NCBI RefSeq assembly: GCF_016107395.1
Contig: NZ_JAAIKO010000003.1
Coordinates: forward strand, 62,001-126,000
DNA length: 64,000 nucleotides
Origin: Streptomyces fildesensis
GTDB lineage: Bacteria > Actinomycetota > Actinomycetes > Streptomycetales > Streptomycetaceae
Direction: 5' to 3'
Positions 1 to 64,000 of the stretch are shown piece after piece (the stretch's first letter is position 1; each line of letters begins with the position of its first letter). Made by a program: the position numbers and the translations under genes. A model generated the notes under the pieces. It did not search any database. It worked only from the letters and a program-made list of their open reading frames with translations, and was not told the DNA's origin.

Positions 1-330
1 CCGGTCGAGCGGGTCCTGGAGCTCGCCCTGCAGCGCCGCTGGACCCTGCACGGCACCGGCCACATGCTCGGCCTGGACGTCCACGACTGCGCGCACGCGC
101 GGACCGAGACGTACGTGGACTGCGTGCTGGAGCCCGGCATGGTGCTGACCGTCGAGCCCGGTCTGTACTTCCAGGCGGACGACCTGTCGGTGCCGGCCGA
201 GTACCGCGGCATCGGCGTCCGCATCGAGGACGACATCCTCGTGACCGCCGACGGCAACCGGAACCTGTCGGAAGGGCTGCCGCGCCGCTCCGACGAGGTC
301 GAGGCGTGGATGGCCGGCCTCAAGGGCTGA
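1..330 (+). CDS. pepP: Xaa-Pro aminopeptidase (M24B), C-terminal part
   Basis: This is the last 109 codons of a cytosolic metallo-aminopeptidase that removes N-terminal residues preceding proline. The frame is open from base 1, so the start lies outside the window. The fragment reads HGTGHMLGLDVHD at codons 16-28, the metal-ligand histidine block of aminopeptidase P. It is followed by EPGMVLTVEPGLYF with the metal-binding glutamate, and by GIGVRIEDDILVT with the last glutamate ligand. These blocks have the order and spacing of M24B enzymes. It ends with TGA before a plus-strand regulator. The family is clear from the motifs; the exact paralogue (PepP1 or PepP2 type) cannot be decided from the fragment. 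Confidence 0.9.
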   Translation, partial: PVERVLELALQRRWTLHGTGHMLGLDVHDCAHARTETYVDCVLEPGMVLTVEPGLYFQADDLSVPAEYRGIGVRIEDDILVTADGNRNLSEGLPRRSDEVEAWMAGLKG

Positions 331-411
331 CACGCAGAGCTCGGCATGCGTGACCTGTGTGAACCGCCTCGGGCGCCGCGATACGGCACCCGGGGCGGTT
401 TACTGGCCGCC

Positions 412-957
412 GTGACGACAACCGACCCCGCGCTGCGCGCCCTGGCCCATCCGGTACGGCTGCGCATGCTGTCGCTGATGTGGGCCGCCCCGCTCTCCGC
501 GGCGGAGCTCTCCCGGGAGCTGGGCATCTCGCACGCGCTGGCCAGCCAGCATCTGCGCCGGCTGGACGCCGCAGGACTCGTCGAGCTCACCGAGGTCCGC
601 TCCCACCGGGGCGGCAGGGAACGGCGCTACCGCACCGTGCACGGCACCCCGCTGTCCAACCGGCAGGACGGCGCCCCGCTGCTCGCCGAGGCGCTCGCGC
701 ACAACCTGCGCGACCGGGCCGCCCGCCGGGCACCCGGGCAGGACGGTGTGACCTCCGACGCGGAACTGTGGGTCGCGCCCGAGGCCTGGGACACCTTCCG
801 CACGCGCATGGCGGAGCTCCTCGCCGACCTGCACGAGGCCGCCCGCGCCCCGCACACCCCCGGTTCGGTCCTGCTCGGCGCCACGGTGATGGCGTTCCTC
901 GTGCAGGCCGATGAGGAGGCCGGAGAGCAGGCCGAGGAAGACCCCGCCGCCCCTTAG
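412..957 (+). CDS. ArsR-type winged-helix transcriptional regulator
   Basis: The predicted protein has about 181 residues and an N-terminal winged helix-turn-helix. ALRALAHPVRLRMLSLM is the usual first helix of ArsR-like repressors, followed by SAAELSRELGISHALASQHLRRLDAAGLVEL (recognition helix around SHALASQHL) and a basic wing, GGRERRYR. No cysteine cluster typical of metal-sensing ArsR proteins is visible, so the ligand is unknown. The C-terminal half is a helical region without a known motif. I prefer the GTG at 412, giving VTTTDPALRALAHP, because it places the family motif near the N-terminus. An ATG at 346 would add 22 residues of no recognisable content. It is convergent with the ATPase gene on its right. 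Confidence 0.75.
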   Translation: MTTTDPALRALAHPVRLRMLSLMWAAPLSAAELSRELGISHALASQHLRRLDAAGLVELTEVRSHRGGRERRYRTVHGTPLSNRQDGAPLLAEALAHNLRDRAARRAPGQDGVTSDAELWVAPEAWDTFRTRMAELLADLHEAARAPHTPGSVLLGATVMAFLVQADEEAGEQAEEDPAAP

Positions 958-978
958 CGCCGGAGGATCTCCCTCAGC

Positions 979-1422
979 TCAGGACGCCTTGAGCAGCGAG
1001 TCGTCCCGCCACTTGAGGACCTTGTCGATCGTCACCACGGCGCCGTGGCCCGGCCGGTTGTGGAAGTGGACGTGGTCCACCAGCGCCTCGATGAGGAACA
1101 GTCCCCGTCCGTCCTCGGCATGCCGGCCCTTCAGGGCCAGCGGCCGGGCGAGTTGGTGACGTGGCCGGTCGGGCGCGAAGCCCGGGCCGGAGTCGGCGAC
1201 CTCGATACGGCAGCGGTCGCCGTCGATGCGCGCCGTCACGCTGTAGTCACCCTCGCCCGCGTGTTCCACCGCGTTCGCACAGGCCTCGGACAGTGCCACC
1301 GACAGGTCGTAACAGATCTCCGGGTCCACACCGGCGGTCTGCATCGTCCCCAGCAGCAGTCGTCGGGCGAGCGGAACGCTCGCGGCCTCGCGCCGCAAGT
1401 GGAGAGACCACCAGATGCTCAT
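979..1422 (-). CDS. Anti-sigma-factor-type ATP-binding protein (RsbW/SpoIIAB-like)
   Basis: This is a 147-residue protein made almost entirely of one GHKL (HATPase_c_2) domain. The N box reads ALSEACANAVEHA, the G1 box DSGPGF and the G2 box GRGLFLI, all in normal spacing. Stand-alone proteins of this size in Streptomyces are serine kinases that bind sigma factors or phosphorylate anti-sigma antagonists; dozens of paralogues occur per genome. No antagonist or sigma gene lies next to it, so the partner is unknown. The ATG at 1422 is followed by MSIWWSLHLRREAASVPLAR, a typical strand-helix start for the domain. The stop lies 21 bases from the stop of the convergent regulator gene. Confidence 0.85.
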   Translation of the reverse strand: MSIWWSLHLRREAASVPLARRLLLGTMQTAGVDPEICYDLSVALSEACANAVEHAGEGDYSVTARIDGDRCRIEVADSGPGFAPDRPRHQLARPLALKGRHAEDGRGLFLIEALVDHVHFHNRPGHGAVVTIDKVLKWRDDSLLKAS

Positions 1423-1627
1423 GCTCCAGCCTCCAGGCCGCGGCTCGACTTACGGATACCTATAGCCACGAATTGCGCCCCGTAAGCGTCCTCTTGACGT
1501 GATGCCGCTCATTCGGCGGATGTGGGACCCCGGCGTACAGGTGTAAAAGGGCGACTCGCCCGCACCCCCGCAAGCCGGACACCCCCCGTATGCGCCGGTT
1601 CCCGGCGGTGAGAGGATGACGCCCGTC
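1423..1627. other. Divergent intergenic region
   Basis: About 200 bases separate the ATPase gene (minus strand) from the membrane-protein gene (plus strand), so this stretch should hold both promoters. A short dyad, CTTACGG at 1449-1455 and CCGTAAG at 1480-1486 with 24 bases between, lies just upstream of the minus-strand start and could be an operator. No known consensus was recognised. A TTGACG-like hexamer occurs at about 1494. Confidence 0.3.
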
Positions 1628-2410
1628 ATGGCATCCCCATCCTCCGTTTCCCCCGTGCGCGCGGGCGCCGGGCTGCGACTGCTGCGGGCCGCGGTGTTCA
1701 CCGCGGTCTGTGTCGTGCTGTCCGCGGCCGGGCACGGACTGGCGTCCCGTCACGGGGTGCCGGCCGGCGCGCTGGTGGTGGGGTCCCTCGTGGTCTTCGC
1801 CGTGGCCGCGCCGCTGGCCGGGCGGGAACGGTCGCTCCGGGGGATCGCCACGACGCTCACTCTGGGGCAGCTCGCGCTGCACGCCGTGTTCGGCGCCGGA
1901 CAGGCCTGCACGGACCCCGCGACGGGCCGGGACGGCTCCGCCGGTGTCCTGGCGCTGGCCGGCCGGCTGCTGTGCGGCAGCCACACCTCGTCGGCGGCCC
2001 TCACGCAGCAGAGCGCGGAACGGATCGTCCGCGACGCCGGCATCGACCCGGCGTCGGCGATGTCCATGAGCCCCGTCACTCGAACGGGTGACACCGGGAT
2101 CACCGGAATGCACGCGGCGATGGCGTACTCGCTGCCGATGCTGCTCGCGCACCTGTTCGCCGCGCTGGCCGTCGGATGGCTGCTGCGGCGCGGCGAGGCC
2201 GCCCTGTGGCGGCTGGTGAGCCTGTCGGCCGACGTGCTGCGCGGCGTACTCGTCGCGCTGGTGCGCGTCCTGGTAGCCGGAGCGGCCGACGACCGGCTCG
2301 CCGCGCTCCGGCCCCGCCGGTTCGCCACCGGGCGGGGATCGGCGCGCAGCGTACGGCTGCGCCACAGCCTGCCGCGGCGCGGGCCACCGGCCTACGCCCT
2401 GGCGGTCTGA
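1628..2410 (+). CDS. Integral membrane protein at the head of the copper cluster
   Basis: The product has about 260 residues and four to five hydrophobic segments: AAVFTAVCVVLSAAG, ALVVGSLVVFAVAAPLAG, a segment around TLTLGQLALHAVFG, and GMHAAMAYSLPMLLAHLFAALAVGWLL near residue 160. A basic tail follows. The last membrane segment carries the Met/His pattern MHAAMA...MLLAH, which is unusual for a neutral helix and would suit copper or heme contact; that is inference. It lies 109 bases before the YcnI gene on the same strand, so it is probably the first gene of the copper operon. No named family was recognised. The purine-rich run GAGAGG at 1610-1615 fits the ATG at 1628 better than the one at 1616, which it abuts. 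Confidence 0.7.
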   Translation: MASPSSVSPVRAGAGLRLLRAAVFTAVCVVLSAAGHGLASRHGVPAGALVVGSLVVFAVAAPLAGRERSLRGIATTLTLGQLALHAVFGAGQACTDPATGRDGSAGVLALAGRLLCGSHTSSAALTQQSAERIVRDAGIDPASAMSMSPVTRTGDTGITGMHAAMAYSLPMLLAHLFAALAVGWLLRRGEAALWRLVSLSADVLRGVLVALVRVLVAGAADDRLAALRPRRFATGRGSARSVRLRHSLPRRGPPAYALAV

Positions 2411-2519
2411 CGCGAGCGGTCTCCACCGGTCCGGTTCCCACCGGTCCACGGGGACGGCGGTCTCGCGCGTTCCGCATACGCGCCGGCCCTTCCCTCACCA
2501 CTCACCGTGGAGTCCTCTC

Positions 2520-3242
2520 ATGAACAGTTCCCGCATGCGCCGCCTGACCACCGTCGGCGCGCTCACCGGTTCCGCGCTGCTGATGGCCGTCGTTCCGGCC
2601 TTCGCCCATGTCTCCGTCACGCCCAGCAGCGCCCCCAAGGGCGGCTACAGCACCGTCGCGTTCAAGGTCCCGAACGAGCGGGACAACGCCTCGACGATCA
2701 AGGTCGAAGTGAACCTGCCGGCGGACCACCCGATCGCGTCCGTCTCCACCCAGGCCGTGCCCGGCTGGAAGGTGGAGGTCACCAAGACCAAGCTCGCCAA
2801 GCCCATGACCATGCACGGCAAGACGGTGACCGAGGCCGTCACGAAGATCACCTGGAGCGGCGGCACGATCGAGCCCGGCCAGTTCCAGCAGTTCCCCGTC
2901 TCGTTCGGGCCGCTGCCCGACGACACGGACCAGCTGGTCTTCAAGGCCCTCCAGACGTACTCGAACAACGAGGTCGTCCGCTGGATCGAGGAGGAGAAGG
3001 CCGGCGCGGCCGAGCCGGCCAACCCGGCGCCCGCGCTGAAGCTGACCGCGGCGGCGACGGACGCCCACGGTGCCGCGGCCCCCGCCGCCGACGCCAAGGC
3101 GAAGGACACCACGACCGCCGCGGCCGCCGACTCCGACAGCAGTGACTCGACCGCGCGGATCCTGGGCATCACCGGAATCGTCATCGGCGTCATCGGCGTC
3201 GCGTTCGGTGTCCTGGCCGGACGCCGCCGCACCTCCGCCTGA
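2520..3242 (+). CDS. ycnI: YcnI-family (DUF1775) secreted copper-binding protein
   Basis: The 240-residue protein has a signal peptide ending in AFA at about residue 29. The mature protein therefore begins with histidine (HVSVTPSSAPKGG). In YcnI proteins this first histidine, with a tryptophan, forms a mononuclear Cu(II) site, and a candidate tryptophan is present in VVRWIEEE. The YcnI beta-sandwich covers about residues 30-165. An Ala/Asp/Lys-rich linker and one C-terminal membrane helix (ILGITGIVIGVIGVAFGVLAG) with basic residues anchor it to the outer face of the membrane. GAGTCC lies upstream of the ATG. Its position before Sco and PCuAC genes supports extracytoplasmic copper handling. 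Confidence 0.92.
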   Translation: MNSSRMRRLTTVGALTGSALLMAVVPAFAHVSVTPSSAPKGGYSTVAFKVPNERDNASTIKVEVNLPADHPIASVSTQAVPGWKVEVTKTKLAKPMTMHGKTVTEAVTKITWSGGTIEPGQFQQFPVSFGPLPDDTDQLVFKALQTYSNNEVVRWIEEEKAGAAEPANPAPALKLTAAATDAHGAAAPAADAKAKDTTTAAAADSDSSDSTARILGITGIVIGVIGVAFGVLAGRRRTSA

Positions 3243-3396
3243 CGCACCGGCCGGGCGGCCGTAAGGCACGTCGTCGGCACGTCCGATGCTCCGTACGTGG
3301 TGCCGGGACCCCGCGAGTCCCGGTACGCCGTCGCATCGGTACGCCGCCGGCCCGTACGGCCGCCCGGCCCCGCCATCGCACTCCCCGGGAAACTTC

Positions 3397-4041
3397 ATGC
3401 GTACAACGATCAAGATCGGCGTGGCCCTGGCGGCCGTCGCGGCCCTCGCCGGATGCGGGGCCTCCAGCGGCGACTCCAAGGAACCGCTCGCGGTCGTCTC
3501 CGGAGCGGCGTCCAAGCCGGGCACCCTCCTCGACGCCCCCTTCAACAAGCCGCAACTGACCCTCACCGACACCCACGGCAAGCCGTACGACCTGGTCAAG
3601 GAGACGGCGGGCCGGCCCGTTCTGCTCTTCTTCGGCTACACCCACTGCCCGGACGTGTGCCCGACGACGATGAGCGACCTCGCCATCGCCAAGTCGCGGA
3701 TGTCCAAGCCCGACCAGGAGAAACTGCGGGTCGTGTTCGTCAGCACCGACCCCGCACGCGACACCCCGCAGCGCCTCGGCTCGTGGCTGGCCGCCCAGGA
3801 CAAGGACTTCATCGGCCTGACCGGTGACTTCGGCACGATCCAGAAGGCCGCGAAATCCGTCGGCGTCGGCATCGAGAAGCCGGTGACGGAGAAGGACGGC
3901 AGCATCACCGTCACCCACGGCGCCGAGGTCCTGGCCTTCTGGCCGAAGGACGACAAGGGACATGTGCTCTACATGTCGGGCACCACCTCGGACGAGTTCG
4001 CCGCCGACCTGCCGAAGCTCATCAGGAGCGAGGCACCGTGA
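3397..4041 (+). CDS. sco: SCO1/SenC-type copper chaperone lipoprotein
   Basis: This 214-residue lipoprotein (lipobox LAGC near residue 18) has a thioredoxin fold. The copper site is visible as CPDVCP (CxxxC) within FFGYTHCPDVCPTT, and the distal histidine is in VTHGAEVLAFWP. Sco proteins deliver copper to the CuA site of cytochrome c oxidase. In Streptomyces lividans the orthologue, as I recall, also supports copper-dependent development. The ATG at 3397 follows a GGGAA run and starts a clean signal sequence, MRTTIKIGVALAAVAALAG; the frame is open further upstream but that part has no domain. The stop overlaps the GTG start of the PCuAC gene by four bases (GTGA), which indicates translational coupling. 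Confidence 0.95.
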   Translation: MRTTIKIGVALAAVAALAGCGASSGDSKEPLAVVSGAASKPGTLLDAPFNKPQLTLTDTHGKPYDLVKETAGRPVLLFFGYTHCPDVCPTTMSDLAIAKSRMSKPDQEKLRVVFVSTDPARDTPQRLGSWLAAQDKDFIGLTGDFGTIQKAAKSVGVGIEKPVTEKDGSITVTHGAEVLAFWPKDDKGHVLYMSGTTSDEFAADLPKLIRSEAP

Positions 4042-4520
4042 GGCGCCCCAGGCCCGCCCATGCCCTGATCGCCACCGTCGCCCTCGGCGGCTGCCTCGCG
4101 CTCGCCGGCTGTTCCTCGGCGTCCGACGCCTCGGCACACGCCGGGACGAAGGGGCCGAAGCTCGCGGTGAGCGGGGCGTACATACCGCAGCCGGTGATGG
4201 CCGACATGGCCGCCGGGTATTTCACGGTCACCAACACCGGCGACACCGACGCGGAACTCACCTCGGTCAGCAGCGACCTGGCCGCCGACATCACCCTGCA
4301 CACCACCACCGACAACCGGATGCGCAAGGTGAACTCCCTGACCGTCCCGGCGGGCGGGCGGCTTACGCTCAGCAGCGGCGGAAATCATCTGATGCTGAGG
4401 GAACTCACGCACAAGCCGGTGGCCGGCGACAAGGTGTCCATGGAACTGCACTTCGCCGAGGCGGGCCCGATCGGCGTCACCGTGCCGGTCGAGCCGACCG
4501 GCTACCGGCCGAAGGACTGA
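4038..4520 (+). CDS. PCuAC-family extracellular copper chaperone lipoprotein
   Basis: This 160-residue lipoprotein (lipobox LAGC near residue 25) has a PCuAC cupredoxin-like domain at about residues 40-150. The copper ligands expected for the family are seen as H in ITLHTTTDNRM, the Met ten or so residues later, and the HxM pair in GGNHLMLREL. PCuAC proteins bind Cu(I) and pass it to Sco or directly to oxidase subunits. The GTG start overlaps the sco stop. The copC-copD gene begins 11 bases after its stop, so the three form one transcription unit. It corresponds to the protein called ECuC in S. lividans if my memory of that locus is right. Confidence 0.93.
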   Translation: MRRPRPAHALIATVALGGCLALAGCSSASDASAHAGTKGPKLAVSGAYIPQPVMADMAAGYFTVTNTGDTDAELTSVSSDLAADITLHTTTDNRMRKVNSLTVPAGGRLTLSSGGNHLMLRELTHKPVAGDKVSMELHFAEAGPIGVTVPVEPTGYRPKD

Positions 4521-4531
4521 GGGGAGCAACG

Positions 4532-6415
4532 ATGACCATCAGGCGTGCGCTGGTCGTACTGGGCGCCCTGCTCGCCGTCGTGCTCGGGGCCGCCGCCCCG
4601 GCTTCGGCGCATGCCGCGCTGGTGAACACCAACCCCGGGGAGGACTCCGTCGTCAAGACGGCGCCGCAGCAGGTGCTGCTCACCTTCTCCGAAGGCGTGC
4701 TGCTGTCCGCCGACTCGCTGCGGGTCCTCGACCCGGCCGGCGGCCGGGTGGACAGCGGCACGCCACAGCACGCCAACGGCAACAGCTCCACCGCCGTGGT
4801 CGCGCTGCGCGCCGGACTCGGCGACGGGACCTACACCGTCGCCTGGAAGGCCGTCTCGGAGGACAGCCACCCGGTCGCGGGCGCCTTCACGTTCTCCGTC
4901 GGCGCCCCCTCCAAGACCACCGTCGTCCTCGCCGACCAGGACCAGGCCGTCGGCGGCGGCGCCGCGGGCGTCCTCTACGGCATCGGGCGCTACATCGCCT
5001 ACGCCGGGTACGCGCTGCTCGTCGGCTCCTCCGTCTTCCTCGCCGTGTGCTGGCCGCGCGGCGCGCTGCTGCGCCCCATGCAGCGGATCGCGGTCGGCGG
5101 CTGGGTCGCGCTCGTCGCGTCCACCATCGCGCTGCTGATGCTGCGCGGGCCATATGTGAACGGCAGCGGGCTCGGTGACGCGTTCGACCTCGGCGTGATG
5201 CGCGACGTCCTCAACACCCGGCCGGGCGCCGCCCTGCTGTCCCGACTGCTGCTGCTCGCCGCCGCCGCCGTCTTCCTGGCGGTCCTGTTCGGCTCGTACG
5301 CCAAACGCGGAACGCCCGCCAACGAGAGCGAGCGGGCCGAGCGCGCCGACCTCGCCTGGGGGCTGGGCATCGGCGGCGGCGTCATCGCGACGGGTATCGC
5401 CGCGACCTGGGCGATGGCGGAACACGCCTCCGTCGGCATCCAGTCCGCCCTGGCCATGCCGGTCGACGTCGTGCACCTGCTGTCGATGGCGGTGTGGCTG
5501 GGCGGCCTGACCGCCCTGCTGACCTCCCTGGTGGCGGGGCTCGGCATCGAACGCGAAGCCGTCCAGCGGTTCTCCCGCATCGGCTTCGCGGCGGTCACGA
5601 CGCTGGTCGCGACCGGCATCTACCAGTCCTGGCGGCAGCTCGGCTCGTGGGACGCCTTCGTCTCCACCTCCTACGGGCAGCTGCTGCTCGTCAAGATCGG
5701 CCTGGTCGTCCTGCTCGTCGAGCTGGCCTGGCTGTCGCGCCGCTGGACCGCGCGGCTCGGCGCGCCCGCCGTCCCCGTCACCGCCGCGGCGGCCGTCAAG
5801 CGGCCGGAACGCGTCGTGGCCGGCTCGTCCACCGACCCCGCCCGCCAGGCGCAACTGCGGCTCCAGCGCACCGCGCGGGACAGGACCCAGGCCAAGCGCA
5901 CCCGCGAGGCCGACCTCGAACGCAGCGGGCTGCGCAAGTCCGTGCTGGCCGAGGTCGTGGTCGCGGTGGTCGTCCTCGCCGTGACGACGCTGCTCACCGG
6001 CACCCAGCCGGGCCGCGCGGCGCAGGCGAAGACCGGCTCGGCGCCCGCCCCCGCCACCTCCTCCTCCGGGCTGCCGCTCAGCGTGCGCATCCCGTACGAC
6101 ACGGGCGGCCCCAAGGGGAAGGGCCAGGCCCTGATCACCATCGATCCGGGCCGGGTCGGCCAGAACGAGGTGCACGTCCTGATCTCCGGCGCGGATCCGG
6201 TGCCGGTCGACGTGCCCGAGGTGAAGCTCGAATTCACCCTCAAGGCCAAGAACATCGGCCCGCTGCCCGTACCGCTGCAGCACCTCGACGTCGGCCACTG
6301 GACCGCGGCCTCGGTGCAGCTGCCGATGGCCGGAACGTGGGAGGTGTCCGTCACCGTGCGGACCTCCGAGATCGACCAGGTGACCGAGACCAAGAACGTA
6401 GAGATCACGTCATGA
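4532..6415 (+). CDS. CopC-CopD fusion protein (copper resistance/uptake)
   Basis: The protein has 627 residues. A signal peptide ends in ASA, leaving mature HAALVNTNPGED with the N-terminal Cu(II)-binding histidine of CopC. The second CopC block is SEDSHPVAGAFTF. The CopD part follows with about eight membrane helices (roughly residues 150-420, containing YGIGRYIAYAGYALLVG and VVHLLSMAVWLGGLTALL). A charged cytoplasmic stretch, another helix, and a C-terminal extracytoplasmic beta domain of about 120 residues complete it. CopC-CopD fusions move copper across the membrane. GAGGGGAGC precedes the ATG at 4532. The stop overlaps the DyP start (ATGA). The C-terminal beta domain resembles FixH/YtkA-like folds, but that is only an impression. 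Confidence 0.92.
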   Translation: MTIRRALVVLGALLAVVLGAAAPASAHAALVNTNPGEDSVVKTAPQQVLLTFSEGVLLSADSLRVLDPAGGRVDSGTPQHANGNSSTAVVALRAGLGDGTYTVAWKAVSEDSHPVAGAFTFSVGAPSKTTVVLADQDQAVGGGAAGVLYGIGRYIAYAGYALLVGSSVFLAVCWPRGALLRPMQRIAVGGWVALVASTIALLMLRGPYVNGSGLGDAFDLGVMRDVLNTRPGAALLSRLLLLAAAAVFLAVLFGSYAKRGTPANESERAERADLAWGLGIGGGVIATGIAATWAMAEHASVGIQSALAMPVDVVHLLSMAVWLGGLTALLTSLVAGLGIEREAVQRFSRIGFAAVTTLVATGIYQSWRQLGSWDAFVSTSYGQLLLVKIGLVVLLVELAWLSRRWTARLGAPAVPVTAAAAVKRPERVVAGSSTDPARQAQLRLQRTARDRTQAKRTREADLERSGLRKSVLAEVVVAVVVLAVTTLLTGTQPGRAAQAKTGSAPAPATSSSGLPLSVRIPYDTGGPKGKGQALITIDPGRVGQNEVHVLISGADPVPVDVPEVKLEFTLKAKNIGPLPVPLQHLDVGHWTAASVQLPMAGTWEVSVTVRTSEIDQVTETKNVEITS

Positions 6416-7710
6416 CCGAGCAGCGGACGACCGAACACCGGACCACGGACGAGCGCGCCGCCGACGAGCTCCCCGCCGGGCGGCACCTCACCCGGCGACG
6501 GCTGCTCGGCACCGCAGGAGCCGCGGGCGCGGCGGGTCTGGTCGTCGGCGGCGCGGGCGGGGCCTTCGGCGCCGCCGCCCTGCGGGACGAGCCGGCGACG
6601 CCGGCCTCGGTCGGCGCGACCGGCGTCCCTTTCCGGGACGGCGCGCACCAGGCCGGCATCACCACCCCGCAGCAGGCCCGGGGCCATCTGGTGGCCTTCG
6701 ATCTCACCGCGGGGCAGACCCGCAAGAACGTCGCGGCGCTGCTCAGGCGCTGGTCGGCGACGGCCGAGCAGCTGATCGGCGGCCGGCTGGAGACCGGCGA
6801 CGACCAGATCGCCTACGACGCGGGCCCGAACTCGCTGACCGTCACCTTCGGGTTCGGCGGTTCGCTGTTCCCGAAGACCGGTCTGGAGGACCGGGCGCCG
6901 CAGGCCCTCGCGCCGCTCCCGCCGTTCTCCGCGGACGCGCTGGACCCGGCCCGCAGCAACGGCGACCTGTGGGTGCAGATCGGTTCCGACGACGCGCTCG
7001 TCGCCTTCCACGCCCTGCGCGTGCTGCAGAAGGCCGCGGGGGACACCGCCCGGGTGCGCTGGCAGATGAACGGCTTCAACCGCACACCCGGCGCGACCCC
7101 GCGGCCGATGACGTCCCGCAATCTCATGGGCCAGGTGGACGGCACCAACAACCCCAAGCCCACCGACCCGGACTTCGACCGCCGGATCTTCGTTCCGGCC
7201 GGCGGCACGGCCCGCTCACCGCAGTGGATGGCGGGCGGCTCGTACGCGGTGGTGCGCAGGATCCGGATGCTGCTCGACTCCTGGGACCATCTGTCCGTGG
7301 AGCGGCAGGAGAAGGTGATCGGCCGCCGCAAGTCGGACGGCTCACCGCTGTCCGGCGGTACCGGGACGACCCCGGTGGACCTGGACAAGCGGGACGCCCA
7401 GGGGGCGCCGGCCATCGCGGGCGACGCGCACATCCGGGTCGCGGCGCCTGCCTCGAACGGCGGAGCGGCGATGCTCCGCCGGCCGTTCTCGTACCACGAC
7501 GGCATCGGCTCCGACGGGACCCCGGACGCCGGTCTGCTCTTCGTCTGCTGGCAGGCCGATCCGCAGCGGGGATTCGTCCCCGTACAGCGGAAACTGGACC
7601 GCGGGGACGGGCTGTCCCGCTTTCTGCGCCATGAGTCGAGCGCCCTGTTCGCGGTCCCCGGCGCGCCGGGCCCCGGTGAGTACGTGGGGCAGCGGCTGCT
7701 GGAGTCGTGA
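6412..7710 (+). CDS. dtpA: Tat-exported DyP-type heme peroxidase (DtpA/EfeB-like)
   Basis: The 432-residue protein has a Tat signal, LTRRRLLG at residues 27-34, followed by a Gly/Ala-rich hydrophobic stretch. It carries the DyP signature GQVDG (residues 240-244) with the catalytic aspartate. A histidine at about residue 340 (GDAHIRVAAP) is the likely axial heme ligand, and RRPFSYHDG lies downstream. A-type DyP peroxidases use hydrogen peroxide to oxidise bulky substrates. Context matters: the gene is translationally coupled to copC-copD after sco and PCuAC. In S. lividans this peroxidase is known as a Tat substrate needed for maturation of the copper oxidase GlxA. EfeB of iron-uptake systems is the other possibility, but no efeU or efeO is present. 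Confidence 0.94.
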   Translation: MTEQRTTEHRTTDERAADELPAGRHLTRRRLLGTAGAAGAAGLVVGGAGGAFGAAALRDEPATPASVGATGVPFRDGAHQAGITTPQQARGHLVAFDLTAGQTRKNVAALLRRWSATAEQLIGGRLETGDDQIAYDAGPNSLTVTFGFGGSLFPKTGLEDRAPQALAPLPPFSADALDPARSNGDLWVQIGSDDALVAFHALRVLQKAAGDTARVRWQMNGFNRTPGATPRPMTSRNLMGQVDGTNNPKPTDPDFDRRIFVPAGGTARSPQWMAGGSYAVVRRIRMLLDSWDHLSVERQEKVIGRRKSDGSPLSGGTGTTPVDLDKRDAQGAPAIAGDAHIRVAAPASNGGAAMLRRPFSYHDGIGSDGTPDAGLLFVCWQADPQRGFVPVQRKLDRGDGLSRFLRHESSALFAVPGAPGPGEYVGQRLLES

Positions 7711-7737
7711 ACCCGTCCGGCGCATTAGGGTGACGGT

Positions 7738-8664
7738 ATGTCGGCTAGCCGCTACACCTATCTGGGTCCTGAAGGCACTTTCACCGAGGCCGCGCTCAGA
7801 ACGCTGCCCGAGGCGGCGACCCGGGAGCTGGTCCCGATGGTGTCGGTGCCGGCCGTGCTGGACGCCGTGCGCAACGGCGAGGCCGGCGGGGCGCTGGTGC
7901 CCATCGAGAACTCGGTGGAGGGCGGCGTGACCGCCACCCTGGACGAGCTGGCGACCGGCGTGCCGCTGATGATCTACCGCGAGGTCCTGCTGCCGATCGC
8001 GTTCGCGCTGCTGGTGCGGCCGGGCACGAAGCTCAAGGACGTGAAGACGGTGACCGGCCACCCGGTCGCCCAGCCGCAGGTGCGCAAGTGGCTGCGGGCC
8101 CAGCTGCCGGACGCGCTGTGGGAGTCGTCGGCGTCGAATGCGGACGGGGCGCGGCTGGTGCAGGAGGGCCGGTTCGACGGCGCGTTCGCGGGCGAGTTCG
8201 CGGCGTCCACGTACGGTCTCGAACCGCTCGTCACCGAGATCCATGACGCGAAGAACGCGGCGACGCGCTTCGTCCTGGTCGGCCGCCCGGCCCGCCCGGC
8301 GGCGCCGACCGGCGCGGACAAGACCTCGGCCGTCTTCTGGCTGGGCGACGACCACCCGGGCGCGCTGCTGGAGCTCCTGCAGGAGTACGCGGTGCGCGGT
8401 GTGAACCTGGTGCGCATCGAGTCCCGGCCGACCGGCGAGGGCATCGGCCGGTACTGCTTCTCGGTGGACTGCGAGGGGCACATCACCGACCGGCGGGTCA
8501 GCGAGGCGCTGATGGGGCTCAAGCGGATCTGCCCGCAGGTCCGGTTCCTGGGCTCGTACCCGCGGGCCGACGAGGTCCGTCCCCAGGTACGCCCCGGCAC
8601 GACCGACAGCGAGTTCACCGACGCCGCCGACTGGCTGGGCCGGGCGCTGGACGGGCGGGGCTGA
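7738..8664 (+). CDS. pheA: Prephenate dehydratase
   Basis: This 308-residue monofunctional enzyme decarboxylates and dehydrates prephenate to phenylpyruvate in phenylalanine synthesis. The periplasmic-binding-like catalytic domain starts with YLGPEGTFTEAAL and contains PIENSVEGGV and NAATRFVLVG, whose Thr is catalytic. A C-terminal ACT domain for phenylalanine feedback has the signature GALLELLQEYAVRGVNLVRIESRP-like block (about residues 205-230). There is no chorismate mutase domain. It starts 27 bases after the DyP gene, so read-through from the copper operon is possible, although the ATG is also preceded by GCATTAGGGTGACGGT, which could hold its own -10. It is followed by the DnaA-box region. 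Confidence 0.95.
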   Translation: MSASRYTYLGPEGTFTEAALRTLPEAATRELVPMVSVPAVLDAVRNGEAGGALVPIENSVEGGVTATLDELATGVPLMIYREVLLPIAFALLVRPGTKLKDVKTVTGHPVAQPQVRKWLRAQLPDALWESSASNADGARLVQEGRFDGAFAGEFAASTYGLEPLVTEIHDAKNAATRFVLVGRPARPAAPTGADKTSAVFWLGDDHPGALLELLQEYAVRGVNLVRIESRPTGEGIGRYCFSVDCEGHITDRRVSEALMGLKRICPQVRFLGSYPRADEVRPQVRPGTTDSEFTDAADWLGRALDGRG

Positions 8665-8700
8665 GCTGCCCTCCAAGGCGGCCCGCCGGTGTCCCCGTAG

Positions 8701-9060
8701 TTGTCCACTGAGTTATCCACAGGCCCGAGGTCCAGCCTGGGGATAACTGGGGATAAGTCGACAGACCAATCTGACCTAGTCGACAAATCGGCACACAGGC
8801 ACCGAGCCCGTCCACAGTGGCCCAGGTCACCCTTCGTCAGCCCAATTCCTCTGATCAACTCTATAGGGGGAACACTTCTCACTCGAAAGTGAGTGTTAAG
8901 AGGGTTTGGACCGGGAATCCTTCGCCGAGCACCGGGCGTCCGGAACGATCAACTCCGTCTTCCACAGTTCGCACACACAACCTGTGGACAAAGGAAAAGA
9001 ATCCCCATCCACCTGTGGATAACTCGGGTCCGCACCCCCTCCCAACTCCCGTTCTCCACA
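8701..9060. promoter_or_regulatory. Cluster of DnaA boxes between pheA and serS
   Basis: The intergenic region of 553 bases holds a cluster of 9-mers matching the Streptomyces DnaA box (Y-Y-G/A/C-TCCACA). Full matches are TTATCCACA at 8713-8721 and, on the minus strand, 9014-9022; TTGTCCACA on the minus strand at 8983-8991; CCGTCCACA at 8808-8816; and TTCTCCACA at 9052-9060. One-mismatch copies are at 8701-8709, 8738-8746, 8748-8756 and 8958-8966. The stretch is much more AT-rich than its surroundings and holds no plausible gene. Such clusters outside oriC titrate DnaA. S. coelicolor has one called D78 that, as I recall, lies in this part of the chromosome. Confidence 0.85.
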
Positions 9061-9217
9061 AGGGCGGTGCCCCGATGGAGGGATGCGGTGAATTCGGTTG
9101 ACGGCACCCTTTTGTCCGTTATTGCATTTCGCTCCCCTTTTCCCAGAAACGGACATAACGCCACCAAAAGCCCTTAACTTGTCGCGTCGGACCCCGCCGC
9201 CCCGGTAGCCTGTAGCC

Positions 9218-10495
9218 GTGATTGACCTTCGCCTGCTTCGTGAGGACCCCGACCGTGTGCGCGCCTCCCAGCGCGCCCGTGGAGAGGACGTCGCGCTCGT
9301 CGACGCCCTCCTCTCCGCCGACGAGCGGCGCAGGTCGTCCAGTCATCGCTTCGACGAACTGCGCGCCGAGCAGCGCCAGCTCGGCAAGCTCATCCCCAAG
9401 GCCCAGGGGGACGAGAAGGCCGAACTCCTGAAGAAGACCGGCGTGCTCTCGGCCGCGGTCAAGGCCGCGGACGCGGAGCAGAACGAGGCCGCGCAGGAGG
9501 CCCAGAGCCTGCTGCTCAAGCTCGGCAACCTCGTGCACCCGGACGCGCCGATCGGCGGCGAGGAGGACTTCGTCGTCCTCGAGCAGCTCGGTGCGCCGCG
9601 CGACTTCGCCGCCGAGGGCTTCGAGCCCAAGGACCACCTGGAACTGGGCGAGATCCTCGGCGCCATCGACGTGGACCGCGGCGCCAAGGTCTCCGGCTCG
9701 CGCTTCTACTACCTGACGGGCGTCGGCGCGCTGCTGGAGCTGGCCCTGGTCAACGCGGCGATCGCGCAGGCCACCGCGGCCGGCTTCGTCCCGATCCTGA
9801 CCCCGACCCTCGTCAAGCCCGCGGCCATGGCCGGCACCGGCTACCTCGGCCAGGTCGACGACGACGTGTACTACCTGGAGAAGGACGACCTGTACCTGGT
9901 CGGCACCTCCGAGGTCCCGCTCGCCGCGTACCACATGGACGAGATCATCGACGCGGCCAAGCTGCCGCTGCGGTACGCGGGCTTCTCGCCCTGCTACCGC
10001 CGCGAGGCCGGGTCGTACGGCAAGGACACCCGCGGCATCATCCGGGTGCACCAGTTCGACAAGGTCGAGATGTTCGTCTACACCACGCCGGAGGACGCCG
10101 AGGCCGAGCACCAGCGGCTCCTGGAGTGGGAGAAGCAGTGGCTCACCGCCCTGGAACTGCCGTTCCAGGTGATCGAGCTGGCCTCGGGCGACCTGGGCTC
10201 CTCGGCGTCGCGCAAGTTCGACTGCGAGGCGTGGATCCCGACCCAGGGCAAGTACCGCGAGCTGACCTCGACGTCGAACACCACCGAGTTCCAGTCCCGC
10301 AGGCTGTCGATCCGGCTGCGTGACGAGAACGGCACCCGCCCGCTCGCCACGCTCAACGGCACGCTGTGCGCCGTACCGCGCACCATCGTGGCGATCCTGG
10401 AGAACCACCAGCAGGCCGACGGCTCGGTCCGGGTCCCGGAGATCCTGCGCCCGTACCTGGGCGGCCGTGAGTTCCTGGAGCCGGTCAGCAAGTGA
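9218..10495 (+). CDS. serS: Seryl-tRNA synthetase
   Basis: This 425-residue class II synthetase charges tRNA(Ser) (and tRNA(Sec)) with serine in the cytosol. The N-terminal coiled-coil arm (about residues 30-100, rich in Glu/Ala/Lys) binds the long variable arm of tRNA(Ser). The catalytic core shows motif 2 ([25 protein letters not shown]) and the upstream [10 protein letters not shown] that contacts serine. Motif 3 ends in [19 protein letters not shown]. The GTG at 9218 gives [15 protein letters not shown], the standard N-terminus. It is preceded by the DnaA-box cluster and by 150 bases with no other recognised element. The stop overlaps the start of the next gene (GTGA). Confidence 0.97.
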
Positions 10496-11310
10496 GCTCC
10501 TCCGCGCCCCTCCCGTACCGGCTGATCGCCACCGACCTGGACGGCACGCTGCTGCGCAGCGACCACACCGTCTCGGAACGGTCGCGGACGGCGCTCGCCG
10601 CGGCCACCGCGGCGGGCGCCGCGCACATCGTCGTCACCGGCCGTTCCGTGCCCTGGGCCCGGCACATCCTGGACGACCTGGGCTACGAGGGCCTGGCGGT
10701 GTGCGGGCAGGGCGCGCAGGTCTACCACGCGGGTGAACACCGGCTGCTGACGTCCGTGACGCTGGACCGCCAGCTCGCCGGACTCGCGCTGGCCAAGATC
10801 GAGGCCGAGATCGGCCCGCTCTTCCTGGCCGCGAGCCGGGACGGCCTGGACGGCGAGGTCCTGATCGGCGCGGGGTACCAGCACAACCCCGAGCTGCCGG
10901 TCATCCACATGCAGGACGACAGCGAGCTGTGGAGCGCCCCGCTCAACAAGCTCTACCTCCAGCACCCGGGCCTGGGTGACGACGGTCTGGCCCGGGTCGC
11001 ACGCGAGGTCGCGGGCGATCTGGTCGGGGTGACGATGGCCGGCGAGGGCATCGTCGAACTGCTGCCGCTCGGCCTCAGCAAGGCCACCGGCCTCTCCATC
11101 GCCGCCCGCCGGCTGGGCCTGACGGCCGCCGACACCATCGCCTTCGGCGACATGCCGAACGATCTGCCGATGTTCGCGTGGGCCGCGCACGGCGTCGCGA
11201 TGGCCAACGCGCACGACGAACTGAAGGCCGTCGCGGACAAGGTCACCACCTCGAACGACGAGGACGGCATCGCGGTCGTCCTGGAACGGCTCTTCGCCAT
11301 CACCTCCTAG
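10492..11310 (+). CDS. HAD-family (Cof/IIB type) phosphatase, serS-coupled
   Basis: This is a 272-residue HAD phosphohydrolase. Motif I is [12 protein letters not shown] (nucleophile and acid/base Asp), motif II is the Thr in VVTGRS, motif III is the Lys in LSKATGLS, and motif IV is [10 protein letters not shown] large alpha/beta cap between motifs II and III marks subclass IIB, which hydrolyses sugar phosphates, pyridoxal phosphate or FMN. The substrate cannot be told. The GTG start is inside the serS stop, so it is translated with serS, an arrangement that may simply reflect shared expression. A paralogue with the same opening motif lies at 25473-26330. Confidence 0.88.
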
Positions 11311-11336
11311 GGCGACCGGGAGTAGCGTGCGTTCCC

Positions 11337-12806
11337 ATGACGGTTCGCAGGGTCAATCCGGCGGGTGGGGATGCGCGTGCGGCTGACGGTGCGGGGCCGG
11401 GTCCCGACGGGTCCATCGGCAGCGATCTCCATCTGGAGCTGACCGGCCCCGGCGGCCGGCGCGCCTCGCTGATGCGGGCGCTACGCGAGGCGATCCGCAC
11501 CGGCCGGCTCACCCCCGGCACCCGGCTGCCGCCCTACCGCTCGCTCTCCGCCGACCTCGGCATCGCCCGCAACACCGTGGCGGAGGCGTACGCCGAACTC
11601 GTCGCCGAGGGGTGGCTCACCGCCCGCCAGGGCTCCGGCACCCGCGTCGCGCCGCGCACCGCGCCACCGAAGCCGAACCCGGCCCCCGCCGTCGCCGCAC
11701 CCTCCCCGCGCACCGCGCGGCCCGCGTACAACCTGCTGCAGGGCCAGCCCGACGCCGGCAGCTTCCCCCGCGCCGCCTGGCTCACCTCCGCCCGCCGCGC
11801 GCTGACCGCCGCGCCCACCGAGGCGTTCGGTCCCGGTGACCCGCACGGCCGCCCCGAGCTGCGCGAGGCGCTGGCCGAGTACCTCGCCCGCGCCCGCGGG
11901 GTGCGTACCGACCCCGCCAGGGTCGTCGTCTGCTCGGGCTTCGCCCATGGTCTGCGGCTGCTGGTCCAGGTGCTGCGCGGCCCGATGGCCGTCGAGGCGT
12001 ACGGGCTGGCCTTCCACCGCGGCATCCTGGCGGCGGCCCGGATGCGTACGGTGCCGCTGGCCGTCGACGCGGAGGGCGCACGGACCAGGGATCTGGCGGC
12101 GAGCGGCGCGAAGTCCGTGCTGCTCACCCCCGCCCATCAGTTCCCGACCGGCGGTCCGCTCGGCCCGGATCGGCGGGCGGCCGTCGTCGACTGGGCCAGG
12201 ACGACGGGCGGCATCGTCCTGGAGGACGACTACGACGGGGAATTCCGTTACGACCGGCAGCCGGTCGGCGCGGTGCAGGGCCTCGAACCCGAACGCGTCG
12301 TCTACCTCGGATCGGTCAGCAAGAGCCTGTCACCGGCGGTGCGGCTGGGCTGGATGGTGCTTCCGGGACCGCTCGTGGAACAGGTGGTGGCGGCCAAGGG
12401 CGAGCGGGAGGCCACGGCCGGCGCCCTGGACCAGCTGACCCTCGCGGATTTCATCGCCTCCGGCGCGTACGACCGCCATGTTCGCCGGATGCGGCAGCAC
12501 TACCGCCTGCGGCGCGACCAGCTCGTCGCCGCGCTGGCCGAGCGCGCCCCGCACATCGGCGTCTCCGGCGTCGCGGCCGGGCTGCACGCCGTGCTGGAAC
12601 TTCCGCCCGGCACCGAGAGCGCCGCGGTCCGTGCCGCGGCGCGGCACGGTCTCGTCCTGGACGGCCTGGCCGGATACCGGCATCCCGACAGCGCGATGGA
12701 TGTGCAGGACGGGCTGGTCGTCGGCTACGGCACGCCGTCCGACCATGCGTTCAGCGGCGCTCTGGAAGCGCTGTGCCGGGCGCTTCCGCCGGCCGGCGGT
12801 CGCTGA
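11337..12806 (+). CDS. MocR-type regulator (GntR HTH fused to aminotransferase-like domain)
   Basis: The product has 489 residues. A GntR winged helix at about residues 40-105 is read from ALREAIRTGRLTPGTRLPPYRSLSADLGIARNTVAEAYAEL. It is joined to a fold-type I aminotransferase-like domain with the PLP-lysine segment GSVSKSLSPAVRLGW near residue 325 and EDDYDGEFRYD before it. MocR regulators sense PLP or amino-acid adducts. PdxR controls pyridoxal synthesis, others control GABA or taurine genes. No pdxST or gab genes are adjacent, so the target is open. The ATG at 11337 follows GGGAG; an upstream extension of the open frame has no domain. Its 3' end overlaps the convergent rhomboid-like gene by 56 bases. 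Confidence 0.88.
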   Translation: MTVRRVNPAGGDARAADGAGPGPDGSIGSDLHLELTGPGGRRASLMRALREAIRTGRLTPGTRLPPYRSLSADLGIARNTVAEAYAELVAEGWLTARQGSGTRVAPRTAPPKPNPAPAVAAPSPRTARPAYNLLQGQPDAGSFPRAAWLTSARRALTAAPTEAFGPGDPHGRPELREALAEYLARARGVRTDPARVVVCSGFAHGLRLLVQVLRGPMAVEAYGLAFHRGILAAARMRTVPLAVDAEGARTRDLAASGAKSVLLTPAHQFPTGGPLGPDRRAAVVDWARTTGGIVLEDDYDGEFRYDRQPVGAVQGLEPERVVYLGSVSKSLSPAVRLGWMVLPGPLVEQVVAAKGEREATAGALDQLTLADFIASGAYDRHVRRMRQHYRLRRDQLVAALAERAPHIGVSGVAAGLHAVLELPPGTESAAVRAAARHGLVLDGLAGYRHPDSAMDVQDGLVVGYGTPSDHAFSGALEALCRALPPAGGR

Positions 12807-13524
12807 CCGGCCGACGGCCGTTACGGGGCTCCGGCCGGTGCGGGCCGTCCGGCTTCCGCGCGGTCGGCGTCAGCCCGTAGCAGGCCAGGCCGATGAGAAC
12901 GGCCGTGAGATGCCCGAGGTCGGTGAAGGTGCGGCTGGTGAGGACGGGCACGGTGAAGAACGTCAGGATCCCCAGCAGATAGCCCCACCGCCAGGGACGC
13001 GGCACCAGGTACGTCAGCACGCCGACGACACCGGCCATCCCGTAGCTGACCCCGACGTCGACGGTGTGGGCGAGGGAACGCGGCAGCCGGTCGTAATGGA
13101 TGCCGAACAGTACGGCCTTCTGGCTGACGAGCGTGGCCCCGATGTGCGCGGTGGCGACGACGACGAGCCAGCGCCAGGTGCCCATCCAGCGTTCGGCGGG
13201 CGCGTGGATCAGCTCGTAGAAGACGAAGTAGATGGCGAAGCCGGACGGGGTCGCCACCCACAGGGCACTGGCGAGCAGCACCCGGACCGGGTGCTGCCGC
13301 AGTTCGATGAGGTTGGTGCTGACGTGGTGCAGCAGGTACGCCCGCACGTGGGGTGACACGACGGCGACCACACAGGTCGTGATCGTCAGGATCAGCAGCC
13401 AGATGTGGGTCCCGGGGGAGGAACGCACCCAGGAAGCGCCAAAGCGCCCCACACCCTGGAGGGTGATGCGGCGGCGCTCGACGGGGATCGGGGTGTCCTG
13501 CTCTGCGGCCATCCCCCACATCAT
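12751..13524 (-). CDS. Rhomboid-like integral membrane protein
   Basis: The product has 257 residues and six predicted membrane segments, for example THIWLLILTITTCVVAVV, VLLASALWVATPSGFAIYFVFYELI and the pair around VDVGVSYGMAGVVGVLTYLVP. The segment VGVSYGMAG sits where rhomboid proteases carry their GxSG serine motif. SYG is not the strict motif, and the histidine partner could be the one in DLGHLTAVLIGL. It is therefore either a diverged protease or an inactive relative; Streptomyces proteins of this look are annotated rhomboid-like. The basic C-terminal 45 residues are low-complexity. The start could be the ATG at 13524 or the one at 13512 (MAAEQ). Confidence 0.72.
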   Translation of the reverse strand: MMWGMAAEQDTPIPVERRRITLQGVGRFGASWVRSSPGTHIWLLILTITTCVVAVVSPHVRAYLLHHVSTNLIELRQHPVRVLLASALWVATPSGFAIYFVFYELIHAPAERWMGTWRWLVVVATAHIGATLVSQKAVLFGIHYDRLPRSLAHTVDVGVSYGMAGVVGVLTYLVPRPWRWGYLLGILTFFTVPVLTSRTFTDLGHLTAVLIGLACYGLTPTARKPDGPHRPEPRNGRRPVSDRRPAEAPGTALPERR

Positions 13525-13594
13525 CTGTCAGGGCCGGCTGACCCGGCCAATCGCGTTTCGGACGTTCTTGATCGCGCACACCCGGCAGGGGGTG

Positions 13595-14215
13595 TCAGGC
13601 GCCCTTGATGGCGGAGATGTCGAAGCGCAGCTTGACCTGCTCGCCGATGAGGACGCCACCGGTCTCCAGGGCGGCGTTGTAGTTCAGGCCCCAGTCGGTG
13701 CGGTCGATCTTCGCGGTGCCCTCGAAGCCGACGCGCTCGTTGCCGTACAGGTCCTTGGCGGAGCCGTTGTAGGCGAGGTCGAGCGTGACCGGGCGGGTGG
13801 TGCCCTTGATGGTGAGGTCGCCCGTCATGCGGTACGAGTCCTCGCCGAGGCGCTCGGCGTCGGTGGAGCGGAAGGTGATCTCCGGGAAGGCCGGGGCGTC
13901 GAAGAAGTCACCGGTGCGCAGGTGCTCGTCGCGCTGGGCCTGGTTGGTGTCGATGCTGGCGACCTTGATGACCAGCTCGGCGGTGGACAGGTGCGGGTTG
14001 CTGCCGTCGAGGTGCAGCGCGCCCTCGTACTCGGCGAACTGGCCGCGGACGGTGGTGACCATCGCGTGCCGGACGGAGAAGCCGATCTCGCTGTGGGTCG
14101 GGTCGACGGTGTACTCGCCGGTGAGGTGCGAGAGGTCGCCGGCGGCGGGGCCGGTCGCCACGGCGACGCCCGCGGTGCTGCCCGTGGTGGTCTTGGTGCG
14201 GTTGAAGAGTCCCAT
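13595..14215 (-). CDS. YceI-family lipid-binding protein
   Basis: The 206-residue protein carries a YceI lipocalin-like domain over about residues 33-205. GEYTVDPTHSEIGFSVRHAMVTTVRGQF and FRSTDAERLGEDSYRMTGDLTIKGTTRPVTLDL are characteristic blocks. YceI proteins bind isoprenoid or fatty-acyl amphiphiles in a beta-barrel. There is no signal peptide: the N-terminus MGLFNRTKTTTGS is basic and short, so this version is probably cytosolic, which is common in Streptomyces. AAGGAG precedes the ATG. Two abutting GTTCAAC repeats lie upstream (14235-14248) and may control it. Confidence 0.93.
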   Translation of the reverse strand: MGLFNRTKTTTGSTAGVAVATGPAAGDLSHLTGEYTVDPTHSEIGFSVRHAMVTTVRGQFAEYEGALHLDGSNPHLSTAELVIKVASIDTNQAQRDEHLRTGDFFDAPAFPEITFRSTDAERLGEDSYRMTGDLTIKGTTRPVTLDLAYNGSAKDLYGNERVGFEGTAKIDRTDWGLNYNAALETGGVLIGEQVKLRFDISAIKGA

Positions 14216-14234
14216 GATGTGCTCCTTACGAGTA

Positions 14235-14285
14235 GTTCAACGTTCAACTTCATTCACCATAACTCCATTCCATTTAACTTTCAAC
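14235..14285. promoter_or_regulatory. GTTCAAC direct repeats between yceI and the FadR-type regulator
   Basis: The 114-base divergent intergenic region is AT-rich for this genome. It contains GTTCAAC at 14235-14241 directly followed by GTTCAAC at 14242-14248, and a near copy TTTCAAC at 14279-14285. Directly repeated heptamers like these are typical operators for dimeric repressors. Separately, GTTGTAGGATGACC just before the regulator start resembles a GntR half-site pair. Both are inferences from pattern only. Confidence 0.4.
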
Positions 14286-14329
14286 AACCTCACTCGAATG
14301 AGTCACGGATGCAGTTGTAGGATGACCGG

Positions 14330-15040
14330 ATGACACTCCACGCAGCCGACCGCAGATCCCTGGTCGACACCGTCGTCGAGCAGCTCCGCGAGCAGCTCGC
14401 CGCCGGTACCTGGCAGGTCGGGATGCGCATTCCGACCGAGCACGAGCTCGCCGACCTGCTCGGCGTGGGCCGCAACACGGTCCGCGAGGCGGTCCGGGTG
14501 CTCGCGCACGCCGGCCAGCTGGAGTCACGGCAGGGCCAGGGCACCTACGTGATCTCCCGGGCCGACCCCGCCGCCGTGCTCCTGGGCATGCGCAGGGCCG
14601 GTATCCGCGACGTGCTGGAGCTGCGGATCGCGATGGAGGCGGAAGGCGCCCGGCTGGCCGCCGCCCGGCGGACGCCGGAGGACCTGGAGCGGATGCGCTC
14701 CGCGCTCGGCAGCGTGCACGACCACGGCGCGGAACTGACCGGTGGGGCGCAGGCCGACGACGACGTCCGCTTCCACCAGTACGTCGTGGAGGCCGCGCAC
14801 AATGCCGCGCTGACCGAGGTCTACCGCTACTTCAGCTCCTCGGTCCGCGAGACACTCCTCGCCGCGGTCGGCGACAGCGACATGCCGCCGATCGACCTGG
14901 CGGCGCACACCGCGCTGGTCGACGCCATCGAGGCAGGGGACCCGCAGGCCGCCGACAGCGCCGCGCGGGCGCTGCTGCGGGAGCCGCTGCGTGCGGTCGA
15001 AGCCCTCCTCGCCGCGGCACCGGACCACCCGACCAGCTGA
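14330..15040 (+). CDS. FadR/GntR-type transcriptional regulator (FCD domain)
   Basis: The product has 236 residues. The N-terminal GntR winged helix is clear: VVEQLREQLAAGTWQVGMRIPTEHELADLLGVGRNTVREAVRVL, about residues 13-60. The C-terminal all-helical FCD ligand domain has the metal/ligand residues typical of the family: D and H in DDVRFHQYVVEAAHN, and HTALVDAIEAGD near residue 190. FCD regulators respond to carboxylic acids. The gene is divergent from yceI and 35 bases upstream of an MFS transporter on the same strand, so the transporter is the natural target. The ATG at 14330 lies after GATGACCGG; no strong ribosome-binding site is seen. Confidence 0.88.
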   Translation: MTLHAADRRSLVDTVVEQLREQLAAGTWQVGMRIPTEHELADLLGVGRNTVREAVRVLAHAGQLESRQGQGTYVISRADPAAVLLGMRRAGIRDVLELRIAMEAEGARLAAARRTPEDLERMRSALGSVHDHGAELTGGAQADDDVRFHQYVVEAAHNAALTEVYRYFSSSVRETLLAAVGDSDMPPIDLAAHTALVDAIEAGDPQAADSAARALLREPLRAVEALLAAAPDHPTS

Positions 15041-15075
15041 ATCACCTCGCCACCACCCTTGGAAGGGGGCCCGCC

Positions 15076-16332
15076 TTGGCACGTCCGACCGCCACCGTCC
15101 CGCTCGTCGACGCGGAGCCCGGCCACCCGTCCGGGTCGCCCCGGCTGCTCTCCCACCCCGTACTGCTGCTGGCCGGCATCGTGCTGGCCTCGCTCAACAT
15201 GCGGGGCGCGCTGGCCAGCATGGCGCCGCTGGTCGGCGACGTCAGCGCGCACTACGGGCTCTCCTCGACGGTGAGCAGCCTGGTCACGTCGGTGCCGGTG
15301 CTCTTCCTGGGGCTCGGCTCGATGGTCGCGCCCCGGCTGTCGCAGCGGTTCGGCACCGAACAGGTGCTGTTCGCCGCGCTGGCGGCGCTGGCTGCCGGGA
15401 TCGTGGTGCGGTCGCTGTCCTCGGTCGTGGCACTGTTCGCCGGCAGCATCCTGCTGGGAACGGCGATAGCCCTGCTGAACGTGCTGATGCCCGGCCTGAT
15501 CAAGCGCGACTTCCCGCACCGGGCCGCGAGCATGACCTCGCTCTACACCTGCGCGATGGTCATCGGCGCGTCGACGGCCGCCGGGGTGTCCGTCCCCCTG
15601 GAGAAGTCGTTCGGCGGCAGCTGGCAGGCCGCCCTGGCGTTCTGGGCCCTCCCGGCGGCCGTCGCCGCGGCGGTCTGGTTCCCGCAGGTGGTGCTGTCCC
15701 GCAGGACCCGTTTCGCCGCGGCCGCCGCTCCCCGGACGAACAGCCCGGTTCCGGTCCGGGACGCCGGGCTCCGGCGGGTGCCGCTGGCCTGGCAGGTCAC
15801 CTGCTTCATGGGCCTGCAGTCGCTGCTCGTCTACGTCGTCATCGCGTGGATGCCGACGATCCTCACCGACCACGGAATGAGCAAGGGCACCGCGGGGGTC
15901 GTCTTCGCCGTCAGCAACCTGATCCAGGTGGTGGGCGCGTTCGTCTTCCCGCTGCTCGCGGGCCGGATGCGCAACCAGGGTCCGCTGGTGGCCGTCGCCG
16001 TGAGTCTGACCGCCGCCGGATACGTCGGGCTCCTGGTGGACCCGGTCGGCGGCGCCTGGGCGTGGGCCGCCCTGCTCGGCGTCGGCCAGGGCGGCGCCGT
16101 CGGGCTGGCGCTGACGATGATCGTGCTCCGCAGCCGGGACGCGTTCACCGCCGCACGGCTGTCGGGCATGGCCCAGGGCGTCGGCTATCTGCTCGCCGCC
16201 GCCGGACCGCTGGCGGCCGGCGCGCTCTACCAGAGCAGCGGCGGCTGGACCGCCCCGATCGTGCTGATGCTGCTGCTGTGCGGCGCGCAGCTCGCCGCGG
16301 GACTGGGCGCGGGCAGGGACCGCAAGGTCTGA
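15076..16332 (+). CDS. MFS transporter, CynX/NimT (cyanate permease-like) family
   Basis: The product has 418 residues and 12 predicted membrane helices. The first block, LLAGIVLASLNMRGALASMAPLVGDVSAHYGLSSTVSSLVTSVPVLFLGLGS, has the NMR...P pattern of the CynX/NimT branch of the major facilitator superfamily. Members export or import small organic anions and drugs such as 2-nitroimidazole; the substrate here is unknown. The start is a TTG at 15076, chosen because a strong GGAAGGGGG lies 6-14 bases upstream and the next in-frame start would cut the conserved N-terminus. It is probably co-transcribed with the FadR-type regulator, which would be its local regulator. Confidence 0.87.
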   Translation: MARPTATVPLVDAEPGHPSGSPRLLSHPVLLLAGIVLASLNMRGALASMAPLVGDVSAHYGLSSTVSSLVTSVPVLFLGLGSMVAPRLSQRFGTEQVLFAALAALAAGIVVRSLSSVVALFAGSILLGTAIALLNVLMPGLIKRDFPHRAASMTSLYTCAMVIGASTAAGVSVPLEKSFGGSWQAALAFWALPAAVAAAVWFPQVVLSRRTRFAAAAAPRTNSPVPVRDAGLRRVPLAWQVTCFMGLQSLLVYVVIAWMPTILTDHGMSKGTAGVVFAVSNLIQVVGAFVFPLLAGRMRNQGPLVAVAVSLTAAGYVGLLVDPVGGAWAWAALLGVGQGGAVGLALTMIVLRSRDAFTAARLSGMAQGVGYLLAAAGPLAAGALYQSSGGWTAPIVLMLLLCGAQLAAGLGAGRDRKV

Positions 16333-16369
16333 CCCCCGGCCCCCGCCCCTCCCGTCCGTCGATGCCCGG

Positions 16370-17089
16370 CTACTCCTCGCCCGCCAGGGTCAGCGAGCGC
16401 AGCCGCTGCGCGGCGAACCAGGTGGCGGCGACGGTCACCGCGACGAGCAGGACGATCGCGACCGGGAGCCCGACGTCGGACTGCACGATGTCGCCGCCCC
16501 CGATCTTCTGCGCCAGTGCCAGCGACCACTGCTGGACGCTGAGGGTGCGGGCGCCCGGGACGAGGTTGCCGATGAGGGATTCCCAGACCAGCGCGTAGAC
16601 GAGCCCCGCCACCACGGCGTGCCGGGTGACGACGCCCAGCAGCAGGAAGACCGCGGCGTAGGCGATCGACGCGACGGCCGCGGCGATGCCGTAGGCGACC
16701 GCGAGCTGCTGGCTGTTGCCGTTCAGGATGTAACCGGCGATGAAGGTCGGGATGGCCGAGAACGCCATGGCGACGCCGATCGCGACGGTCAGTTTCGTCA
16801 GGATGATCGACGGCCGCTTCAGCGGCTTGGCCAGCAGATAGACGATCGAGCCGTCGTCGATCTCCGGCGCGATGGCGCCGGTACCGGCGATGACGCCGAT
16901 CAGCGGCACCATCGTCGCGAGCGCGAAGCCGCCCAGCAGGTCGCTGGTGACGTTGTCGTCCACACCGGCCAGGGCGCGCACGGCGACGGAGATGACGATC
17001 AGCAGCGCGGGCAGCGCGAAGAGGATGAGTGCGCGGCGCCTGCCGAGCAGCGCCCGGAAGGTGAGCCGGGCCACGGTGGGGTTGTACAT
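16370..17089 (-). CDS. ABC-2 type transporter permease
   Basis: The 239-residue membrane protein has six predicted helices. It starts MYNPTVARLTFRALLGRRRALILFALPALLIV and contains GVIAGTGAIAPEIDDGSIVYLLAKPLKRPSIILTK. The latter is the cytoplasmic segment typical of ABC-2 permeases of the NosY/multidrug type, the E-x-x-x-G-T...L.kP.sR motif. It is the last gene of a four-gene minus-strand operon (ATPase, permease, ATPase, permease) and pairs with the ATPase just upstream, whose stop is 31 bases away. Substrate unknown. It ends 37 bases from the stop of the convergent MFS gene. Confidence 0.87.
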   Translation of the reverse strand: MYNPTVARLTFRALLGRRRALILFALPALLIVISVAVRALAGVDDNVTSDLLGGFALATMVPLIGVIAGTGAIAPEIDDGSIVYLLAKPLKRPSIILTKLTVAIGVAMAFSAIPTFIAGYILNGNSQQLAVAYGIAAAVASIAYAAVFLLLGVVTRHAVVAGLVYALVWESLIGNLVPGARTLSVQQWSLALAQKIGGGDIVQSDVGLPVAIVLLVAVTVAATWFAAQRLRSLTLAGEE

Positions 17090-17120
17090 CGCTGTGGGCT
17101 CCTTAAGGCCGTTGGGCCGC

Positions 17121-18038
17121 TTACGCCGTGACCAGGTAGGAGAAGACGCTCTCCAGGGACTCGTCGGACGGCGAGACCGTGTACAGCCGGATGCCGTGTT
17201 CGCGGGCGACGCGCGGCAGCAGTTCCGTGAAGCCGGAGAAGTCGATCGCCTGGATGCGCAGCGCCTTCTCGGACCAGTCGAGTTCGATCGCGGCCGTCGA
17301 CGCGTCCGCGATGAGCGCGGCGGCCAGCTGCCGGTCGTCGCTGGACCGTACGAGGTAGCGGTGCGGGCGGTCCGTCATCAGGCGGCGGATCTTGCGGAAG
17401 TCACCGGAGGCGGCATGCCGGCCGGCCACCACGACCTCGATGTGGCTCGCGAGCTGCTCGACCTCCTCCAGGATGTGCGAGGAGAACAGCACGGTGCGGC
17501 CGTCGGCGCCCATCTGCCGGAGCAGGTCCATGAGATGGAGCCGCTGGCGCGGGTCCATGCCGTTGAAGGGCTCGTCGAGCAGGAGCACCGACGGGTCGTG
17601 GACGAGAGCCGAGGCCATCTTCACGCGCTGCCGCATGCCCTTGGAGTACGTGTCGATCTTGCGGTCCTGCGCGTACGCCATCTCGACGGTCGCCAGCGCC
17701 CGGTGGGCGGCGGCGCCGGGGTCCGGCAGTCCGTGCAGTTCGGCGTTGGCGAGGACGAACTCCGCGCCGGTGAGGAAGTCGTACATCCCCTCCCGCTCGG
17801 GCACGATCCCGATGTGGTGGTACACCTCCTCGTTCCGCCAGATCCGCGTGCCGTCGAGGGTGACGGAGCCGGTGGACGGGGCGAGGAAGCCGGCCATCAT
17901 GTTGATGAGCGTGGACTTTCCCGCGCCGTTCGGGCCGAGCAGGCCCGTCACGCCGGGGCCGATCGACATGGTGACGTCGTTGACCGCCACCACGTTGCCG
18001 AACCAGCGCGAGACGTTGTCGATGGTGATCGTCGTCAC
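17121..18038 (-). CDS. ABC transporter ATP-binding protein (ABC-2 partner)
   Basis: This is a 305-residue nucleotide-binding subunit. Walker A is GPNGAGKST near residue 38, the signature is YSKGMRQRV, Walker B is VLLLDEPFNGMDP, and the switch histidine is in SSHILEEVEQL. About 90 residues follow the ATPase core and resemble the C-terminal domain of drug/lantibiotic exporters. The GTG at 18038 overlaps the stop of the permease gene upstream by four bases, giving VTTITIDNVSRWFGNVVAVN, the usual N-terminus. The open frame continues upstream but only antisense to coding sequence. Likely partner: the permease at 16370-17089. Confidence 0.9.
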   Translation of the reverse strand: MTTITIDNVSRWFGNVVAVNDVTMSIGPGVTGLLGPNGAGKSTLINMMAGFLAPSTGSVTLDGTRIWRNEEVYHHIGIVPEREGMYDFLTGAEFVLANAELHGLPDPGAAAHRALATVEMAYAQDRKIDTYSKGMRQRVKMASALVHDPSVLLLDEPFNGMDPRQRLHLMDLLRQMGADGRTVLFSSHILEEVEQLASHIEVVVAGRHAASGDFRKIRRLMTDRPHRYLVRSSDDRQLAAALIADASTAAIELDWSEKALRIQAIDFSGFTELLPRVAREHGIRLYTVSPSDESLESVFSYLVTA

Positions 18039-18973
18039 GAGAGTCCGACCTTCCGGTAGCGGCGCATCAGCAGGCCGAAGCAGCCGGCGATCACGGCGAG
18101 GAGCACGAGCAGGTAGACGATGCCCGCGAAGGCATTGGGCGGGCCGTAGTTGCCCGGGTTCGAGACGGTGGCGCCGAGCCACCAGGACTGTGCGCCGTCC
18201 AGCAGGCTGATCGGGGAGAAGAGGCCGAACCAGCCCTCCGCGTCGAAGTTGCCCTGGCTGTAGGCGACGCCCTGGACCGCGCTGACCGCGCCGTACGAGA
18301 TGGCGATGACCGCGATGATCGCGGCGACGCCGAAGCCGCGGCGCGGCGTGATGGCGGCGATGACCATGCCGATGCCCGCCAGCAGCAGGGAGAGCAGGAG
18401 AGCGGCCACGATTCCCTTCCCGAATCCGGCTGTCTGGGAGGCGAAGCCGAACTTCGCCAGCAGCCCGCCGACGTAGAGGATGACCAGCGGCACCGCGGTG
18501 AGGATGAACAGCGCGGCCGTCATCGCCGCGAACTTGGCGGCGACGTAGTCGATGCGCTCGATGGGGCGCGAGAAGTACAGCGGTGTCGTCTTGAACCGCA
18601 GGTCGCGGGAGACGGACTGCGGGGCCTGGGCCGCGACGAAGAGCGCGATGACCATCTGCAGGAAGATCGTGTACTGCATGTACTGCATGGGCAGCTTGGT
18701 CATCTTCGTGCCGATGGCGACCGCGACGATGATCAGCGCCGGAGCGCACATCGCGGCGAACAGCAGCATCGGCAGCACCTTGGACTTCGCCGACCGGCCG
18801 AGGCCGTAGGCGCCGCGCAGGCTCTGCGAGAAGAGCGAGACGCGGGCGTAGCCGCGGCCGAGGCGCGGGCCGTCGTAGTGCCGGTAGCCGATGTTGTGGA
18901 TGACATCGGCGCTGCGCTGGGCCTCCGGCGATGCGGGGGCGGGTACGGGTGCGGGAACGGTGTCAGGCTGCAT
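18035..18973 (-). CDS. ABC-2 type transporter permease
   Basis: The 312-residue protein has a Pro/Ala-rich N-terminus (PAPVPAPASPEAQ) and then HNIGYRHYDGPRLGR, a block common to Streptomyces ABC-2 permeases encoded beside multidrug-type ATPases. Six hydrophobic segments follow, including VVVAIGTKMTK-like and GIVYLLVLLAVIAGCFGLLMRRYRK. The cytoplasmic loop PQSVSRDLRFKTTPLYFSRPIERIDYVAAKF is the diagnostic element of the family. Its start overlaps the end of the upstream ATPase gene by 11 bases and its stop overlaps the next ATPase start, so all are translated together. Confidence 0.87.
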   Translation of the reverse strand: MQPDTVPAPVPAPASPEAQRSADVIHNIGYRHYDGPRLGRGYARVSLFSQSLRGAYGLGRSAKSKVLPMLLFAAMCAPALIIVAVAIGTKMTKLPMQYMQYTIFLQMVIALFVAAQAPQSVSRDLRFKTTPLYFSRPIERIDYVAAKFAAMTAALFILTAVPLVILYVGGLLAKFGFASQTAGFGKGIVAALLLSLLLAGIGMVIAAITPRRGFGVAAIIAVIAISYGAVSAVQGVAYSQGNFDAEGWFGLFSPISLLDGAQSWWLGATVSNPGNYGPPNAFAGIVYLLVLLAVIAGCFGLLMRRYRKVGLS

Positions 18974-20030
18974 CTCGGCTGCCTCCCTTCTTCGGTCGGC
19001 TGCCGGTGGCGCCTGCGGTCTCGAGGACGTCGGAGTCGTCGTCCGTCGCGTCGTCCGTCGCGTCGTCCGTGCTGAAGACTTCCGCGATCCGGTGCCGTCG
19101 CTGTTCCATCCGGACCAGGCCCAGGCCGAGTTCGGCGACCGCGTCCCGGATGAGGTCGTAGGTGGCCTCGCCGTCCATCTCGACCAGCAGGATGTGCCCG
19201 ATGTTCGCGCCGCCGGATCCAGGGCCTTCGCCCTGCACCGAGACCCCGAGTGCGGTCAGCGCCACGCGCAGCGCGTCGGTGCCGTGCGGGTGCCGGTCGG
19301 TGTCGGTGACCTCGACCGCGAGCGAGGCGGTGGCCTGCGTGAAGTCGCTGGTGGAGGAGGAGCGCAGCAGCTTTCCGCCGTCGATGACGACGACGTGGTC
19401 GCTGATGCGTTCCAGCTCGCCGAGAAGGTGCGAGGTGACCAGGACGGAGATGCCGAAGTCGCTGTGGACCCGGCGGATCAGTCCGAGCATCTCGTCGCGG
19501 CCCGCCGGGTCCAGGCCGTTGGTCGGCTCGTCGAGGAGGACCAGCTTCGGATCGTGCACGAGTGCCTGCGCCAGCTTGACGCGCTGCTTCATGCCCGTGG
19601 AGTAGCCGCCCATGGCGCGGTACCGCTCCTCGTACAGCCCGACGTGGCGCAGGGTGTCGGCGGTGCGCTCGCGGGCCGCGGCGGGCGGCAGCCCGGACAT
19701 CCGCGCCATGTGGACGACGAACTCGGTCGCCGACACATCGGGCGGCAGGCAGTCGTGTTCGGGCATGTACCCGACGAGACTGCGGATGGCCGCGCCTTCG
19801 GTGGCCACATCGAGTCCGAGCACGGCGGCACGGCCCTCGGTGGCCGGGGACAGACCCAGCAGAATCTTGATCAGGGTCGACTTGCCGGCCCCGTTGGCAC
19901 CAACCAGCCCGGTCACGCCGGGGGTGATGTCCACGGAGAGCCGGTCCAGGGCGGTCACCCTTGGGTACCGCTTGCTCAGGCTTTCGGTCACGATCACAGT
20001 CACGTTGTCGACGGTAGTGGCGCGGACCAC
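18963..20030 (-). CDS. ABC transporter ATP-binding protein, first gene of the operon
   Basis: This ATPase has up to 355 residues. Walker A is GANGAGKST, the signature YSTGMKQRV, Walker B VLLDEPTNGLDP, and the H-loop TSHLLGEL. It belongs with the multidrug/bacitracin-type exporters. The C-terminal 60 residues are acidic with an ATDDATDDDSD repeat, followed by a basic end. Two starts are possible: the GTG at 20030, or the GTG at 19997, which gives VIVTESLSKRYPRV and fits the family N-terminus better. Neither has a clear Shine-Dalgarno sequence, so a leaderless transcript is conceivable. It probably pairs with the permease at 18035-18973. Confidence 0.88.
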   Translation of the reverse strand: MVRATTVDNVTVIVTESLSKRYPRVTALDRLSVDITPGVTGLVGANGAGKSTLIKILLGLSPATEGRAAVLGLDVATEGAAIRSLVGYMPEHDCLPPDVSATEFVVHMARMSGLPPAAARERTADTLRHVGLYEERYRAMGGYSTGMKQRVKLAQALVHDPKLVLLDEPTNGLDPAGRDEMLGLIRRVHSDFGISVLVTSHLLGELERISDHVVVIDGGKLLRSSSTSDFTQATASLAVEVTDTDRHPHGTDALRVALTALGVSVQGEGPGSGGANIGHILLVEMDGEATYDLIRDAVAELGLGLVRMEQRRHRIAEVFSTDDATDDATDDDSDVLETAGATGSRPKKGGSRDAA

Positions 20031-20267
20031 ATCGGAGCGTCCCCCTCCGGGGCCCCATCGGGGTAGTCCTGCGGGCTGACCTCCCGTAGGGGATGTCCTC
20101 CGAGCGCGGGACGGATGTCAGGGTCATGGCGGTCCGGGACAGCGGTGGCCCGGAGTTTTCCACAGGCGGTGCGGGCACTCTTGACCCTGCCATGAAGTGA
20201 TGTCACATTCATCGATGTCAGGGTTGGCGCATGCCGTGCTGGGTGCCGTACTGAGGGGTGGGCGGTA
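20031..20267. other. Divergent intergenic region, no gene
   Basis: The 237 bases between the ABC operon and the M24 gene should hold both promoters. One near DnaA box, TTTTCCACA at about 20156-20164, is present but isolated. No inverted repeat of note and no small coding frame with a convincing start were seen. Confidence 0.3.
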
Positions 20268-21140
20268 GTGATGAGTCATCCATCGGACGGGTCGGACGTA
20301 CTGGACGGTTCGGACGGGCGGGGCGGGAATCCGGACGGGCTGGACGGGTTCCGGGAGGTGCAGCGGCTGGCGTACGCGTGCGCCGAGGCGGTCGCGGCGC
20401 AGCTGAAACCGGGCGTGACCGAGCGGGAGGCCGCCCGCATGATGCGGGAGTGGCTGCGCGAGCGGGGCGTGCGGGACTGGTTCCATCTGCCGTTCGCCTG
20501 GTTCGGGGACCGGACGGCCTTCACCGGCTTCAAGGTGCCGCTGCAGTTCTTCCCCACGCAGCGCCGGCTGGAGCCGGGGATGCCCTTCATCCTGGACACC
20601 GCCCCGATCTACAAGGGGTACACCGCCGACATCGGGTACTCCGGCTGCCTCGGCCTCAACCCGGTCCATGACCGGCTGCTGGCTGATCTGCGCGAGCACC
20701 GTGAGCTGATCCTGCGTGAGGTGCGCGAGCGCCGCTCGCTGCGGGCGATCTACGAGGACGTGGACCAGCTGATGGCGAAGCAGGGGTACGCCAACCGCCA
20801 CCGCGCCTATCCGTTCGGCGTCATAGCGCACAAGGTCGACCGCGTGCGGGAGCGGCGCTGGTCCCCGCAGATCGCCGGCTTCGGCATCCAGAGCCTCAAG
20901 GGGCTGGCGAAGGACGCGCTGCACGGCCACCGGGACGGCTGGTCCCCGCTGTGGAGCCCGTACCGGATGTCCGACCACCCGCCGCAGCCCGGACTGTGGG
21001 CGGTCGAGCCCCATCTCGGATTCCGCGGGACCGGGGCGAAGTTCGAGGAGATCCTCGTGGTCACCGCGACGGACGCGTACTGGCTGGACGACGAACTGCC
21101 GCATGTGAAGCGGTGGAAGGAAGCGGGGCTGGCCGTATGA
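20268..21140 (+). CDS. M24-family metallopeptidase-like protein
   Basis: The 290-residue protein has a creatinase/methionine aminopeptidase fold. The two metal-binding Asp residues are in LDTAPIYKGYTADIGY, the histidine in FGVIAHKVDR, and the glutamates in AVEPHLGF and AKFEEILVV, so all five ligands appear kept. The first 25 residues are a low-complexity Asp/Gly region. It differs from aminopeptidase P by a very short N-terminal part. Its role may be peptide or C-N/C-C bond hydrolysis. The stop overlaps the next start (ATGA), linking it to an epoxide-hydrolase/SDR fusion, so a small-molecule substrate is plausible. The start is GTG 20268 or ATG 20271, both served by GAGGGG. Confidence 0.82.
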   Translation: MMSHPSDGSDVLDGSDGRGGNPDGLDGFREVQRLAYACAEAVAAQLKPGVTEREAARMMREWLRERGVRDWFHLPFAWFGDRTAFTGFKVPLQFFPTQRRLEPGMPFILDTAPIYKGYTADIGYSGCLGLNPVHDRLLADLREHRELILREVRERRSLRAIYEDVDQLMAKQGYANRHRAYPFGVIAHKVDRVRERRWSPQIAGFGIQSLKGLAKDALHGHRDGWSPLWSPYRMSDHPPQPGLWAVEPHLGFRGTGAKFEEILVVTATDAYWLDDELPHVKRWKEAGLAV

Positions 21141-22939
21141 GCCGGGACAGCGCGGGAGACGGGACCGGGAACGGCAGCGGGCCGGGGGCGGCGCGCGAAC
21201 GCCGGGTGGCGGGGGACGGGGTGGAGCTGTGCGTCGCCGAGTACGGGGACGCGTCGCTGCCCACCGTGGTGCTGCTGCACGGCTACCCCGACAGCAAGGA
21301 GGTCTGGTCCCAGGTCGCCGACCGGCTCGCGGACCGCTTCCATGTGGTGCTCTACGACGTGCGCGGCCACGGCCGCTCGACGGCGCCGGAACCGCTGCGC
21401 GGCGGCTTCCGGCTGGAGAAGCTGACCGACGACTTCCTGGCCGTCGCGGACGCCGTCAGCCCGGAACGGCCGGTCCACCTCGTCGGCCACGACTGGGGCT
21501 CGGTCCAGGGCTGGGAGTTCGCCACGGTGGGGCGGACCGAGGGCCGGATCGCCACCTTCACCTCCATCTCCGGCCCCTCCCTCGACCACTTCGGCCACTG
21601 GATCAAGCAGCGCGTCGCACGGCCCACCCCGCGCCGGCTCGCCCAGCTCCTCGGCCAGGGCGCCAAGTCCTGGTACGTGTACGCCCTGCACACCCCCGTG
21701 CTGCCGGAGCTGGCCTGGCGCGGAGTGCTCGGCAGGCAGTGGCCCAAGCTGCTCGCCCGCGCCGAGAAGATCTCCTCGGCGGACTACCCGACGGCCTCGC
21801 TGCCCGAGGACGCCGCGCACGGCGCGTGGCTCTACCGGGACAACGTCAGGGACCGGCTGCGCGCGCCGCGCGCGGACGCCTACGCCCATGTGCCGGTGCA
21901 GCTGATCACCCCGACCGGTGACCCGTTCCTGTCGGAGAAGCTCTACGACGAGCTGGAGCAGTGGGTCCCCGACCTGCGGCGCCGCACCATTCCGACCAAG
22001 CACTGGGTGCCGCGTACCCGCCCGGATCAGATCGCCCAGTGGATCGGTGAGTTCGTGACGTCCAACGAAGAGGGCCGTCCGGCCCGGAAGACCCCGGAGA
22101 AGCCCGGCCCGGCCGGTGAGCGGTTCGCAGGCCAGCTGGTGCTGGTGACCGGCGCCGGCAGCGGCATCGGACGAGCCACCGCCTTCGCCTTCGCCGAGGC
22201 GGGGGCACGGATCATCGCGGTGGACCGGGACGCGGAGTCCGCGGCCCGCACCGCGGAACTGGCCCGGCTGATCGGCGCGCCGAGCGCCTGGGCCGAGACC
22301 GTGGACGTCTCCGACGAGCAGGCCATGGAGAAGCTCGCGGAGAAGACCGCCACCGAGTACGGCGTGCCCGACGTCGTCGTCAACAACGCCGGTATCGGTC
22401 TGGCCGGTTCCTTCCTCGACACCACCACCGAGGACTGGAAGCGGGTGCTGGCCGTGAACCTGTGGGGTGTCATCCACGGCTGCCGGCTCTTCGCCCGGCA
22501 GATGGTCGACCGCGGCCAGGGCGGCCATATCGTCAACACCGCCTCGGCCGCCGCCTTCCAGCCGTCGCGCGCGCTGCCCGCGTACAGCACCTCCAAAGCG
22601 GCCGTGCTGATGCTCAGCGAATGCCTGCGCGCCGAACTGGCCCCGCACGACATCGGGGTGAGCGCCATCTGCCCCGGCATCGTCAACACCAACATCACCT
22701 CGACCACCCGCTTCGCCGGGGTCACCGACGCGGAGCAGGAGCGGCGCCGCGCCAGGTCGTCCCGGCTGTACGGGCTGCGCAACTACCCGCCGGAGAAGGT
22801 CGCCGAGGCGATCGTGCGCGCGGTGATGCGCAACTCCGCCGTCGTCCCCGTCACCCCTGAGGCGCGCGGCGCCCGGCTGCTGGGCCGACTGTCCCCCAGG
22901 GCGCTGCGCGGCCTGGCCCGTCTCGACCCGCCGCTGTAA
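21137..22939 (+). CDS. Alpha/beta-hydrolase (epoxide-hydrolase-like) and SDR dehydrogenase fusion, EphD-like
   Basis: The 600-residue protein has two enzymes in one chain. Residues 30-310 are an alpha/beta hydrolase: VVLLHGYPDS (oxyanion HG), VGHDWGS with aspartate as nucleophile as in epoxide hydrolases and haloalkane dehalogenases, and a histidine in TKHWVPR. Residues 330-600 are a short-chain dehydrogenase: VTGAGSGIG (NAD(P) binding), NNAG, Ser in NTASAAAF, and YSTSK. The same architecture is found in mycobacterial EphD, reported to act on oxidised mycolic acids. Streptomyces lacks mycolates, so the substrate here must differ. The start overlaps the M24 stop. The diiron-like protein follows 75 bases later. 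Confidence 0.9.
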   Translation: MSRDSAGDGTGNGSGPGAARERRVAGDGVELCVAEYGDASLPTVVLLHGYPDSKEVWSQVADRLADRFHVVLYDVRGHGRSTAPEPLRGGFRLEKLTDDFLAVADAVSPERPVHLVGHDWGSVQGWEFATVGRTEGRIATFTSISGPSLDHFGHWIKQRVARPTPRRLAQLLGQGAKSWYVYALHTPVLPELAWRGVLGRQWPKLLARAEKISSADYPTASLPEDAAHGAWLYRDNVRDRLRAPRADAYAHVPVQLITPTGDPFLSEKLYDELEQWVPDLRRRTIPTKHWVPRTRPDQIAQWIGEFVTSNEEGRPARKTPEKPGPAGERFAGQLVLVTGAGSGIGRATAFAFAEAGARIIAVDRDAESAARTAELARLIGAPSAWAETVDVSDEQAMEKLAEKTATEYGVPDVVVNNAGIGLAGSFLDTTTEDWKRVLAVNLWGVIHGCRLFARQMVDRGQGGHIVNTASAAAFQPSRALPAYSTSKAAVLMLSECLRAELAPHDIGVSAICPGIVNTNITSTTRFAGVTDAEQERRRARSSRLYGLRNYPPEKVAEAIVRAVMRNSAVVPVTPEARGARLLGRLSPRALRGLARLDPPL

Positions 22940-23014
22940 GCCCCGGCGAGTCGCCGCACACCTCGGTAAGCCCCCGTTAAGCCCCGGTAGGCCCTGTAAG
23001 GAGGTCACGACACC

Positions 23015-23908
23015 ATGAGCTACGCGATCAAACCGCGCCGGGTCTCGTTCGACTGGAAGCGGACGCCGCTGCACTGGATCCCGGACGAGCCGACCGCGAC
23101 CCATGTCATCAATGTGCTGCACCTGCTGCTCCCCGCCGGGGAGAGGTGGTTCGTCAAGGTCTTCAAGGAAGCCCTGCCCCTGGTCACGGACGAGGAACTG
23201 CTCAAGGACGTCAAGGGGTTCATGGGCCAGGAGGCCACCCACAGCGTGCAGCACGCCTACGTCCTGGAGCATCTGGCCGAGCAGAACCTCGACACCGACC
23301 GCTACACCCGGCATGTGGAGTGGATGTTCGACGTCCTCCTAGGGGAGAAGCCGCCGTTCGGCTCACCGATACCGAGGGCCGAGTGGCTGAAGTTCCGGCT
23401 CTCGCTCATCGCCGCGATCGAGCACTTCACGGCGGTGCTCGGGGACTGGATCCTGGCCGCCGAAGCGCTGGACGATGCCGGCACCGACGAGGTGATGCTG
23501 GATCTGCTGCGCTGGCACGGCGCCGAGGAGGTCGAGCACCGGGCCGTCGCCTTCGACATGTACCAGCACGTCGCCGGGGAGGGGCTGCCCCGCTATCTGC
23601 GCCGCGCGGAGGGCATGGTCATCGCCTGGCCGGCGCTCGCCTATCTCTGGGTGACCGGGGCCCGCTACCTGATGCGGCACGATCCGCAGCTGCCGCACGG
23701 CAGGTACCGCTTCCGCGACCACCGCGCGGCGGCCGCCAAGGGGCTGCTGCCCTCCTGGGCCGCGCTGAACATGGCCATGCCCAGATACCTCCGGCGGTCG
23801 TACCATCCGTCACAGGAGGGGTCTCTGCGCAGGGCTGTCGAGTACCTGGCGAGTTCCCCGGCGGCACGGATCGCGGCGGGCGCGATAGGCCGCGCGGCCG
23901 CCTCGTGA
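23015..23908 (+). CDS. Ferritin-like metal-dependent hydrolase-type protein (PF10118-like)
   Basis: The 297-residue, mostly helical protein has repeated Glu/His pairs expected for a di-metal four-helix bundle: GQEATHSVQH, AAIEHFTAVLG and GAEEVEHRAVAFD. This pattern matches the family annotated as predicted metal-dependent hydrolases, for which I know no proven reaction. An oxygenase or hydrolase acting on lipids is an inference from its genomic partners. A nearly perfect AAGGAGGT at 22998-23005 precedes the ATG, the strongest ribosome-binding site in the window. A membrane-like helix, MVIAWPALAYLWVTGARYLM, sits near residue 205. The MerR gene starts 16 bases after its stop. Confidence 0.83.
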   Translation: MSYAIKPRRVSFDWKRTPLHWIPDEPTATHVINVLHLLLPAGERWFVKVFKEALPLVTDEELLKDVKGFMGQEATHSVQHAYVLEHLAEQNLDTDRYTRHVEWMFDVLLGEKPPFGSPIPRAEWLKFRLSLIAAIEHFTAVLGDWILAAEALDDAGTDEVMLDLLRWHGAEEVEHRAVAFDMYQHVAGEGLPRYLRRAEGMVIAWPALAYLWVTGARYLMRHDPQLPHGRYRFRDHRAAAAKGLLPSWAALNMAMPRYLRRSYHPSQEGSLRRAVEYLASSPAARIAAGAIGRAAAS

Positions 23909-23924
23909 GTCCAGGGAGGACCGT

Positions 23925-24902
23925 TTGACCGTCTCCGCCGAGCATCGCGCCTACCGGATCGAGGACCTGGCCCACTTCAGCGGCGCCACGGTCCGGACGA
24001 TCCGGGGCTACCAGGACCGCGGGCTGCTGCCGAAACCTGAACGCCGGGGCCGGGCCAATGTGTACGACGACACGCACCTGGCCCGGCTGCGGCAGATCGC
24101 CGACCTCCTGGAGCGCGGCTACACGCTGGCCAGCATCAAGGAGTTGCTGGAGGCGTGGGACGCGGGCACCGGGCTCGGCGGGGTCCTCGGCCTGGTCAAC
24201 GAGGTGGACCGGCCCTGGTCCGACGAGACTCCGGCGCGGATCACCCGCGCCGAGCTGACCGAGGCGTTCGGCGGGGTCCCCGACCAGGCCGCGATCATCG
24301 ACGCCCTGGACCTGGGGGTGCTGGAGACGGTCCCCGGCAGCGAGGACGAGTTCCTCGTCCCCAGTCCCCAGGAACTGGCGGTCGCCGCCGAGCTCTACGC
24401 GGCGGGCGTCCCGCTGACCGCGATCACCGGTCATCTGCGGGAGCTGCGGATCCAGGTCGAGTACATCTCGGAGCGGTTTCTGCAGTTCACCACCGAGCAT
24501 GTCTTCCAGCGCTATCTGGACCATCCGCCCACCGACGCGGAGGCCGCGGAGGCGGCGTCCCTCGTCCGGCGGCTGCGGCCGCTCGCCCAGCAGACCATCG
24601 ACGCGGAACTGGCCCGCGCGATGCGCATGATGGCCACCGAGCAGGTCAGACGGCACCTCGGCGATCTCGCGGCGGACGTGCCGCCCCCGGCGGAGCCGGC
24701 CCACGTCCCGGTCTCGCTGCCGACGGACACGGTGGGCGCCGTCCGCGAGCTGGTCGGCCGCCGCAACGTCCCGGCCTTCATCGCCGCCGCCGCCGAACGG
24801 GAAGTGCGGGCCCGCACCATGGACACCCTGGCCGGCCTCCCCTCCGAGGACGGCCCGCGGACGGACGGCCCGCAGACCGGCGGCCCGAACGGCCAGGGAT
24901 GA
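23925..24902 (+). CDS. MerR-family transcriptional regulator
   Basis: The 325-residue protein has an N-terminal MerR helix-turn-helix (RIEDLAHFSGATVRTIRGYQDRGLLP, residues 10-35) and the second wing ANVYDDTHLARLRQIADLLERGYTLASIKELL. The rest is a long helical effector region without cysteine metal ligands. ERFLQFTTEHVFQRYLDHPP and TVGAVRELVGRRNVPAFIAAAAEREV have no match I recognise. It starts at a TTG after a good GGGAGGA. It lies inside the cluster with the epoxide-hydrolase/SDR fusion and the diiron-like protein, so it is probably their regulator, responding to a lipophilic ligand. The last bases overlap the next gene. Confidence 0.85.
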   Translation: MTVSAEHRAYRIEDLAHFSGATVRTIRGYQDRGLLPKPERRGRANVYDDTHLARLRQIADLLERGYTLASIKELLEAWDAGTGLGGVLGLVNEVDRPWSDETPARITRAELTEAFGGVPDQAAIIDALDLGVLETVPGSEDEFLVPSPQELAVAAELYAAGVPLTAITGHLRELRIQVEYISERFLQFTTEHVFQRYLDHPPTDAEAAEAASLVRRLRPLAQQTIDAELARAMRMMATEQVRRHLGDLAADVPPPAEPAHVPVSLPTDTVGAVRELVGRRNVPAFIAAAAEREVRARTMDTLAGLPSEDGPRTDGPQTGGPNGQG

Positions 24903-25360
24903 TCATTTCCATGAGCCACCAGCAGCTGCCCACCACCCAGGCCGCCGTCACCGCCGTACGCGAGATCGCGCGGCGGGAGAACCTGGAGATCAGGGTCACC
25001 GACGACATCGGCGCCGACCGGTCCGCACGCCGCAGCGGGGCGGGCGCGTTCTCCGTCGCCGATCCGGACGGTTCGCTGCCGCACGAGGCCTACGTCGAAC
25101 TCGGTGGATCACCCGCGGTGGAGATCGAGCTGTACTCCGAGGGCGACGCAAAGATCATCGTCGACGGGGTGGAGTTCCACGATGTGCCGCGTGACAGCGT
25201 CCCCGCGTTCCTGGACTCGGTGTACCGCGGCCTGGTGCGGGTGAAGACCCGGTTTCTGCAGCGCTGGCTGATCGTGTCGCTTCCCGGCGACGAGACCTAT
25301 CGGGAGCTGGTCCCCGGCACGAACTTCTCACCGTGGCTGGCCCGCCAGGTCGGCCGCTGA
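24899..25360 (+). CDS. Small protein of unknown function, cluster end
   Basis: The 153-residue protein (ATG 24899, or ATG 24911 giving MSHQQLPTT) is not one I recognise. It is soluble, acidic and without a signal peptide. The middle reads PHEAYVELGGSPAVEIELYSEGDAKIIVDGVEFHDVPRDSVPAFLDSVYRGL, which looks like two beta strands and a helix. The end is RFLQRWLIVSLPGDETYRELVPGTNFSPWLARQVG. A hydrophobic-aromatic patch at the C-terminus could mediate an interaction. The start overlaps the MerR stop (ATGA), so the two are translationally coupled. It is the last gene of the 20.3-25.4 kb cluster. Confidence 0.75.
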   Translation: MIISMSHQQLPTTQAAVTAVREIARRENLEIRVTDDIGADRSARRSGAGAFSVADPDGSLPHEAYVELGGSPAVEIELYSEGDAKIIVDGVEFHDVPRDSVPAFLDSVYRGLVRVKTRFLQRWLIVSLPGDETYRELVPGTNFSPWLARQVGR

Positions 25361-25472
25361 CCGGACCGCACGAGCCGCTCGTGCCATGGGGGGCCTGCCG
25401 CGGCCGTCCGCGGGCGCGGCGCGCCCGTACCTGTGTACGGGTGTCGTGGCCGTATACGGGAGGATGGGGGGT

Positions 25473-26330
25473 GTGACCTCAGCCCCCGAGCATCCCCAGT
25501 CCCCGGACGCCCGCCCGTCGGCCCGCACGCCCCGGCTGATCGCCACCGACCTCGACGGCACGCTGCTGCGTGACGACAAGACGGTCTCGGCCCGGACGAT
25601 CGCCGCGCTCGCGGACGCCGAAGCGGCCGGTATCGAGGTCTTCTTCGTCACCGGGCGGCCGGCCCGCTGGATGAACGTCGTCGCCGAGCACACCGCCCGG
25701 CACGGGATGGCGATCTGCGCGAACGGCGCCGCCGTCTACGACCTGCACCGCAGCACGCTGCTCGCCGCGTACCCGCTCGACACGAAGGACGCTCTCACGG
25801 TCGTGGACGCGCTGCGCGCGGCCGTCCCCGGCACGACCTTCGCCGTGGAACGGACGAACGGCTTCTCGTACGAGCCCGCGTACCCGCCGTACGCCCCGAT
25901 GCCCGACGCGGTGATCGCGCCCGCCGAGGAACTGCTCGCCGACAACGGCGCACCGGTACTGAAACTGCTGGCCAAGCACCCGGACGCCGACCCGGACGCG
26001 TTCCTCGCCATGGCGCTGAGCGCCGCCGGGGAGCACGGCGAGATCACCCGCTCCAGCGCGTCCGCGCTGCTGGAGATCAGCGGCCCGGGGGTCAGCAAGG
26101 CCACCACCCTCGCCCGGTGCTGCGCGGAGCGCGGTGTGTCGGCCGATGAGGTCGTCGCGTTCGGCGACATGCCGAACGACCTGGCGATGCTCAGCTGGGC
26201 GGGCACCTCGTACGCGGTCGCGAACGCGCACCCCGCGGTCCTGGCCGCCACCACACACCGCACCACCGCCAACGAGGACGACGGCGTCGCCCGGATCATC
26301 GAGCGGATCCTGGCGGCCCGCAGCAACTGA
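25473..26330 (+). CDS. HAD-family (Cof/IIB type) phosphatase
   Basis: The 285-residue protein has all HAD motifs: [12 protein letters not shown] (motif I), VTGRPARWM (motif II), GVSKATTLA (motif III lysine) and GDMPNDLAMLS (motif IV), with a IIB cap between II and III. It is a paralogue of the serS-coupled phosphatase at 10492-11310; motif spacing is the same. Cof-type enzymes dephosphorylate PLP, FMN or sugar phosphates. The start is the GTG at 25473, because GGGAGG lies 9 bases before it. The frame stays open further left but there only low-complexity residues are encoded. It is convergent with the histidine kinase gene. Confidence 0.88.
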   Translation: MTSAPEHPQSPDARPSARTPRLIATDLDGTLLRDDKTVSARTIAALADAEAAGIEVFFVTGRPARWMNVVAEHTARHGMAICANGAAVYDLHRSTLLAAYPLDTKDALTVVDALRAAVPGTTFAVERTNGFSYEPAYPPYAPMPDAVIAPAEELLADNGAPVLKLLAKHPDADPDAFLAMALSAAGEHGEITRSSASALLEISGPGVSKATTLARCCAERGVSADEVVAFGDMPNDLAMLSWAGTSYAVANAHPAVLAATTHRTTANEDDGVARIIERILAARSN

Positions 26331-26377
26331 ACCGGCAGGACGGACCCGACGGCACGGAACTCACGGGACAGCCGCCG

Positions 26378-28093
26378 TTACAGCGGCGCCTCCCAGACGA
26401 CCGTCGTCCCCACGCCGTCCGGCCCCGGCCCGAAACGGCTCGACCCGCCGAGGGCCTCCGCCCGGCGCGCCAGATTGCTCAGTCCGCTGCGGCGGCCGTC
26501 CTCCGGGATGCCCACCCCGTCGTCGGTGACCGTCAGCCGCACTCCGGTCACACCGTCCCCGTCCGCGTCGCCGTCACCGCCGCCCCCGGCGTCGCCCGGA
26601 AGGGTGACCGTCGCGTCGATCACCACGTCGATCCGGCTCGCGCCCGCGTGCCGGAAGGCGTTCGACAGCACCTCCCGCAGTGCGGCGATCAGGTTCTTCA
26701 CGGTCAGCTCACCGACCAGCGCGTCCACCGCCCCGACGAACCGCACGGACGGCTGGAAGCCCAGCGGTACGGCCGCCGTGCCGATCTCCCGCAGCACCCG
26801 CGTCCGCAGGCCGGCCGGCGCGTCGGCGGGGGCCTGCTGGAGCGCGAAGATCGCGGTGCGCACCTCCTGGATAGTGGCGTCCAGTTCGTCGACGGCCTTG
26901 CCGATCCCGTCCCGCACCTGCGGGACCACCGAGCGGCGCTGGGCGCCCTGCAGCATCAGACCGGTCGCGAACAGCCGCTGGATGACGAGGTCGTGCAGGT
27001 CACGGGCGATCCGGTCGCGGTCCTCGTAGACCGCCAGCCGCTCCCGGTCGCGCTGAACGTCGGCCAGCAGCAGCGCCAGCGCGGCCTGCGCGGCGAACTG
27101 GGTGGCCAGCGTGCGCTCCACCTCGGTGAAAAGCTTGCCGCCGCGTTCGCGCGGCAGCGCGAGCGTGCCGATCACCCGGCCGTTGCTCTTGAGCGGAAGC
27201 ATCATGCTGGGCCCGAACCGGGGCGCCAGATGCGTGGTCATCCGCACGTCCATGGAGGAGTCGTCGACGAAGACCGGCTCCCCGTTCAGCAGCAGTTCGG
27301 CGACCGGGCTCGCCGCCTCGATGACGGTGCCGAGCATCCCGGCCGGTTCGTCCGCGGAGACCGCGACGACCTCCAGACCGCCCTCCGCGGTCGGCAGCAG
27401 CACCAGCCCGGCGGCGGCCTCGGCCAGCTTGCGGGCCTGCTCGGCGACGACGTCCAGCGCGTCCTCGGCCGCGTCGCCCGTCAGCAGTGCGGTGGTGAGG
27501 GCGGCCGAGCCGTTGATCCAGCGCTCGCGCTGACGGGTCGCCTCGTACAGCCGCGCGTTGCCGAGCGCGATCCCCGCCTCGGTGGCCAGGATCCGCACCA
27601 CATGCAGATCCTCCTCGGTGAACTCACCGCCACCGCGCTTCTCGGTCAGGTACAGGTTTCCGAAGACCTCGGTGTGGACGCGGATCGGCACCCCGAGAAA
27701 GGCGTGCATCGGGGGGTGGTCCGGCGGGGCCCCCGACGACCGCGGGTCCTTCGTCAGGTCGGCCAGCCGCAACGGCACCGGATGGCGGATGAGCTCGCCG
27801 AGCAACCCCGTACGGCCGTCCGGGAGGGCGCCGATGCGGTCGGCGTCCTCCTCGGCGATGCCGTGGGTGACGAAGTCGGCGAGGCCGGTGCCGTCGGCGT
27901 TGAGCACACCGAGCGCCGCGTAGCGGGCGGAGGCCAGTTCGGCGGCCGTCTCGACGATCCTGCGCAGCGTCGTGTGCAGCTCGAGGCCGGTACCGACGGA
28001 GACGACGGCCTCCAGCAGCTCGGGCAGGCGCACGGTGATCTGGGAGGCCATGCCCTGGAAGCTGAGAGTGGTCGGCGCACTGTCGTCTGCCAT
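26378..28093 (-). CDS. Orphan sensor histidine kinase with two GAF domains (DevS/OsdK-like)
   Basis: The 571-residue cytosolic kinase has GAF-A (about residues 40-185), GAF-B (about 205-345), a HisKA_3 dimerisation helix with the phospho-accepting His in RDRIARDLHDLVIQRLF (about residue 365), and a HATPase domain ending in TVVWEAPL. The order is that of DevS/DosT of Mycobacterium and OsdK of Streptomyces, which bind heme in GAF-A and sense oxygen, nitric oxide or redox state. I cannot tell from sequence whether a heme ligand histidine is placed correctly here. No response regulator is adjacent. It lies 37 bases from the cydDC stop on the same strand, so it may be part of the cydABDC transcript. 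Confidence 0.9.
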   Translation of the reverse strand: MADDSAPTTLSFQGMASQITVRLPELLEAVVSVGTGLELHTTLRRIVETAAELASARYAALGVLNADGTGLADFVTHGIAEEDADRIGALPDGRTGLLGELIRHPVPLRLADLTKDPRSSGAPPDHPPMHAFLGVPIRVHTEVFGNLYLTEKRGGGEFTEEDLHVVRILATEAGIALGNARLYEATRQRERWINGSAALTTALLTGDAAEDALDVVAEQARKLAEAAAGLVLLPTAEGGLEVVAVSADEPAGMLGTVIEAASPVAELLLNGEPVFVDDSSMDVRMTTHLAPRFGPSMMLPLKSNGRVIGTLALPRERGGKLFTEVERTLATQFAAQAALALLLADVQRDRERLAVYEDRDRIARDLHDLVIQRLFATGLMLQGAQRRSVVPQVRDGIGKAVDELDATIQEVRTAIFALQQAPADAPAGLRTRVLREIGTAAVPLGFQPSVRFVGAVDALVGELTVKNLIAALREVLSNAFRHAGASRIDVVIDATVTLPGDAGGGGDGDADGDGVTGVRLTVTDDGVGIPEDGRRSGLSNLARRAEALGGSSRFGPGPDGVGTTVVWEAPL

Positions 28094-28130
28094 GTCCCTC
28101 AGCGTATTTGGTCCGCTTTGTCCCCGCCGG

Positions 28131-31100
28131 TCAGACCGTTACCAGGCCCACCGCGTCCGTCGTTCCGGCCGCGTCCGCCGCCAGGTCCGCGGCGCGCTCC
28201 CGTTCGAGGGTGCGGCGGAACGGTCCTTCGACGGCGGCCAGCTCCGCGTACGTACCGCGCTGCACGACGCGGCCCCGGTCGAGGACGACGATCTCGTCGA
28301 CGGCGTCCCCGGCCAGGCCCGCCAGCCGGTGCGTGATCAGCACGGTCGTACGGCCCCGGGTGGCGTCGAGCAGATCCGCGGTGAGCGCGTCCGCGGTCGG
28401 CAGGTCCAGGTGCTCGGCCGGCTCGTCGAGCACCAGGACGGGGAAGTCGGCGAGCAGCGCGCGGGCCAGCGCGAGGCGCTGGCGTTGCCCGCCGGACAGC
28501 CGGGCCCCGTGCTCGCCGACGAGCGTGTCCAGGTCCGCGTCCAGCCGGGCCGCGGCAAGGGCCGCGCGCAGCGCGTCGTCATCGGCGGCCGGGCGCGCCA
28601 GCCGCAGGTTCTCGCGGACCGAGCTGTCGAAGACATGCGCGTCCTGCGCGCACAGACCGACCAGCCGGCGTACCTCGTCGCCGTCCAGCGCGGCCGCTTC
28701 GGTACCGGCGAGAGCGTACGAACCGCTCTCCGCGTCGAGGAAGCGCAGCAGCACCTGCGCCAGGGTCGTCTTGCCCGCACCCGACGGGCCGACCACCGCG
28801 ATCCTGCGGCCCTGCGTCAGTTCGAGGTCCAGCCCGGCCAGCGCGGGCCGGTCCTGGCCCGGGTAGCGGGCCGTCAGATCCCGGACGACCAGCGGGAACG
28901 GCAGCGCCGGCGGCTCGGCCGGCCGCTCCGGCTCCCGGACCGGATCCGGCGCGTCCAGCACCTCGTGCACCCGCAGCGCCGCCGCCCGGCTGCGCTGCCG
29001 GTACTGCGCCGCGAGCGGCATCCCCGTGACCGCTTCGAACGCGGCGAGCGGGGTGAGCACCACGACCGCCAGGGCGACCCCGTCGAGCCGGCCGTCCCGT
29101 ACCGCCTGGATCCCGGCGTAAGCACAGGCCACCACCGTCAGACCGCACACCAGTGCGGCCAGTCCGGCGCCCAGCGCGGTCGTCGCGGCGGACCGGGCGG
29201 CGATCCGGGTGAGGATGCGGTCGGAGCGCGCGGCGCGCTCCCGCCGGCCCGGCAGCGCGCCCGCCACGGTCAGCTCGGCGGTACCGGTCAGGAGGTCCAC
29301 GACCTGCGTCGACAGCTCGCCCTTCGCCGGCGCGAGCCGCCGCTCGGCCCGCCGCGACAGGACGGCGGACAGCGCCGGGACACCCGCGCCCGCGATCAGC
29401 AGACCGGCCGCCAGCGCCACGCCCGCCTCGGGCAGCAGCCAGCCGGTGAACGCCGCCGACGCGACACAGACACCCGCCGCAGCACCGGCGGGCAGCAGCC
29501 AGCGCAGGAAGTAGTCCTGCAGTCCGTCGACGTCCGCGACCAGCCGGGAGAGCAGATCGCCCCGCCGCGTCTCCCGCAGGCCCGCCGGCGCGAGCCGTTC
29601 GATCCGCCGGTAGACGGCCACCCGCAGATCCGCGAGCGAACGGAAGACCGCGTCGTGCGACACCAGCCGCTCCGCGTAGCGGAACACCGCCCGCCCGATC
29701 CCGAACGTCCGCGTCGCCGTGACCGCGACCATCAGATACAGCACCGGCGGCTGCTGCGACGCCCGGCTGATCAGCCATCCGGACGTCGCCATCAGACCCA
29801 CCGCGGACCCGAGCGCCAGCGCCCCCAACAGCAGCGCCAGCGCGAAGCGTCCGCGCAACGGCCCCGCCATCCGGCGCACCCGCCGCAGCGGACGTCCCCC
29901 ATCGGCGGCGGGCGACGCGTCCACGGGCAGGACGGGCGACGTGGTCGACGTGCCGGCCGACAGCGGTCCCTGACGGGCTGCCAGGGGACTCCGGTCTCTG
30001 ACGGCGGTCACCTCGACCGCCGCGGGCCGCAGCCGGATCGTGCGGTCGGCCACCGCGAGCAGGGCCGGCCGGTGGACGACGAGCAGGACAGTGCGGCCCA
30101 CCGCCAGCTGGCGGACGGCGGCCACCACGGCCGCCTCGGTGTCACCGTCGAGGTTGGCGGTCGGCTCGTCGAGCAGCAGCAGCGGACGGTCGGCCAGGAA
30201 GGCGCGGGCGAGGGCGAGCCGTTGGCGCTGCCCTGCGGAGATTCCGGAGCCGCCCTCACCGAGCGGAGTGTCCAGGCCGGCGAAGTCGAGGGCGCCCGCG
30301 TCACGGAGGGCGGCCCGCACCTGCTCGTCGGTGGCATCCGGCCGGGCCAGGCGGACGTTCTCGGCGACGGTCCCGGCGAAGAGATGCGGCCGCTGCGGGA
30401 CCCAGGCGATCTGCCGGTGCCAGCTCCTGGGGTCGAGAGACGCCAGATCGGTGCCGTCGACCAGGATCCGGCCGCCGGACGGCTGCGCGAAGCCGAGCAG
30501 CGCGGCCAGCAGCGTGGTCTTGCCGACACCGCTGGGACCGACGACGGCGACCGTCTCACCGGGGGAGACAGTGAAGGAGACCTCGGAGAGCGAGGGCCGC
30601 TCGCGGCCTTCGTGGTGCACCGTCAGACCGTCCACGGTGATGACCGCGTGCCGCAGATCGGGGGCGGGCAGCGTCCCGGCGGTGGCCGGAGCCGTCTCCA
30701 GGACGGCGAAGACCTCGTCCGCGGCGGCCAGCCCCTCGGCGGCCGCGTGGTACTGCGCGCCCACCTGCCGCAGCGGCAGATACGCCTCGGGCGCGAGCAC
30801 CAGGACGACGAGCCCGGTGTAGAGGTCCAGATCCCCGTGGACCAGCCGCATGCCGATGCCCACGGCGACCAGCGCCACGGAGATCGTCGCGAGGAGTTCC
30901 AGGGCGAACGACGACAGGAACGCGATCCGCAGCGTCCGCATGGTCGCGCGCCGGTACTCGTCGGTGATGGTGCGGATGGACTCGGCCTGCGCCTTGGCCC
31001 GGCCGAAGACCTTCAGGGTGGGAAGGCCGCCGACGACGTCCAGGAAGTGCCCGGACAGCCGTGCGAGCAGCCGCCACTGACGGTTCATCCGGTCCTGGGT

Positions 31101-31652
31101 GGCCCAGCCGATCAGCGCCATGAACAGCGGGATGAGGGGGAGGGTCAGCGCGATGGTGAGCGCCGAGACCCAGTCCGAGGTGACGATCCGGGCCAGCACC
31201 ACGACCGGTACGACCACGGCCAGTCCGAGCTGCGGCACATAGCGGGCGAAGTAGTCGTCGAGCGCGTCGACCCCGCGGGTGGCGAGCGTGGTGAGTTCGC
31301 CGGTGCGCTGGGTGGAGAGCCAGGACGGGCCCAGGGCGGTGGCCCGTTCCAGCAGCCGGCCGCGCAGTTCCGACTTGACGGCCGCGCTGGCGCGGTGCGC
31401 GCACAGCTCGGTCAGCCAGGCGACGATCCCGCGGCCGGCCGCGACGGCGGCGAGCAGCAGCAGCGGAGTGCGCAGCTCGCCGGCGTCGAGACCGTGCTGG
31501 AATCCGCCGACCACGATCTCGGCGATGAGCATCGCCTGGGCGACGACCAGCCCCGCCCCGGCCAGGCCGAGGGCCACGGACGCCACGAGGAAGACGCGGC
31601 TGGCGCGGGCGTACCGGAGCAGACGCGGATCGACTGGTTTCACGTGGAACAT
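28131..31652 (-). CDS. cydDC: CydD-CydC fused thiol-reductant ABC exporter
   Basis: This single chain of 1173 residues replaces the two-gene cydDC of enterobacteria. Each half has six membrane helices and an ATPase domain. First-half Walker A is GPSGVGKTT near residue 370, its signature ISAGQRQRLALARAF, Walker B LLLLDEPTANLD. Second-half Walker A is GPSGAGKTT near residue 955, its signature LSGGQRQRLALARAL, Walker B VLVLDEPAEHLD. A Pro/Ser/Ala-rich linker of about 60 residues joins the halves. The exporter moves glutathione/cysteine-type thiols or heme outward and is required for cytochrome bd assembly; Streptomyces uses mycothiol and cysteine. The first codons (MFHVKP) lie within a parS-like site. 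It is 58 bases downstream of cydB. Confidence 0.95.
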   Translation of the reverse strand: MFHVKPVDPRLLRYARASRVFLVASVALGLAGAGLVVAQAMLIAEIVVGGFQHGLDAGELRTPLLLLAAVAAGRGIVAWLTELCAHRASAAVKSELRGRLLERATALGPSWLSTQRTGELTTLATRGVDALDDYFARYVPQLGLAVVVPVVVLARIVTSDWVSALTIALTLPLIPLFMALIGWATQDRMNRQWRLLARLSGHFLDVVGGLPTLKVFGRAKAQAESIRTITDEYRRATMRTLRIAFLSSFALELLATISVALVAVGIGMRLVHGDLDLYTGLVVLVLAPEAYLPLRQVGAQYHAAAEGLAAADEVFAVLETAPATAGTLPAPDLRHAVITVDGLTVHHEGRERPSLSEVSFTVSPGETVAVVGPSGVGKTTLLAALLGFAQPSGGRILVDGTDLASLDPRSWHRQIAWVPQRPHLFAGTVAENVRLARPDATDEQVRAALRDAGALDFAGLDTPLGEGGSGISAGQRQRLALARAFLADRPLLLLDEPTANLDGDTEAAVVAAVRQLAVGRTVLLVVHRPALLAVADRTIRLRPAAVEVTAVRDRSPLAARQGPLSAGTSTTSPVLPVDASPAADGGRPLRRVRRMAGPLRGRFALALLLGALALGSAVGLMATSGWLISRASQQPPVLYLMVAVTATRTFGIGRAVFRYAERLVSHDAVFRSLADLRVAVYRRIERLAPAGLRETRRGDLLSRLVADVDGLQDYFLRWLLPAGAAAGVCVASAAFTGWLLPEAGVALAAGLLIAGAGVPALSAVLSRRAERRLAPAKGELSTQVVDLLTGTAELTVAGALPGRRERAARSDRILTRIAARSAATTALGAGLAALVCGLTVVACAYAGIQAVRDGRLDGVALAVVVLTPLAAFEAVTGMPLAAQYRQRSRAAALRVHEVLDAPDPVREPERPAEPPALPFPLVVRDLTARYPGQDRPALAGLDLELTQGRRIAVVGPSGAGKTTLAQVLLRFLDAESGSYALAGTEAAALDGDEVRRLVGLCAQDAHVFDSSVRENLRLARPAADDDALRAALAAARLDADLDTLVGEHGARLSGGQRQRLALARALLADFPVLVLDEPAEHLDLPTADALTADLLDATRGRTTVLITHRLAGLAGDAVDEIVVLDRGRVVQRGTYAELAAVEGPFRRTLERERAADLAADAAGTTDAVGLVTV
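31637..31650. promoter_or_regulatory. parS-like ParB-binding site at the cydDC start codon
   Basis: GTTTCACGTGGAAC at 31637-31650 matches the 14-base Streptomyces parS core GTTTCACGTGAAAC in 13 of 14 positions. Its right end includes the last base of the cydDC ATG (31650-31652), so the first codons of cydDC encode MFHVKP because of the site. parS sites in Streptomyces cluster around oriC and nucleate ParB segregation complexes. Confidence 0.75.
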
Positions 31653-31710
31653 TCCCTTCGGCGAAGAGCTCGGCCGGCCGCAACGGGCCCCGGACCCTGT
31701 CTGACCGTGG

Positions 31711-32712
31711 CTAGTGGACTTCGGCGATGTGCTGGGTGCCGATCCGCTTGCGGAACACCCAGTACGTCCACCCCTGGTAGATCAGCACGACCGGCGTCGC
31801 GACCGCGGCGCACCACGTCATGATCCTCAGCGTGTACGGCGTCGCCGAGGCGTTGGTGACGGTGAGGTTCCACGCGGCGTTCAGCGAGGACGGCATGACG
31901 TTCGGGAAGAGCGCCAGGAAGAGCATCGCCACCGACGCCGCGATCGTGATGCCGGAGAAGACGAACGACCATCCCTCACGGCCGATCCAGATCATCCGGA
32001 CCGCCGCGACCAGCGCCACCACCGCGACGATCAGCGCGCCGAGCGTCGTGCCGTCACCGCTGTCCTTCTGGGTCCAGCCCAGGAAGAGCACCGCGAGCAC
32101 CGCGGCCGTGATGCCCAGCCGGAAGGCGAGCCTGCGAGCCCGGGTCCGGATGTCGCCGACCGTCTTGAGCGCGGCGAACACCGCGCCGTGGAAGGTGAAG
32201 AGCGTGAGGGTGACGAGCCCGCCGAGGATCGAGTAGACGTTCAGCAGATCCCAGAAGGTGCCGACGTACTCCCTGTTCGCGTCGATCTTCACACCGCGCA
32301 CCATGTTGGCGAACGCGACGCCCCACAGCACGGACGGCAGCAGCGAGGACCAGAAGATCACCTGTTCCCAGCTGGTCTGCCAGCGGTCCTCCGACCGCTT
32401 GGAGCGGTACTCGAAGGCGACGACGCGGACGATCAGACAGAGCAGGATGATCAGCAGCGGCAGATAGAAGCCGGAGAAGAGCGTGGCGTACCACTCGGGG
32501 AACGCGGCGAACGTCGCGCCGCCCGCGGTGAGCAGCCACACCTCGTTCCCGTCCCAGACCGGGCCGATGGTGTTGATCAGTACGCGGCGCTCGGGGCGGT
32601 CGCGGGCCAGCAGCTTGGTGAGGATCCCGATCCCGAAGTCGAAGCCCTCCAGGAAGAAGTAGCCGGTCCACAGGACGGCGATGAGTACGAACCAGACGTC
32701 GTGCAGGTGCAT
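31711..32712 (-). CDS. cydB: Cytochrome bd oxidase subunit II
   Basis: The 333-residue integral membrane protein has eight predicted helices. It opens with LHDVWFVLIAVLWTGYFFLEGFDFGIG and continues with NTIGPVWDGNEVWLLTAGGATFAAFPEWYATLFSGFYLPL, both hallmark CydB blocks. With CydA it forms the high-affinity quinol oxidase that reduces oxygen to water without proton pumping. The length fits the family (about 335-380). The ATG at 32712 starts 17 bases after the cydA stop with AAGGAGCG before it. It is the second gene of cydA-cydB-cydDC. Confidence 0.96.
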   Translation of the reverse strand: MHLHDVWFVLIAVLWTGYFFLEGFDFGIGILTKLLARDRPERRVLINTIGPVWDGNEVWLLTAGGATFAAFPEWYATLFSGFYLPLLIILLCLIVRVVAFEYRSKRSEDRWQTSWEQVIFWSSLLPSVLWGVAFANMVRGVKIDANREYVGTFWDLLNVYSILGGLVTLTLFTFHGAVFAALKTVGDIRTRARRLAFRLGITAAVLAVLFLGWTQKDSGDGTTLGALIVAVVALVAAVRMIWIGREGWSFVFSGITIAASVAMLFLALFPNVMPSSLNAAWNLTVTNASATPYTLRIMTWCAAVATPVVLIYQGWTYWVFRKRIGTQHIAEVH

Positions 32713-32728
32713 GTCGCGCTCCTTCCTC

Positions 32729-34237
32729 TCAGTACGAGAAGGCCATGGGCCGGTCGGCGTCGGTGGAGTCGCCGCCGATCTTCGTGGGCGGATTCCGGTC
32801 GGAATCGGTCAGCTCGGGCGGTCCGGCCTTGGCGTACTTCAGCAGCAGCTTGATCTCGACGACCGCGAGCACCGCGTAGAGCAGGGTGAAGGCGATCAGC
32901 GAGCCGAACACCTCGCCGGTGGAGACATTGGGGGAGACCGCGTCGGAGGTGCGGAGCAGCCCGTAGACGGCCCAGGGCTGGCGGCCGGTCTCGGTGAAGA
33001 TCCAGCCCCACGAGTTGGCCAGCAGCGGGAAGACCATCGTCCACAGCGCGATCCGCCAGTACCAGGCGGCGAACCGGTCGCCGAACGGTGTGTTCCTGGT
33101 GAGCATCAGCTTCGGCGCCTCGTCCTCGCCGGTGCGGTGCTCCTCGGCGACCCAGAGCTTGCGGCGGGTGAGCCACAGTCCCGCCAGGCCGACCGCGAAG
33201 GATGTCATCCCGAAGCCGATCATCCAGCGGAAGCCCCAGTAGGCGGTGGGGATGTTCGGCCGGTAGTCACCGGGGCCGTACTTCTGCTGCTCGGCCTTGT
33301 TGATGTCGTTGATGCCGGGCACGTACGAGGAGAAGTTGCCGTCGGCGAGGAAGGACAGTATCCCGGGGATCTCGACGGCGACCTTGTTGTGGCCCTTGTC
33401 GACATCGCCGACGGCGAAGATCGAGAACGGGGCCGGCCCCTCGCCGTCCCACAGCGCCTCGGCGGCGGCCATCTTCATCGGCTGCTGCTTGAACATGACC
33501 TTGCCGAGCGAGTCACCGCTGATCGCGGTGAGCAGCCCCGCGACGACGGCGACGGCCAGGCCGAGCCGCAGTGAGGTGCGCATCACGGCGATGTGCTTCT
33601 TGCGCGCCAGGTGGTAGGCGGAGATGCCGATCATGAACGCGGCGCCGGTGAGGAAGGCCGCGGTGATGGTGTGGAAGACCACGACCAGGGTGGTGTCCTG
33701 GGTGATGACCTTCCAGAAGTCGGTGAGCTCGGCGCGGCCGGTCACCTTGTTGTAGGTGTAGCCGACCGGGTGCTGCATCCAGGAGTTCGCGGCCAGGATG
33801 AAGTACGCGGAGAGGATCGTGCCGATCGAGACGATCCAGATGCAGGCGAGGTGGATGCGCTGCGGCAGCTTGTCCCAGCCGAAGATCCACAGCCCGATGA
33901 ACGTGGACTCGAAGAAGAACGCGATCAGTGCCTCGAAGGCGAGCGGGGCTCCGAAGATGTCCCCGACGAACCGGGAGTAGTCCGACCAGTTCATCCCGAA
34001 CTGGAACTCCTGGACGATCCCGGTGGCCACGCCCATGGCGATGTTGATCAAGAAGAGCTTGCCCCAGAACTTGGTGGCCCTGAGGTACTTCTCGTTCTTG
34101 CTGCGGACCCATGCGGTCTGCAGGACCGCGGTGAGCGCGGAGAGGCTGATCGTCAGCGGGACGAAGAGGAAGTGGTAGACGGTGGTGATGCCGAACTGCC
34201 ATCGCGCGACGTCGACGGTTTCCAGCGAGAGCTGCAC
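32729..34237 (-). CDS. cydA: Cytochrome bd oxidase subunit I
   Basis: The 502-residue heme-carrying subunit binds hemes b558, b595 and d and oxidises menaquinol. Visible are the N-terminal heme-ligand histidine in TTVYHFLFVPL (about residue 22) and the helix with MNWSDYSRFVGDIFGAPLAFEALIAFFFES. The Q-loop region GYTYNKVTGRAELTDF, FHTITAAFLTGAAF, and ETGRQPWAVYGLLRT, the quinol-binding GRQPW signature, are also present. The Q-loop lacks the long enterobacterial insertion, giving the short form usual in actinobacteria. The start is the GTG at 34237 because AAGGAG lies 10 bases upstream and the protein then begins VQLSLETVDVARWQFG. A Rex-like operator lies about 110 bases upstream. Confidence 0.96.
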   Translation of the reverse strand: MQLSLETVDVARWQFGITTVYHFLFVPLTISLSALTAVLQTAWVRSKNEKYLRATKFWGKLFLINIAMGVATGIVQEFQFGMNWSDYSRFVGDIFGAPLAFEALIAFFFESTFIGLWIFGWDKLPQRIHLACIWIVSIGTILSAYFILAANSWMQHPVGYTYNKVTGRAELTDFWKVITQDTTLVVVFHTITAAFLTGAAFMIGISAYHLARKKHIAVMRTSLRLGLAVAVVAGLLTAISGDSLGKVMFKQQPMKMAAAEALWDGEGPAPFSIFAVGDVDKGHNKVAVEIPGILSFLADGNFSSYVPGINDINKAEQQKYGPGDYRPNIPTAYWGFRWMIGFGMTSFAVGLAGLWLTRRKLWVAEEHRTGEDEAPKLMLTRNTPFGDRFAAWYWRIALWTMVFPLLANSWGWIFTETGRQPWAVYGLLRTSDAVSPNVSTGEVFGSLIAFTLLYAVLAVVEIKLLLKYAKAGPPELTDSDRNPPTKIGGDSTDADRPMAFSY

Positions 34238-34348
34238 GTCACGACTCCTTACCTGTACCGGTTCACCTGCACCGGTCCAAACTCGAACTTTTCCCCCCAA
34301 CCCTCGCGTGGAACCCATAGGAAAGGGGGCAAACACGTCCGCTTGTGA

Positions 34349-34366
34349 AAGTGAACGCATTCACAA
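34349..34366. promoter_or_regulatory. Rex operator (ROP) upstream of cydABDC
   Basis: AAGTGAACGCATTCACAA at 34349-34366 matches the Rex consensus TTGTGAANNNNTTCACAA at all but the first two positions and has a GTGAA/TTCAC core. An overlapping outer dyad, CTTGTGAA at 34342-34349 and TTCACAAG at 34360-34367, adds a second possible half-site. Rex is an NADH-sensing repressor known in S. coelicolor to control the cydABCD operon. This predicts derepression when the NADH/NAD+ ratio rises under oxygen limitation. Confidence 0.9.
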
Positions 34367-34387
34367 GCTAAGTATCGCGCACAGCAG

Positions 34388-34423
34388 TTCGCCCCCTCCC
34401 ACCGGGGGGTGGAAGGGGGCGAA
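34388..34423 (-). terminator. Hairpin terminator after hisC
   Basis: Arms TTCGCCCCCTCCCACC (34388-34403) and GGTGGAAGGGGGCGAA (34408-34423) pair in 15 of 16 positions around a four-base G loop. It lies 21 bases beyond the hisC stop and just before the cyd promoter region, so it insulates cydA from hisC transcription. There is no T-run, as is common in Streptomyces. Confidence 0.8.
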
Positions 34424-34444
34424 AACGGCAGGTGGTAAAGGGAG

Positions 34445-35518
34445 CTACAGCTCCTTGCGGAACGCGTCCGCCGTGCTCAGCAGCAGGTCGTTGGCCTCGG
34501 TCTCGCCGATGGTGATCCGCACGCCCTCGCCCGGGAACGGCCGTACCGCCACCCCGGCCCGCTCGCACGCCGCGGCGAAGTCCAGGGTGCGCTCCCCCAG
34601 CCGCAGCCAGACGAAGTTCGCCTGCGTCTCCGCCAGCGCCCAGCCCTGCGCGGCCAGTGCCCCGACGACCCGGTCCCGCTCGGTGACCAGGCCGGCCACC
34701 CGCTCCAGCAGGGCCTCCTCGGAGCGCAGCGACGCGACCGCCGCGTCCTGCGCGAGCTGGCTCACACCGAACGGCATCGCGGTCTTGCGCAGCGCGGCCG
34801 CGACCGGCTCGTGCGCGATGGCGAAGCCTACCCGCAGACCGGCCAGGCCGTACGCCTTGGAGAAGGTGCGCAGCACCGCGACGTTCGGGCGGTCGCGGTA
34901 GATCTCGACACCGTCCGGCACGTCGGCGTCCCGGATGAACTCGCGGTACGCCTCGTCGAGGACCACGAGCACATCGGACGGCACCCGGTCGAGGAAGCGT
35001 TCCAGCGCCGCACGGCGTACCGCGGTGCCCGTGGGGTTGTTGGGGTTGCAGATGAAGATCAGCCGGGTCCGGTCGGTGATGGCGTCCGCCATCGCGTCCA
35101 GGTCGTGGTCCTCGCCGTCGGTGAGCGGTACCTCCACCGGCGTCGCGCCGCTGATCCGCGTGATGATCGGGTACGCCTCGAAGGAACGCCAGGCGTAGAT
35201 GACCTCGTCACCCGGCCCCGCGGTCGACTGCAGCAGCTGCTGCGCGACGCCGACCGAGCCGGTGCCGGTCGCGATGTGCGTCTGCGGCACTCCGAAGCGG
35301 TGCGCCAGCTCGGCGATCAGCTCGGTGCACGCGGCGTCGGGATAACGGTTGAACGAACCCGCGGCGGCGGTGGCCGCCTCCAGCACGCCGGGCAGCGGCG
35401 GGAAGGGGTTCTCGTTGGAGGACAACTTGTAGGCCGGAGCACCCTCGTCCGAGACCGGGGGTCGCCCGGGCTTGTAGGTGGGGATGCCGTCCAGTTCCGC
35501 GCGCAGCTTCGGGGTCAT
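34445..35518 (-). CDS. hisC: Histidinol-phosphate/aromatic aminotransferase
   Basis: The 357-residue fold-type I PLP enzyme has [15 protein letters not shown] near the N-terminus, the PLP-anchoring [15 protein letters not shown] and the lysine in [17 protein letters not shown], then the arginine in [14 protein letters not shown]. The motifs fit HisC, which makes histidinol phosphate in histidine synthesis. The gene is not in a his operon, and such stand-alone copies in actinobacteria often act as phenylalanine/aromatic aminotransferases (Pat), so the symbol is provisional. pheA lies about 26 kb away. The start is the ATG at 35518, [19 protein letters not shown] frame extension further upstream is not meaningful. 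Confidence 0.9.
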
Positions 35519-35811
35519 GACCACACCATACGAGGGGGCGTGAGGGAGTGGGAAAGTGCCGTGCGCCACACCGTGCGCCGGTGGCGCACGCGGTGGTGCG
35601 CATCCCTCGTAGGAGTGAGTTGATACCTCCCCGCAATACGAACCAATGGGCAGGAGATCGTCCCCGCGACGCCGGTACTCACGCGAAGAAAGCGCTTGCG
35701 AGCTGCACATTACACCCCACAAGGCACTCTTGATCTTGCAGAAACGTACCGTCTGAATGCCTTTTCGGGGCCCCAGCGGACGGACCAACCCCGCCCTACT
35801 ATCGGGTCGCC
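35519..35811. other. Divergent promoter region of hisC and the LacI-type regulator
   Basis: The 293 bases contain no plausible gene. Local AT content rises around 35630-35760 (TACCTCCCCGCAATACGAA, AGAAAGCGCTTGCGAGC). AAGCGCTT at 35690-35697 is a short perfect palindrome of the kind bound by LacI proteins and could be the autoregulatory operator of the regulator at 35812. No matching second site was found. Confidence 0.3.
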
Positions 35812-36912
35812 ATGACAGCAGCAGGGAACCACCAGGCGAGCCGGCCCATCGGACGCCGGCTCGAGCGGGCAGGCATCAGAGATGTCGCCGCTGCCGCCGG
35901 TGTCTCGATCACGACTGTCTCCGACGCACTCAACGGCAAGGGCCGACTGCCCGACGCCACCCGCCGCCATGTCCGGGAGGTCGCCGAACGGCTGGGTTAC
36001 CGCCCGTCCGCGGCAGCCCGCACACTGCGCACCGGCCGATCGGGCTTAATCGGCCTGACGGTCACCACCTACGGCGAAGAACCGTTCACTTTTACCGAGT
36101 TCGCGTACTTCGCCGAAATGGCGAGAGCCGCGACCTCGGCCGCCCTCGCCCGGGGCTACGCCCTGGTCATCCTCCCCGCCTCCTCACGCCATGACGTGTG
36201 GAGCAACGTCGCACTCGACGGCACCGTGGTCATCGACCCCTCCGACCACGATCCCGTCGTCATGGAACTCGTCCGCCAGGGCGTACCGGTGGTCAGCGAC
36301 GGCCGGCCCGCCGGCAGCCTCCCCGTCCACGCCTGGGTCGACAACGACCACGAGGAAGCCGTCCTCGGCATCCTCGACCACCTCGCCGCCGCCGGAGCCC
36401 GCCGGATCGGCCTGCTCACCGGTACCAGCACCGACACCTACACCCGGCTCTCCACCACCGCGTACCTGCAATGGTGCGAGCGGGTGGGCCAGGAGCCGGT
36501 CTACGAGTCCTACCCCGCCCACGACCCGTGCGCGAGCGCCGTCGCCGCCGACCGGCTGCTCGCCCGTCCCGACCGGCCCGACGCCGTCTACGGTCTCTTC
36601 GACCCCAACGGCACCGATCTGCTGGCCGCCGCCCGCCGCTACGGGCTGCGGGTGCCGGACGATCTGCTGCTGGTCTGCTGCAGCGAGAGCAGCGTCTACG
36701 CGAGCACCGAACCGCCGATCACCACGCTGTCCCTCAAACCGGGGAAGATCGGCACCGCGGTGGTCCAGCTCCTCATCGACGCGATCGAAGGGGTGGGTGC
36801 CACCCATCCCGTCCAGCAGATCATGCAGACCGACCTCATCGTCCGCACCTCGTCCCAGCGCCGTACGCACCGCACCACGGTGAGTCCCCCGCGCAGTCCG
36901 GCCGGGGGCTGA
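35812..36912 (+). CDS. LacI-family transcriptional regulator with a TTA codon
   Basis: The 366-residue protein has a LacI helix-turn-helix at about residues 22-66 ([49 protein letters not shown]) and hinge, then a periplasmic-binding-like effector domain ending in [25 protein letters not shown]. The usual sugar-contact pattern cannot be judged. Leucine 79 is encoded by TTA (36046-36048), the codon read only by the bldA tRNA in Streptomyces, so translation should be delayed until development. I recall the S. coelicolor orthologue near hisC as one of the widely conserved TTA genes. A hairpin terminator follows at 36965-37000. Confidence 0.92.
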
Positions 36913-36964
36913 CGCCTGGCCCGGGAAACCCGAACCGCACCACCGCGCACGAGCCGCCGGGAAG

Positions 36965-37000
36965 TCCGCGCGGGGATCCGGAACCGGAACCCCGCGCGGA
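36965..37000 (+). terminator. Hairpin terminator after the LacI-type gene
   Basis: A perfect 11-base stem, TCCGCGCGGGG at 36965-36975 and CCCCGCGCGGA at 36990-37000, has a 14-base loop (ATCCGGAACCGGAA) and starts 53 bases after the stop codon. The following bases, up to 37100, are a loose array of CAGGAGTC/CAGGAACC units without coding sense. Confidence 0.75.
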
Positions 37001-37207
37001 AGTTCGCACCGGACTCCGTGCGGAAACCTGTTCAGGAGTCGGCACAGGAGTCCGAGCAGGAACCCGAATCGGCCGCCGGACCGCCCCAGGACGCCGATTT
37101 AGGGGGTGTTTGTCGGCACCGGCCGAAAACCCGGCACCCAGGTATGTCACACCACGACAGCGTCATTCCTATGATGGGCGGATGGCGGCGCGATGGTGGA
37201 GGGGTCG

Positions 37208-38437
37208 ATGACACAGGGGGCAGGTCACGGGCCCGTGCTCAAGGCGATGGTGAGCTGGCGTCCGGCAGGTCCGGACGCGGGTCCGGAGGCCGGACCGGAA
37301 GGCGGTCGGCAGACCGGTCAGGCAGCCGCGCCCGGCAACGGGTCGTACGGGTTCGCCGACGCTTCCGGTGCTCCCGTCTTGCCAGGCACACCAGGCGTTC
37401 TCGGTGCGCCCGGTACCGGTGCCGCGATCGGTGCGGACGGGCCGGCAGGTGCGCCCGCGTCCTTCGCCGCGCCGGCGGCCCCGGTCCAGGTGCCGGCCGC
37501 CGCGCCCCCGGCCGGGTACGAGGCGACCCAGCTCGACACCCGTCTGGTGCCGGAGGACTACACCCCCACCGCGCACGACCTCCCGGTGATAGCTCCCGTC
37601 GACGCGGACCAGCCCGGTCCGCTCTACGTCGTCGGCGACGTCCACGGGTACATCGACGAGCTGCGTACGGCGCTCCACGCCCAGGGCCTCATCGACGCCG
37701 AAGGCCACTGGTCGGCGGGCACCGCCCGGCTGTGGTTCCTCGGTGACTTCACCGACCGCGGTCCGGACGGCATCGGCGTCATCGAGCTCGTCATGCAGCT
37801 CTCCGCCGAGGCGGCCGCCGCGGGCGGCTACGCCAAGGCCATCATGGGCAACCATGAGCTGCTGCTGCTCGGCGCCCACCGCTTCGGCGACACCCCCGTC
37901 AACTCCACCGGTGGCACCGCGTCGTTCCTCGCCGCCTGGCGGCTCAACGGAGGCCAGCCCTCCGACATGGACCGGCTGGAGGACCGCCATCTGACGTGGA
38001 TGTCCCGGCTCGACGCGGCGCACCTGACCGACGGTCATCTGCTGCTGCACTCCGACACCACGGCGTACCTCGACTACGGCACCACCATCGACGCGATGAA
38101 CGACGCCGTCACCGGCATCCTCCAGCGCGGCGACGCGGACGAGTGCTGGGACCTGTTCCGCAAGCTCACCAAGCGCTTCGCCTTCCGCGGCGACAACGGC
38201 CCGCAGGCCGCCCGGGAACTCCTCGACACCTACGGCGGCCACCAGGTCGTCCACGGCCACAGCCCCATCCCGTACCTGCTCGGCGAGGTCGGCGGCGAAT
38301 ACACCGCGGACGGGGAGGAACGCACCCCGGTCGTCAATGGCCCGATGGCATATGCCGAGAACTTGGCATTGGCAATGGACGGTGGCGTAACCATGGACGG
38401 CCGACTGCTCGTTGCCGAACTCCCACCCCTTTCCTGA
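37208..38437 (+). CDS. Metallophosphoesterase (calcineurin-like)
   Basis: The protein has 409 residues. The N-terminal 115 are a Gly/Ala/Pro-rich low-complexity region without a signal peptide. A calcineurin-like phosphoesterase domain follows with the metal blocks GDVHGYIDEL, GDFTDRGPDGIG, GNHELLLLG and VHGHSPIPY in order, so the dinuclear centre looks complete. This is the PPP/diadenosine tetraphosphatase-like branch, as GDxHG, GDxxDRG and GNHE show. The substrate may be a phosphoprotein or Ap4A; unknown. The ATG at 37208 is preceded by GGAGGGGTCG. Both the LacI gene to its left and the membrane protein gene to its right are on the same strand, but the gaps are large enough for separate promoters. 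Confidence 0.88.
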   Translation: MTQGAGHGPVLKAMVSWRPAGPDAGPEAGPEGGRQTGQAAAPGNGSYGFADASGAPVLPGTPGVLGAPGTGAAIGADGPAGAPASFAAPAAPVQVPAAAPPAGYEATQLDTRLVPEDYTPTAHDLPVIAPVDADQPGPLYVVGDVHGYIDELRTALHAQGLIDAEGHWSAGTARLWFLGDFTDRGPDGIGVIELVMQLSAEAAAAGGYAKAIMGNHELLLLGAHRFGDTPVNSTGGTASFLAAWRLNGGQPSDMDRLEDRHLTWMSRLDAAHLTDGHLLLHSDTTAYLDYGTTIDAMNDAVTGILQRGDADECWDLFRKLTKRFAFRGDNGPQAARELLDTYGGHQVVHGHSPIPYLLGEVGGEYTADGEERTPVVNGPMAYAENLALAMDGGVTMDGRLLVAELPPLS

Positions 38438-38585
38438 TCGGCAGATTTCCGGGAAGCACTCTGTCACCCCCTCATCCCGCGCTCTACCATCGCTATATCC
38501 GTAAGGCACGCTCTCCTCCGCTTCACCGGCCGACCGGCTCCACATTCAGCGGGGAGGTCCGGAGACGGAGCATCGGGGGATGCAC

Positions 38586-39476
38586 ATGAACAGCGCTCCA
38601 CACCTGCTCAACGAAGACCGCCCGGACTTCGAACGAGTCCTCGACGACGCACTGCACTCCGCGGACACCGGGCACGACGAGCACGGCGGGCACGAAGGCG
38701 TGCTCAATAGCGAACAGCTGCGCACCATGGCGCTGAGCGCCGCGGAGGTCATCTCCGCCTGCGCCGCACCGGAGTACCAGCAGTACCTGAAGGTTCGCGA
38801 GCAGATCCGCGAGGCCCTCGAGGAGTCCGCGGTCATCCGCCGGACGGAGCCCGTGACGGCCGCGGACAACCGGGCGTTCAGCTACGCCGCCATGGGCGTA
38901 GCGGACTCCGCGGGCTCCGGCGCCGGGCTGTTCGCGGTGGTCGCCGTGCTGACACCCCTCCTGGCGGGCACCGCCGCGCTGATCTTCCTGCTGATCGGCT
39001 ACGTCCTGCACGCGATGACGCCGGAACCCGCCATCGCCGCACCGCTGCGCACCGCCGGCTGGCTCTTCGCGGGCGTCACCGGGTGCGGGATCCTGGTCGG
39101 GATGGTCGGCCTGCTCCTCACCGCCCTGCGCGACAGCGCGAGCGCCATCCATGACGACGACTCCGACTCGCTGCCGCCCGAGGTCGCCGCCGCCCGCGAG
39201 GCGTGGCGGCGCGCCCTGCGCGACCGCGGCGTCCTGCCCTTCCTCGCCGAGGCCAGAACGAACGCCGCCCTGGCGCCGCATCCGGACTTCGAGCCTCCGC
39301 GCTCCAACGGCAGCCAGCCCTCACGAATGCCCCGACTCGGCTATTCCCGCCCGGACTTCACCAGTCCCGGCCCCGAGGAATCCCCAGGACCGGGCCATCG
39401 ATTCTCCAGCCCCGATTTCTCCAGTCCGGACTTTTCGAGCCCCGACTTCACGGGCCCGGACGAGGGTTCGAGATAG
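38586..39476 (+). CDS. Two-helix membrane protein with C-terminal SPDF repeats, unknown function
   Basis: The 296-residue protein has an acidic N-terminal region, then two hydrophobic helices (about residues 115-145, GLFAVVAVLTPLLAGTAALIFLLIGYVLHAM, and about 155-180, AGWLFAGVTGCGILVGMVGLLL), and a long cytoplasmic tail. The tail has EAWRRALRDRGVLPFLAEAR, a segment shared by many Streptomyces membrane proteins of unknown function. It ends in a tandem FSSPDFSSPDFSSPDFTGPD array. ATG 38586 is preferred over 38580 since GGGGGA then sits five bases upstream. I recognise no function. The repeated tail, with spaced aromatic and acidic residues, may be a docking or phase-separating segment. Confidence 0.8.
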   Translation: MNSAPHLLNEDRPDFERVLDDALHSADTGHDEHGGHEGVLNSEQLRTMALSAAEVISACAAPEYQQYLKVREQIREALEESAVIRRTEPVTAADNRAFSYAAMGVADSAGSGAGLFAVVAVLTPLLAGTAALIFLLIGYVLHAMTPEPAIAAPLRTAGWLFAGVTGCGILVGMVGLLLTALRDSASAIHDDDSDSLPPEVAAAREAWRRALRDRGVLPFLAEARTNAALAPHPDFEPPRSNGSQPSRMPRLGYSRPDFTSPGPEESPGPGHRFSSPDFSSPDFSSPDFTGPDEGSR

Positions 39477-40190
39477 CGCACCCGGTTGTGAGTATGGGCG
39501 GAATGCGGAAGTCCGCACCTATAGTGCGAATTTGATGCCATCCGCCCCCATGTGACGCATGAACGCACCTACGGTGCGCGCCGGAGGCGGTACGGCGTAG
39601 CCCGTCTCACCCCGGTGTCGAGCGCGTCAGGCACCGGGCCCGGGCGGCGTCCCCGACTACGCGGACAGCGGAAGGGACCTGAAGCCGCGCGAGAAAGCTG
39701 CGGCTCCACGCCCAACTGGTTGAAACGTTAACGCAATGCCGCCGCCGGCCCACAAAGTCCAATCCGTGGACAACTTCGCCTTCGAGAGTGTTTCGAATGG
39801 GCGCGCCCCCAACGGGACTTCCCGCAGAACCGCAGGTCAGCGGCGCGCCATCGCTCCCGTGGTATTCGATCCGGAGAGTGCCGACGGGACGTTCCCACCT
39901 GTCCGCGCATATGCCATGTGCATACTTCGGCGCACACTGCTCGACAACCCGGACGGCCGGAGTCGAACCGCGCGGATCGGGCCCGACTGCATTGCCGCAG
40001 ACGGCAATTGGCGTGGAACGAGTTGCTCCGGACGACTGGTTTCGATACGAGTTGATGATGAGTAGGGTGTGACCCGCTGCCGATGGATCTACGGAAGGTG
40101 CCTGGCTGAATTCAGAGGGTCTGGCTGAATTCAGCATGACCGGAATGTGCGGGTGCGGGTGGTGTCGTCTGCAGGATCTGGAGGGGGATA
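39477..40190. other. 714-base intergenic region, no convincing gene
   Basis: No frame here has a good start, codon bias and length together. A T-arm-like string (GGTTCGACTCC on the minus strand, about 39958-39968) is present, but no tRNA can be folded around it. TTGAAACGTTAACGCAA near 39720 resembles a LacI-type operator. The region is less GC-rich than the genes around it. It ends with two tandem CTGGCTGAATTCAG units (separate entry) just before the next gene. Confidence 0.45.
40102..40135. promoter_or_regulatory. Tandem palindromic repeat before the TTA-containing gene
   Basis: CTGGCTGAATTCAG occurs at 40102-40115 and again at 40121-40134, a 19-base period, close to two helical turns. Each contains CTGAATTCAG, a perfect 10-base palindrome; the second extends to GCTGAATTCAGC (40124-40135). 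It ends 55 bases before the GTG start at 40191. The regular spacing suggests cooperative binding by a dimeric regulator. Confidence 0.6.
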
Positions 40191-41147
40191 GTGACTGCTG
40201 GCTCGTTCGAGGGGCAGTACGTGTGGCATCCGGCGGCCGATGATCGTCAGTTGGCCCGAGCGTGCATGGATGTGAAGGCCGGGCGGTACCTCAGCGCCAG
40301 CGAGATCCTGAAGGAGACCCGCGGGGATTTCGAAGTGCGGGCCCACCGGTCCCTCGTACTGGCCTCCGAGGCAGCGGATTCCGACCTGGCCGAACGCTGG
40401 CTGGCCGAGGAACCCAGCGCCGAGTCCGCGCTGCTGTGGGCGCGGGTGGCGATGCTCCGGGCGTTACGGATGGCCGACGCCGGCGATCTCCGCGAGGGCG
40501 CGCTGGTCCGCATAGCGCAGGGCGCGTGCGAACGGGCCTCGGAGATGCTGCCGACCGACCCGACTCCCTGGGTGACCCAACTGGCGCTCACCCGGCTCCA
40601 GCGACCCCGCGATCCCGCGCCGCGCGGACTGCTGACCGAGCCGACCGGTCCCTGGTACCTCTTCGCCCACATCCTCCGGCTCGACCCCTGGCACCGTGAG
40701 GCGCACCACCGGTTCCTGGCCTTCTTCTTCACCCGCAACGGCGGCTCGGCGAGCGCGCGATGGGACGTCGCCTCGTTCCTGAGCCACCGGGCACCGACCT
40801 CCTCGCCGCTGCGGCTGCTGCCTCTGGTGGCGCTGGTCGAGGACTACGACCCCTCCGCACTGCTGGCGGACCGCACCTGGGAACAGCCCCAGTGGAAAGC
40901 GACCACGATGGGGATCTACACCCATTGGTTTCCCGAGACGGCCAAGTACCGGTTCACCCCGGTGCTCGACCTGGCCTATCTGGCGCATGCCCTGGTCATG
41001 GCGAAGCTCGAATTCGAGGCGCGGGAAGTGCTCACGGCGTCAGGACCCTATGCGTCCCGTATGCCCTGGAGTGCGTTCGGAGCGCCCGAGGAACAACTGA
41101 CCAGGGCCAGAAAGCTGTGCGGACTGCCGATTCCGAGTGCCGCCTGA
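40191..41147 (+). CDS. Streptomyces-type helical-repeat protein of unknown function with a TTA codon
   Basis: This is a 318-residue soluble protein. Alternating helices such as DDRQLARACMDVKAGRYLSASEIL, HRSLVLASEAADSDLAERWLAEEP and PTPWVTQLALTRLQ suggest TPR-like helical hairpins. WYLFAHILRLDPWHREAHHRFLAFFF is a conserved-looking core. No catalytic motif is evident. Leucine 92 is encoded by TTA (40464-40466), so expression should depend on the bldA tRNA and be tied to development. The GTG start follows GGAGGGGGATA. Tandem palindromes lie upstream. Some Streptomyces proteins of this size with TTA codons are annotated sporulation-associated; I cannot confirm membership. Confidence 0.82.
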   Translation: MTAGSFEGQYVWHPAADDRQLARACMDVKAGRYLSASEILKETRGDFEVRAHRSLVLASEAADSDLAERWLAEEPSAESALLWARVAMLRALRMADAGDLREGALVRIAQGACERASEMLPTDPTPWVTQLALTRLQRPRDPAPRGLLTEPTGPWYLFAHILRLDPWHREAHHRFLAFFFTRNGGSASARWDVASFLSHRAPTSSPLRLLPLVALVEDYDPSALLADRTWEQPQWKATTMGIYTHWFPETAKYRFTPVLDLAYLAHALVMAKLEFEAREVLTASGPYASRMPWSAFGAPEEQLTRARKLCGLPIPSAA

Positions 41148-41214
41148 TCCCTATTCCGCTCCACATCGCACGACGAAGTCCTCCCGTCCTCCATGTCTCA
41201 GAAAGGCTGCGGTT

Positions 41215-42759
41215 GTGACCGAGCACAGATCTCTTTCACACTCGAAAACCCTTCGTCCTCCAGCGCCCGTCGCCGCCCTCGACGACGACGCGACGCTGCA
41301 TGCCATGGGCTATCCGCGGAAACTTACCCGGCGATTTCGCGCGTTTGACAACTTCGCGATCTCTTTCACCATCATCAACATCATCGCCGGTATCTTCTCC
41401 TCGTTCGGTTTCGGCATGGCGGCCGGCGGTCCGCGGATTCTCATATTCGGCTGGATAGGCGTGTCCATCATGGTGCTGTTCGTCGGCGCCTCGATGGGAG
41501 AGATCGCCTCCGCCTATCCGACCAGCGGCGCGCTGTACTTCTCCGCGGGCAAGCTCGCCAAGCGGCACCGCGGCGCCTGGTCCTGGTACACCGGCTGGCT
41601 GAACTTCGTCGGCCAGGTGGGCGGGACGGCCGCCACCGGCTACGCCGCCGCCACGTTCATCCAGGCCTTCATCGCGATGCAGTGGACCGACTACGAGGTG
41701 ACGGCGCAGCGCACCGTGGGCATCACGGCGGTGATCCTGCTGCTGCAGGCGCTCGCCAACACCTACACGGTGCAGCTGATCGCCCTGCTGAACCGCATAT
41801 CCGTGTGGTGGCTGTTCATCGGCATGGTCGTGATCGTCGTCTGTCTGACCGTCATACCCGACCACCACCAGTCGGTTTCCTTCGTCACGCATTTCGAGAA
41901 CAACACCGGCTTCTCCAACGGGATTTACGGCGCGATGCTCGGTCTGCTCGTCACGAGCTGGACCTTCACCGGCTTCGACGGCAGTTTCCACATGTCGGAA
42001 GAGACCGTGCAGGCAACGGTCAACGCGCCCAAGGGCATCATGCGGTCGATCGCCTACTCCGCCGGCATCGGCCTGATTCTCATGCTCGCCCTGGTGTACG
42101 CGATTCGTGATTACGCCGCCGAGGCGAGCTCCGCCGCACCGCCCGTGCAGATTCTCATCGACGCGCTCGGCATGGGCACCGCCAAGCTGCTGCTGCTGAT
42201 CGTCATCGGCGCCATGCTGTTCTGCGGTCTGGCCAACATGACCAGCAATACCCGGCAGATCTTCGCGTTCTCCCGTGACGGTGCGATGCCCGGTTCGCGT
42301 TGGTGGCATTCCGTGTCCCCGCGCACCCGTACGCCCGTCAAGGCGGTATGGCTCGCGGCGGCCTGCTCCATCGTTCTGGTACTGCCCGGCTGGTGGTCCC
42401 ACACCGCCTTCACCGCCATTGTGAGCGTCAATGTCGTCGGGCTGTTCCTCGCCTACGGCGTGCCCATCTTCCTGCGGCTGCGCCTGGGCGACGAGTTCGA
42501 GTCCGGCCCCTGGAACCTCGGGCGCTACGGCAAGGTCGTCGGATCGGTCGCCGTGACCTGGATCGTCCTCAGCAGCGTGCTGTTCATGCTGCCCCAGGTC
42601 TCCCCGATCACCACGACCTCGTTCAACTACGCCCCGATCGCCCTGGGTGTGGTGCTGCTCATCGCCACCGTCTGGTGGTTCGCCACCGCGCGGAAGCGCT
42701 TCCAGGGACCGGTCAGCTACGGCCGTCCCGACGAAGTGGCCGCCATGGACCTGATCTGA
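41215..42759 (+). CDS. APC-family amino-acid permease (GABA permease-like)
   Basis: The 514-residue transporter has 12 predicted helices. Its N-terminus DDDATLHAMGYPRKLTRRFRAFDNFAISFTIINIIAGIFSSFG is characteristic of the amino acid/choline transporter branch of APC permeases (Uga4/Bat1-like). GGPRILIFGWIGVSIMVLFVGASMGEIASAYPTSGALYF is the helix 2-3 consensus. Likely substrates are GABA, choline or related cationic/zwitterionic amino acids taken up by proton symport. The GTG at 41215 has AAAGG upstream. It follows the TTA gene by 67 bases, possibly on the same transcript, and ends in a strong terminator shared with thiC. Confidence 0.9.
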   Translation: MTEHRSLSHSKTLRPPAPVAALDDDATLHAMGYPRKLTRRFRAFDNFAISFTIINIIAGIFSSFGFGMAAGGPRILIFGWIGVSIMVLFVGASMGEIASAYPTSGALYFSAGKLAKRHRGAWSWYTGWLNFVGQVGGTAATGYAAATFIQAFIAMQWTDYEVTAQRTVGITAVILLLQALANTYTVQLIALLNRISVWWLFIGMVVIVVCLTVIPDHHQSVSFVTHFENNTGFSNGIYGAMLGLLVTSWTFTGFDGSFHMSEETVQATVNAPKGIMRSIAYSAGIGLILMLALVYAIRDYAAEASSAAPPVQILIDALGMGTAKLLLLIVIGAMLFCGLANMTSNTRQIFAFSRDGAMPGSRWWHSVSPRTRTPVKAVWLAAACSIVLVLPGWWSHTAFTAIVSVNVVGLFLAYGVPIFLRLRLGDEFESGPWNLGRYGKVVGSVAVTWIVLSSVLFMLPQVSPITTTSFNYAPIALGVVLLIATVWWFATARKRFQGPVSYGRPDEVAAMDLI

Positions 42760-42816
42760 CCCGGCGGTACCCGATCGACCCGATTGACGCGCACGACCCG
42801 ACGTCGGTGCACCGCA

Positions 42817-42847
42817 GAGGTCCCGGTGGGATTCCCACCGGGACCTC
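42817..42847. terminator. Bidirectional terminator between permease and thiC
   Basis: A perfect 14-base stem, GAGGTCCCGGTGGG (42817-42830) and CCCACCGGGACCTC (42834-42847), with a three-base ATT loop sits between the two convergent genes. Confidence 0.88.
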
Positions 42848-42876
42848 ACGCATGTGCGGTGGTCAGCGGGCCGTCG

Positions 42877-44790
<1,914 letters not shown>

Positions 44791-44861
44791 GATTGCAAAG
44801 GTGCCCCCACGGTAGCGGGTGCGGACGAACGCACACCAGGGGGTCTTGCGATGATCGGTCC

Positions 44862-46172
44862 GTGGACACTCCCCAGGCGTCGCCCCACGCGCACTCGCAC
44901 ACCCACGGTCACGGTCCGGTGCCGCCGGTCTCCAAGCATCTCCGCAAGGTCATCGCGGTGGTTCTGGTGCCCTTCACCGCGGCGGTGCTCGCCGGGCTGA
45001 TCGTGCTGTGGCCGGGTGGGGCGCCCCCGCACGCACGCACCGGGGTCGGTTTCGACCAGCAGACCCAGCAGGCGCGCGTCACCAGGATCGACGACGTCGC
45101 CTGCGCCGAGGCGAACACACAGTCACCGGCACAGTCCACGCCCGGCGCCGCCGCCTCCGCGCCGGAACGCTGCGAGAAGGCGACCATCGAGGTCACCACG
45201 GGCAAGGACAAGGGCCGGACGTTCACCGAGATCGTGCATCCCGACCAGACCCGCCGCTACACGGCGGGCCAGGGCGTGGTGGTGGCGTACGCACCCGACG
45301 CTCCGAAGGAGCTGCAGTACGCGGTGACGGATGTCGACCGCGGCTTCCCGCTCGCACTGCTGGCCGTGATCTTCGCGCTCGCGGTGATCGCCGTCGGCCG
45401 GCTGCGCGGTCTGATGGCACTGATCGCGCTGGTCATCAGCTTCGCGATCCTGACGCTCTTCATCCTCCCGGCGATCCTGCACGGCCACGATCCACTGCTG
45501 GTGGCGGTGATCGGCGGCAGCGCGATCATGCTGATCGCGCTCTACATGTGCCACGGGCTCAACGCCCGCACGTCGGTGGCGGTGATCGGCACGCTGTGCT
45601 CGCTCTTCCTGATCGGGATCCTCGGCTCGGTCTTCATCTCCTGGGCGCATCTGACGGGCAACACCTCGGACGAGACCGGGCTGGTCCACACCCTCTACCC
45701 CGGCATCGAGATCAAGGGCCTGCTGCTGGCCGGCATCATCATCGGCTCGCTGGGCGTCCTGGACGATGTGACGGTCACCCAGACCTCGGCGGTGTGGGAG
45801 CTCAAGGACGCCGACCCCGGCGCGAGTTGGCGCAAGCTCTACGGCTCCGGCATGCGGATCGGCCGGGACCACATCGCGTCGGTGGTGAACACCCTGGTGA
45901 TGGCGTACGCGGGTGCGGCGCTGCCGCTCCTGCTGCTGTTCTCGGTGGCGCGCAGCGGGGTGCTGCGGGTCGCCAGCAGCGAACTGGTGGCGGAGGAGAT
46001 CGTCCGGACGCTGGTCGGCAGCATCGGCCTGGTCGCGTCGGTTCCCCTGACAACGCTGCTGGCGGCGCTCGTTGTCAGTGCCGACCGGCACAATACGAGG
46101 ACGGGCGGACCGAAGGCGGGGGACACTCTCCCCGCGAGGACCGGCGGCGGCCACCGGCGCCGGGGGAAGTAG
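44862..46172 (+). CDS. YibE/F-family membrane protein with His-rich N-terminus
   Basis: The 436-residue protein has a cytoplasmic His-rich start (SPHAHSHTHGHGP), one helix (VIAVVLVPFTAAVLAGLIVLW), an extracytoplasmic domain of about 120 residues with a C-x-n-C pair, then six or seven helices. GHDPLLVAVIGGSAIMLIALYMCHGLNARTSVAVIGTL and GSLGVLDDVTVTQTSAVWEL are YibE/F signature blocks. The family role is not established; the histidines suggest metal sensing or handling, which is inference. The GTG at 44862 is used because the frame left of it has no recognisable sequence and overlaps the riboswitch promoter region. No clear ribosome-binding site precedes it, so the mRNA may be leaderless. Confidence 0.85.
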   Translation: MDTPQASPHAHSHTHGHGPVPPVSKHLRKVIAVVLVPFTAAVLAGLIVLWPGGAPPHARTGVGFDQQTQQARVTRIDDVACAEANTQSPAQSTPGAAASAPERCEKATIEVTTGKDKGRTFTEIVHPDQTRRYTAGQGVVVAYAPDAPKELQYAVTDVDRGFPLALLAVIFALAVIAVGRLRGLMALIALVISFAILTLFILPAILHGHDPLLVAVIGGSAIMLIALYMCHGLNARTSVAVIGTLCSLFLIGILGSVFISWAHLTGNTSDETGLVHTLYPGIEIKGLLLAGIIIGSLGVLDDVTVTQTSAVWELKDADPGASWRKLYGSGMRIGRDHIASVVNTLVMAYAGAALPLLLLFSVARSGVLRVASSELVAEEIVRTLVGSIGLVASVPLTTLLAALVVSADRHNTRTGGPKAGDTLPARTGGGHRRRGK

Positions 46173-46221
46173 CGGCAGGCCGCACCCGCGGGGGCGGGTG
46201 GCGGCGGTGAACGGGGGGACG

Positions 46222-46431
46222 ATGGCCGGGATGATCGGGCTGCAGGGCAGGGTGACGGGGCGGATCGGCCCGGGGCTGGTCGGCGAGGTGATCGTCCAAG
46301 TACGGGGCGGCGCCGAGGCGTTCCTGGCGTATCCGGTCACACCGGGCGAGCGGATAGAGACCGGGACGCAGATCGTGGTCGTGGAATACCAGGCTCCGCG
46401 GACGGTCTACGTGGCCGCGGCCTTCGGCTGA
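46222..46431 (+). CDS. Short NfeD-like OB-fold protein
   Basis: This 69-residue protein (MAGMIGLQGRVTGRIGPGLVGEVIVQVRGGAEAFLAYPVTPG, then TQIVVVEYQAPRTVYV) corresponds to the soluble OB domain of NfeD/YuaF proteins without the membrane part. NfeD-type proteins are partners of flotillins, and a flotillin gene starts 182 bases downstream. GGGGGGAC precedes the ATG at 46222. The frame is open further left, but that part is antisense-like basic low complexity. ATG 46231 is an alternative start. Confidence 0.82.
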   Translation: MAGMIGLQGRVTGRIGPGLVGEVIVQVRGGAEAFLAYPVTPGERIETGTQIVVVEYQAPRTVYVAAAFG

Positions 46432-46613
46432 GCGGGCTTCAGACCTCGGCCGGGTGAGCTTCCGGCGGCAGCTGATGTGAGCTTCCGGCTTCGGCCGAGC
46501 GGGCTTCGTATCAAGACTGCGCCAAGGTTCCGTCAGGGTGTTCACCGCGGCCTTGCGCGGGAGCACACTCGCGTTCGTCAGGCCCCGCATGGGGGCCGCT
46601 GTGAGGGGGGCGT

Positions 46614-48107
46614 ATGCCGATGATCATCGGCGTCGTGGCGGGACTCGTTCTCGCCGCAATCATCATCGTGATCGGGCTGTTCAAGCTGATGTGGCGGGTC
46701 GCGGAGCCGAACGAGGCGCTTGTCATCTCCGGTTCCCGGCACCGGACCGAGGGCATCGAGGAGGGCCTGGGATTCCGTATCGTCACGGGGCGCGGGACGT
46801 TCGTGGTCCCCGGTGTCCAGGCCGTGCGCAAGCTCTCGCTCGATCTCAACGAGACCGAGCTGCTGGTGGACTGTGTGACGCAGCAGGGCATTCCGCTGAA
46901 GGTGCGCGGAGTCGTCATCTTCAAGGTCGGCGACGACTTCGTGTCGATAGCCAACGCCGCCCGCCGTTTCCTGGACCAGCAGAAGTTCATGGGCGACCGG
47001 GTGCACAACGTCTTCGCCGGTCATCTTCGGTCGATCGTCGGCGGGTTGACGGTCGAGGACATGATCCGTGACCGCGAGAAGCTCACCGGGCAGACCCGGG
47101 CCGCCTCCGGCTCGGAGATGGAGAAGCTCGGCCTGATCATCGACTCGCTGCAGATCCACGAGATCGAGGACCCTACCGGGTACATCAAGAACCTGGCCGC
47201 GCCGCACGCCGCGGCCGTCCACCGGGACGCGCGGATCGCCCAGGCCGAGGCGGACCGGCTGGCCACCGAGGCGGAGCAGAAGGCCGCCGCCCGGATGTCT
47301 GAGGCGACCCGGGACAGCGAGATCCTGCAGGCCGGCTACCAGGCCGAACGGGACAAGGCGGCCGCGACGTCACGGCAGGCAGGACCGCTGTCGGAGGCCG
47401 CGGCCAAGCAGGAGGTCGTGGTCCAGGAGACCCGCGTCGCGGAGCTGGAGGCGCAGCGGCGCGAGCAGCAGCTCCAGGTCGACGTCAGAAAGCCGGCGGA
47501 CGCGAAGGCGTACGAGAAGCGGACGCTGGCCGAGGCCGAACGCGATGTGCGCATCTCCGCGGCACAGGCCAAGGCGAAGGAGACCGAGCTGGCGGCCATC
47601 GCCGAAGCCAACCGGGTCAAGATAGCCGCGGCCGCGCAGGCCGAGATGACGAAGGTCAGCGGGCTGGCCCAGGCGGCGGCCACCCGGGCGACCGGTGAGG
47701 CCGAGGCGGCGGCGACGCAGGCCCGCGGGCTCGCGGAGGCCGAGGCGGCGAAGGCCAAGGGCCTGGCCGAGGCCGCGTCGATCCAGGCGCGCGCGGAGGC
47801 ACTGGCCACCAACCAGGAGGCCGTGGTCGCTCAGCAGCTGGCCGAGAACTGGCCGGAGATCGTGAAGGCGGGCGCCTCGGCGTTCGGCAACGTGGAGCAC
47901 ATGGTGCTGCTCAACGGCGCGGACGGTATGTCCGACATGTTCGCGAAGGCACTCACCATGGGCGGCACCGGGCTCGGACTGGCCCGCCAGCTGCTCGCGT
48001 CGATGGGCACGGAGAACGGCGCCGGCACCGTGCCGCCGCCGGCGTCCCCCAACGGATCGACGCCCCGCAGCCATCTGATACCGCTGCAGGACGACGACCA
48101 GGTCTGA
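46614..48107 (+). CDS. Flotillin/SPFH-domain protein (FloT/YuaG-like)
   Basis: The protein has 497 residues. A membrane hairpin at residues 3-24 (IIGVVAGLVLAAIIIVIGLFKLM) is followed by an SPFH domain (about 28-205) and a long Glu/Ala-rich coiled coil (about 205-400). Repeats like AEAAATQARGLAEAEAAKAKGLAEAASIQARAEAL are typical of flotillin EA-repeats. Flotillins form membrane microdomains that organise signalling and secretion. A strong GAGGGGGGC precedes the ATG. The short NfeD protein upstream completes the flotillin-NfeD pair. A long GC-rich terminator follows at 48126-48168. Confidence 0.94.
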   Translation: MPMIIGVVAGLVLAAIIIVIGLFKLMWRVAEPNEALVISGSRHRTEGIEEGLGFRIVTGRGTFVVPGVQAVRKLSLDLNETELLVDCVTQQGIPLKVRGVVIFKVGDDFVSIANAARRFLDQQKFMGDRVHNVFAGHLRSIVGGLTVEDMIRDREKLTGQTRAASGSEMEKLGLIIDSLQIHEIEDPTGYIKNLAAPHAAAVHRDARIAQAEADRLATEAEQKAAARMSEATRDSEILQAGYQAERDKAAATSRQAGPLSEAAAKQEVVVQETRVAELEAQRREQQLQVDVRKPADAKAYEKRTLAEAERDVRISAAQAKAKETELAAIAEANRVKIAAAAQAEMTKVSGLAQAAATRATGEAEAAATQARGLAEAEAAKAKGLAEAASIQARAEALATNQEAVVAQQLAENWPEIVKAGASAFGNVEHMVLLNGADGMSDMFAKALTMGGTGLGLARQLLASMGTENGAGTVPPPASPNGSTPRSHLIPLQDDDQV

Positions 48108-48125
48108 TCCGCGAAGCACGTGTGA

Positions 48126-48168
48126 GGGCGGGGGCGGGGCGCGTCATCGCGCCGCGCCGCCCCCGCCC
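48126..48168. terminator. GC-rich hairpin between flotillin and DUF5326 genes
   Basis: Arms GGGCGGGGGCGG (48126-48137) and CCGCCCCCGCCC (48157-48168) are fully complementary. The loop between has its own GGCGCG/CGCGCC pairing, making a longer stem. It lies between convergent genes and can act in both directions. Confidence 0.8.
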
Positions 48169-48223
48169 GGCGCGGCGGGTGCCGCCTGCGGACGGGATGT
48201 ACGGGTTCCGGCCCCCCGGGGGA

Positions 48224-48439
48224 TTACCAGTCACGATGCGAGGACGAGGATCCCGAGGTGAACTTCTTCACCAGGAAGATCAGCCCGCCGACCAGCGCCG
48301 CGAAGACCAGCACCTTGAACAGCAGCCCGATGACGAAGCCGACCAGGCTCATGATCAAGCCGCCGAAGACGACGAGAGCGATCACCGGGATCGCAACCCA
48401 CTTGATCCACCAGGGCAGACCCTTGACCAGCTCTTCCAT
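48224..48439 (-). CDS. Small DUF5326-type membrane protein
   Basis: The 71-residue protein (MEELVKGLPWWIKWVAIPVIALVVFG, then LLFKVLVFAALVGGLIFLVKKF) has two hydrophobic helices and a Ser/Arg/His tail. It matches the short Streptomyces family annotated DUF5326. No function is known. The ATG at 48439 is preceded by GGAGGGAAACAGT, while a longer frame start at 48496 has no ribosome-binding site and adds a polar segment. It is convergent with the flotillin gene. Confidence 0.8.
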   Translation of the reverse strand: MEELVKGLPWWIKWVAIPVIALVVFGGLIMSLVGFVIGLLFKVLVFAALVGGLIFLVKKFTSGSSSSHRDW

Positions 48440-48582
48440 GACTGTTTCCCTCCAGATTCCTTCGTTGTCCCCGTGCTTCGACTCTAGAGCCGACAAGGGG
48501 GCCGGCGGAGGGGTCGGAGACCCGATCCTTCCCTGACCGTTCCCCTACGGAACCCCAGGGTCCGACCCTCAGTCGCCGGGGT

Positions 48583-48900
48583 TCAGGCCTCCGGCGGCGA
48601 GAAGACGACCATGACCCGCAGGTCCTCCGTCACGTGGTGGAAGCGGTGCGGCACCCCGGCCGGCACATAGACGACGCTGCCCCGGGCCACCGTGGTCGTC
48701 TCCTCCCCCACGGTGATCGCCGCCCGGCCGCTCACCACCAGATAGATCTCGTCCTGCTGGTGCGGGGTCTGCGGATCGAGCTCCCCGGCCTGGAGCGCGT
48801 ACAGCCCCGCCGACATGTTCCGTTCGCGCAGAAAGCTGAGATAAGCCCCGTTGTTGGCGGCCCGCTCCGCCTCCAGATCGTCCAGCCGGAACACCTTCAT
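48583..48900 (-). CDS. Cupin-domain protein
   Basis: The 105-residue single-domain cupin has motif 1 residues in PQTPHQQDEIYLVVSGRAAITVGEE (H, E and G of the metal site) and motif 2 in YVPAGVPHRFHHV, with a His. Small cupins of this kind bind a divalent metal and may be dioxygenases, isomerases or sensors; nothing further can be said. The ATG at 48900 follows GAGGGAGAGC. It is divergent from the small holin-like gene, with 58 bases between starts. Confidence 0.85.
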   Translation of the reverse strand: MKVFRLDDLEAERAANNGAYLSFLRERNMSAGLYALQAGELDPQTPHQQDEIYLVVSGRAAITVGEETTTVARGSVVYVPAGVPHRFHHVTEDLRVMVVFSPPEA

Positions 48901-48958
48901 CGCAGCTCTCCCTCGTCGCATCTCTTGCCCGGGCGATCAGTTCTGCCACGATCACACC

Positions 48959-49336
48959 ATGAAGAATTTCGTCGTCAAGACACTCGCCAACGCCGGGGCC
49001 CTCGGTGTGGCCATCTGGCTGGTCAAGGACATCACCCTCACCGGTGACGACACCTGGCACAAGGTCCTCACCGTCATCCTGGTCGCCGTGGTCTTCGGAC
49101 TGGTGAACTGGCTGGTCAAGCCGGTCGTCAAACTCCTGTCCTTCCCCCTGTTCATCCTCACCCTGGGCCTCATCACGCTGGTCGTGAACGCCCTGATGCT
49201 GCTGCTCACCTCCTGGCTCGCCGGAAAGCTCAGCCTCGACTTCCACGTCGAGGGCTTCTGGGCGGCGCTGATCGGCGGCCTGATCATCAGCATCGTGTCC
49301 TGGGCCCTCAACATGCTCCTGCCGGACGAGGACTGA
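48959..49336 (+). CDS. Phage-holin-family-like four-helix membrane protein (PF04020-type)
   Basis: The 125-residue protein has four predicted helices: AGALGVAIWLVKDITL, VLTVILVAVVFGLVNWLV, LLSFPLFILTLGLITLVVNALMLLLTSWL and FWAALIGGLIISIVSWALNML. The spacing LVNWLVKPVVKLLSFPLFILTLGL is the signature of the bacterial family annotated phage holin family 4, membrane proteins of unknown function that are not linked to prophages. The ATG at 48959 starts MKNFVVKTLANAG. No good ribosome-binding site is seen, so a leaderless or weakly translated message is possible. Confidence 0.82.
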   Translation: MKNFVVKTLANAGALGVAIWLVKDITLTGDDTWHKVLTVILVAVVFGLVNWLVKPVVKLLSFPLFILTLGLITLVVNALMLLLTSWLAGKLSLDFHVEGFWAALIGGLIISIVSWALNMLLPDED

Positions 49337-49392
49337 GCACCGAGGAGGACGGCCCGATGCCGTTACGAGCGCCGGAGGTGACCGGGACCGTA

Positions 49393-49469
49393 GGGGTGGG
49401 GGTCCGAAATGCTGCCGTGTATTTGTGGGCCGCCAGGCACGTAAATATACGATTTCGGACCCCCGCCCC
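49393..49469. repeat. Nested inverted repeat downstream of the holin-like gene
   Basis: Outer arms of 18 bases (49393-49410 starting GGGGTGGGGG and 49452-49469 ending CCCCGCCCC) pair in 17 of 18 positions. Inside lie CGTGTATTT (49416-49424) and AAATATACG (about 49443-49451), pairing in 8 of 9. The structure is a long two-stage hairpin. It ends 90 bases before the cystathionine-lyase-type start. It could be a terminator, a regulatory leader of the downstream gene, or a dispersed palindromic element; no coding sense is visible. Confidence 0.7.
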
Positions 49470-49559
49470 GGAGGGCCCGGGCACCGACCCGGGATCGGGT
49501 TGACTGAACCCGCGCGCACACGCGCATCAGGTGCGACCCCCAGGTCCCAGGAGGCAGCG

Positions 49560-50702
49560 ATGGCCGAGTACGACAGCCCGAGCGGCAGCGGTGAAAGTAC
49601 CCGCAGCGTCCACGCCGGACGCCCGCCCGCCCAGCCGTACGAGCCCTCCCTCCCCGGCCCCACCTTCGTCTCACACTTCCACCTGCCCGGCGACGCGACC
49701 GGCCCGTACACCTACGGCCGGGAGCAGAACCCGACCTGGACCCTGCTCGAAGACGCGATCTCCGAGCTGGAGTCCCCCGCCGACCCGACCGCCAGGACGA
49801 CCGTCTTCGCCTCGGGGATGGCCGCGGTCTCCGCCGTGCTCCTGTCGCAGATGCGCGCGGGCGACACCGTCGTCCTGCCCTCCGACTGCTACCAGACGAC
49901 CCGGGCCCTCCAACAGCGGCTGGAGTCGTACGGAGTCACCGTGCGCCTCGCACCGACCCGCGACGACGCGCAGCGGGCCCTGCTGGACGGCGCGCGCCTG
50001 CTGTGGCTGGAGACCCCGTCCAACCCCGTCCTGGACGTCTGTGACATCCGCCGGCTCGCCGACGCCGCGCACGCGGCGGGCGCCCTGGTCGCCGTCGACA
50101 ACAGCCTGGCCACCCCGCTCGGCCAGCGCCCGCTCGACCTCGGCGCCGACTTCTCGGTCGCCAGCGGCACCAAGGCCCTGACCGGCCACGGCGACCTGCT
50201 GCTCGGCTACGTGACCACCCGCGATCCCGAGCTCGCCGAACAGACCCGGATGTGGCGCGCAACCGTCGGTGCGATCCCCGGCCCGATGGAGGCCTGGCTC
50301 GCACACCGTTCGCTGGCCACCCTCTCGCTGCGCGTGGACCGGCAGGCCGCCAACGCCCTGGAGCTGGCCACGGCGCTCGCCGACCGCCCGGAGGTGACCG
50401 GGCTGCGCCACCCCGGCCTGTCCACCGACCCGGCGCACGCACTCGCCGCCCGCCAGATGCGCCGTTTCGGCAGCGTCGTCTCCTTCACGCTGCCCGACAA
50501 GGAGCACGCCGAGCGCTTCCTCTCCGCGCTCCGGATCACCATCGAGGCGACGAGCTTCGGCAGCGTCCAGTGCACGGCCGAGCGCCGGGCCCGCTGGGGC
50601 GGCGACGCGGTTCCGCCCGGCTTCATCCGCTTCTCGGTGGGCGTGGAGGACGCGGGTGACATCGTCGCCGATGTCACCCGCGCCCTGGACGCCGCAAAGT
50701 AG
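49560..50702 (+). CDS. Cystathionine gamma-lyase/gamma-synthase-type PLP enzyme
   Basis: The 380-residue member of the Cys/Met-metabolism PLP family has ESTRSVHAGRPP at the N-terminus, YGREQNPTWTLLEDAISELE, FASGMAAVSAVLL, WLETPSNP and the lysine in ASGTKALTGHGDLLLGYV, where SGTKALTGHGD is the PLP site. ATSFGSVQCTAERRARWGG and FIRFSVGVEDAGDIVAD complete it. It cleaves or forms cystathionine in transsulfuration; SGTK rather than SATK and YGREQNPT are typical of the actinobacterial gamma-lyase. AGGAGGCAGCG precedes the ATG at 49560. A perfect terminator follows, and a LysR gene comes after that, possibly its regulator. Confidence 0.9.
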   Translation: MAEYDSPSGSGESTRSVHAGRPPAQPYEPSLPGPTFVSHFHLPGDATGPYTYGREQNPTWTLLEDAISELESPADPTARTTVFASGMAAVSAVLLSQMRAGDTVVLPSDCYQTTRALQQRLESYGVTVRLAPTRDDAQRALLDGARLLWLETPSNPVLDVCDIRRLADAAHAAGALVAVDNSLATPLGQRPLDLGADFSVASGTKALTGHGDLLLGYVTTRDPELAEQTRMWRATVGAIPGPMEAWLAHRSLATLSLRVDRQAANALELATALADRPEVTGLRHPGLSTDPAHALAARQMRRFGSVVSFTLPDKEHAERFLSALRITIEATSFGSVQCTAERRARWGGDAVPPGFIRFSVGVEDAGDIVADVTRALDAAK

Positions 50703-50740
50703 GGCCCCTACGCATATATGCAGGGAGCCCTACGCAGAAT

Positions 50741-50779
50741 GGGCGGTTCGAGCCTCCCCCCTCGTGGCTCGAACCGCCC
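50741..50779 (+). terminator. Hairpin terminator after the cystathionine-lyase-type gene
   Basis: GGGCGGTTCGAGCC (50741-50754) and GGCTCGAACCGCCC (50766-50779) are perfectly complementary over 14 bases with an 11-base loop. A separate 10-base palindrome GCATATATGC (50712-50721) lies just after the stop codon. Confidence 0.8.
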
Positions 50780-50816
50780 TGGCGCAACGCGCGAAGACGC
50801 GCTCGAACAAGGCTAG

Positions 50817-50890
50817 TTGACTCTGCGTCAGTGTCCAATCACAGTACCTGGTACGACCTATCGATAAATTTATACTTGACGATGCGTCAG
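50817..50890 (+). promoter_or_regulatory. LysR promoter region with two TGCGTCAG repeats
   Basis: TTGACTCTGCGTCAG at 50817-50831 recurs as TTGACGATGCGTCAG at 50876-50890 (13 of 15 identical, 59 bases apart). Between them is an AT-rich stretch with the palindrome ATAAATTTAT (about 50863-50872). TTGAC followed by AT-rich sequence could supply -35/-10 elements. The repeats are TGAC...GTCA dyads, plausible binding sites for the LysR protein whose ATG lies 20 bases after the second. Confidence 0.55.
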
Positions 50891-50910
50891 GTTCTGTCTG
50901 TGAGGAGACC

Positions 50911-51813
50911 ATGGTGGATCTGGCCCTCCTGCGTACCTTCGTCACCGTGCACCGGGCTGGTTCCTTCACCCGGGCCGCCCAGCTCCTGGGCCTGTCCCAG
51001 CCCGCCGTCACCGGCCAGATACGCACGCTGGAGCGGCAGGTCGGCCGCCCGCTCTTCCTGCGGCTGCCCCGCGGCGTCGCCCCCACCACCGTGGGCGACG
51101 AGCTCGCGCACAAGGTCGCCCCGCACCTCGACGCGCTGCTGGAGATCACCGCCGCGGCTCCCGACGACGACGGCCCCGGCACCCACAGCCTGCATCTGGC
51201 GGGCCCGGCCGAGTTCACCGCGCTGCGCATCCTGCCCGCCCTGGCGCCGCTGGTCACCGACGGGCTGCACCTGCGGGTCTCGCTCAGCGGCGACGACGAG
51301 GCGCTGGCCGGGCTCGCCGCCGGCCACCACGACCTGGCCGTCGTCAGCGTGCAGCCCCGCGACCGGCTGATAGCGGCCGTACCCCTGTGGGACGAGGAGT
51401 ACGCCCTGGTCGCCGCGCCCGCCTGGCGGGAACGGGCCGGCGGCCCGCACGGAGTGCGCGACCACGGCCCGCAGCTGCTCGACGACCTGCCCGTCGTCAC
51501 CTCCGACGAGGAATGCCGGTTGCTGTCCCAGTACTGGTCGGCCGTCTTCGACGCCAAGCCCACCCGGGATCCCGCGGTCGTCGTCCCCGACCTGCGCGCC
51601 GTCCTGGACTGCGTACGCGACGGCGCCGGGCTGGCCGTCCTGCCCCGCTATCTGTGCGCCGCCGCGCTCGCCGCCGGTGAGATCACGCTGCTGCTGGAGC
51701 CTCCCGTGCCACCGCTGCGGACCTACTTCCTGGCCACCCGGGTCGGCACCCTCGCACTGCCCCACCTCGCGCGGGCGCACGATCGGCTGCTGACCGCCGC
51801 ACAGGGCTGGTAG
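50911..51813 (+). CDS. LysR-family transcriptional regulator
   Basis: The 300-residue protein has the LysR helix-turn-helix at residues 3-62 (LALLRTFVTVHRAGSFTRAAQLLGLSQPAVTGQIRTLERQVGRPLFLR) and a C-terminal co-inducer domain from about residue 90, with DLAVVSVQPRD and GAGLAVLPRYL. LysR regulators usually control a neighbouring gene plus themselves. Here the neighbours are a cystathionine-lyase-type gene (same strand, behind a terminator) and a NUDIX gene downstream. GAGGAGACC precedes the ATG. Two TGCGTCAG repeats upstream are likely autoregulatory sites. Confidence 0.9.
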   Translation: MVDLALLRTFVTVHRAGSFTRAAQLLGLSQPAVTGQIRTLERQVGRPLFLRLPRGVAPTTVGDELAHKVAPHLDALLEITAAAPDDDGPGTHSLHLAGPAEFTALRILPALAPLVTDGLHLRVSLSGDDEALAGLAAGHHDLAVVSVQPRDRLIAAVPLWDEEYALVAAPAWRERAGGPHGVRDHGPQLLDDLPVVTSDEECRLLSQYWSAVFDAKPTRDPAVVVPDLRAVLDCVRDGAGLAVLPRYLCAAALAAGEITLLLEPPVPPLRTYFLATRVGTLALPHLARAHDRLLTAAQGW

Positions 51814-51990
51814 GCCGCCGGACCACCGGCCATGCCAAGGCTGCCAGGGCCGCCGAGGCCGGATCGAGCGGCCTCGGCACGTGGCCGACGGCGCTCGGCG
51901 AGCGCCGGTGACGCGCCAACGGGAATCGAATGCTCCGATTCACTGCTCCCGGTGCGTTTGTCGATCCTTGTGTCGCGGCAGATCTCAACC

Positions 51991-52503
51991 ATGCCCCTGG
52001 AGAACGCAACTCCGGCCGAAGCCCCTGCCACCCGCCCGGTGGTCAAGCGCACCGCCCGCGCGATCCTGCTCGACGGCGACTGCATGGTCCTCATCAAGCG
52101 CACCAAGCCCGGCCTCGCCCCGTACTGGATCACTCCGGGCGGCGGCGTGGAGGACGACGACCCCTCGGTCGTCGACGCCCTGCACCGTGAGGTGGACGAG
52201 GAGCTGGGAGCCAAGATCACCGACGTCGTCCCGGCCTTCGTCGACACCGTCGAGCACATCGCGGAGAACGGCGCCCACGGCGTGAAGGTGCAGTACTTCT
52301 TCGTGTGCCGGCTCGCCTCGATGGACCCGGCCCGCCGGCACGGCCCCGAGGTGGACGATCCGTGCGGGACGTACGACGTCGTCCGTGTGCCGTTCAGCCG
52401 GGTCGGGCTGGCCTCCGTCGAGGTGGTGCCGCTGACGCTGCGGCACTACCTCGACGCGAACATCGAAGGCGTACTGGGACTGGTCGGCCCCGACCTGGGC
52501 TGA
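51991..52503 (+). CDS. NUDIX hydrolase
   Basis: The 170-residue protein has a NUDIX fold: TARAILLDGDCMVLIKRTKPGLAPYWITPGGGVEDDDPSVVDALHREVDEELGAKI. The box keeps REVDEELGA with its metal-binding glutamates, but the first conserved Glu (five residues after Gly) is replaced by Pro, as in several actinobacterial subfamilies. The substrate is a nucleoside diphosphate linked to another group; not predictable. The ATG at 51991 starts MPLENATPAEAPATRPVVKRT. A longer open frame to the left is Arg/Pro-rich and unlikely to be coding. It ends 39 bases before the convergent flavoprotein gene. Confidence 0.88.
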   Translation: MPLENATPAEAPATRPVVKRTARAILLDGDCMVLIKRTKPGLAPYWITPGGGVEDDDPSVVDALHREVDEELGAKITDVVPAFVDTVEHIAENGAHGVKVQYFFVCRLASMDPARRHGPEVDDPCGTYDVVRVPFSRVGLASVEVVPLTLRHYLDANIEGVLGLVGPDLG

Positions 52504-52542
52504 TCCGGCCGGCGGACCGGCGCCCCGGAAGTCCTCGGTGGG

Positions 52543-53370
52543 TCAGCCCGCCTGCCGGAGGAACCAGCCGCGGAGCCGCCGCCCGCGCCGGGCGCGCCGC
52601 CGCTCCGCAGGACCGGGCGGCGCGGCCGCCACCCGCGCCACGGGCACGGGCACGGGTACGGGTACGGGTTCGGGTACGGACACAGGTACGGGCACGGGCA
52701 CAGGAGCCTCCGGCACGGACGCCGGCACAGGCTGTACCGGCCTGCGTTCCGCCGCCGCCCCGAAGTGGTCACCGCCCTTGCGGCGTGCGTCGTCGGTCCC
52801 CCACGACCGCCCGCCGCCGGTGCCGGAACCTTTCTGCAGCGGCGCGGGGACCAGCCGCGGAATGTGTTTCGAGCAGTGGATGTAGGCCTCCTCGACCTCC
52901 ACCTCGACCCACATCTGCGGGCGGCGGCCGGGCACCGGATCCTCCGGCAGGTCCGGGTGCTCGGCGCGCATCCGCTCGTCCGGGACCAGCAGCGCGCGGC
53001 CGTTGATGTGCAGCCCGATCCGGTCCCGGGCGAAGTCGATCAGCAGGATCCCGACATGCGGGTTCTCGCGGATGTTGCCGAGCGACGCCATGACCCCGTT
53101 GCCCCGGTACTCGGGATACGTGAGCGTCCTGTCGTCCAGAATCCGCACGAAACCGGGCGGCCCGGCCCGGAAGGTGCTGTCGCACTCCCCGCGCCGGTCC
53201 GCCGTGGACAGGAAGAACATCTCCTGCCGGGCGACGAACTCCCGCATCCGCGGATTGAGCCGGTCCCGCACCTGGTCGTCGTAGAACCGGTCCGCGCGCA
53301 CACCGGTGCCCAGCTCCGTCTGGAGCAGGTGCTCGCCGTCGCTGCCCGGTCGTTCCACCGGGCTAGTCAC
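52543..53370 (-). CDS. Pyridoxamine-5'-phosphate-oxidase-like flavin-binding protein with VP-rich tail
   Basis: The protein has 275 residues. Residues 20-180 form a split-barrel PNPOx-like domain: FVARQEMFFLSTADRRGECDSTFRAGPPGFVRILDDRTLTYPEYRGNGVMASLGNI and RPQMWVEVEVEEAYIHCSKHIPRL. Such proteins bind FMN or F420 and act as reductases or heme-related oxidases. The last 60 residues are a valine-proline repeat (VPVPVPVSVPEPVPVPVP) encoded by a GGGTAC-like hexamer array at about 52635-52705, followed by a very basic end. Its GTG start overlaps the globin-reductase stop by eight bases, so the two are translationally coupled. Confidence 0.85.
   Translation of the reverse strand: MTSPVERPGSDGEHLLQTELGTGVRADRFYDDQVRDRLNPRMREFVARQEMFFLSTADRRGECDSTFRAGPPGFVRILDDRTLTYPEYRGNGVMASLGNIRENPHVGILLIDFARDRIGLHINGRALLVPDERMRAEHPDLPEDPVPGRRPQMWVEVEVEEAYIHCSKHIPRLVPAPLQKGSGTGGGRSWGTDDARRKGGDHFGAAAERRPVQPVPASVPEAPVPVPVPVSVPEPVPVPVPVPVARVAAAPPGPAERRRARRGRRLRGWFLRQAG
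52635..52705. repeat. Degenerate hexanucleotide repeat inside the flavin-binding protein gene
   Basis: On the plus strand, variants of ACGGGC/ACGGGT repeat about ten times, read on the minus strand as Val-Pro dipeptides. Repeats like this expand and contract by slippage; the array length is a multiple of three bases, so changes keep the frame. Confidence 0.7.
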
Positions 53371-54874
53371 CCGCCGCCACCAGTTCCTCCAGAGCGTCGT
53401 GCCGTATGCGGTGCGAGGGCATACCCCCGCCGACCAGCGCGTCCATACTGCTCCGGATCATCCCGGGCGGGCCCGAGAGGTAGGCGTCGTACGCCTCCCA
53501 GGGGCCGTACTGCCGCACGATGTCCGGCAGCGGACCCGACAGGCTACTGCTCGGGGTGTCGGCGACCACCGGTCGCACGGAGAGCCAGGAGTGCTCCTCC
53601 TGCATACGGAGCATCGTGTCGAGGTCGTACAGGTCGTGGTCGTGGCGCGCACCGTAGAAGACCTCGACCGAGCGCTTGCGGCCGTGCTCGACGACGTCCT
53701 CGACCAGCGCCTTGATCGGCGCGATGCCGGTACCGCCCCCGACGCACAGTAGTCCGCTGTCCGTGGTGTGGTCGACGACCATGGAGCCGGCCGGCGGGCC
53801 GAGCCGGATGACGTCGCCCGGCCGCGCGCGGTGCACCAGCGCGTTGCTGACCCAGCCGGCCGGGACCGCCTTGACATGGAAGGACAGCAGACCGTCGGAG
53901 CGGGGCGCCGAGGCGAAGGAGTAGTGCCGCCACACCCGCGGCCACCAGGGGGTTTCGAGCGACGTGTACTGGCCGGCCAGGAACGGGTACGGCTGGTCGG
54001 GCCGCACGGTCACCACGGCGATGTCCTGGGTGCGGGGCTCGTGCGAGACGATCTCGGCCTGCCACCACGGCGGCGCGTGCCGCTCGTCGGCGGCGGCCGC
54101 GTCGATCATCACCTGCGAGATCACCGTGTAGGCGCGTACCCAGGCGGCCTCGGTCAGCGGGTCCCAGACCGCCGCTGCGTACCGGCTGAGCGCCCCGATC
54201 AGGGCCTCGCCGACGGCGGGGTAGTGCTCCGGCTGCGTCCCGTACTTGCGGTGGCCGCGGCCGAGGTTGGTCAGGTACTCGACGAGGGTCTCGGTGTTGT
54301 CGATGTGCTCGGCCGCGGTGAGCAGGGCCTTCAGGATCCGGTCGCGCTGGGCGTCCATGGCCGCCGGGAAGAGCTCGCGCAGTTCCGGGTGCCGGATGAA
54401 CAGCAGGGCGTAGAAGTAGCCGGTGGTCCGGTCGGCGACCGGACCGATCTCCGCCATGGTCCGCCGGATCAGCAGCGCGTCCGGCGAGGCTGCGGACGCG
54501 GGTGCGGCCTCAAAGGTGGAGGGGGACGGCGCCGCTGCGGGCGCGGGGTCCGCGATGCGGGCCGGGGCGGGTTCCGGGGCGGATATCGGCGCGGCCGGCG
54601 GGGGTGTCTGCCGGTCCGGCGGCTGATCCGCCCGGTGGTCTGCCTGCTCCTGCGCTCGTTCCTGTGCCTGCTCCTGCTGGTCCGCCTGTTGCTGGGCCCG
54701 CTGCTTGCGGGCTGCGGCCCTGCCGACGGGTCTTATGGCGGCCGGGGATCTGCTGGGTATTTCGGATTCACCGCCGTCCGCCGTGCGTTGATGCGAGTCG
54801 GTTTCCCGTTCGGGCGGAGTGAACCAGCCCCGGTTCGGATCCGTCTCGGCCGAGTTGGTGGTCAGAGCGTCCAT
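53363..54874 (-). CDS. Flavohemoglobin-type globin-ferredoxin reductase with long N-terminal extension
   Basis: The protein has 503 residues. Residues 1-125 are a Gln/Ala/Pro-rich low-complexity extension with a QAQERAQEQAD stretch. The globin domain (about 130-265) has a distal Tyr in TTGYFYALLF and the proximal-histidine region LGRGHRKYGTQPEHYPAVGEALI. The reductase part has FAD-binding RHYSFASAP and NAD(P)-binding GGGTGIAPIKALVEDVV, then LSGPPGMI. Flavohemoglobins dioxygenate nitric oxide to nitrate. The gene lies upstream of and coupled to the PNPOx-like gene. A single-chain globin-reductase lacking a typical FAD-domain start may have altered specificity. The ATG at 54874 gives MDALTTNSAETDP. 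Confidence 0.85.
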   Translation of the reverse strand: MDALTTNSAETDPNRGWFTPPERETDSHQRTADGGESEIPSRSPAAIRPVGRAAARKQRAQQQADQQEQAQERAQEQADHRADQPPDRQTPPPAAPISAPEPAPARIADPAPAAAPSPSTFEAAPASAASPDALLIRRTMAEIGPVADRTTGYFYALLFIRHPELRELFPAAMDAQRDRILKALLTAAEHIDNTETLVEYLTNLGRGHRKYGTQPEHYPAVGEALIGALSRYAAAVWDPLTEAAWVRAYTVISQVMIDAAAADERHAPPWWQAEIVSHEPRTQDIAVVTVRPDQPYPFLAGQYTSLETPWWPRVWRHYSFASAPRSDGLLSFHVKAVPAGWVSNALVHRARPGDVIRLGPPAGSMVVDHTTDSGLLCVGGGTGIAPIKALVEDVVEHGRKRSVEVFYGARHDHDLYDLDTMLRMQEEHSWLSVRPVVADTPSSSLSGPLPDIVRQYGPWEAYDAYLSGPPGMIRSSMDALVGGGMPSHRIRHDALEELVAAGD

Positions 54875-55195
54875 CGTGAACTTCGCCTCGAACTTCCCCG
54901 GTCGATTTCCCGACGTGCGTCACGCGTGGTGAGGTGCGAGCGTGTCACGCTGGGGCGGCGCATCGGACAAATAGCCGGAAGCACAGGAAACGGGGCTGCA
55001 TTCAGGTTAGGATCCGTCGGCTTGCGGCGGCCCGAGGCGCTCGAACGCAGTCGACCATACCCGGAACGCGCTGTTCGACAACCCCCGTTGGCCGATTCAC
55101 CGGAGCACGTTGGCCAAATCCCGTGACCCTTCCCACAAAGTCACGGAATTCGGTTTGGACAACGTCAGCCGGGTATCAGTTGTGGCCTCATTCGG
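54875..55195. other. Promoter region of the globin gene
   Basis: The 320 bases between the globin start and the HAD phosphatase stop contain no gene. GTCACGC occurs at 54919-54925 and 54944-54950, 25 bases apart, in otherwise GC-rich sequence close to the start and might be a binding site; I recognise no NsrR consensus. The right part around 55110-55200 is relatively AT-rich (AAAGTCACGGAATTCGGTTTGG). Confidence 0.3.
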
Positions 55196-55840
55196 TCATT
55201 CGCGATCGAATTGATTCGCCAGGGCAAAGGCCTCACGCAAGTCGCGACCCGAATAGGCATGAGTGGCCAGATCCCGTACATAGTGGTCACCATTCACCGC
55301 CACCGACGTCGGCACCACCCCGAACAGCGCCGCGTCCGACAGCGAGTCCCCGTAGGCCACACAGTCCGCCCGCGTCACCCCGTACTGCGCGCAGAGTTCA
55401 TCGGCGATGCCCACCTTCGACTCCGGCACCAGGATCCCCGCCAGATCGAGTACCGCCTCGGGCGCGAAGGGCACCGGCGGGAAGACCGACGAGCGCGCCT
55501 CGTGCACGCCCCACTCGCGCAGCCGCCCCACGAAGAAGTCCGGCGACAGGGAGATCACCGCGCAGTGGTCACCGCGATCGGTGATCTCCGTCCAGACCTC
55601 GCGTATCCCGTCCAGCCACGGCGCACCCTCGAAGGCGGCCTTCAGCCGCTCCTCCGTCAGCGTCGCCCACAGGGCGTACACCCGTTCCGCGAACCCCGGC
55701 GGGTCCAGCGTGCCCCGGATCAGGCCGCCTTCCAGTTGCTGGATCTCCTCGACCATGTCCAGCTCCCTGGCCAGCTCCAGGCTCGCCGAGGAGCCGTGCA
55801 TCAAGGTGCCGTCCATGTCGAAAATGTGCAGCCGTGCCAC
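55196..55840 (-). CDS. HAD phosphatase, SerB/phosphoserine phosphatase-like
   Basis: The 214-residue HAD hydrolase has motif I HIFDMDGTLMHGSSASLELA, the usual DxDGT of SerB-type subclass I enzymes. A helical cap follows, with GLIRGTLDPPGFAERVYALW, then motif II VISLSPDFF, lysine in PESKVGIADEL and motif IV YGDSLSDAALF. Substrates of this group are phosphoserine or small phosphomonoesters. The start is the GTG at 55840 because AGGGAGACGC lies upstream. The frame is open leftward but there encodes an arginine-rich run, including a MFHVEH start caused by the parS palindrome. Confidence 0.86.
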   Translation of the reverse strand: MARLHIFDMDGTLMHGSSASLELARELDMVEEIQQLEGGLIRGTLDPPGFAERVYALWATLTEERLKAAFEGAPWLDGIREVWTEITDRGDHCAVISLSPDFFVGRLREWGVHEARSSVFPPVPFAPEAVLDLAGILVPESKVGIADELCAQYGVTRADCVAYGDSLSDAALFGVVPTSVAVNGDHYVRDLATHAYSGRDLREAFALANQFDRE

Positions 55841-56006
55841 GCGAGCGTCTCCCTGCTTCGTACCGATCCCGCCTACGCGGAGATACTCCCAGCGTGCGAC
55901 GGGATCGACCGATCGGGCCACTCGTTTTGTGCGGCGGACCCGCCGCTCCGGCGGCCCCCGCCCTGGCCGCCCAGACACCGCCGCCCGCCGGACCGCACCA
56001 CGGCTG

Positions 56007-56040
56007 CGGCCGCGATGTTCCACGTGGAACATCGCGGCCG
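56007..56040. promoter_or_regulatory. 34-base perfect palindrome centred on a parS core
   Basis: The core GTTCCACGTGGAAC (56017-56030) is the symmetrical relative of the parS consensus GTTTCACGTGAAAC, differing only at two symmetrical positions. The palindrome continues on both sides (CGGCCGCGAT before, ATCGCGGCCG after) to 34 perfectly matched bases, 56007-56040. A further half-site CGTGGAACATC follows. It lies between two minus-strand genes, so it could serve segregation, termination of the lipoprotein gene, or both. Confidence 0.75.
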
Positions 56041-56104
56041 TGGAACATCATCAGGTGCCGCGGATGCTGAACGTCATCGGCCGTGGAGTGCCCTCAGCGA
56101 CGGC

Positions 56105-56854
56105 TCAGGACCCCACACGGCTGACCGTGACATCGCCGGAGCCCGTCTTCGCCTGGATGCGCGCGGTGGCCGACGGGTCGGTCGGCACTGACACGGTCCT
56201 GTCGCCGGAACCCGTGCTGACATCGATCGCGTACGGTCCCCCGGGCACCTGGACGGTGACATCGCCCGACGACGCCTTCGTCAGGACCTTCTGCGGCGGT
56301 TTGGCGAACGTGAGCCGGATGTTGCCCGACGACGCGGTCGCGCTGACGTCGGCTCCACCGAGTCCGGTGGCGGTCAGATCGCCGGAGCTCGCCGAGGTGG
56401 TCAGCGCCCCCGCGATCCCGGAGACGTCGATATCGCCCGAGTGCGTCGTCAGGTCCGCCGACGCGACCCCCTGCACCTCCACCTCCCCGCTGCTCGTGCT
56501 CACCTTCACGCTCACCCCGGCGGGCACGGTCAGCTCGTAGTCGATCGAACAGTCGTCGCAGCCGTTGGTGAACGTCAGCCGGCCGTTCTCGACCTCCTGC
56601 CCGGGAGTCGGCTTGTCGTCCCCGTGATAGCGCACCGTCCGGTGGATGGTGACCCCGTCACCCGTGCCCGGCCGGATGCGGACATCCCCGCTTCCGGTGC
56701 CCACCTCGACGGCACTGACCGGGCCCGCGGCCTTCGCGTCATCGACGGCCTTGTGCTCCGGGCTGCTGTGGATGCTCACCCCGTCGCAGCCCGTGAGCGC
56801 GGCCCCCAGGACGAGCGCGGACACGATCAGTACGGCGGAACGCTTGGCTGTCAT
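56105..56854 (-). CDS. DUF4097-type adhesin-like beta-strand-repeat lipoprotein
   Basis: The 249-residue lipoprotein (lipobox LTGC near residue 23) has a DUF4097-like beta-helical domain. Repeated VEVGTGSGDVRIRPG, VKVSTSSGEVEVQG, TTHSGDIDVSG, SASSGDLTATGLG and KASSGDVTVQVPGG blocks show the regular SGD/SGN turns of this family. Such proteins are exported and sit on the cell surface; their role is unknown and often linked to envelope-stress regulators. A CDDC motif in NGCDDCSIDY may form a disulfide. GGGGAGACTGTG precedes the ATG at 56854. Confidence 0.87.
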   Translation of the reverse strand: MTAKRSAVLIVSALVLGAALTGCDGVSIHSSPEHKAVDDAKAAGPVSAVEVGTGSGDVRIRPGTGDGVTIHRTVRYHGDDKPTPGQEVENGRLTFTNGCDDCSIDYELTVPAGVSVKVSTSSGEVEVQGVASADLTTHSGDIDVSGIAGALTTSASSGDLTATGLGGADVSATASSGNIRLTFAKPPQKVLTKASSGDVTVQVPGGPYAIDVSTGSGDRTVSVPTDPSATARIQAKTGSGDVTVSRVGS

Positions 56855-56964
56855 CACAGTCTCCCCGATCGCCGGAACCCTCGTCCGACGCTCCGCAACC
56901 AACCTAAGGTCCGCCACCATCCGGTCCCATGCGGTCTTCAGGTCTCTTGGTACGGGTGCTAGCA

Positions 56965-58362
56965 CTACCTCCAGCCCTCCGGGTCCACACCTCCCGGCAC
57001 CCCGGCGGCCTCGTCGTACGGCTCCCGGGCGAACACGAAGGACCCCAGGTCGAGATGGCGCACCTCGCCGTCGTCGCCGTGCACCACGCGCAGCGTCTCG
57101 CCGGCGTAGTAGCCGTCGAGACCGGTCCAGGTACCGTCCGGCTCCGCCCTGAACCGGGCACCACGGCCCCGCCCGTCCAGTGCCGTCAGCTCCACGTCGC
57201 GCTCCGCGCGCAGCCGCAGCACGAACGGGGTGGTGCCCCAGTACCAGGGGCCGGTGAGGGCCAGCAGCGCTGGATCCGCCGCCGACCGCGGGCGCCACGG
57301 CTCGGGGAAGCGCGGCTCGTTGTCCGCCACGATCGCCAGCAGGTCGGCCGCGATGGAGGCGACCCGCGGCCCGGAGGTGGCGTTGGTCAGCACCAGTGCT
57401 CCCACGCCGTCCTCGACGCTCACCCACAGCGTCGCCAGGAAGCCCGGCATGGACCCGGTGTGTCCCGCCAGCAGCCGGCCGTCACGGCGCAGCAGCTGCA
57501 TGCCCAGCCCGTAGCCGGCGTCCTGGTCCTCCCCGGCCGGCGCCGCCGCCGGGGTACGCATCTCGGCGACGGTCGCGGCGCTCAGCACCCGCTCGTCGCC
57601 CCCGGCCAGGAACACCGCCCAGCGGCACAGATCGTCCGCCGTGGACCAGAGCTGGCCGGCCGGCGCCATCAGCCCCGTGTCGTGCAGCGGTTCCGGCTGC
57701 ATCACATCGGCCCACGGATGCACCGCCCAGCCACCCGCGTGCGGTGCCTGCGGCAGCAGCGTCGTCCGGGTCATGCCCAGCGGTTCCAGCACCTCCGCCT
57801 GCAGCACGTCGCCCCACGGCTTCCCCCGCAGCTTCTCCACGAGCGCGCCCAGCAGGGCGAACCCCGGGTTGGAGTAGTGATGGACGCGGCCGGCCGGATG
57901 CTTCATCGGTTCCGCGCCGAGCAGGTCGGCCAGCTCCGGGCGCAGATCGCCGGAGGTGCGCTCCCACCACGGACCGGGCGTCTCGGCCGCCAGTCCTGAG
58001 GTGTGCGCGAGGAGTTGGGCGATCGTCGCACGGCCCGGCTCGGTGTCGGGCAGGTGCAGACCGAGCGGGTCCGCCAGGTCCAGCAGGCCCTCGTCCCGCA
58101 GCCGCATCACCAGCACCGCCACGAAGGTCTTGGTCAGCGACCCGATCCGGTACTGGGTGTCCCCATCGGGGCCGTGCCCCTCCATCATGCTGCGGCCACT
58201 CGTCCAGACCGTGGCCCCGTCCCGCACCACCGCCCCCACCATCGACGGCGTACGGCCCTCGGCCTGTCCTCGGGCGAGCCGGTGCAGCAGGGCACGACGG
58301 GTGGTGGGCAGCAGTTCCTCGGCCGCAGGTGCGGCGGGCGGCACTTCAGGTGTCTCGGACAT
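56965..58362 (-). CDS. Serine hydrolase, class C beta-lactamase/D-Ala-D-Ala carboxypeptidase-like
   Basis: The 465-residue protein has SxxK in GSLTKTF (Ser and Lys of the active site), YxN in HYSNPG (Tyr and Asn) and HTG in GHTGSMPG, so the three boxes of the serine beta-lactamase/esterase superfamily are intact. No signal peptide is evident at the ATG 58362 (MSETPEVPPAAPAAEELLP), and the protein is probably cytosolic, acting as an esterase or D-aminopeptidase. The C-terminal 100 residues form a beta domain with WYWGTTPFVLRLRAER. A frame extension to 58449 reads through the promoter of the divergent MerR gene and is not credible. Confidence 0.88.
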   Translation of the reverse strand: MSETPEVPPAAPAAEELLPTTRRALLHRLARGQAEGRTPSMVGAVVRDGATVWTSGRSMMEGHGPDGDTQYRIGSLTKTFVAVLVMRLRDEGLLDLADPLGLHLPDTEPGRATIAQLLAHTSGLAAETPGPWWERTSGDLRPELADLLGAEPMKHPAGRVHHYSNPGFALLGALVEKLRGKPWGDVLQAEVLEPLGMTRTTLLPQAPHAGGWAVHPWADVMQPEPLHDTGLMAPAGQLWSTADDLCRWAVFLAGGDERVLSAATVAEMRTPAAAPAGEDQDAGYGLGMQLLRRDGRLLAGHTGSMPGFLATLWVSVEDGVGALVLTNATSGPRVASIAADLLAIVADNEPRFPEPWRPRSAADPALLALTGPWYWGTTPFVLRLRAERDVELTALDGRGRGARFRAEPDGTWTGLDGYYAGETLRVVHGDDGEVRHLDLGSFVFAREPYDEAAGVPGGVDPEGWR

Positions 58363-58419
58363 ACGGGTCAGCCTCGCAGAAACGGCGCCGGTCGCTCCAA
58401 GGGTTTCCGGCGGTCGCGC

Positions 58420-58450
58420 TTGACTCTGACACTGTGTGAGGGCCTGCACT
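58420..58450 (+). promoter_or_regulatory. MerR-type promoter with 19-base spacer
   Basis: TTGACT at 58420-58425 and TGCACT at 58445-58450 are separated by exactly 19 bases, the elongated spacer typical of MerR-activated promoters. The spacer holds the dyad TGACAC T GTGTGA (58427-58439). The predicted start site would be only a few bases before the ATG at 58461, so the message would have a very short leader, although AGGAG is included. Confidence 0.85.
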
Positions 58451-58460
58451 AGGAGACGTC

Positions 58461-59285
58461 ATGTTCACCATCGGAGACTTCGCCAAGCACGGACGGGTAT
58501 CGGTCCGCATGCTGCACCACTACGACGCGATCGGGCTGCTGCGGCCCGCCCGCGTCGACCCCGCCAGCGGCTACCGCTTCTACGAAGCCGGCCAGCTGTC
58601 CCGGCTCCATCGCGTCATCGCTCTGAAGGACCTCGGCTTCAGCCTCGAACAGGTCCGGTCGATCCTGGACGAGCAGGTGAGCGCCGAGCAGTTGCGCGGC
58701 ATGCTGCGGCTGCGCCGGGCGGAGCTGGAGGAGGCGATGGCGGCCACCGCCACGCGGCTGACGCATGTCGAGGCGAGGCTCCGGTCGATCGAAAGTGAGG
58801 GACGCATGGCTGCCGACGACGTCGTGGTCAAGCGCATTCCAGCGGTCCGGGTGGCCGAGCTGACCGGCACCGCCATCGGGTTCGGCCCCGAGCACATCGG
58901 ACCGGTCATCGGCCCGCTCTACGACGAGCTGTGCCGCCGGCTGGAGGCCGCGGGTGTGGCCGTCACCGGACCGGGGGTCGCCTACTACGAGGACGCCCCG
59001 GAAGGCGACGGTGCGATCACCGTCCACGCCGGACTGACCGTCACCGCCGACCCGGCGGCCGGCCACGACTTCACGATCGTGGACCTGCCGGCGATCGGGA
59101 GCGCCGCCACGGTCGTGCACCACGGTTCCATGGACGACATCGTGTCGACGGCCCAGACCCTGGCCCGGTGGATCGACTCCACCGGCGCCCGCTCCACCGG
59201 CTATCCCCGCGAGCTCTACCTCGAATGCCCGGAGGACCACGACAAGTGGGTCACCGAGCTCCAGGAACCGATCGCCCAGTCCTGA
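58461..59285 (+). CDS. MerR-family regulator with GyrI-like ligand domain
   Basis: The 274-residue protein has a MerR helix-turn-helix with FTIGDFAKHGRVSVRMLHHYDAIGLLRPARVDPASGYRFYEAGQLSRLHRVIALKDLGFSLEQV, a dimerisation coiled coil (about 75-115), and a GyrI-like/BmrR-type effector domain (about 120-274). IPAVRVAELTG marks the start of that domain. Such proteins bind drugs or amphiphilic cations and activate exporters, usually including their own gene. No exporter is adjacent, so its targets may be elsewhere. The promoter at 58420-58450 is the classic MerR form. It is divergent from the serine hydrolase gene, which shares the 98-base region and may be a target. Confidence 0.92.
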   Translation: MFTIGDFAKHGRVSVRMLHHYDAIGLLRPARVDPASGYRFYEAGQLSRLHRVIALKDLGFSLEQVRSILDEQVSAEQLRGMLRLRRAELEEAMAATATRLTHVEARLRSIESEGRMAADDVVVKRIPAVRVAELTGTAIGFGPEHIGPVIGPLYDELCRRLEAAGVAVTGPGVAYYEDAPEGDGAITVHAGLTVTADPAAGHDFTIVDLPAIGSAATVVHHGSMDDIVSTAQTLARWIDSTGARSTGYPRELYLECPEDHDKWVTELQEPIAQS

Positions 59286-59314
59286 CCCGACGGCACCGGA
59301 CACGAGGGGATACG

Positions 59315-59361
59315 GCCGGGGCCCCGGAGCGGCGTGGATCGCCGCCCCGGGGCCCCGGCCC
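59315..59361. terminator. Bidirectional terminator between MerR and beta-helix genes
   Basis: Two 21-base arms (59315-59335 and 59341-59361) pair in 20 of 21 positions around a TGGAT loop. The stem is GGCCGGGGCCCC... on the left. It lies 29 bases past the MerR stop and 21 bases from the stop of the convergent gene. Confidence 0.9.
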
Positions 59362-59382
59362 TGGGTCACCTACTGGTGGGTC

Positions 59383-62145
59383 CTAGTCGTTCTGGTAGTA
59401 CCCGAAGGCGTCGATGACGAGGTTGACGCTCCCGGTGCCCGAATTCCAGAAGTCGATGATGCCGTACGGGCCGGGGCTCGCCTGGACCAGGTTCGGAACG
59501 GTCTGTCCGCGCAGCCAGTTCAGCGTGGACACGCCGGGCCGGGTCGGCCAGCCCGCGCTGCCGCTCTCGTACTGGTACTCCGAGTACGGGTCGGGGGAGA
59601 CCGTCAGGAAACCGGCCCCCTTGGTGTCCGTCACGGTGGTGTTGAGCGCGAACGCCGTGATGTCGGGCTCGTCAGCGCCGAGGGGGGTGTAGATGTAGCC
59701 CCCGGGGTACATCGGGCCGCTGTGCCAGTACGAGGCGCGGGTGTCGAGCACCCGGACCGGATCGACCGGCAGGTAGGCGCTCTTGCTCGCGGCGCTGTAG
59801 TAGCCGACGACGTCGACGAGGACGTCGGTGGACCGGGTGCTGCCGTTGAAGACCCGGATCTTGCCGTCGGCACCGACCGGCACGATCACCGCGTTGGCGA
59901 TGGTCTGGTTCGTGCCGTAGTTGATGTTGGACGCGAGCGGCGTCTTCCCGCCGTCCGGGTAGACGGTGAGGAAGCCGGAGCCCTTGGAGCCGGTCACGGT
60001 CACGTTGAGCGCGACCGCGGTGACGCCGGAGGCCGGCAGGTGGCCCTTGCTGTTCCCGGCGATCTGGGCGGCGAACGATCCGTTGGCGCCGATCTGCCCC
60101 TTGGCCACCCCGGTGCCGTTCCGGGTGTCGACGAGACGGGCGGGCGACACCGGTGTGTAGCCGCTGGACGCGGACTGGGTGAAGTACCCGGCGACATCGG
60201 CGATCAGGTCGACGGTGGCGGAGGCGCCGTTGTACAGATCGACGTAGCCGTTGGCGCCCACCGGGACGATCACCAGGTTCGGAACGGTCTGGCCCGCGGT
60301 GAAGTTGACGTTCGAGGTGCTCGGCCGCGCGTCACCGTCGCCGTACGCCGTGATGTAGCCGAAGCCGTCGGCGCGGGTGACCGTGACGTTCAGGACCACC
60401 GCGGTCACTCCGGCCGGAATGCCGCCGTTGCCGCCGATCTGCACCTTGGTCACCGCGTGGGCCTTCGCCTTGGCCTTCGGCGCGCCGGTACCGGTCCGGG
60501 TGTCGAGCACCCGGGTCGGCCCGTAGGCCGTGTAGGCCGAACCCGCCGTCCTCGCCGTGACGGTGTTGGACACCGTGTTCCCGACGTTGTCGGCGACCGT
60601 GACGGTGATCGTGTATGTCCCCAGCTTCGCGTACCGGTGCGGCAGGGTCACCCGCCCGGAACCGTAGACGTCCGGGTTGCTCGTGGTCCCGTCACCCCAG
60701 CTGACCTTGGCGGTGATCGGCACGAGCGCGGTCGTGACGTCCGCGTTGAGCGAGATCGCGTACGCGCTCGTGTGCGTCCCGGACAGGGCCACCGCGAGTT
60801 GGGCGTTGGGGTTGACGTACTGGACGGCTCCCCGGCTGGTGTACGGGCTCACGCCGTAGAAGTCCGAGCCGAGCCGGCCGGGCGCGTTCGGGTCCGCGGA
60901 GTTGATCGCGGCCGAACCCGGCACCAGGAGCATGTCGACGTTGGCGGACTTGTTCGCCCTGAGATAGGCCCCGTTCGCCTTCTTGGTGTCGATCACGTCG
61001 TGTGCGCCCTGGGCCGCGCCGGCCTGGAAGGCGGCGAGCGTCGGGTACGTCGTTCCGGACCAGCTGTAGGGCGCGGTCGCGTCATCGCCGTGGATGTAGA
61101 AGGCGTTGTAGTCGGCCGTGGTGCCGGCGCTCGACCCTTCGGAGACGGTGATGTCCGGCGCCCAGGTCTGCTGGGCCGCCGTGCACTGCGACTTGAAGCC
61201 GCCGAACATGTAGTCCGTGTTCGGGTTGGTGTCCTCCAGCAGGTTGTTCTCCAGGTGAACGCCGGTCGAGGCGCCCTGGATGTCGATGGCGGACGCGCAC
61301 GCCCGCTGGATCGTGTTGCCGGTGACGTCCAGGCCGGCCACTCCGGTGGCGGTGATGCCGGTCGCCGCCAGGACGTTGCCGGCGAGCGTGATGTCGCTCG
61401 CGCCGGAGGCCACGGAAATCCCGCTGGCCGCGGGCCCGGCACCCCAGAAGCCCGCGTCGACATACGTCCGGCTCACGGTCACGTTGCTGGACGCGCCGTC
61501 GATGGTGAGAGCGTCCACCCCGTGGGTGTTGGGGTTGAGGTCGACATAGTCGCCGTCCAGCTTGATGTTGGACGAGCCCTTGATCACAACCGCGGGCGTG
61601 CCGTACGACTCCAGCATCATGTTGCTGACCGTCACATCGGTGACGCCGTCCAGTTCGAGGGCCGGCCGCTGTCCTGACGAGTTGATCCACGCCTGGCCGC
61701 CGATTCCGACGATCCTGATTCCGGAGGTCTTGACCGTCACCGACTCCTGGGAGAAATACCCCGTGCTGCCGGTTATCTGGACGGTGTCACCCCGGACCGC
61801 CGCATTCACCGCGTTCTGAATCAGGCAATAGGGGGCATCCTGTGCGCCCGTCCCGGTATCGACATCGCAGGAGATCGCCGATACTGCGTAAATCGTCCTA
61901 CCAGTGCCCTCGTCCCGCGGCTGCACTCCGCGGGCCAGCGGCCTGCGCTCCCGGACCTGCTTCGCCGCGGGGCTGGAGAAGGTGGTGAAATTCGAGGACG
62001 CTGCCCTGGTCAGAGCGGCAGCGGCACTCGGTCCACTGCTATGGGGAACGGCATGCGGTGAATTGTCCGCATAAGCCAATCCCGGTATAAGGGCAACGCC
62101 GGCTGCAAGTGCGGCAGCCGTCGTTGCAAGACGACGATGAGACAC
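59383..62145 (-). CDS. Large secreted beta-helix/PKD protein with three C-terminal repeats
   Basis: The 920-residue protein has a signal peptide ending in AYA at about residue 26. A right-handed parallel beta-helix covers about residues 85-345, where IKGSSNIKLDGDYV and ASDITLAGNVL are stacked rungs. A PKD-like domain at about 460-530 has VSWGDGTTSNPDV and LGTYTITVTVADNVGN. Three repeats of about 125-130 residues follow (from about 535, 665 and 790). Each starts with RVLDTR or RLVDTR and has the pattern NVTVT..G.GY/FIT.Y.DG, then GQT..N.VIVPVG..G.I..(Y)N and DVxGYY. Such a layout points to a surface or matrix protein that binds polysaccharide. The promoter side (62146-62256) is AT-rich. Confidence 0.9.
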   Translation of the reverse strand: MSHRRLATTAAALAAGVALIPGLAYADNSPHAVPHSSGPSAAAALTRAASSNFTTFSSPAAKQVRERRPLARGVQPRDEGTGRTIYAVSAISCDVDTGTGAQDAPYCLIQNAVNAAVRGDTVQITGSTGYFSQESVTVKTSGIRIVGIGGQAWINSSGQRPALELDGVTDVTVSNMMLESYGTPAVVIKGSSNIKLDGDYVDLNPNTHGVDALTIDGASSNVTVSRTYVDAGFWGAGPAASGISVASGASDITLAGNVLAATGITATGVAGLDVTGNTIQRACASAIDIQGASTGVHLENNLLEDTNPNTDYMFGGFKSQCTAAQQTWAPDITVSEGSSAGTTADYNAFYIHGDDATAPYSWSGTTYPTLAAFQAGAAQGAHDVIDTKKANGAYLRANKSANVDMLLVPGSAAINSADPNAPGRLGSDFYGVSPYTSRGAVQYVNPNAQLAVALSGTHTSAYAISLNADVTTALVPITAKVSWGDGTTSNPDVYGSGRVTLPHRYAKLGTYTITVTVADNVGNTVSNTVTARTAGSAYTAYGPTRVLDTRTGTGAPKAKAKAHAVTKVQIGGNGGIPAGVTAVVLNVTVTRADGFGYITAYGDGDARPSTSNVNFTAGQTVPNLVIVPVGANGYVDLYNGASATVDLIADVAGYFTQSASSGYTPVSPARLVDTRNGTGVAKGQIGANGSFAAQIAGNSKGHLPASGVTAVALNVTVTGSKGSGFLTVYPDGGKTPLASNINYGTNQTIANAVIVPVGADGKIRVFNGSTRSTDVLVDVVGYYSAASKSAYLPVDPVRVLDTRASYWHSGPMYPGGYIYTPLGADEPDITAFALNTTVTDTKGAGFLTVSPDPYSEYQYESGSAGWPTRPGVSTLNWLRGQTVPNLVQASPGPYGIIDFWNSGTGSVNLVIDAFGYYQND

Positions 62146-62256
62146 TGGCCCCCCAGTTTCTCTCAGGCAAATCTCAGGATAGTACCCGGTAAGAATACAG
62201 ATCCGGATGCCCTCAAGAACACCCGTTTTATCGCCCGCTCATACCCTTTTCAGGAC
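62146..62256. other. Short intergenic region between dnaB and the beta-helix gene
   Basis: The 111 bases are less GC-rich than the flanks (AGAATACAGATCCGGATGCCC, CCTTTTCAGGAC) and hold the promoter of the minus-strand secreted-protein gene. No terminator hairpin for dnaB is visible here. Confidence 0.3.
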
Positions 62257-63753
62257 TCAGGTCTGCGCCATGTCCACAAAGCGTGAATAGTGGCCCTGGA
62301 AAGCAACGGTGATCGTCGCGGTGGGGCCGTTACGGTGCTTGGCGACGATGAGGTCGGCCTCGCCCGCGCGCGGGGACTCCTTCTCGTAGGCGTCCTCGCG
62401 GTGCAGCAGGATGACCATGTCGGCGTCCTGCTCGATGGAGCCGGACTCACGGAGGTCGGAGACCATCGGCTTCTTGTCCGTGCGCTGTTCGGGGCCACGG
62501 TTCAGCTGCGAGAGCGCGATGACGGGGACTTCCAGCTCCTTGGCCAGCAGCTTGAGGTTTCGGGACATGTCCGAGACCTCCTGCTGACGGCTCTCGGGAC
62601 GCCGGGATCCACCGGACTGCATCAGCTGCAGATAGTCGATGACGACCAGCCGCAGATCGTTGCGCTGCTTGAGGCGCCGGCACTTGGCGCGGATCTCCAT
62701 CATCGACAGGTTCGGCGAATCGTCGATGAAGAGGGGCGCCGCCGACACGTCCGGCATCCGCCGGGCGAGCCGCGTCCAGTCCTCGTCGGTCATGCTGCCG
62801 GACCGCATGTGGTGCAGCGCGACCCGTGCCTCCGCCGACAGCAGGCGCATCGCGATCTCGTTGCGGCCCATTTCGAGGGAGAACACGACGCTGGGCATAC
62901 CGCTGCCGATCGAGCAGGCGCGGGCGAAGTCCAGCGCCAGGGTCGACTTGCCCATGGCGGGGCGGGCCGCGATGACGATCATCTGGCCCGGGTGGAGGCC
63001 GTTCGTCAGTGAGTCGAGGTCCGTGAACCCGGTGGGAACGCCGGACATCCCGCCGCTGCGGGACCCGATCGCCTCGATCTCGTCGAGGGCGCCCTCCATG
63101 ATCTCGGAGAGCGGGAGGTAGTCCTCGGACGTGCGCTGCTCGGTGACCGCGTAGATCTCCGCCTGGGCGGAGTTGACGATCTCGTCCACGTCGCCGTCGG
63201 CCGCGTATCCCATCTGGGTGATGCGGGTGCCGGCTTCGACGAGGCGGCGCAGGACGGCGCGCTCGTGCACGATCTCGGCGTAGTACTCGGCGTTGGCCGC
63301 GGTGGGGACCGCGTTGACCAGGGTGTGGAGGTACGGGGCGCCGCCGACGCGGGTGATCTCACCGCGCTTGACCAGTTCGGCGGCGGTGGTGATGGGGTCG
63401 GCCGGCTCACCCCGGGCGTACAGGTCGAGGATCGCGGTGTAGATGGTCTCGTGGGCCGGACGGTAGAAGTCCTGGCCCTTGAGCACCTCGACGACATCGG
63501 CGATGGCGTCCTTGGACAGCAGCATGCCGCCGAGGACGGACTGCTCGGCGTCGAGGTCCTGCGGCGGTACGCGTTCGAAACCGCCGCCGCCCTCGGACCA
63601 GTTGCTGCGGTCCTCGCCGTCGTCCTTCTTGTTGCGCTTGCCGCCCTGTCCGGAACGGAAGTGGGTGACCGGCAGCCGGTCACCAGGACCGCTGTCGGGG
63701 GGGAACGGCGGTTCGTCCCCCCAGTGGTCGTCCGCGGGTTCGGGTTGGGTCAC
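62257..63753 (-). CDS. dnaB: Replicative DNA helicase
   Basis: The 498-residue hexameric helicase unwinds DNA ahead of the replication fork with DnaG primase. The N-terminal collar domain starts at about residue 58 (VPPQDLDAEQSVLGGMLLSKDAIADVVEVL). The RecA-like motor has Walker A ARPAMGKSTLALDFA (about residue 268), then VFSLEMGRNEIAMRLL, LVVIDYLQLM (Walker B) and QLNRGPEQRTDKKPMVSDLRESGSIEQDAD. No intein is present at the Walker A site, where many actinobacteria carry one. The first 55 residues are a low-complexity charged extension typical of Streptomyces. The GTG at 63753 is preceded by GGAGGTGGCGG. A DnaA-box cluster lies 150 bases upstream. Confidence 0.97.
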   Translation of the reverse strand: MTQPEPADDHWGDEPPFPPDSGPGDRLPVTHFRSGQGGKRNKKDDGEDRSNWSEGGGGFERVPPQDLDAEQSVLGGMLLSKDAIADVVEVLKGQDFYRPAHETIYTAILDLYARGEPADPITTAAELVKRGEITRVGGAPYLHTLVNAVPTAANAEYYAEIVHERAVLRRLVEAGTRITQMGYAADGDVDEIVNSAQAEIYAVTEQRTSEDYLPLSEIMEGALDEIEAIGSRSGGMSGVPTGFTDLDSLTNGLHPGQMIVIAARPAMGKSTLALDFARACSIGSGMPSVVFSLEMGRNEIAMRLLSAEARVALHHMRSGSMTDEDWTRLARRMPDVSAAPLFIDDSPNLSMMEIRAKCRRLKQRNDLRLVVIDYLQLMQSGGSRRPESRQQEVSDMSRNLKLLAKELEVPVIALSQLNRGPEQRTDKKPMVSDLRESGSIEQDADMVILLHREDAYEKESPRAGEADLIVAKHRNGPTATITVAFQGHYSRFVDMAQT

Positions 63754-63899
63754 CCCGCCACCTCCTCCGTCCGACCTGGCGCCATACCGTGCGTCTCTTT
63801 CTTACGCCACGGCTCTGACAATTGAGACACCCGGCTCCTCGTACGGCGCGTCGGGCAGGGGGCTCACGGTAGGGCCCAGGAGACCGTTGGCCAAGACGG

Positions 63900-63988
63900 T
63901 TATCCACAGGCCCTGTGGACGGAGGCATCCAACCTGTGGAGAAGCCGCCTCAACCTGTGCACAGGCCTTGGGAAACCGCTGTGGACAA
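63900..63988. promoter_or_regulatory. Cluster of DnaA boxes upstream of dnaB
   Basis: Four consensus boxes lie in 89 bases: TTATCCACA at 63900-63908, and on the minus strand CCGTCCACA at 63914-63922, TTCTCCACA at 63935-63943 and TTGTCCACA at 63980-63988. The repeated TGTGGA strings around them are not explained by coding sequence. The cluster may continue beyond the window end, so the total is a minimum. Confidence 0.85.
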
Positions 63989-64000
63989 ACACACAATCAG

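Follow-up and report, generated by a model that had tools for sequence, protein, structure and literature searches.

A family-wide cluster of DnaA boxes between pheA and serS as a probable oriC-proximal DnaA-sequestering locus of Streptomycetaceae

To our knowledge, little is understood in Actinobacteria of how DnaA is restrained from one initiation to the next. The window analyzed here, a stretch of 64,000 bp, contains a non-coding gap between pheA and serS in which DnaA boxes are crowded. This raises the question of whether the cluster exceeds chance, whether it is kept among relatives, and whether it holds back DnaA, builds an active complex or has another role. A preliminary description had interpreted it as a DnaA titration locus and as the likely counterpart of the Streptomyces coelicolor cluster D78.

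DnaA boxes in the pheA-serS gap

Both neighboring genes were confirmed with Pfam: pheA (7738-8664, + strand) codes for a prephenate dehydratase (PF00800) and serS (9218-10495, + strand) for a seryl-tRNA synthetase (PF00587/PF02403). The geneless region of 553 bases that had been described between them could be placed at 8665-9217, and the small ORFs within it were judged to be chance occurrences. The G + C content of the gap is 56% vs. 70% in 400 kb of the contig. An Rfam search of 8500-9400 yielded no match up to E = 1. A scan of 8600-9300 for promoter- or terminator-like consensus sequences remained empty, and a reading of the gap as promoter or terminator was rejected on this ground.

An exact DnaA box was defined as TTRTCCACA, and the weaker class comprises boxes with one mismatch. 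All boxes of the gap with at most one mismatch are located, on both strands, inside the previously described interval 8701-9060. For this interval five exact and four one-mismatch boxes had been stated, of which the analysis recovered three and four, respectively. A table in PMC4285127 lists TTGTCCACA as the high-affinity box for S. coelicolor and TTATCCACA as the one for E. coli and others. The features of the gap are compiled in the table.

Features of the pheA-serS gap in window coordinates; g1 is the genus of the window, and counts of gaps refer to the genera g1, g22 and g27
Feature	Position	Strand	Remarks
Non-coding gap holding the cluster	8665-9217		553 bp, between pheA and serS
One-mismatch DnaA box TTGTCCACT	8701-8709	+	sequence variable at this site across relatives
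Box A, exact TTATCCACA	8713-8721	+	+ arm of left inverted pair
Box B, one-mismatch TTATCCCCA	8738-8746	-	- arm of left inverted pair; 25 bp from A, start to start
Box C, one-mismatch TTATCCCCA	8748-8756	-	TTGTCCCCA or TTATCCCCA in many relatives
Conserved AAGTCGACA element adjoining box C	8755-8764		in 32/35 g1 and 24/25 g22 gaps
Conserved GTCGACAAATCGG element	8779-8791		GTCGACAA in 31/35 g1, 21/25 g22 and 6/9 g27 gaps
Central segment between both box groups	8866-8957		near-invariant columns within g1
Palindrome CTCACTCGAAAGTGAG	8878-8893		within the central segment
Two-mismatch box TCTTCCACA, core TCCACA	8958-8966	+	+ arm of right inverted pair
Box D, exact TTGTCCACA	8983-8991	-	- arm of right inverted pair; box starts 25 bp apart
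Box E, exact TTATCCACA	9014-9022	-	31 bp from box D
Box F, one-mismatch TTCTCCACA	9052-9060	+	exact TTGTCCACA in some relatives

The gap had been called denser in boxes than chance would allow, and this holds. When the gap was shuffled 2000 times at constant composition, three exact or seven total boxes were never reached, the means being 0.0065 exact and 0.155 total boxes. A genome-wide count, which the preliminary description had proposed, revealed 53 exact boxes in the 9.39 Mb of the own genome (470 contigs). If these were scattered randomly, the expected number of boxes opening a triple within 310 bp would be about 8e-5. At least three exact boxes within 400 bp occur in only two places of the genome, the pheA-serS gap and C327:207343-207541, the latter being the gap between a rhomboid gene and crgA. 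The same two gaps are again the sole such places in the complete relatives G002 and G033, the two with full hit lists among the 12 genomes searched. In the whole window, 23 boxes with at most one mismatch were counted vs. 7.2 expected (sd 2.55). The box cluster is thus real and not due to chance, and it is smaller than first stated.

Position relative to oriC and to the other box clusters

Within 400 kb of the contig, boxes with at most one mismatch are most crowded at 165809-166163, where ten one-mismatch boxes and no exact box were counted. This group was identified as oriC, since it sits between dnaA and dnaN, whose identities Pfam confirmed. At the own oriC, the 1050 bp following dnaA contain no exact box, and 13 boxes if up to one mismatch is tolerated. 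For comparison, 74 usable 1050-bp stretches after dnaA were obtained from the named dnaA loci, of which there are at least 80; S. coelicolor is absent among the matches listed. 50 of these oriC regions have no exact box, 23 have one and a single region has two, which means that exact boxes are scarce at oriC and concentrated in side clusters. The pheA-serS cluster does not combine placement between dnaA and dnaN with the box layout of oriC.

In the own genome the pheA-serS cluster is located 95 kb from oriC. It shares with D78 the nearness to oriC and the grouping of several consensus boxes, away from oriC itself, within a short piece of non-coding DNA. As around the origin of B. subtilis, several gaps near oriC carry box clusters: on the same side as the pheA-serS cluster, the dnaB gap with two exact boxes at a distance of 40 kb, and on the opposite side, the rhomboid/crgA gap with four exact boxes at 41 kb. 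The position at 207 kb of C327 had been considered as oriC and was rejected, as it corresponds to the rhomboid/crgA gap and oriC is located at 165.8 kb. Like the pheA-serS cluster, these two clusters bring exact boxes close to oriC; unlike it, neither has the fixed inverted core pair described below.

The dnaB-side group is located at 63900-63988, continues past the window to C327:126162 and comprises two exact and two one-mismatch boxes, one of the four lying beyond the window end. Its gap is divergent and located upstream of dnaB, and the exact boxes are 80 bp apart, likewise in G002, G033 and G017. The rhomboid/crgA cluster (L059 4343-4541, corresponding to the C327 coordinates given above) has its four exact boxes between convergent genes and is the richest place for exact boxes in the genome; its internal spacing is identical in G033 and G017. 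Furthermore, four exact boxes within 200 bp were observed about 230 kb from dnaA in a genome of genus g2 (G075:C1:3952253-3952444).

The distance between serS and dnaA was 70-145 kb in all of 22 genomes from eight genera; G075, whose boxes flank pheA on the opposite side, is among them. Five of these genomes (G300, G190, G164, G081 and G075) have serS and dnaA on opposite strands, so that the locus was inverted or has switched side there, yet is still near oriC.

Conservation and geometry of the cluster in Streptomycetaceae

The conservation check that had been proposed along with the first description was carried out on 100 genomes of the Streptomycetaceae: 35 of g1, 52 from 16 other genera and 13 reached via named loci (15 were fetched, of which two duplicated others in the set). 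Two to five exact boxes form a cluster at the same place in 97 of the 100, a count that, like all cross-genome counts given here, includes close relatives and does not represent independent events. It directly follows pheA in 95 of these 97 genomes. In L026 and L028, both of g1, the cluster precedes serS, and the 1.5 kb examined showed no pheA. All 15 genomes chosen from the at least 80 named loci, S. tricolor included, have the cluster in the pheA-serS gap. As genus g22 includes S. curacoi and S. griseoviridis, matched by identical contig coordinates, it represents Streptomyces, and the window's g1 is a separate genus within the family; the genus framing of the preliminary description, which had spoken of other Streptomyces genomes, has to be corrected in this respect.

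Three genomes, G035 and G075 of g2 and G062 of g18, have no box 3′ of pheA. Exact boxes are found 5′ of pheA instead, namely one in G035, two in G075 and three in G062. Those of G075 are located between convergent genes for a Dyp-peroxidase and a UPF0014 protein, in G035 another open frame, encoded on the minus strand, is the left neighbor, and the boxes of G062 fall inside an open frame and may be unrelated to the cluster. The small box groups upstream of pheA in g2 and g18 were recorded at L170 246-339 (reverse complement), L171 490-543 and L172 509-563, the L172 group being located between convergent genes and the L170 group inside an open frame. Outside the family, no exact box was found within 3.9 kb around pheA in six outgroup genomes from two other families, and in 14 outgroup genomes of these families the 700 bp preceding serS were free of boxes even with one mismatch allowed.

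In five genomes (three of g3 and one each of g17 and g28) pheA and serS are split by a gene on the opposite strand. It encodes a polysaccharide deacetylase in g3 and g17 and a diacylglycerol kinase in g28, as identified by Pfam in g17, g28 and one of the three g3 genomes. The exact boxes of these genomes lie beside pheA, between convergent 3′ ends. The position next to serS is consequently not kept in all relatives, and the separation by a gene argues against a role as serS promoter.

Two irregularities were noticed in the genome set. The DnaA N-terminus of L184, titled Kitasatospora aureofaciens, is 99% identical to the query and the record has a Streptomyces-type cluster, so that it may be mislabelled. 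At G005:C2:4352646-4353916 serS is split over two frames, perhaps by a sequencing error.

The box arrangement seen most often is a pair of inverted cores (TCCACA-N16-TGTGGA) with box starts 25 bp apart. It occurs in 94 of 99 cluster sequences, followed by the next commonest offset in 28 of the 99. It was found in none of the 74 oriC regions, where both orientations were searched and one arm was permitted to be TGGGGA. The strict pair is present a single time in 400 kb of the own contig, in the pheA-serS cluster; with TGGGGA in one arm, the pair occurs at two sites there, one of them in this cluster. The window holds both forms: the left pair (boxes A and B) has one TGGGGA arm, and the right pair (the box at 8958 and box D) is strict. 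The strict pair is absent from the g21, g23, g25 and g28 sequences, one for each genus, and from one of two g24 sequences. The left pair is less regular, with an offset of 25 in 33 of 35 g1 and 21 of 25 g22 sequences and other offsets or none in several genera. The spacing of boxes D and E is 31 bp in 14 and 32 bp in 21 of the 35 g1 genomes, 29-31 bp in 22 of 25 g22 sequences and 29-33 bp overall where the two boxes are present. In g27 the right-hand group is arranged differently and the D-E tandem was not seen.

The central segment between the box groups is also conserved. Near-invariant columns make up 45% of it in g1, and 34% and 48% of the two box segments, compared with 17% for 9061-9160, 35% for 9161-9217 and 25% for the third codon positions of serS, the latter computed from 30 of the 35 g1 genomes. 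Its mean identity in g1 (0.83) is not above that of the serS third positions (0.84). Even if up to three mismatches are allowed, the 20-mer bearing the palindrome is single copy in the 9.39 Mb genome. Among the 35 g1 genomes, the palindrome pairs change on one side only and no compensatory change was observed, 20 of the 35 being paired at 8881/8890. This one-sided variation favors a protein site over an RNA hairpin.

Probable sequestration of DnaA and alternative explanations

The gap is best explained as an oriC-proximal locus that sequesters DnaA, which we regard as likely, and as very probably the orthologue of the S. coelicolor D78 cluster, an identity based on position. The sequestering reading builds on the boxes, their conservation and spacing, their position near oriC and the scarcity of exact boxes at oriC, and it is also backed by the persistence of the cluster where another gene parts it from serS. 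Of the earlier interpretation, a non-coding cluster of exact boxes that lies near oriC and is retained throughout most of the family has stood; box counts and genus were revised. The three g2 and g18 genomes without a box 3′ of pheA and the six outgroup genomes without an exact box around pheA count against sequestration, and so, with regard to sequestration alone, do the fixed spacing and the conserved central element, which exceed the needs of pure titration.

Deletion of the D78 cluster of S. coelicolor reportedly led to a higher initiation frequency and faster colony maturation, as is said to have been found by Smulczyk-Krawczyszyn and coworkers in 2006; the coupling of replication to development in the preliminary description would derive from this phenotype. 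We take D78, H24 and H69 to be names of cosmids on which serS, dnaB and crgA of S. coelicolor lie. Since the three clusters found here adjoin these very genes, the identification with D78 is very likely. The clusters of the rhomboid/crgA and dnaB gaps are presumably the counterparts of H69 and H24, respectively, the latter being a probable match.

DnaA binding, the order of affinities and a brake on initiation would follow by analogy with the S. coelicolor clusters, datA and the B. subtilis clusters. The strong boxes around an inverted pair of fixed geometry would outcompete the weak oriC boxes, at a distance of about 95 kb, for DnaA. Owing to its closeness to oriC, the locus would be copied soon after initiation and hence be doubled early in replication. 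The doubled sites would then retain DnaA and keep it off the weak oriC boxes, and the DnaA held back in this way would delay the next initiation. A replication brake reported for one species would thus correspond to a family-wide, geometrically constrained locus that adjoining gene insertions have not displaced.

Two reviews describe the S. coelicolor clusters near oriC and the clusters of B. subtilis as repressing untimely initiation. Like D78, the cluster of the window is located outside oriC in a member of the same family; it comes, however, from a genus other than that of D78. The DnaA-box clusters (DBCs) of B. subtilis likewise lie outside oriC, and their removal advances initiation, as stated in PMC5295017. 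It is reported there that B. subtilis has six DBCs and that a strong effect, early initiation, was seen only with all of them removed (Okumura et al., 2012, as cited in PMC5295017); the same review calls their role not significant. Common descent of the B. subtilis DBCs and the pheA-serS cluster is not evidenced. The datA locus of E. coli is a further box cluster outside oriC that restrains initiation, with an effect that varies with chromosomal position and copy number (PMC5295017). According to the same review, datA requires IHF and acts via hydrolysis of DnaA-ATP.

So rigid a geometry suggests that the locus may do more than titrate DnaA passively. It is possible, and proposed here tentatively, that the cluster forms an active complex of the datA/DARS type, in which inverted pairs together with a partner on the central element would build a DnaA oligomer that alters the nucleotide state. 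The prevalence of the core pair over the next offset and its absence from the 74 oriC regions speak for this, as do the narrow D-E spacing and a central segment that is near-invariant like the boxes and single copy in the genome; the E. coli loci likewise conserve spacing and partner sites. On the other hand, the central element has no known partner protein, simple cooperative binding would also fix the spacing, and the right-hand layout of g27 differs, lacking a visible D-E tandem. Somewhat more doubtful is a still wider proposal, by which fixed DnaA dyads and a partner-binding central element would constitute a nucleoprotein machine specific to Streptomycetaceae rather than a passive sink, switching off DnaA in a datA-like manner; if true, the locus would give development a handle on replication. 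The inverted core pair and the single-copy central element make the choice between titration and an active complex testable in Actinobacteria.

Compared with sequestration, it is unlikely that the gap is a DnaA-controlled regulatory region for the expression of serS or pheA. The cluster is indeed located upstream of serS in the window, where its last box (F) ends 157 bp before the start codon, and the 57 bp before serS are fairly conserved in g1 in terms of near-invariant columns. Such a role is contradicted by the five genomes with an opposite-strand gene between cluster and serS and by the boxes of G075 between convergent genes. A second or relict replication origin, which the many DnaA boxes and the low G + C content would suit, is highly improbable, given that oriC with its 10 weak boxes in 360 bp is located between dnaA and dnaN 95 kb away and that the box geometry of the cluster is missing from all 74 oriC regions tested. 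A structured RNA or a small gene, with the boxes being incidental, is slightly more improbable than the regulatory role. Any reading frame across the D-E interval would be shifted between the g1 genomes with a spacing of 31 bp and those with 32 bp, which speaks against a small gene. For an RNA, column shuffles of the central segment and the palindrome yielded z-scores of -4.7 and -3.8 on the reverse strand, and 8665-8860 gave -8.1 on the forward strand at a weak energy of -2.5; the forward strand of the central segment reached just -2.0 and -0.4. An RNA element was rejected due to the lack of both an Rfam match and compensatory pairs in the palindrome. The fold of the whole region 8713-9022 gave column-shuffle z-scores of -11.8 and -10.0, to which no weight was given because they arise mainly from inverted DnaA boxes pairing with each other.
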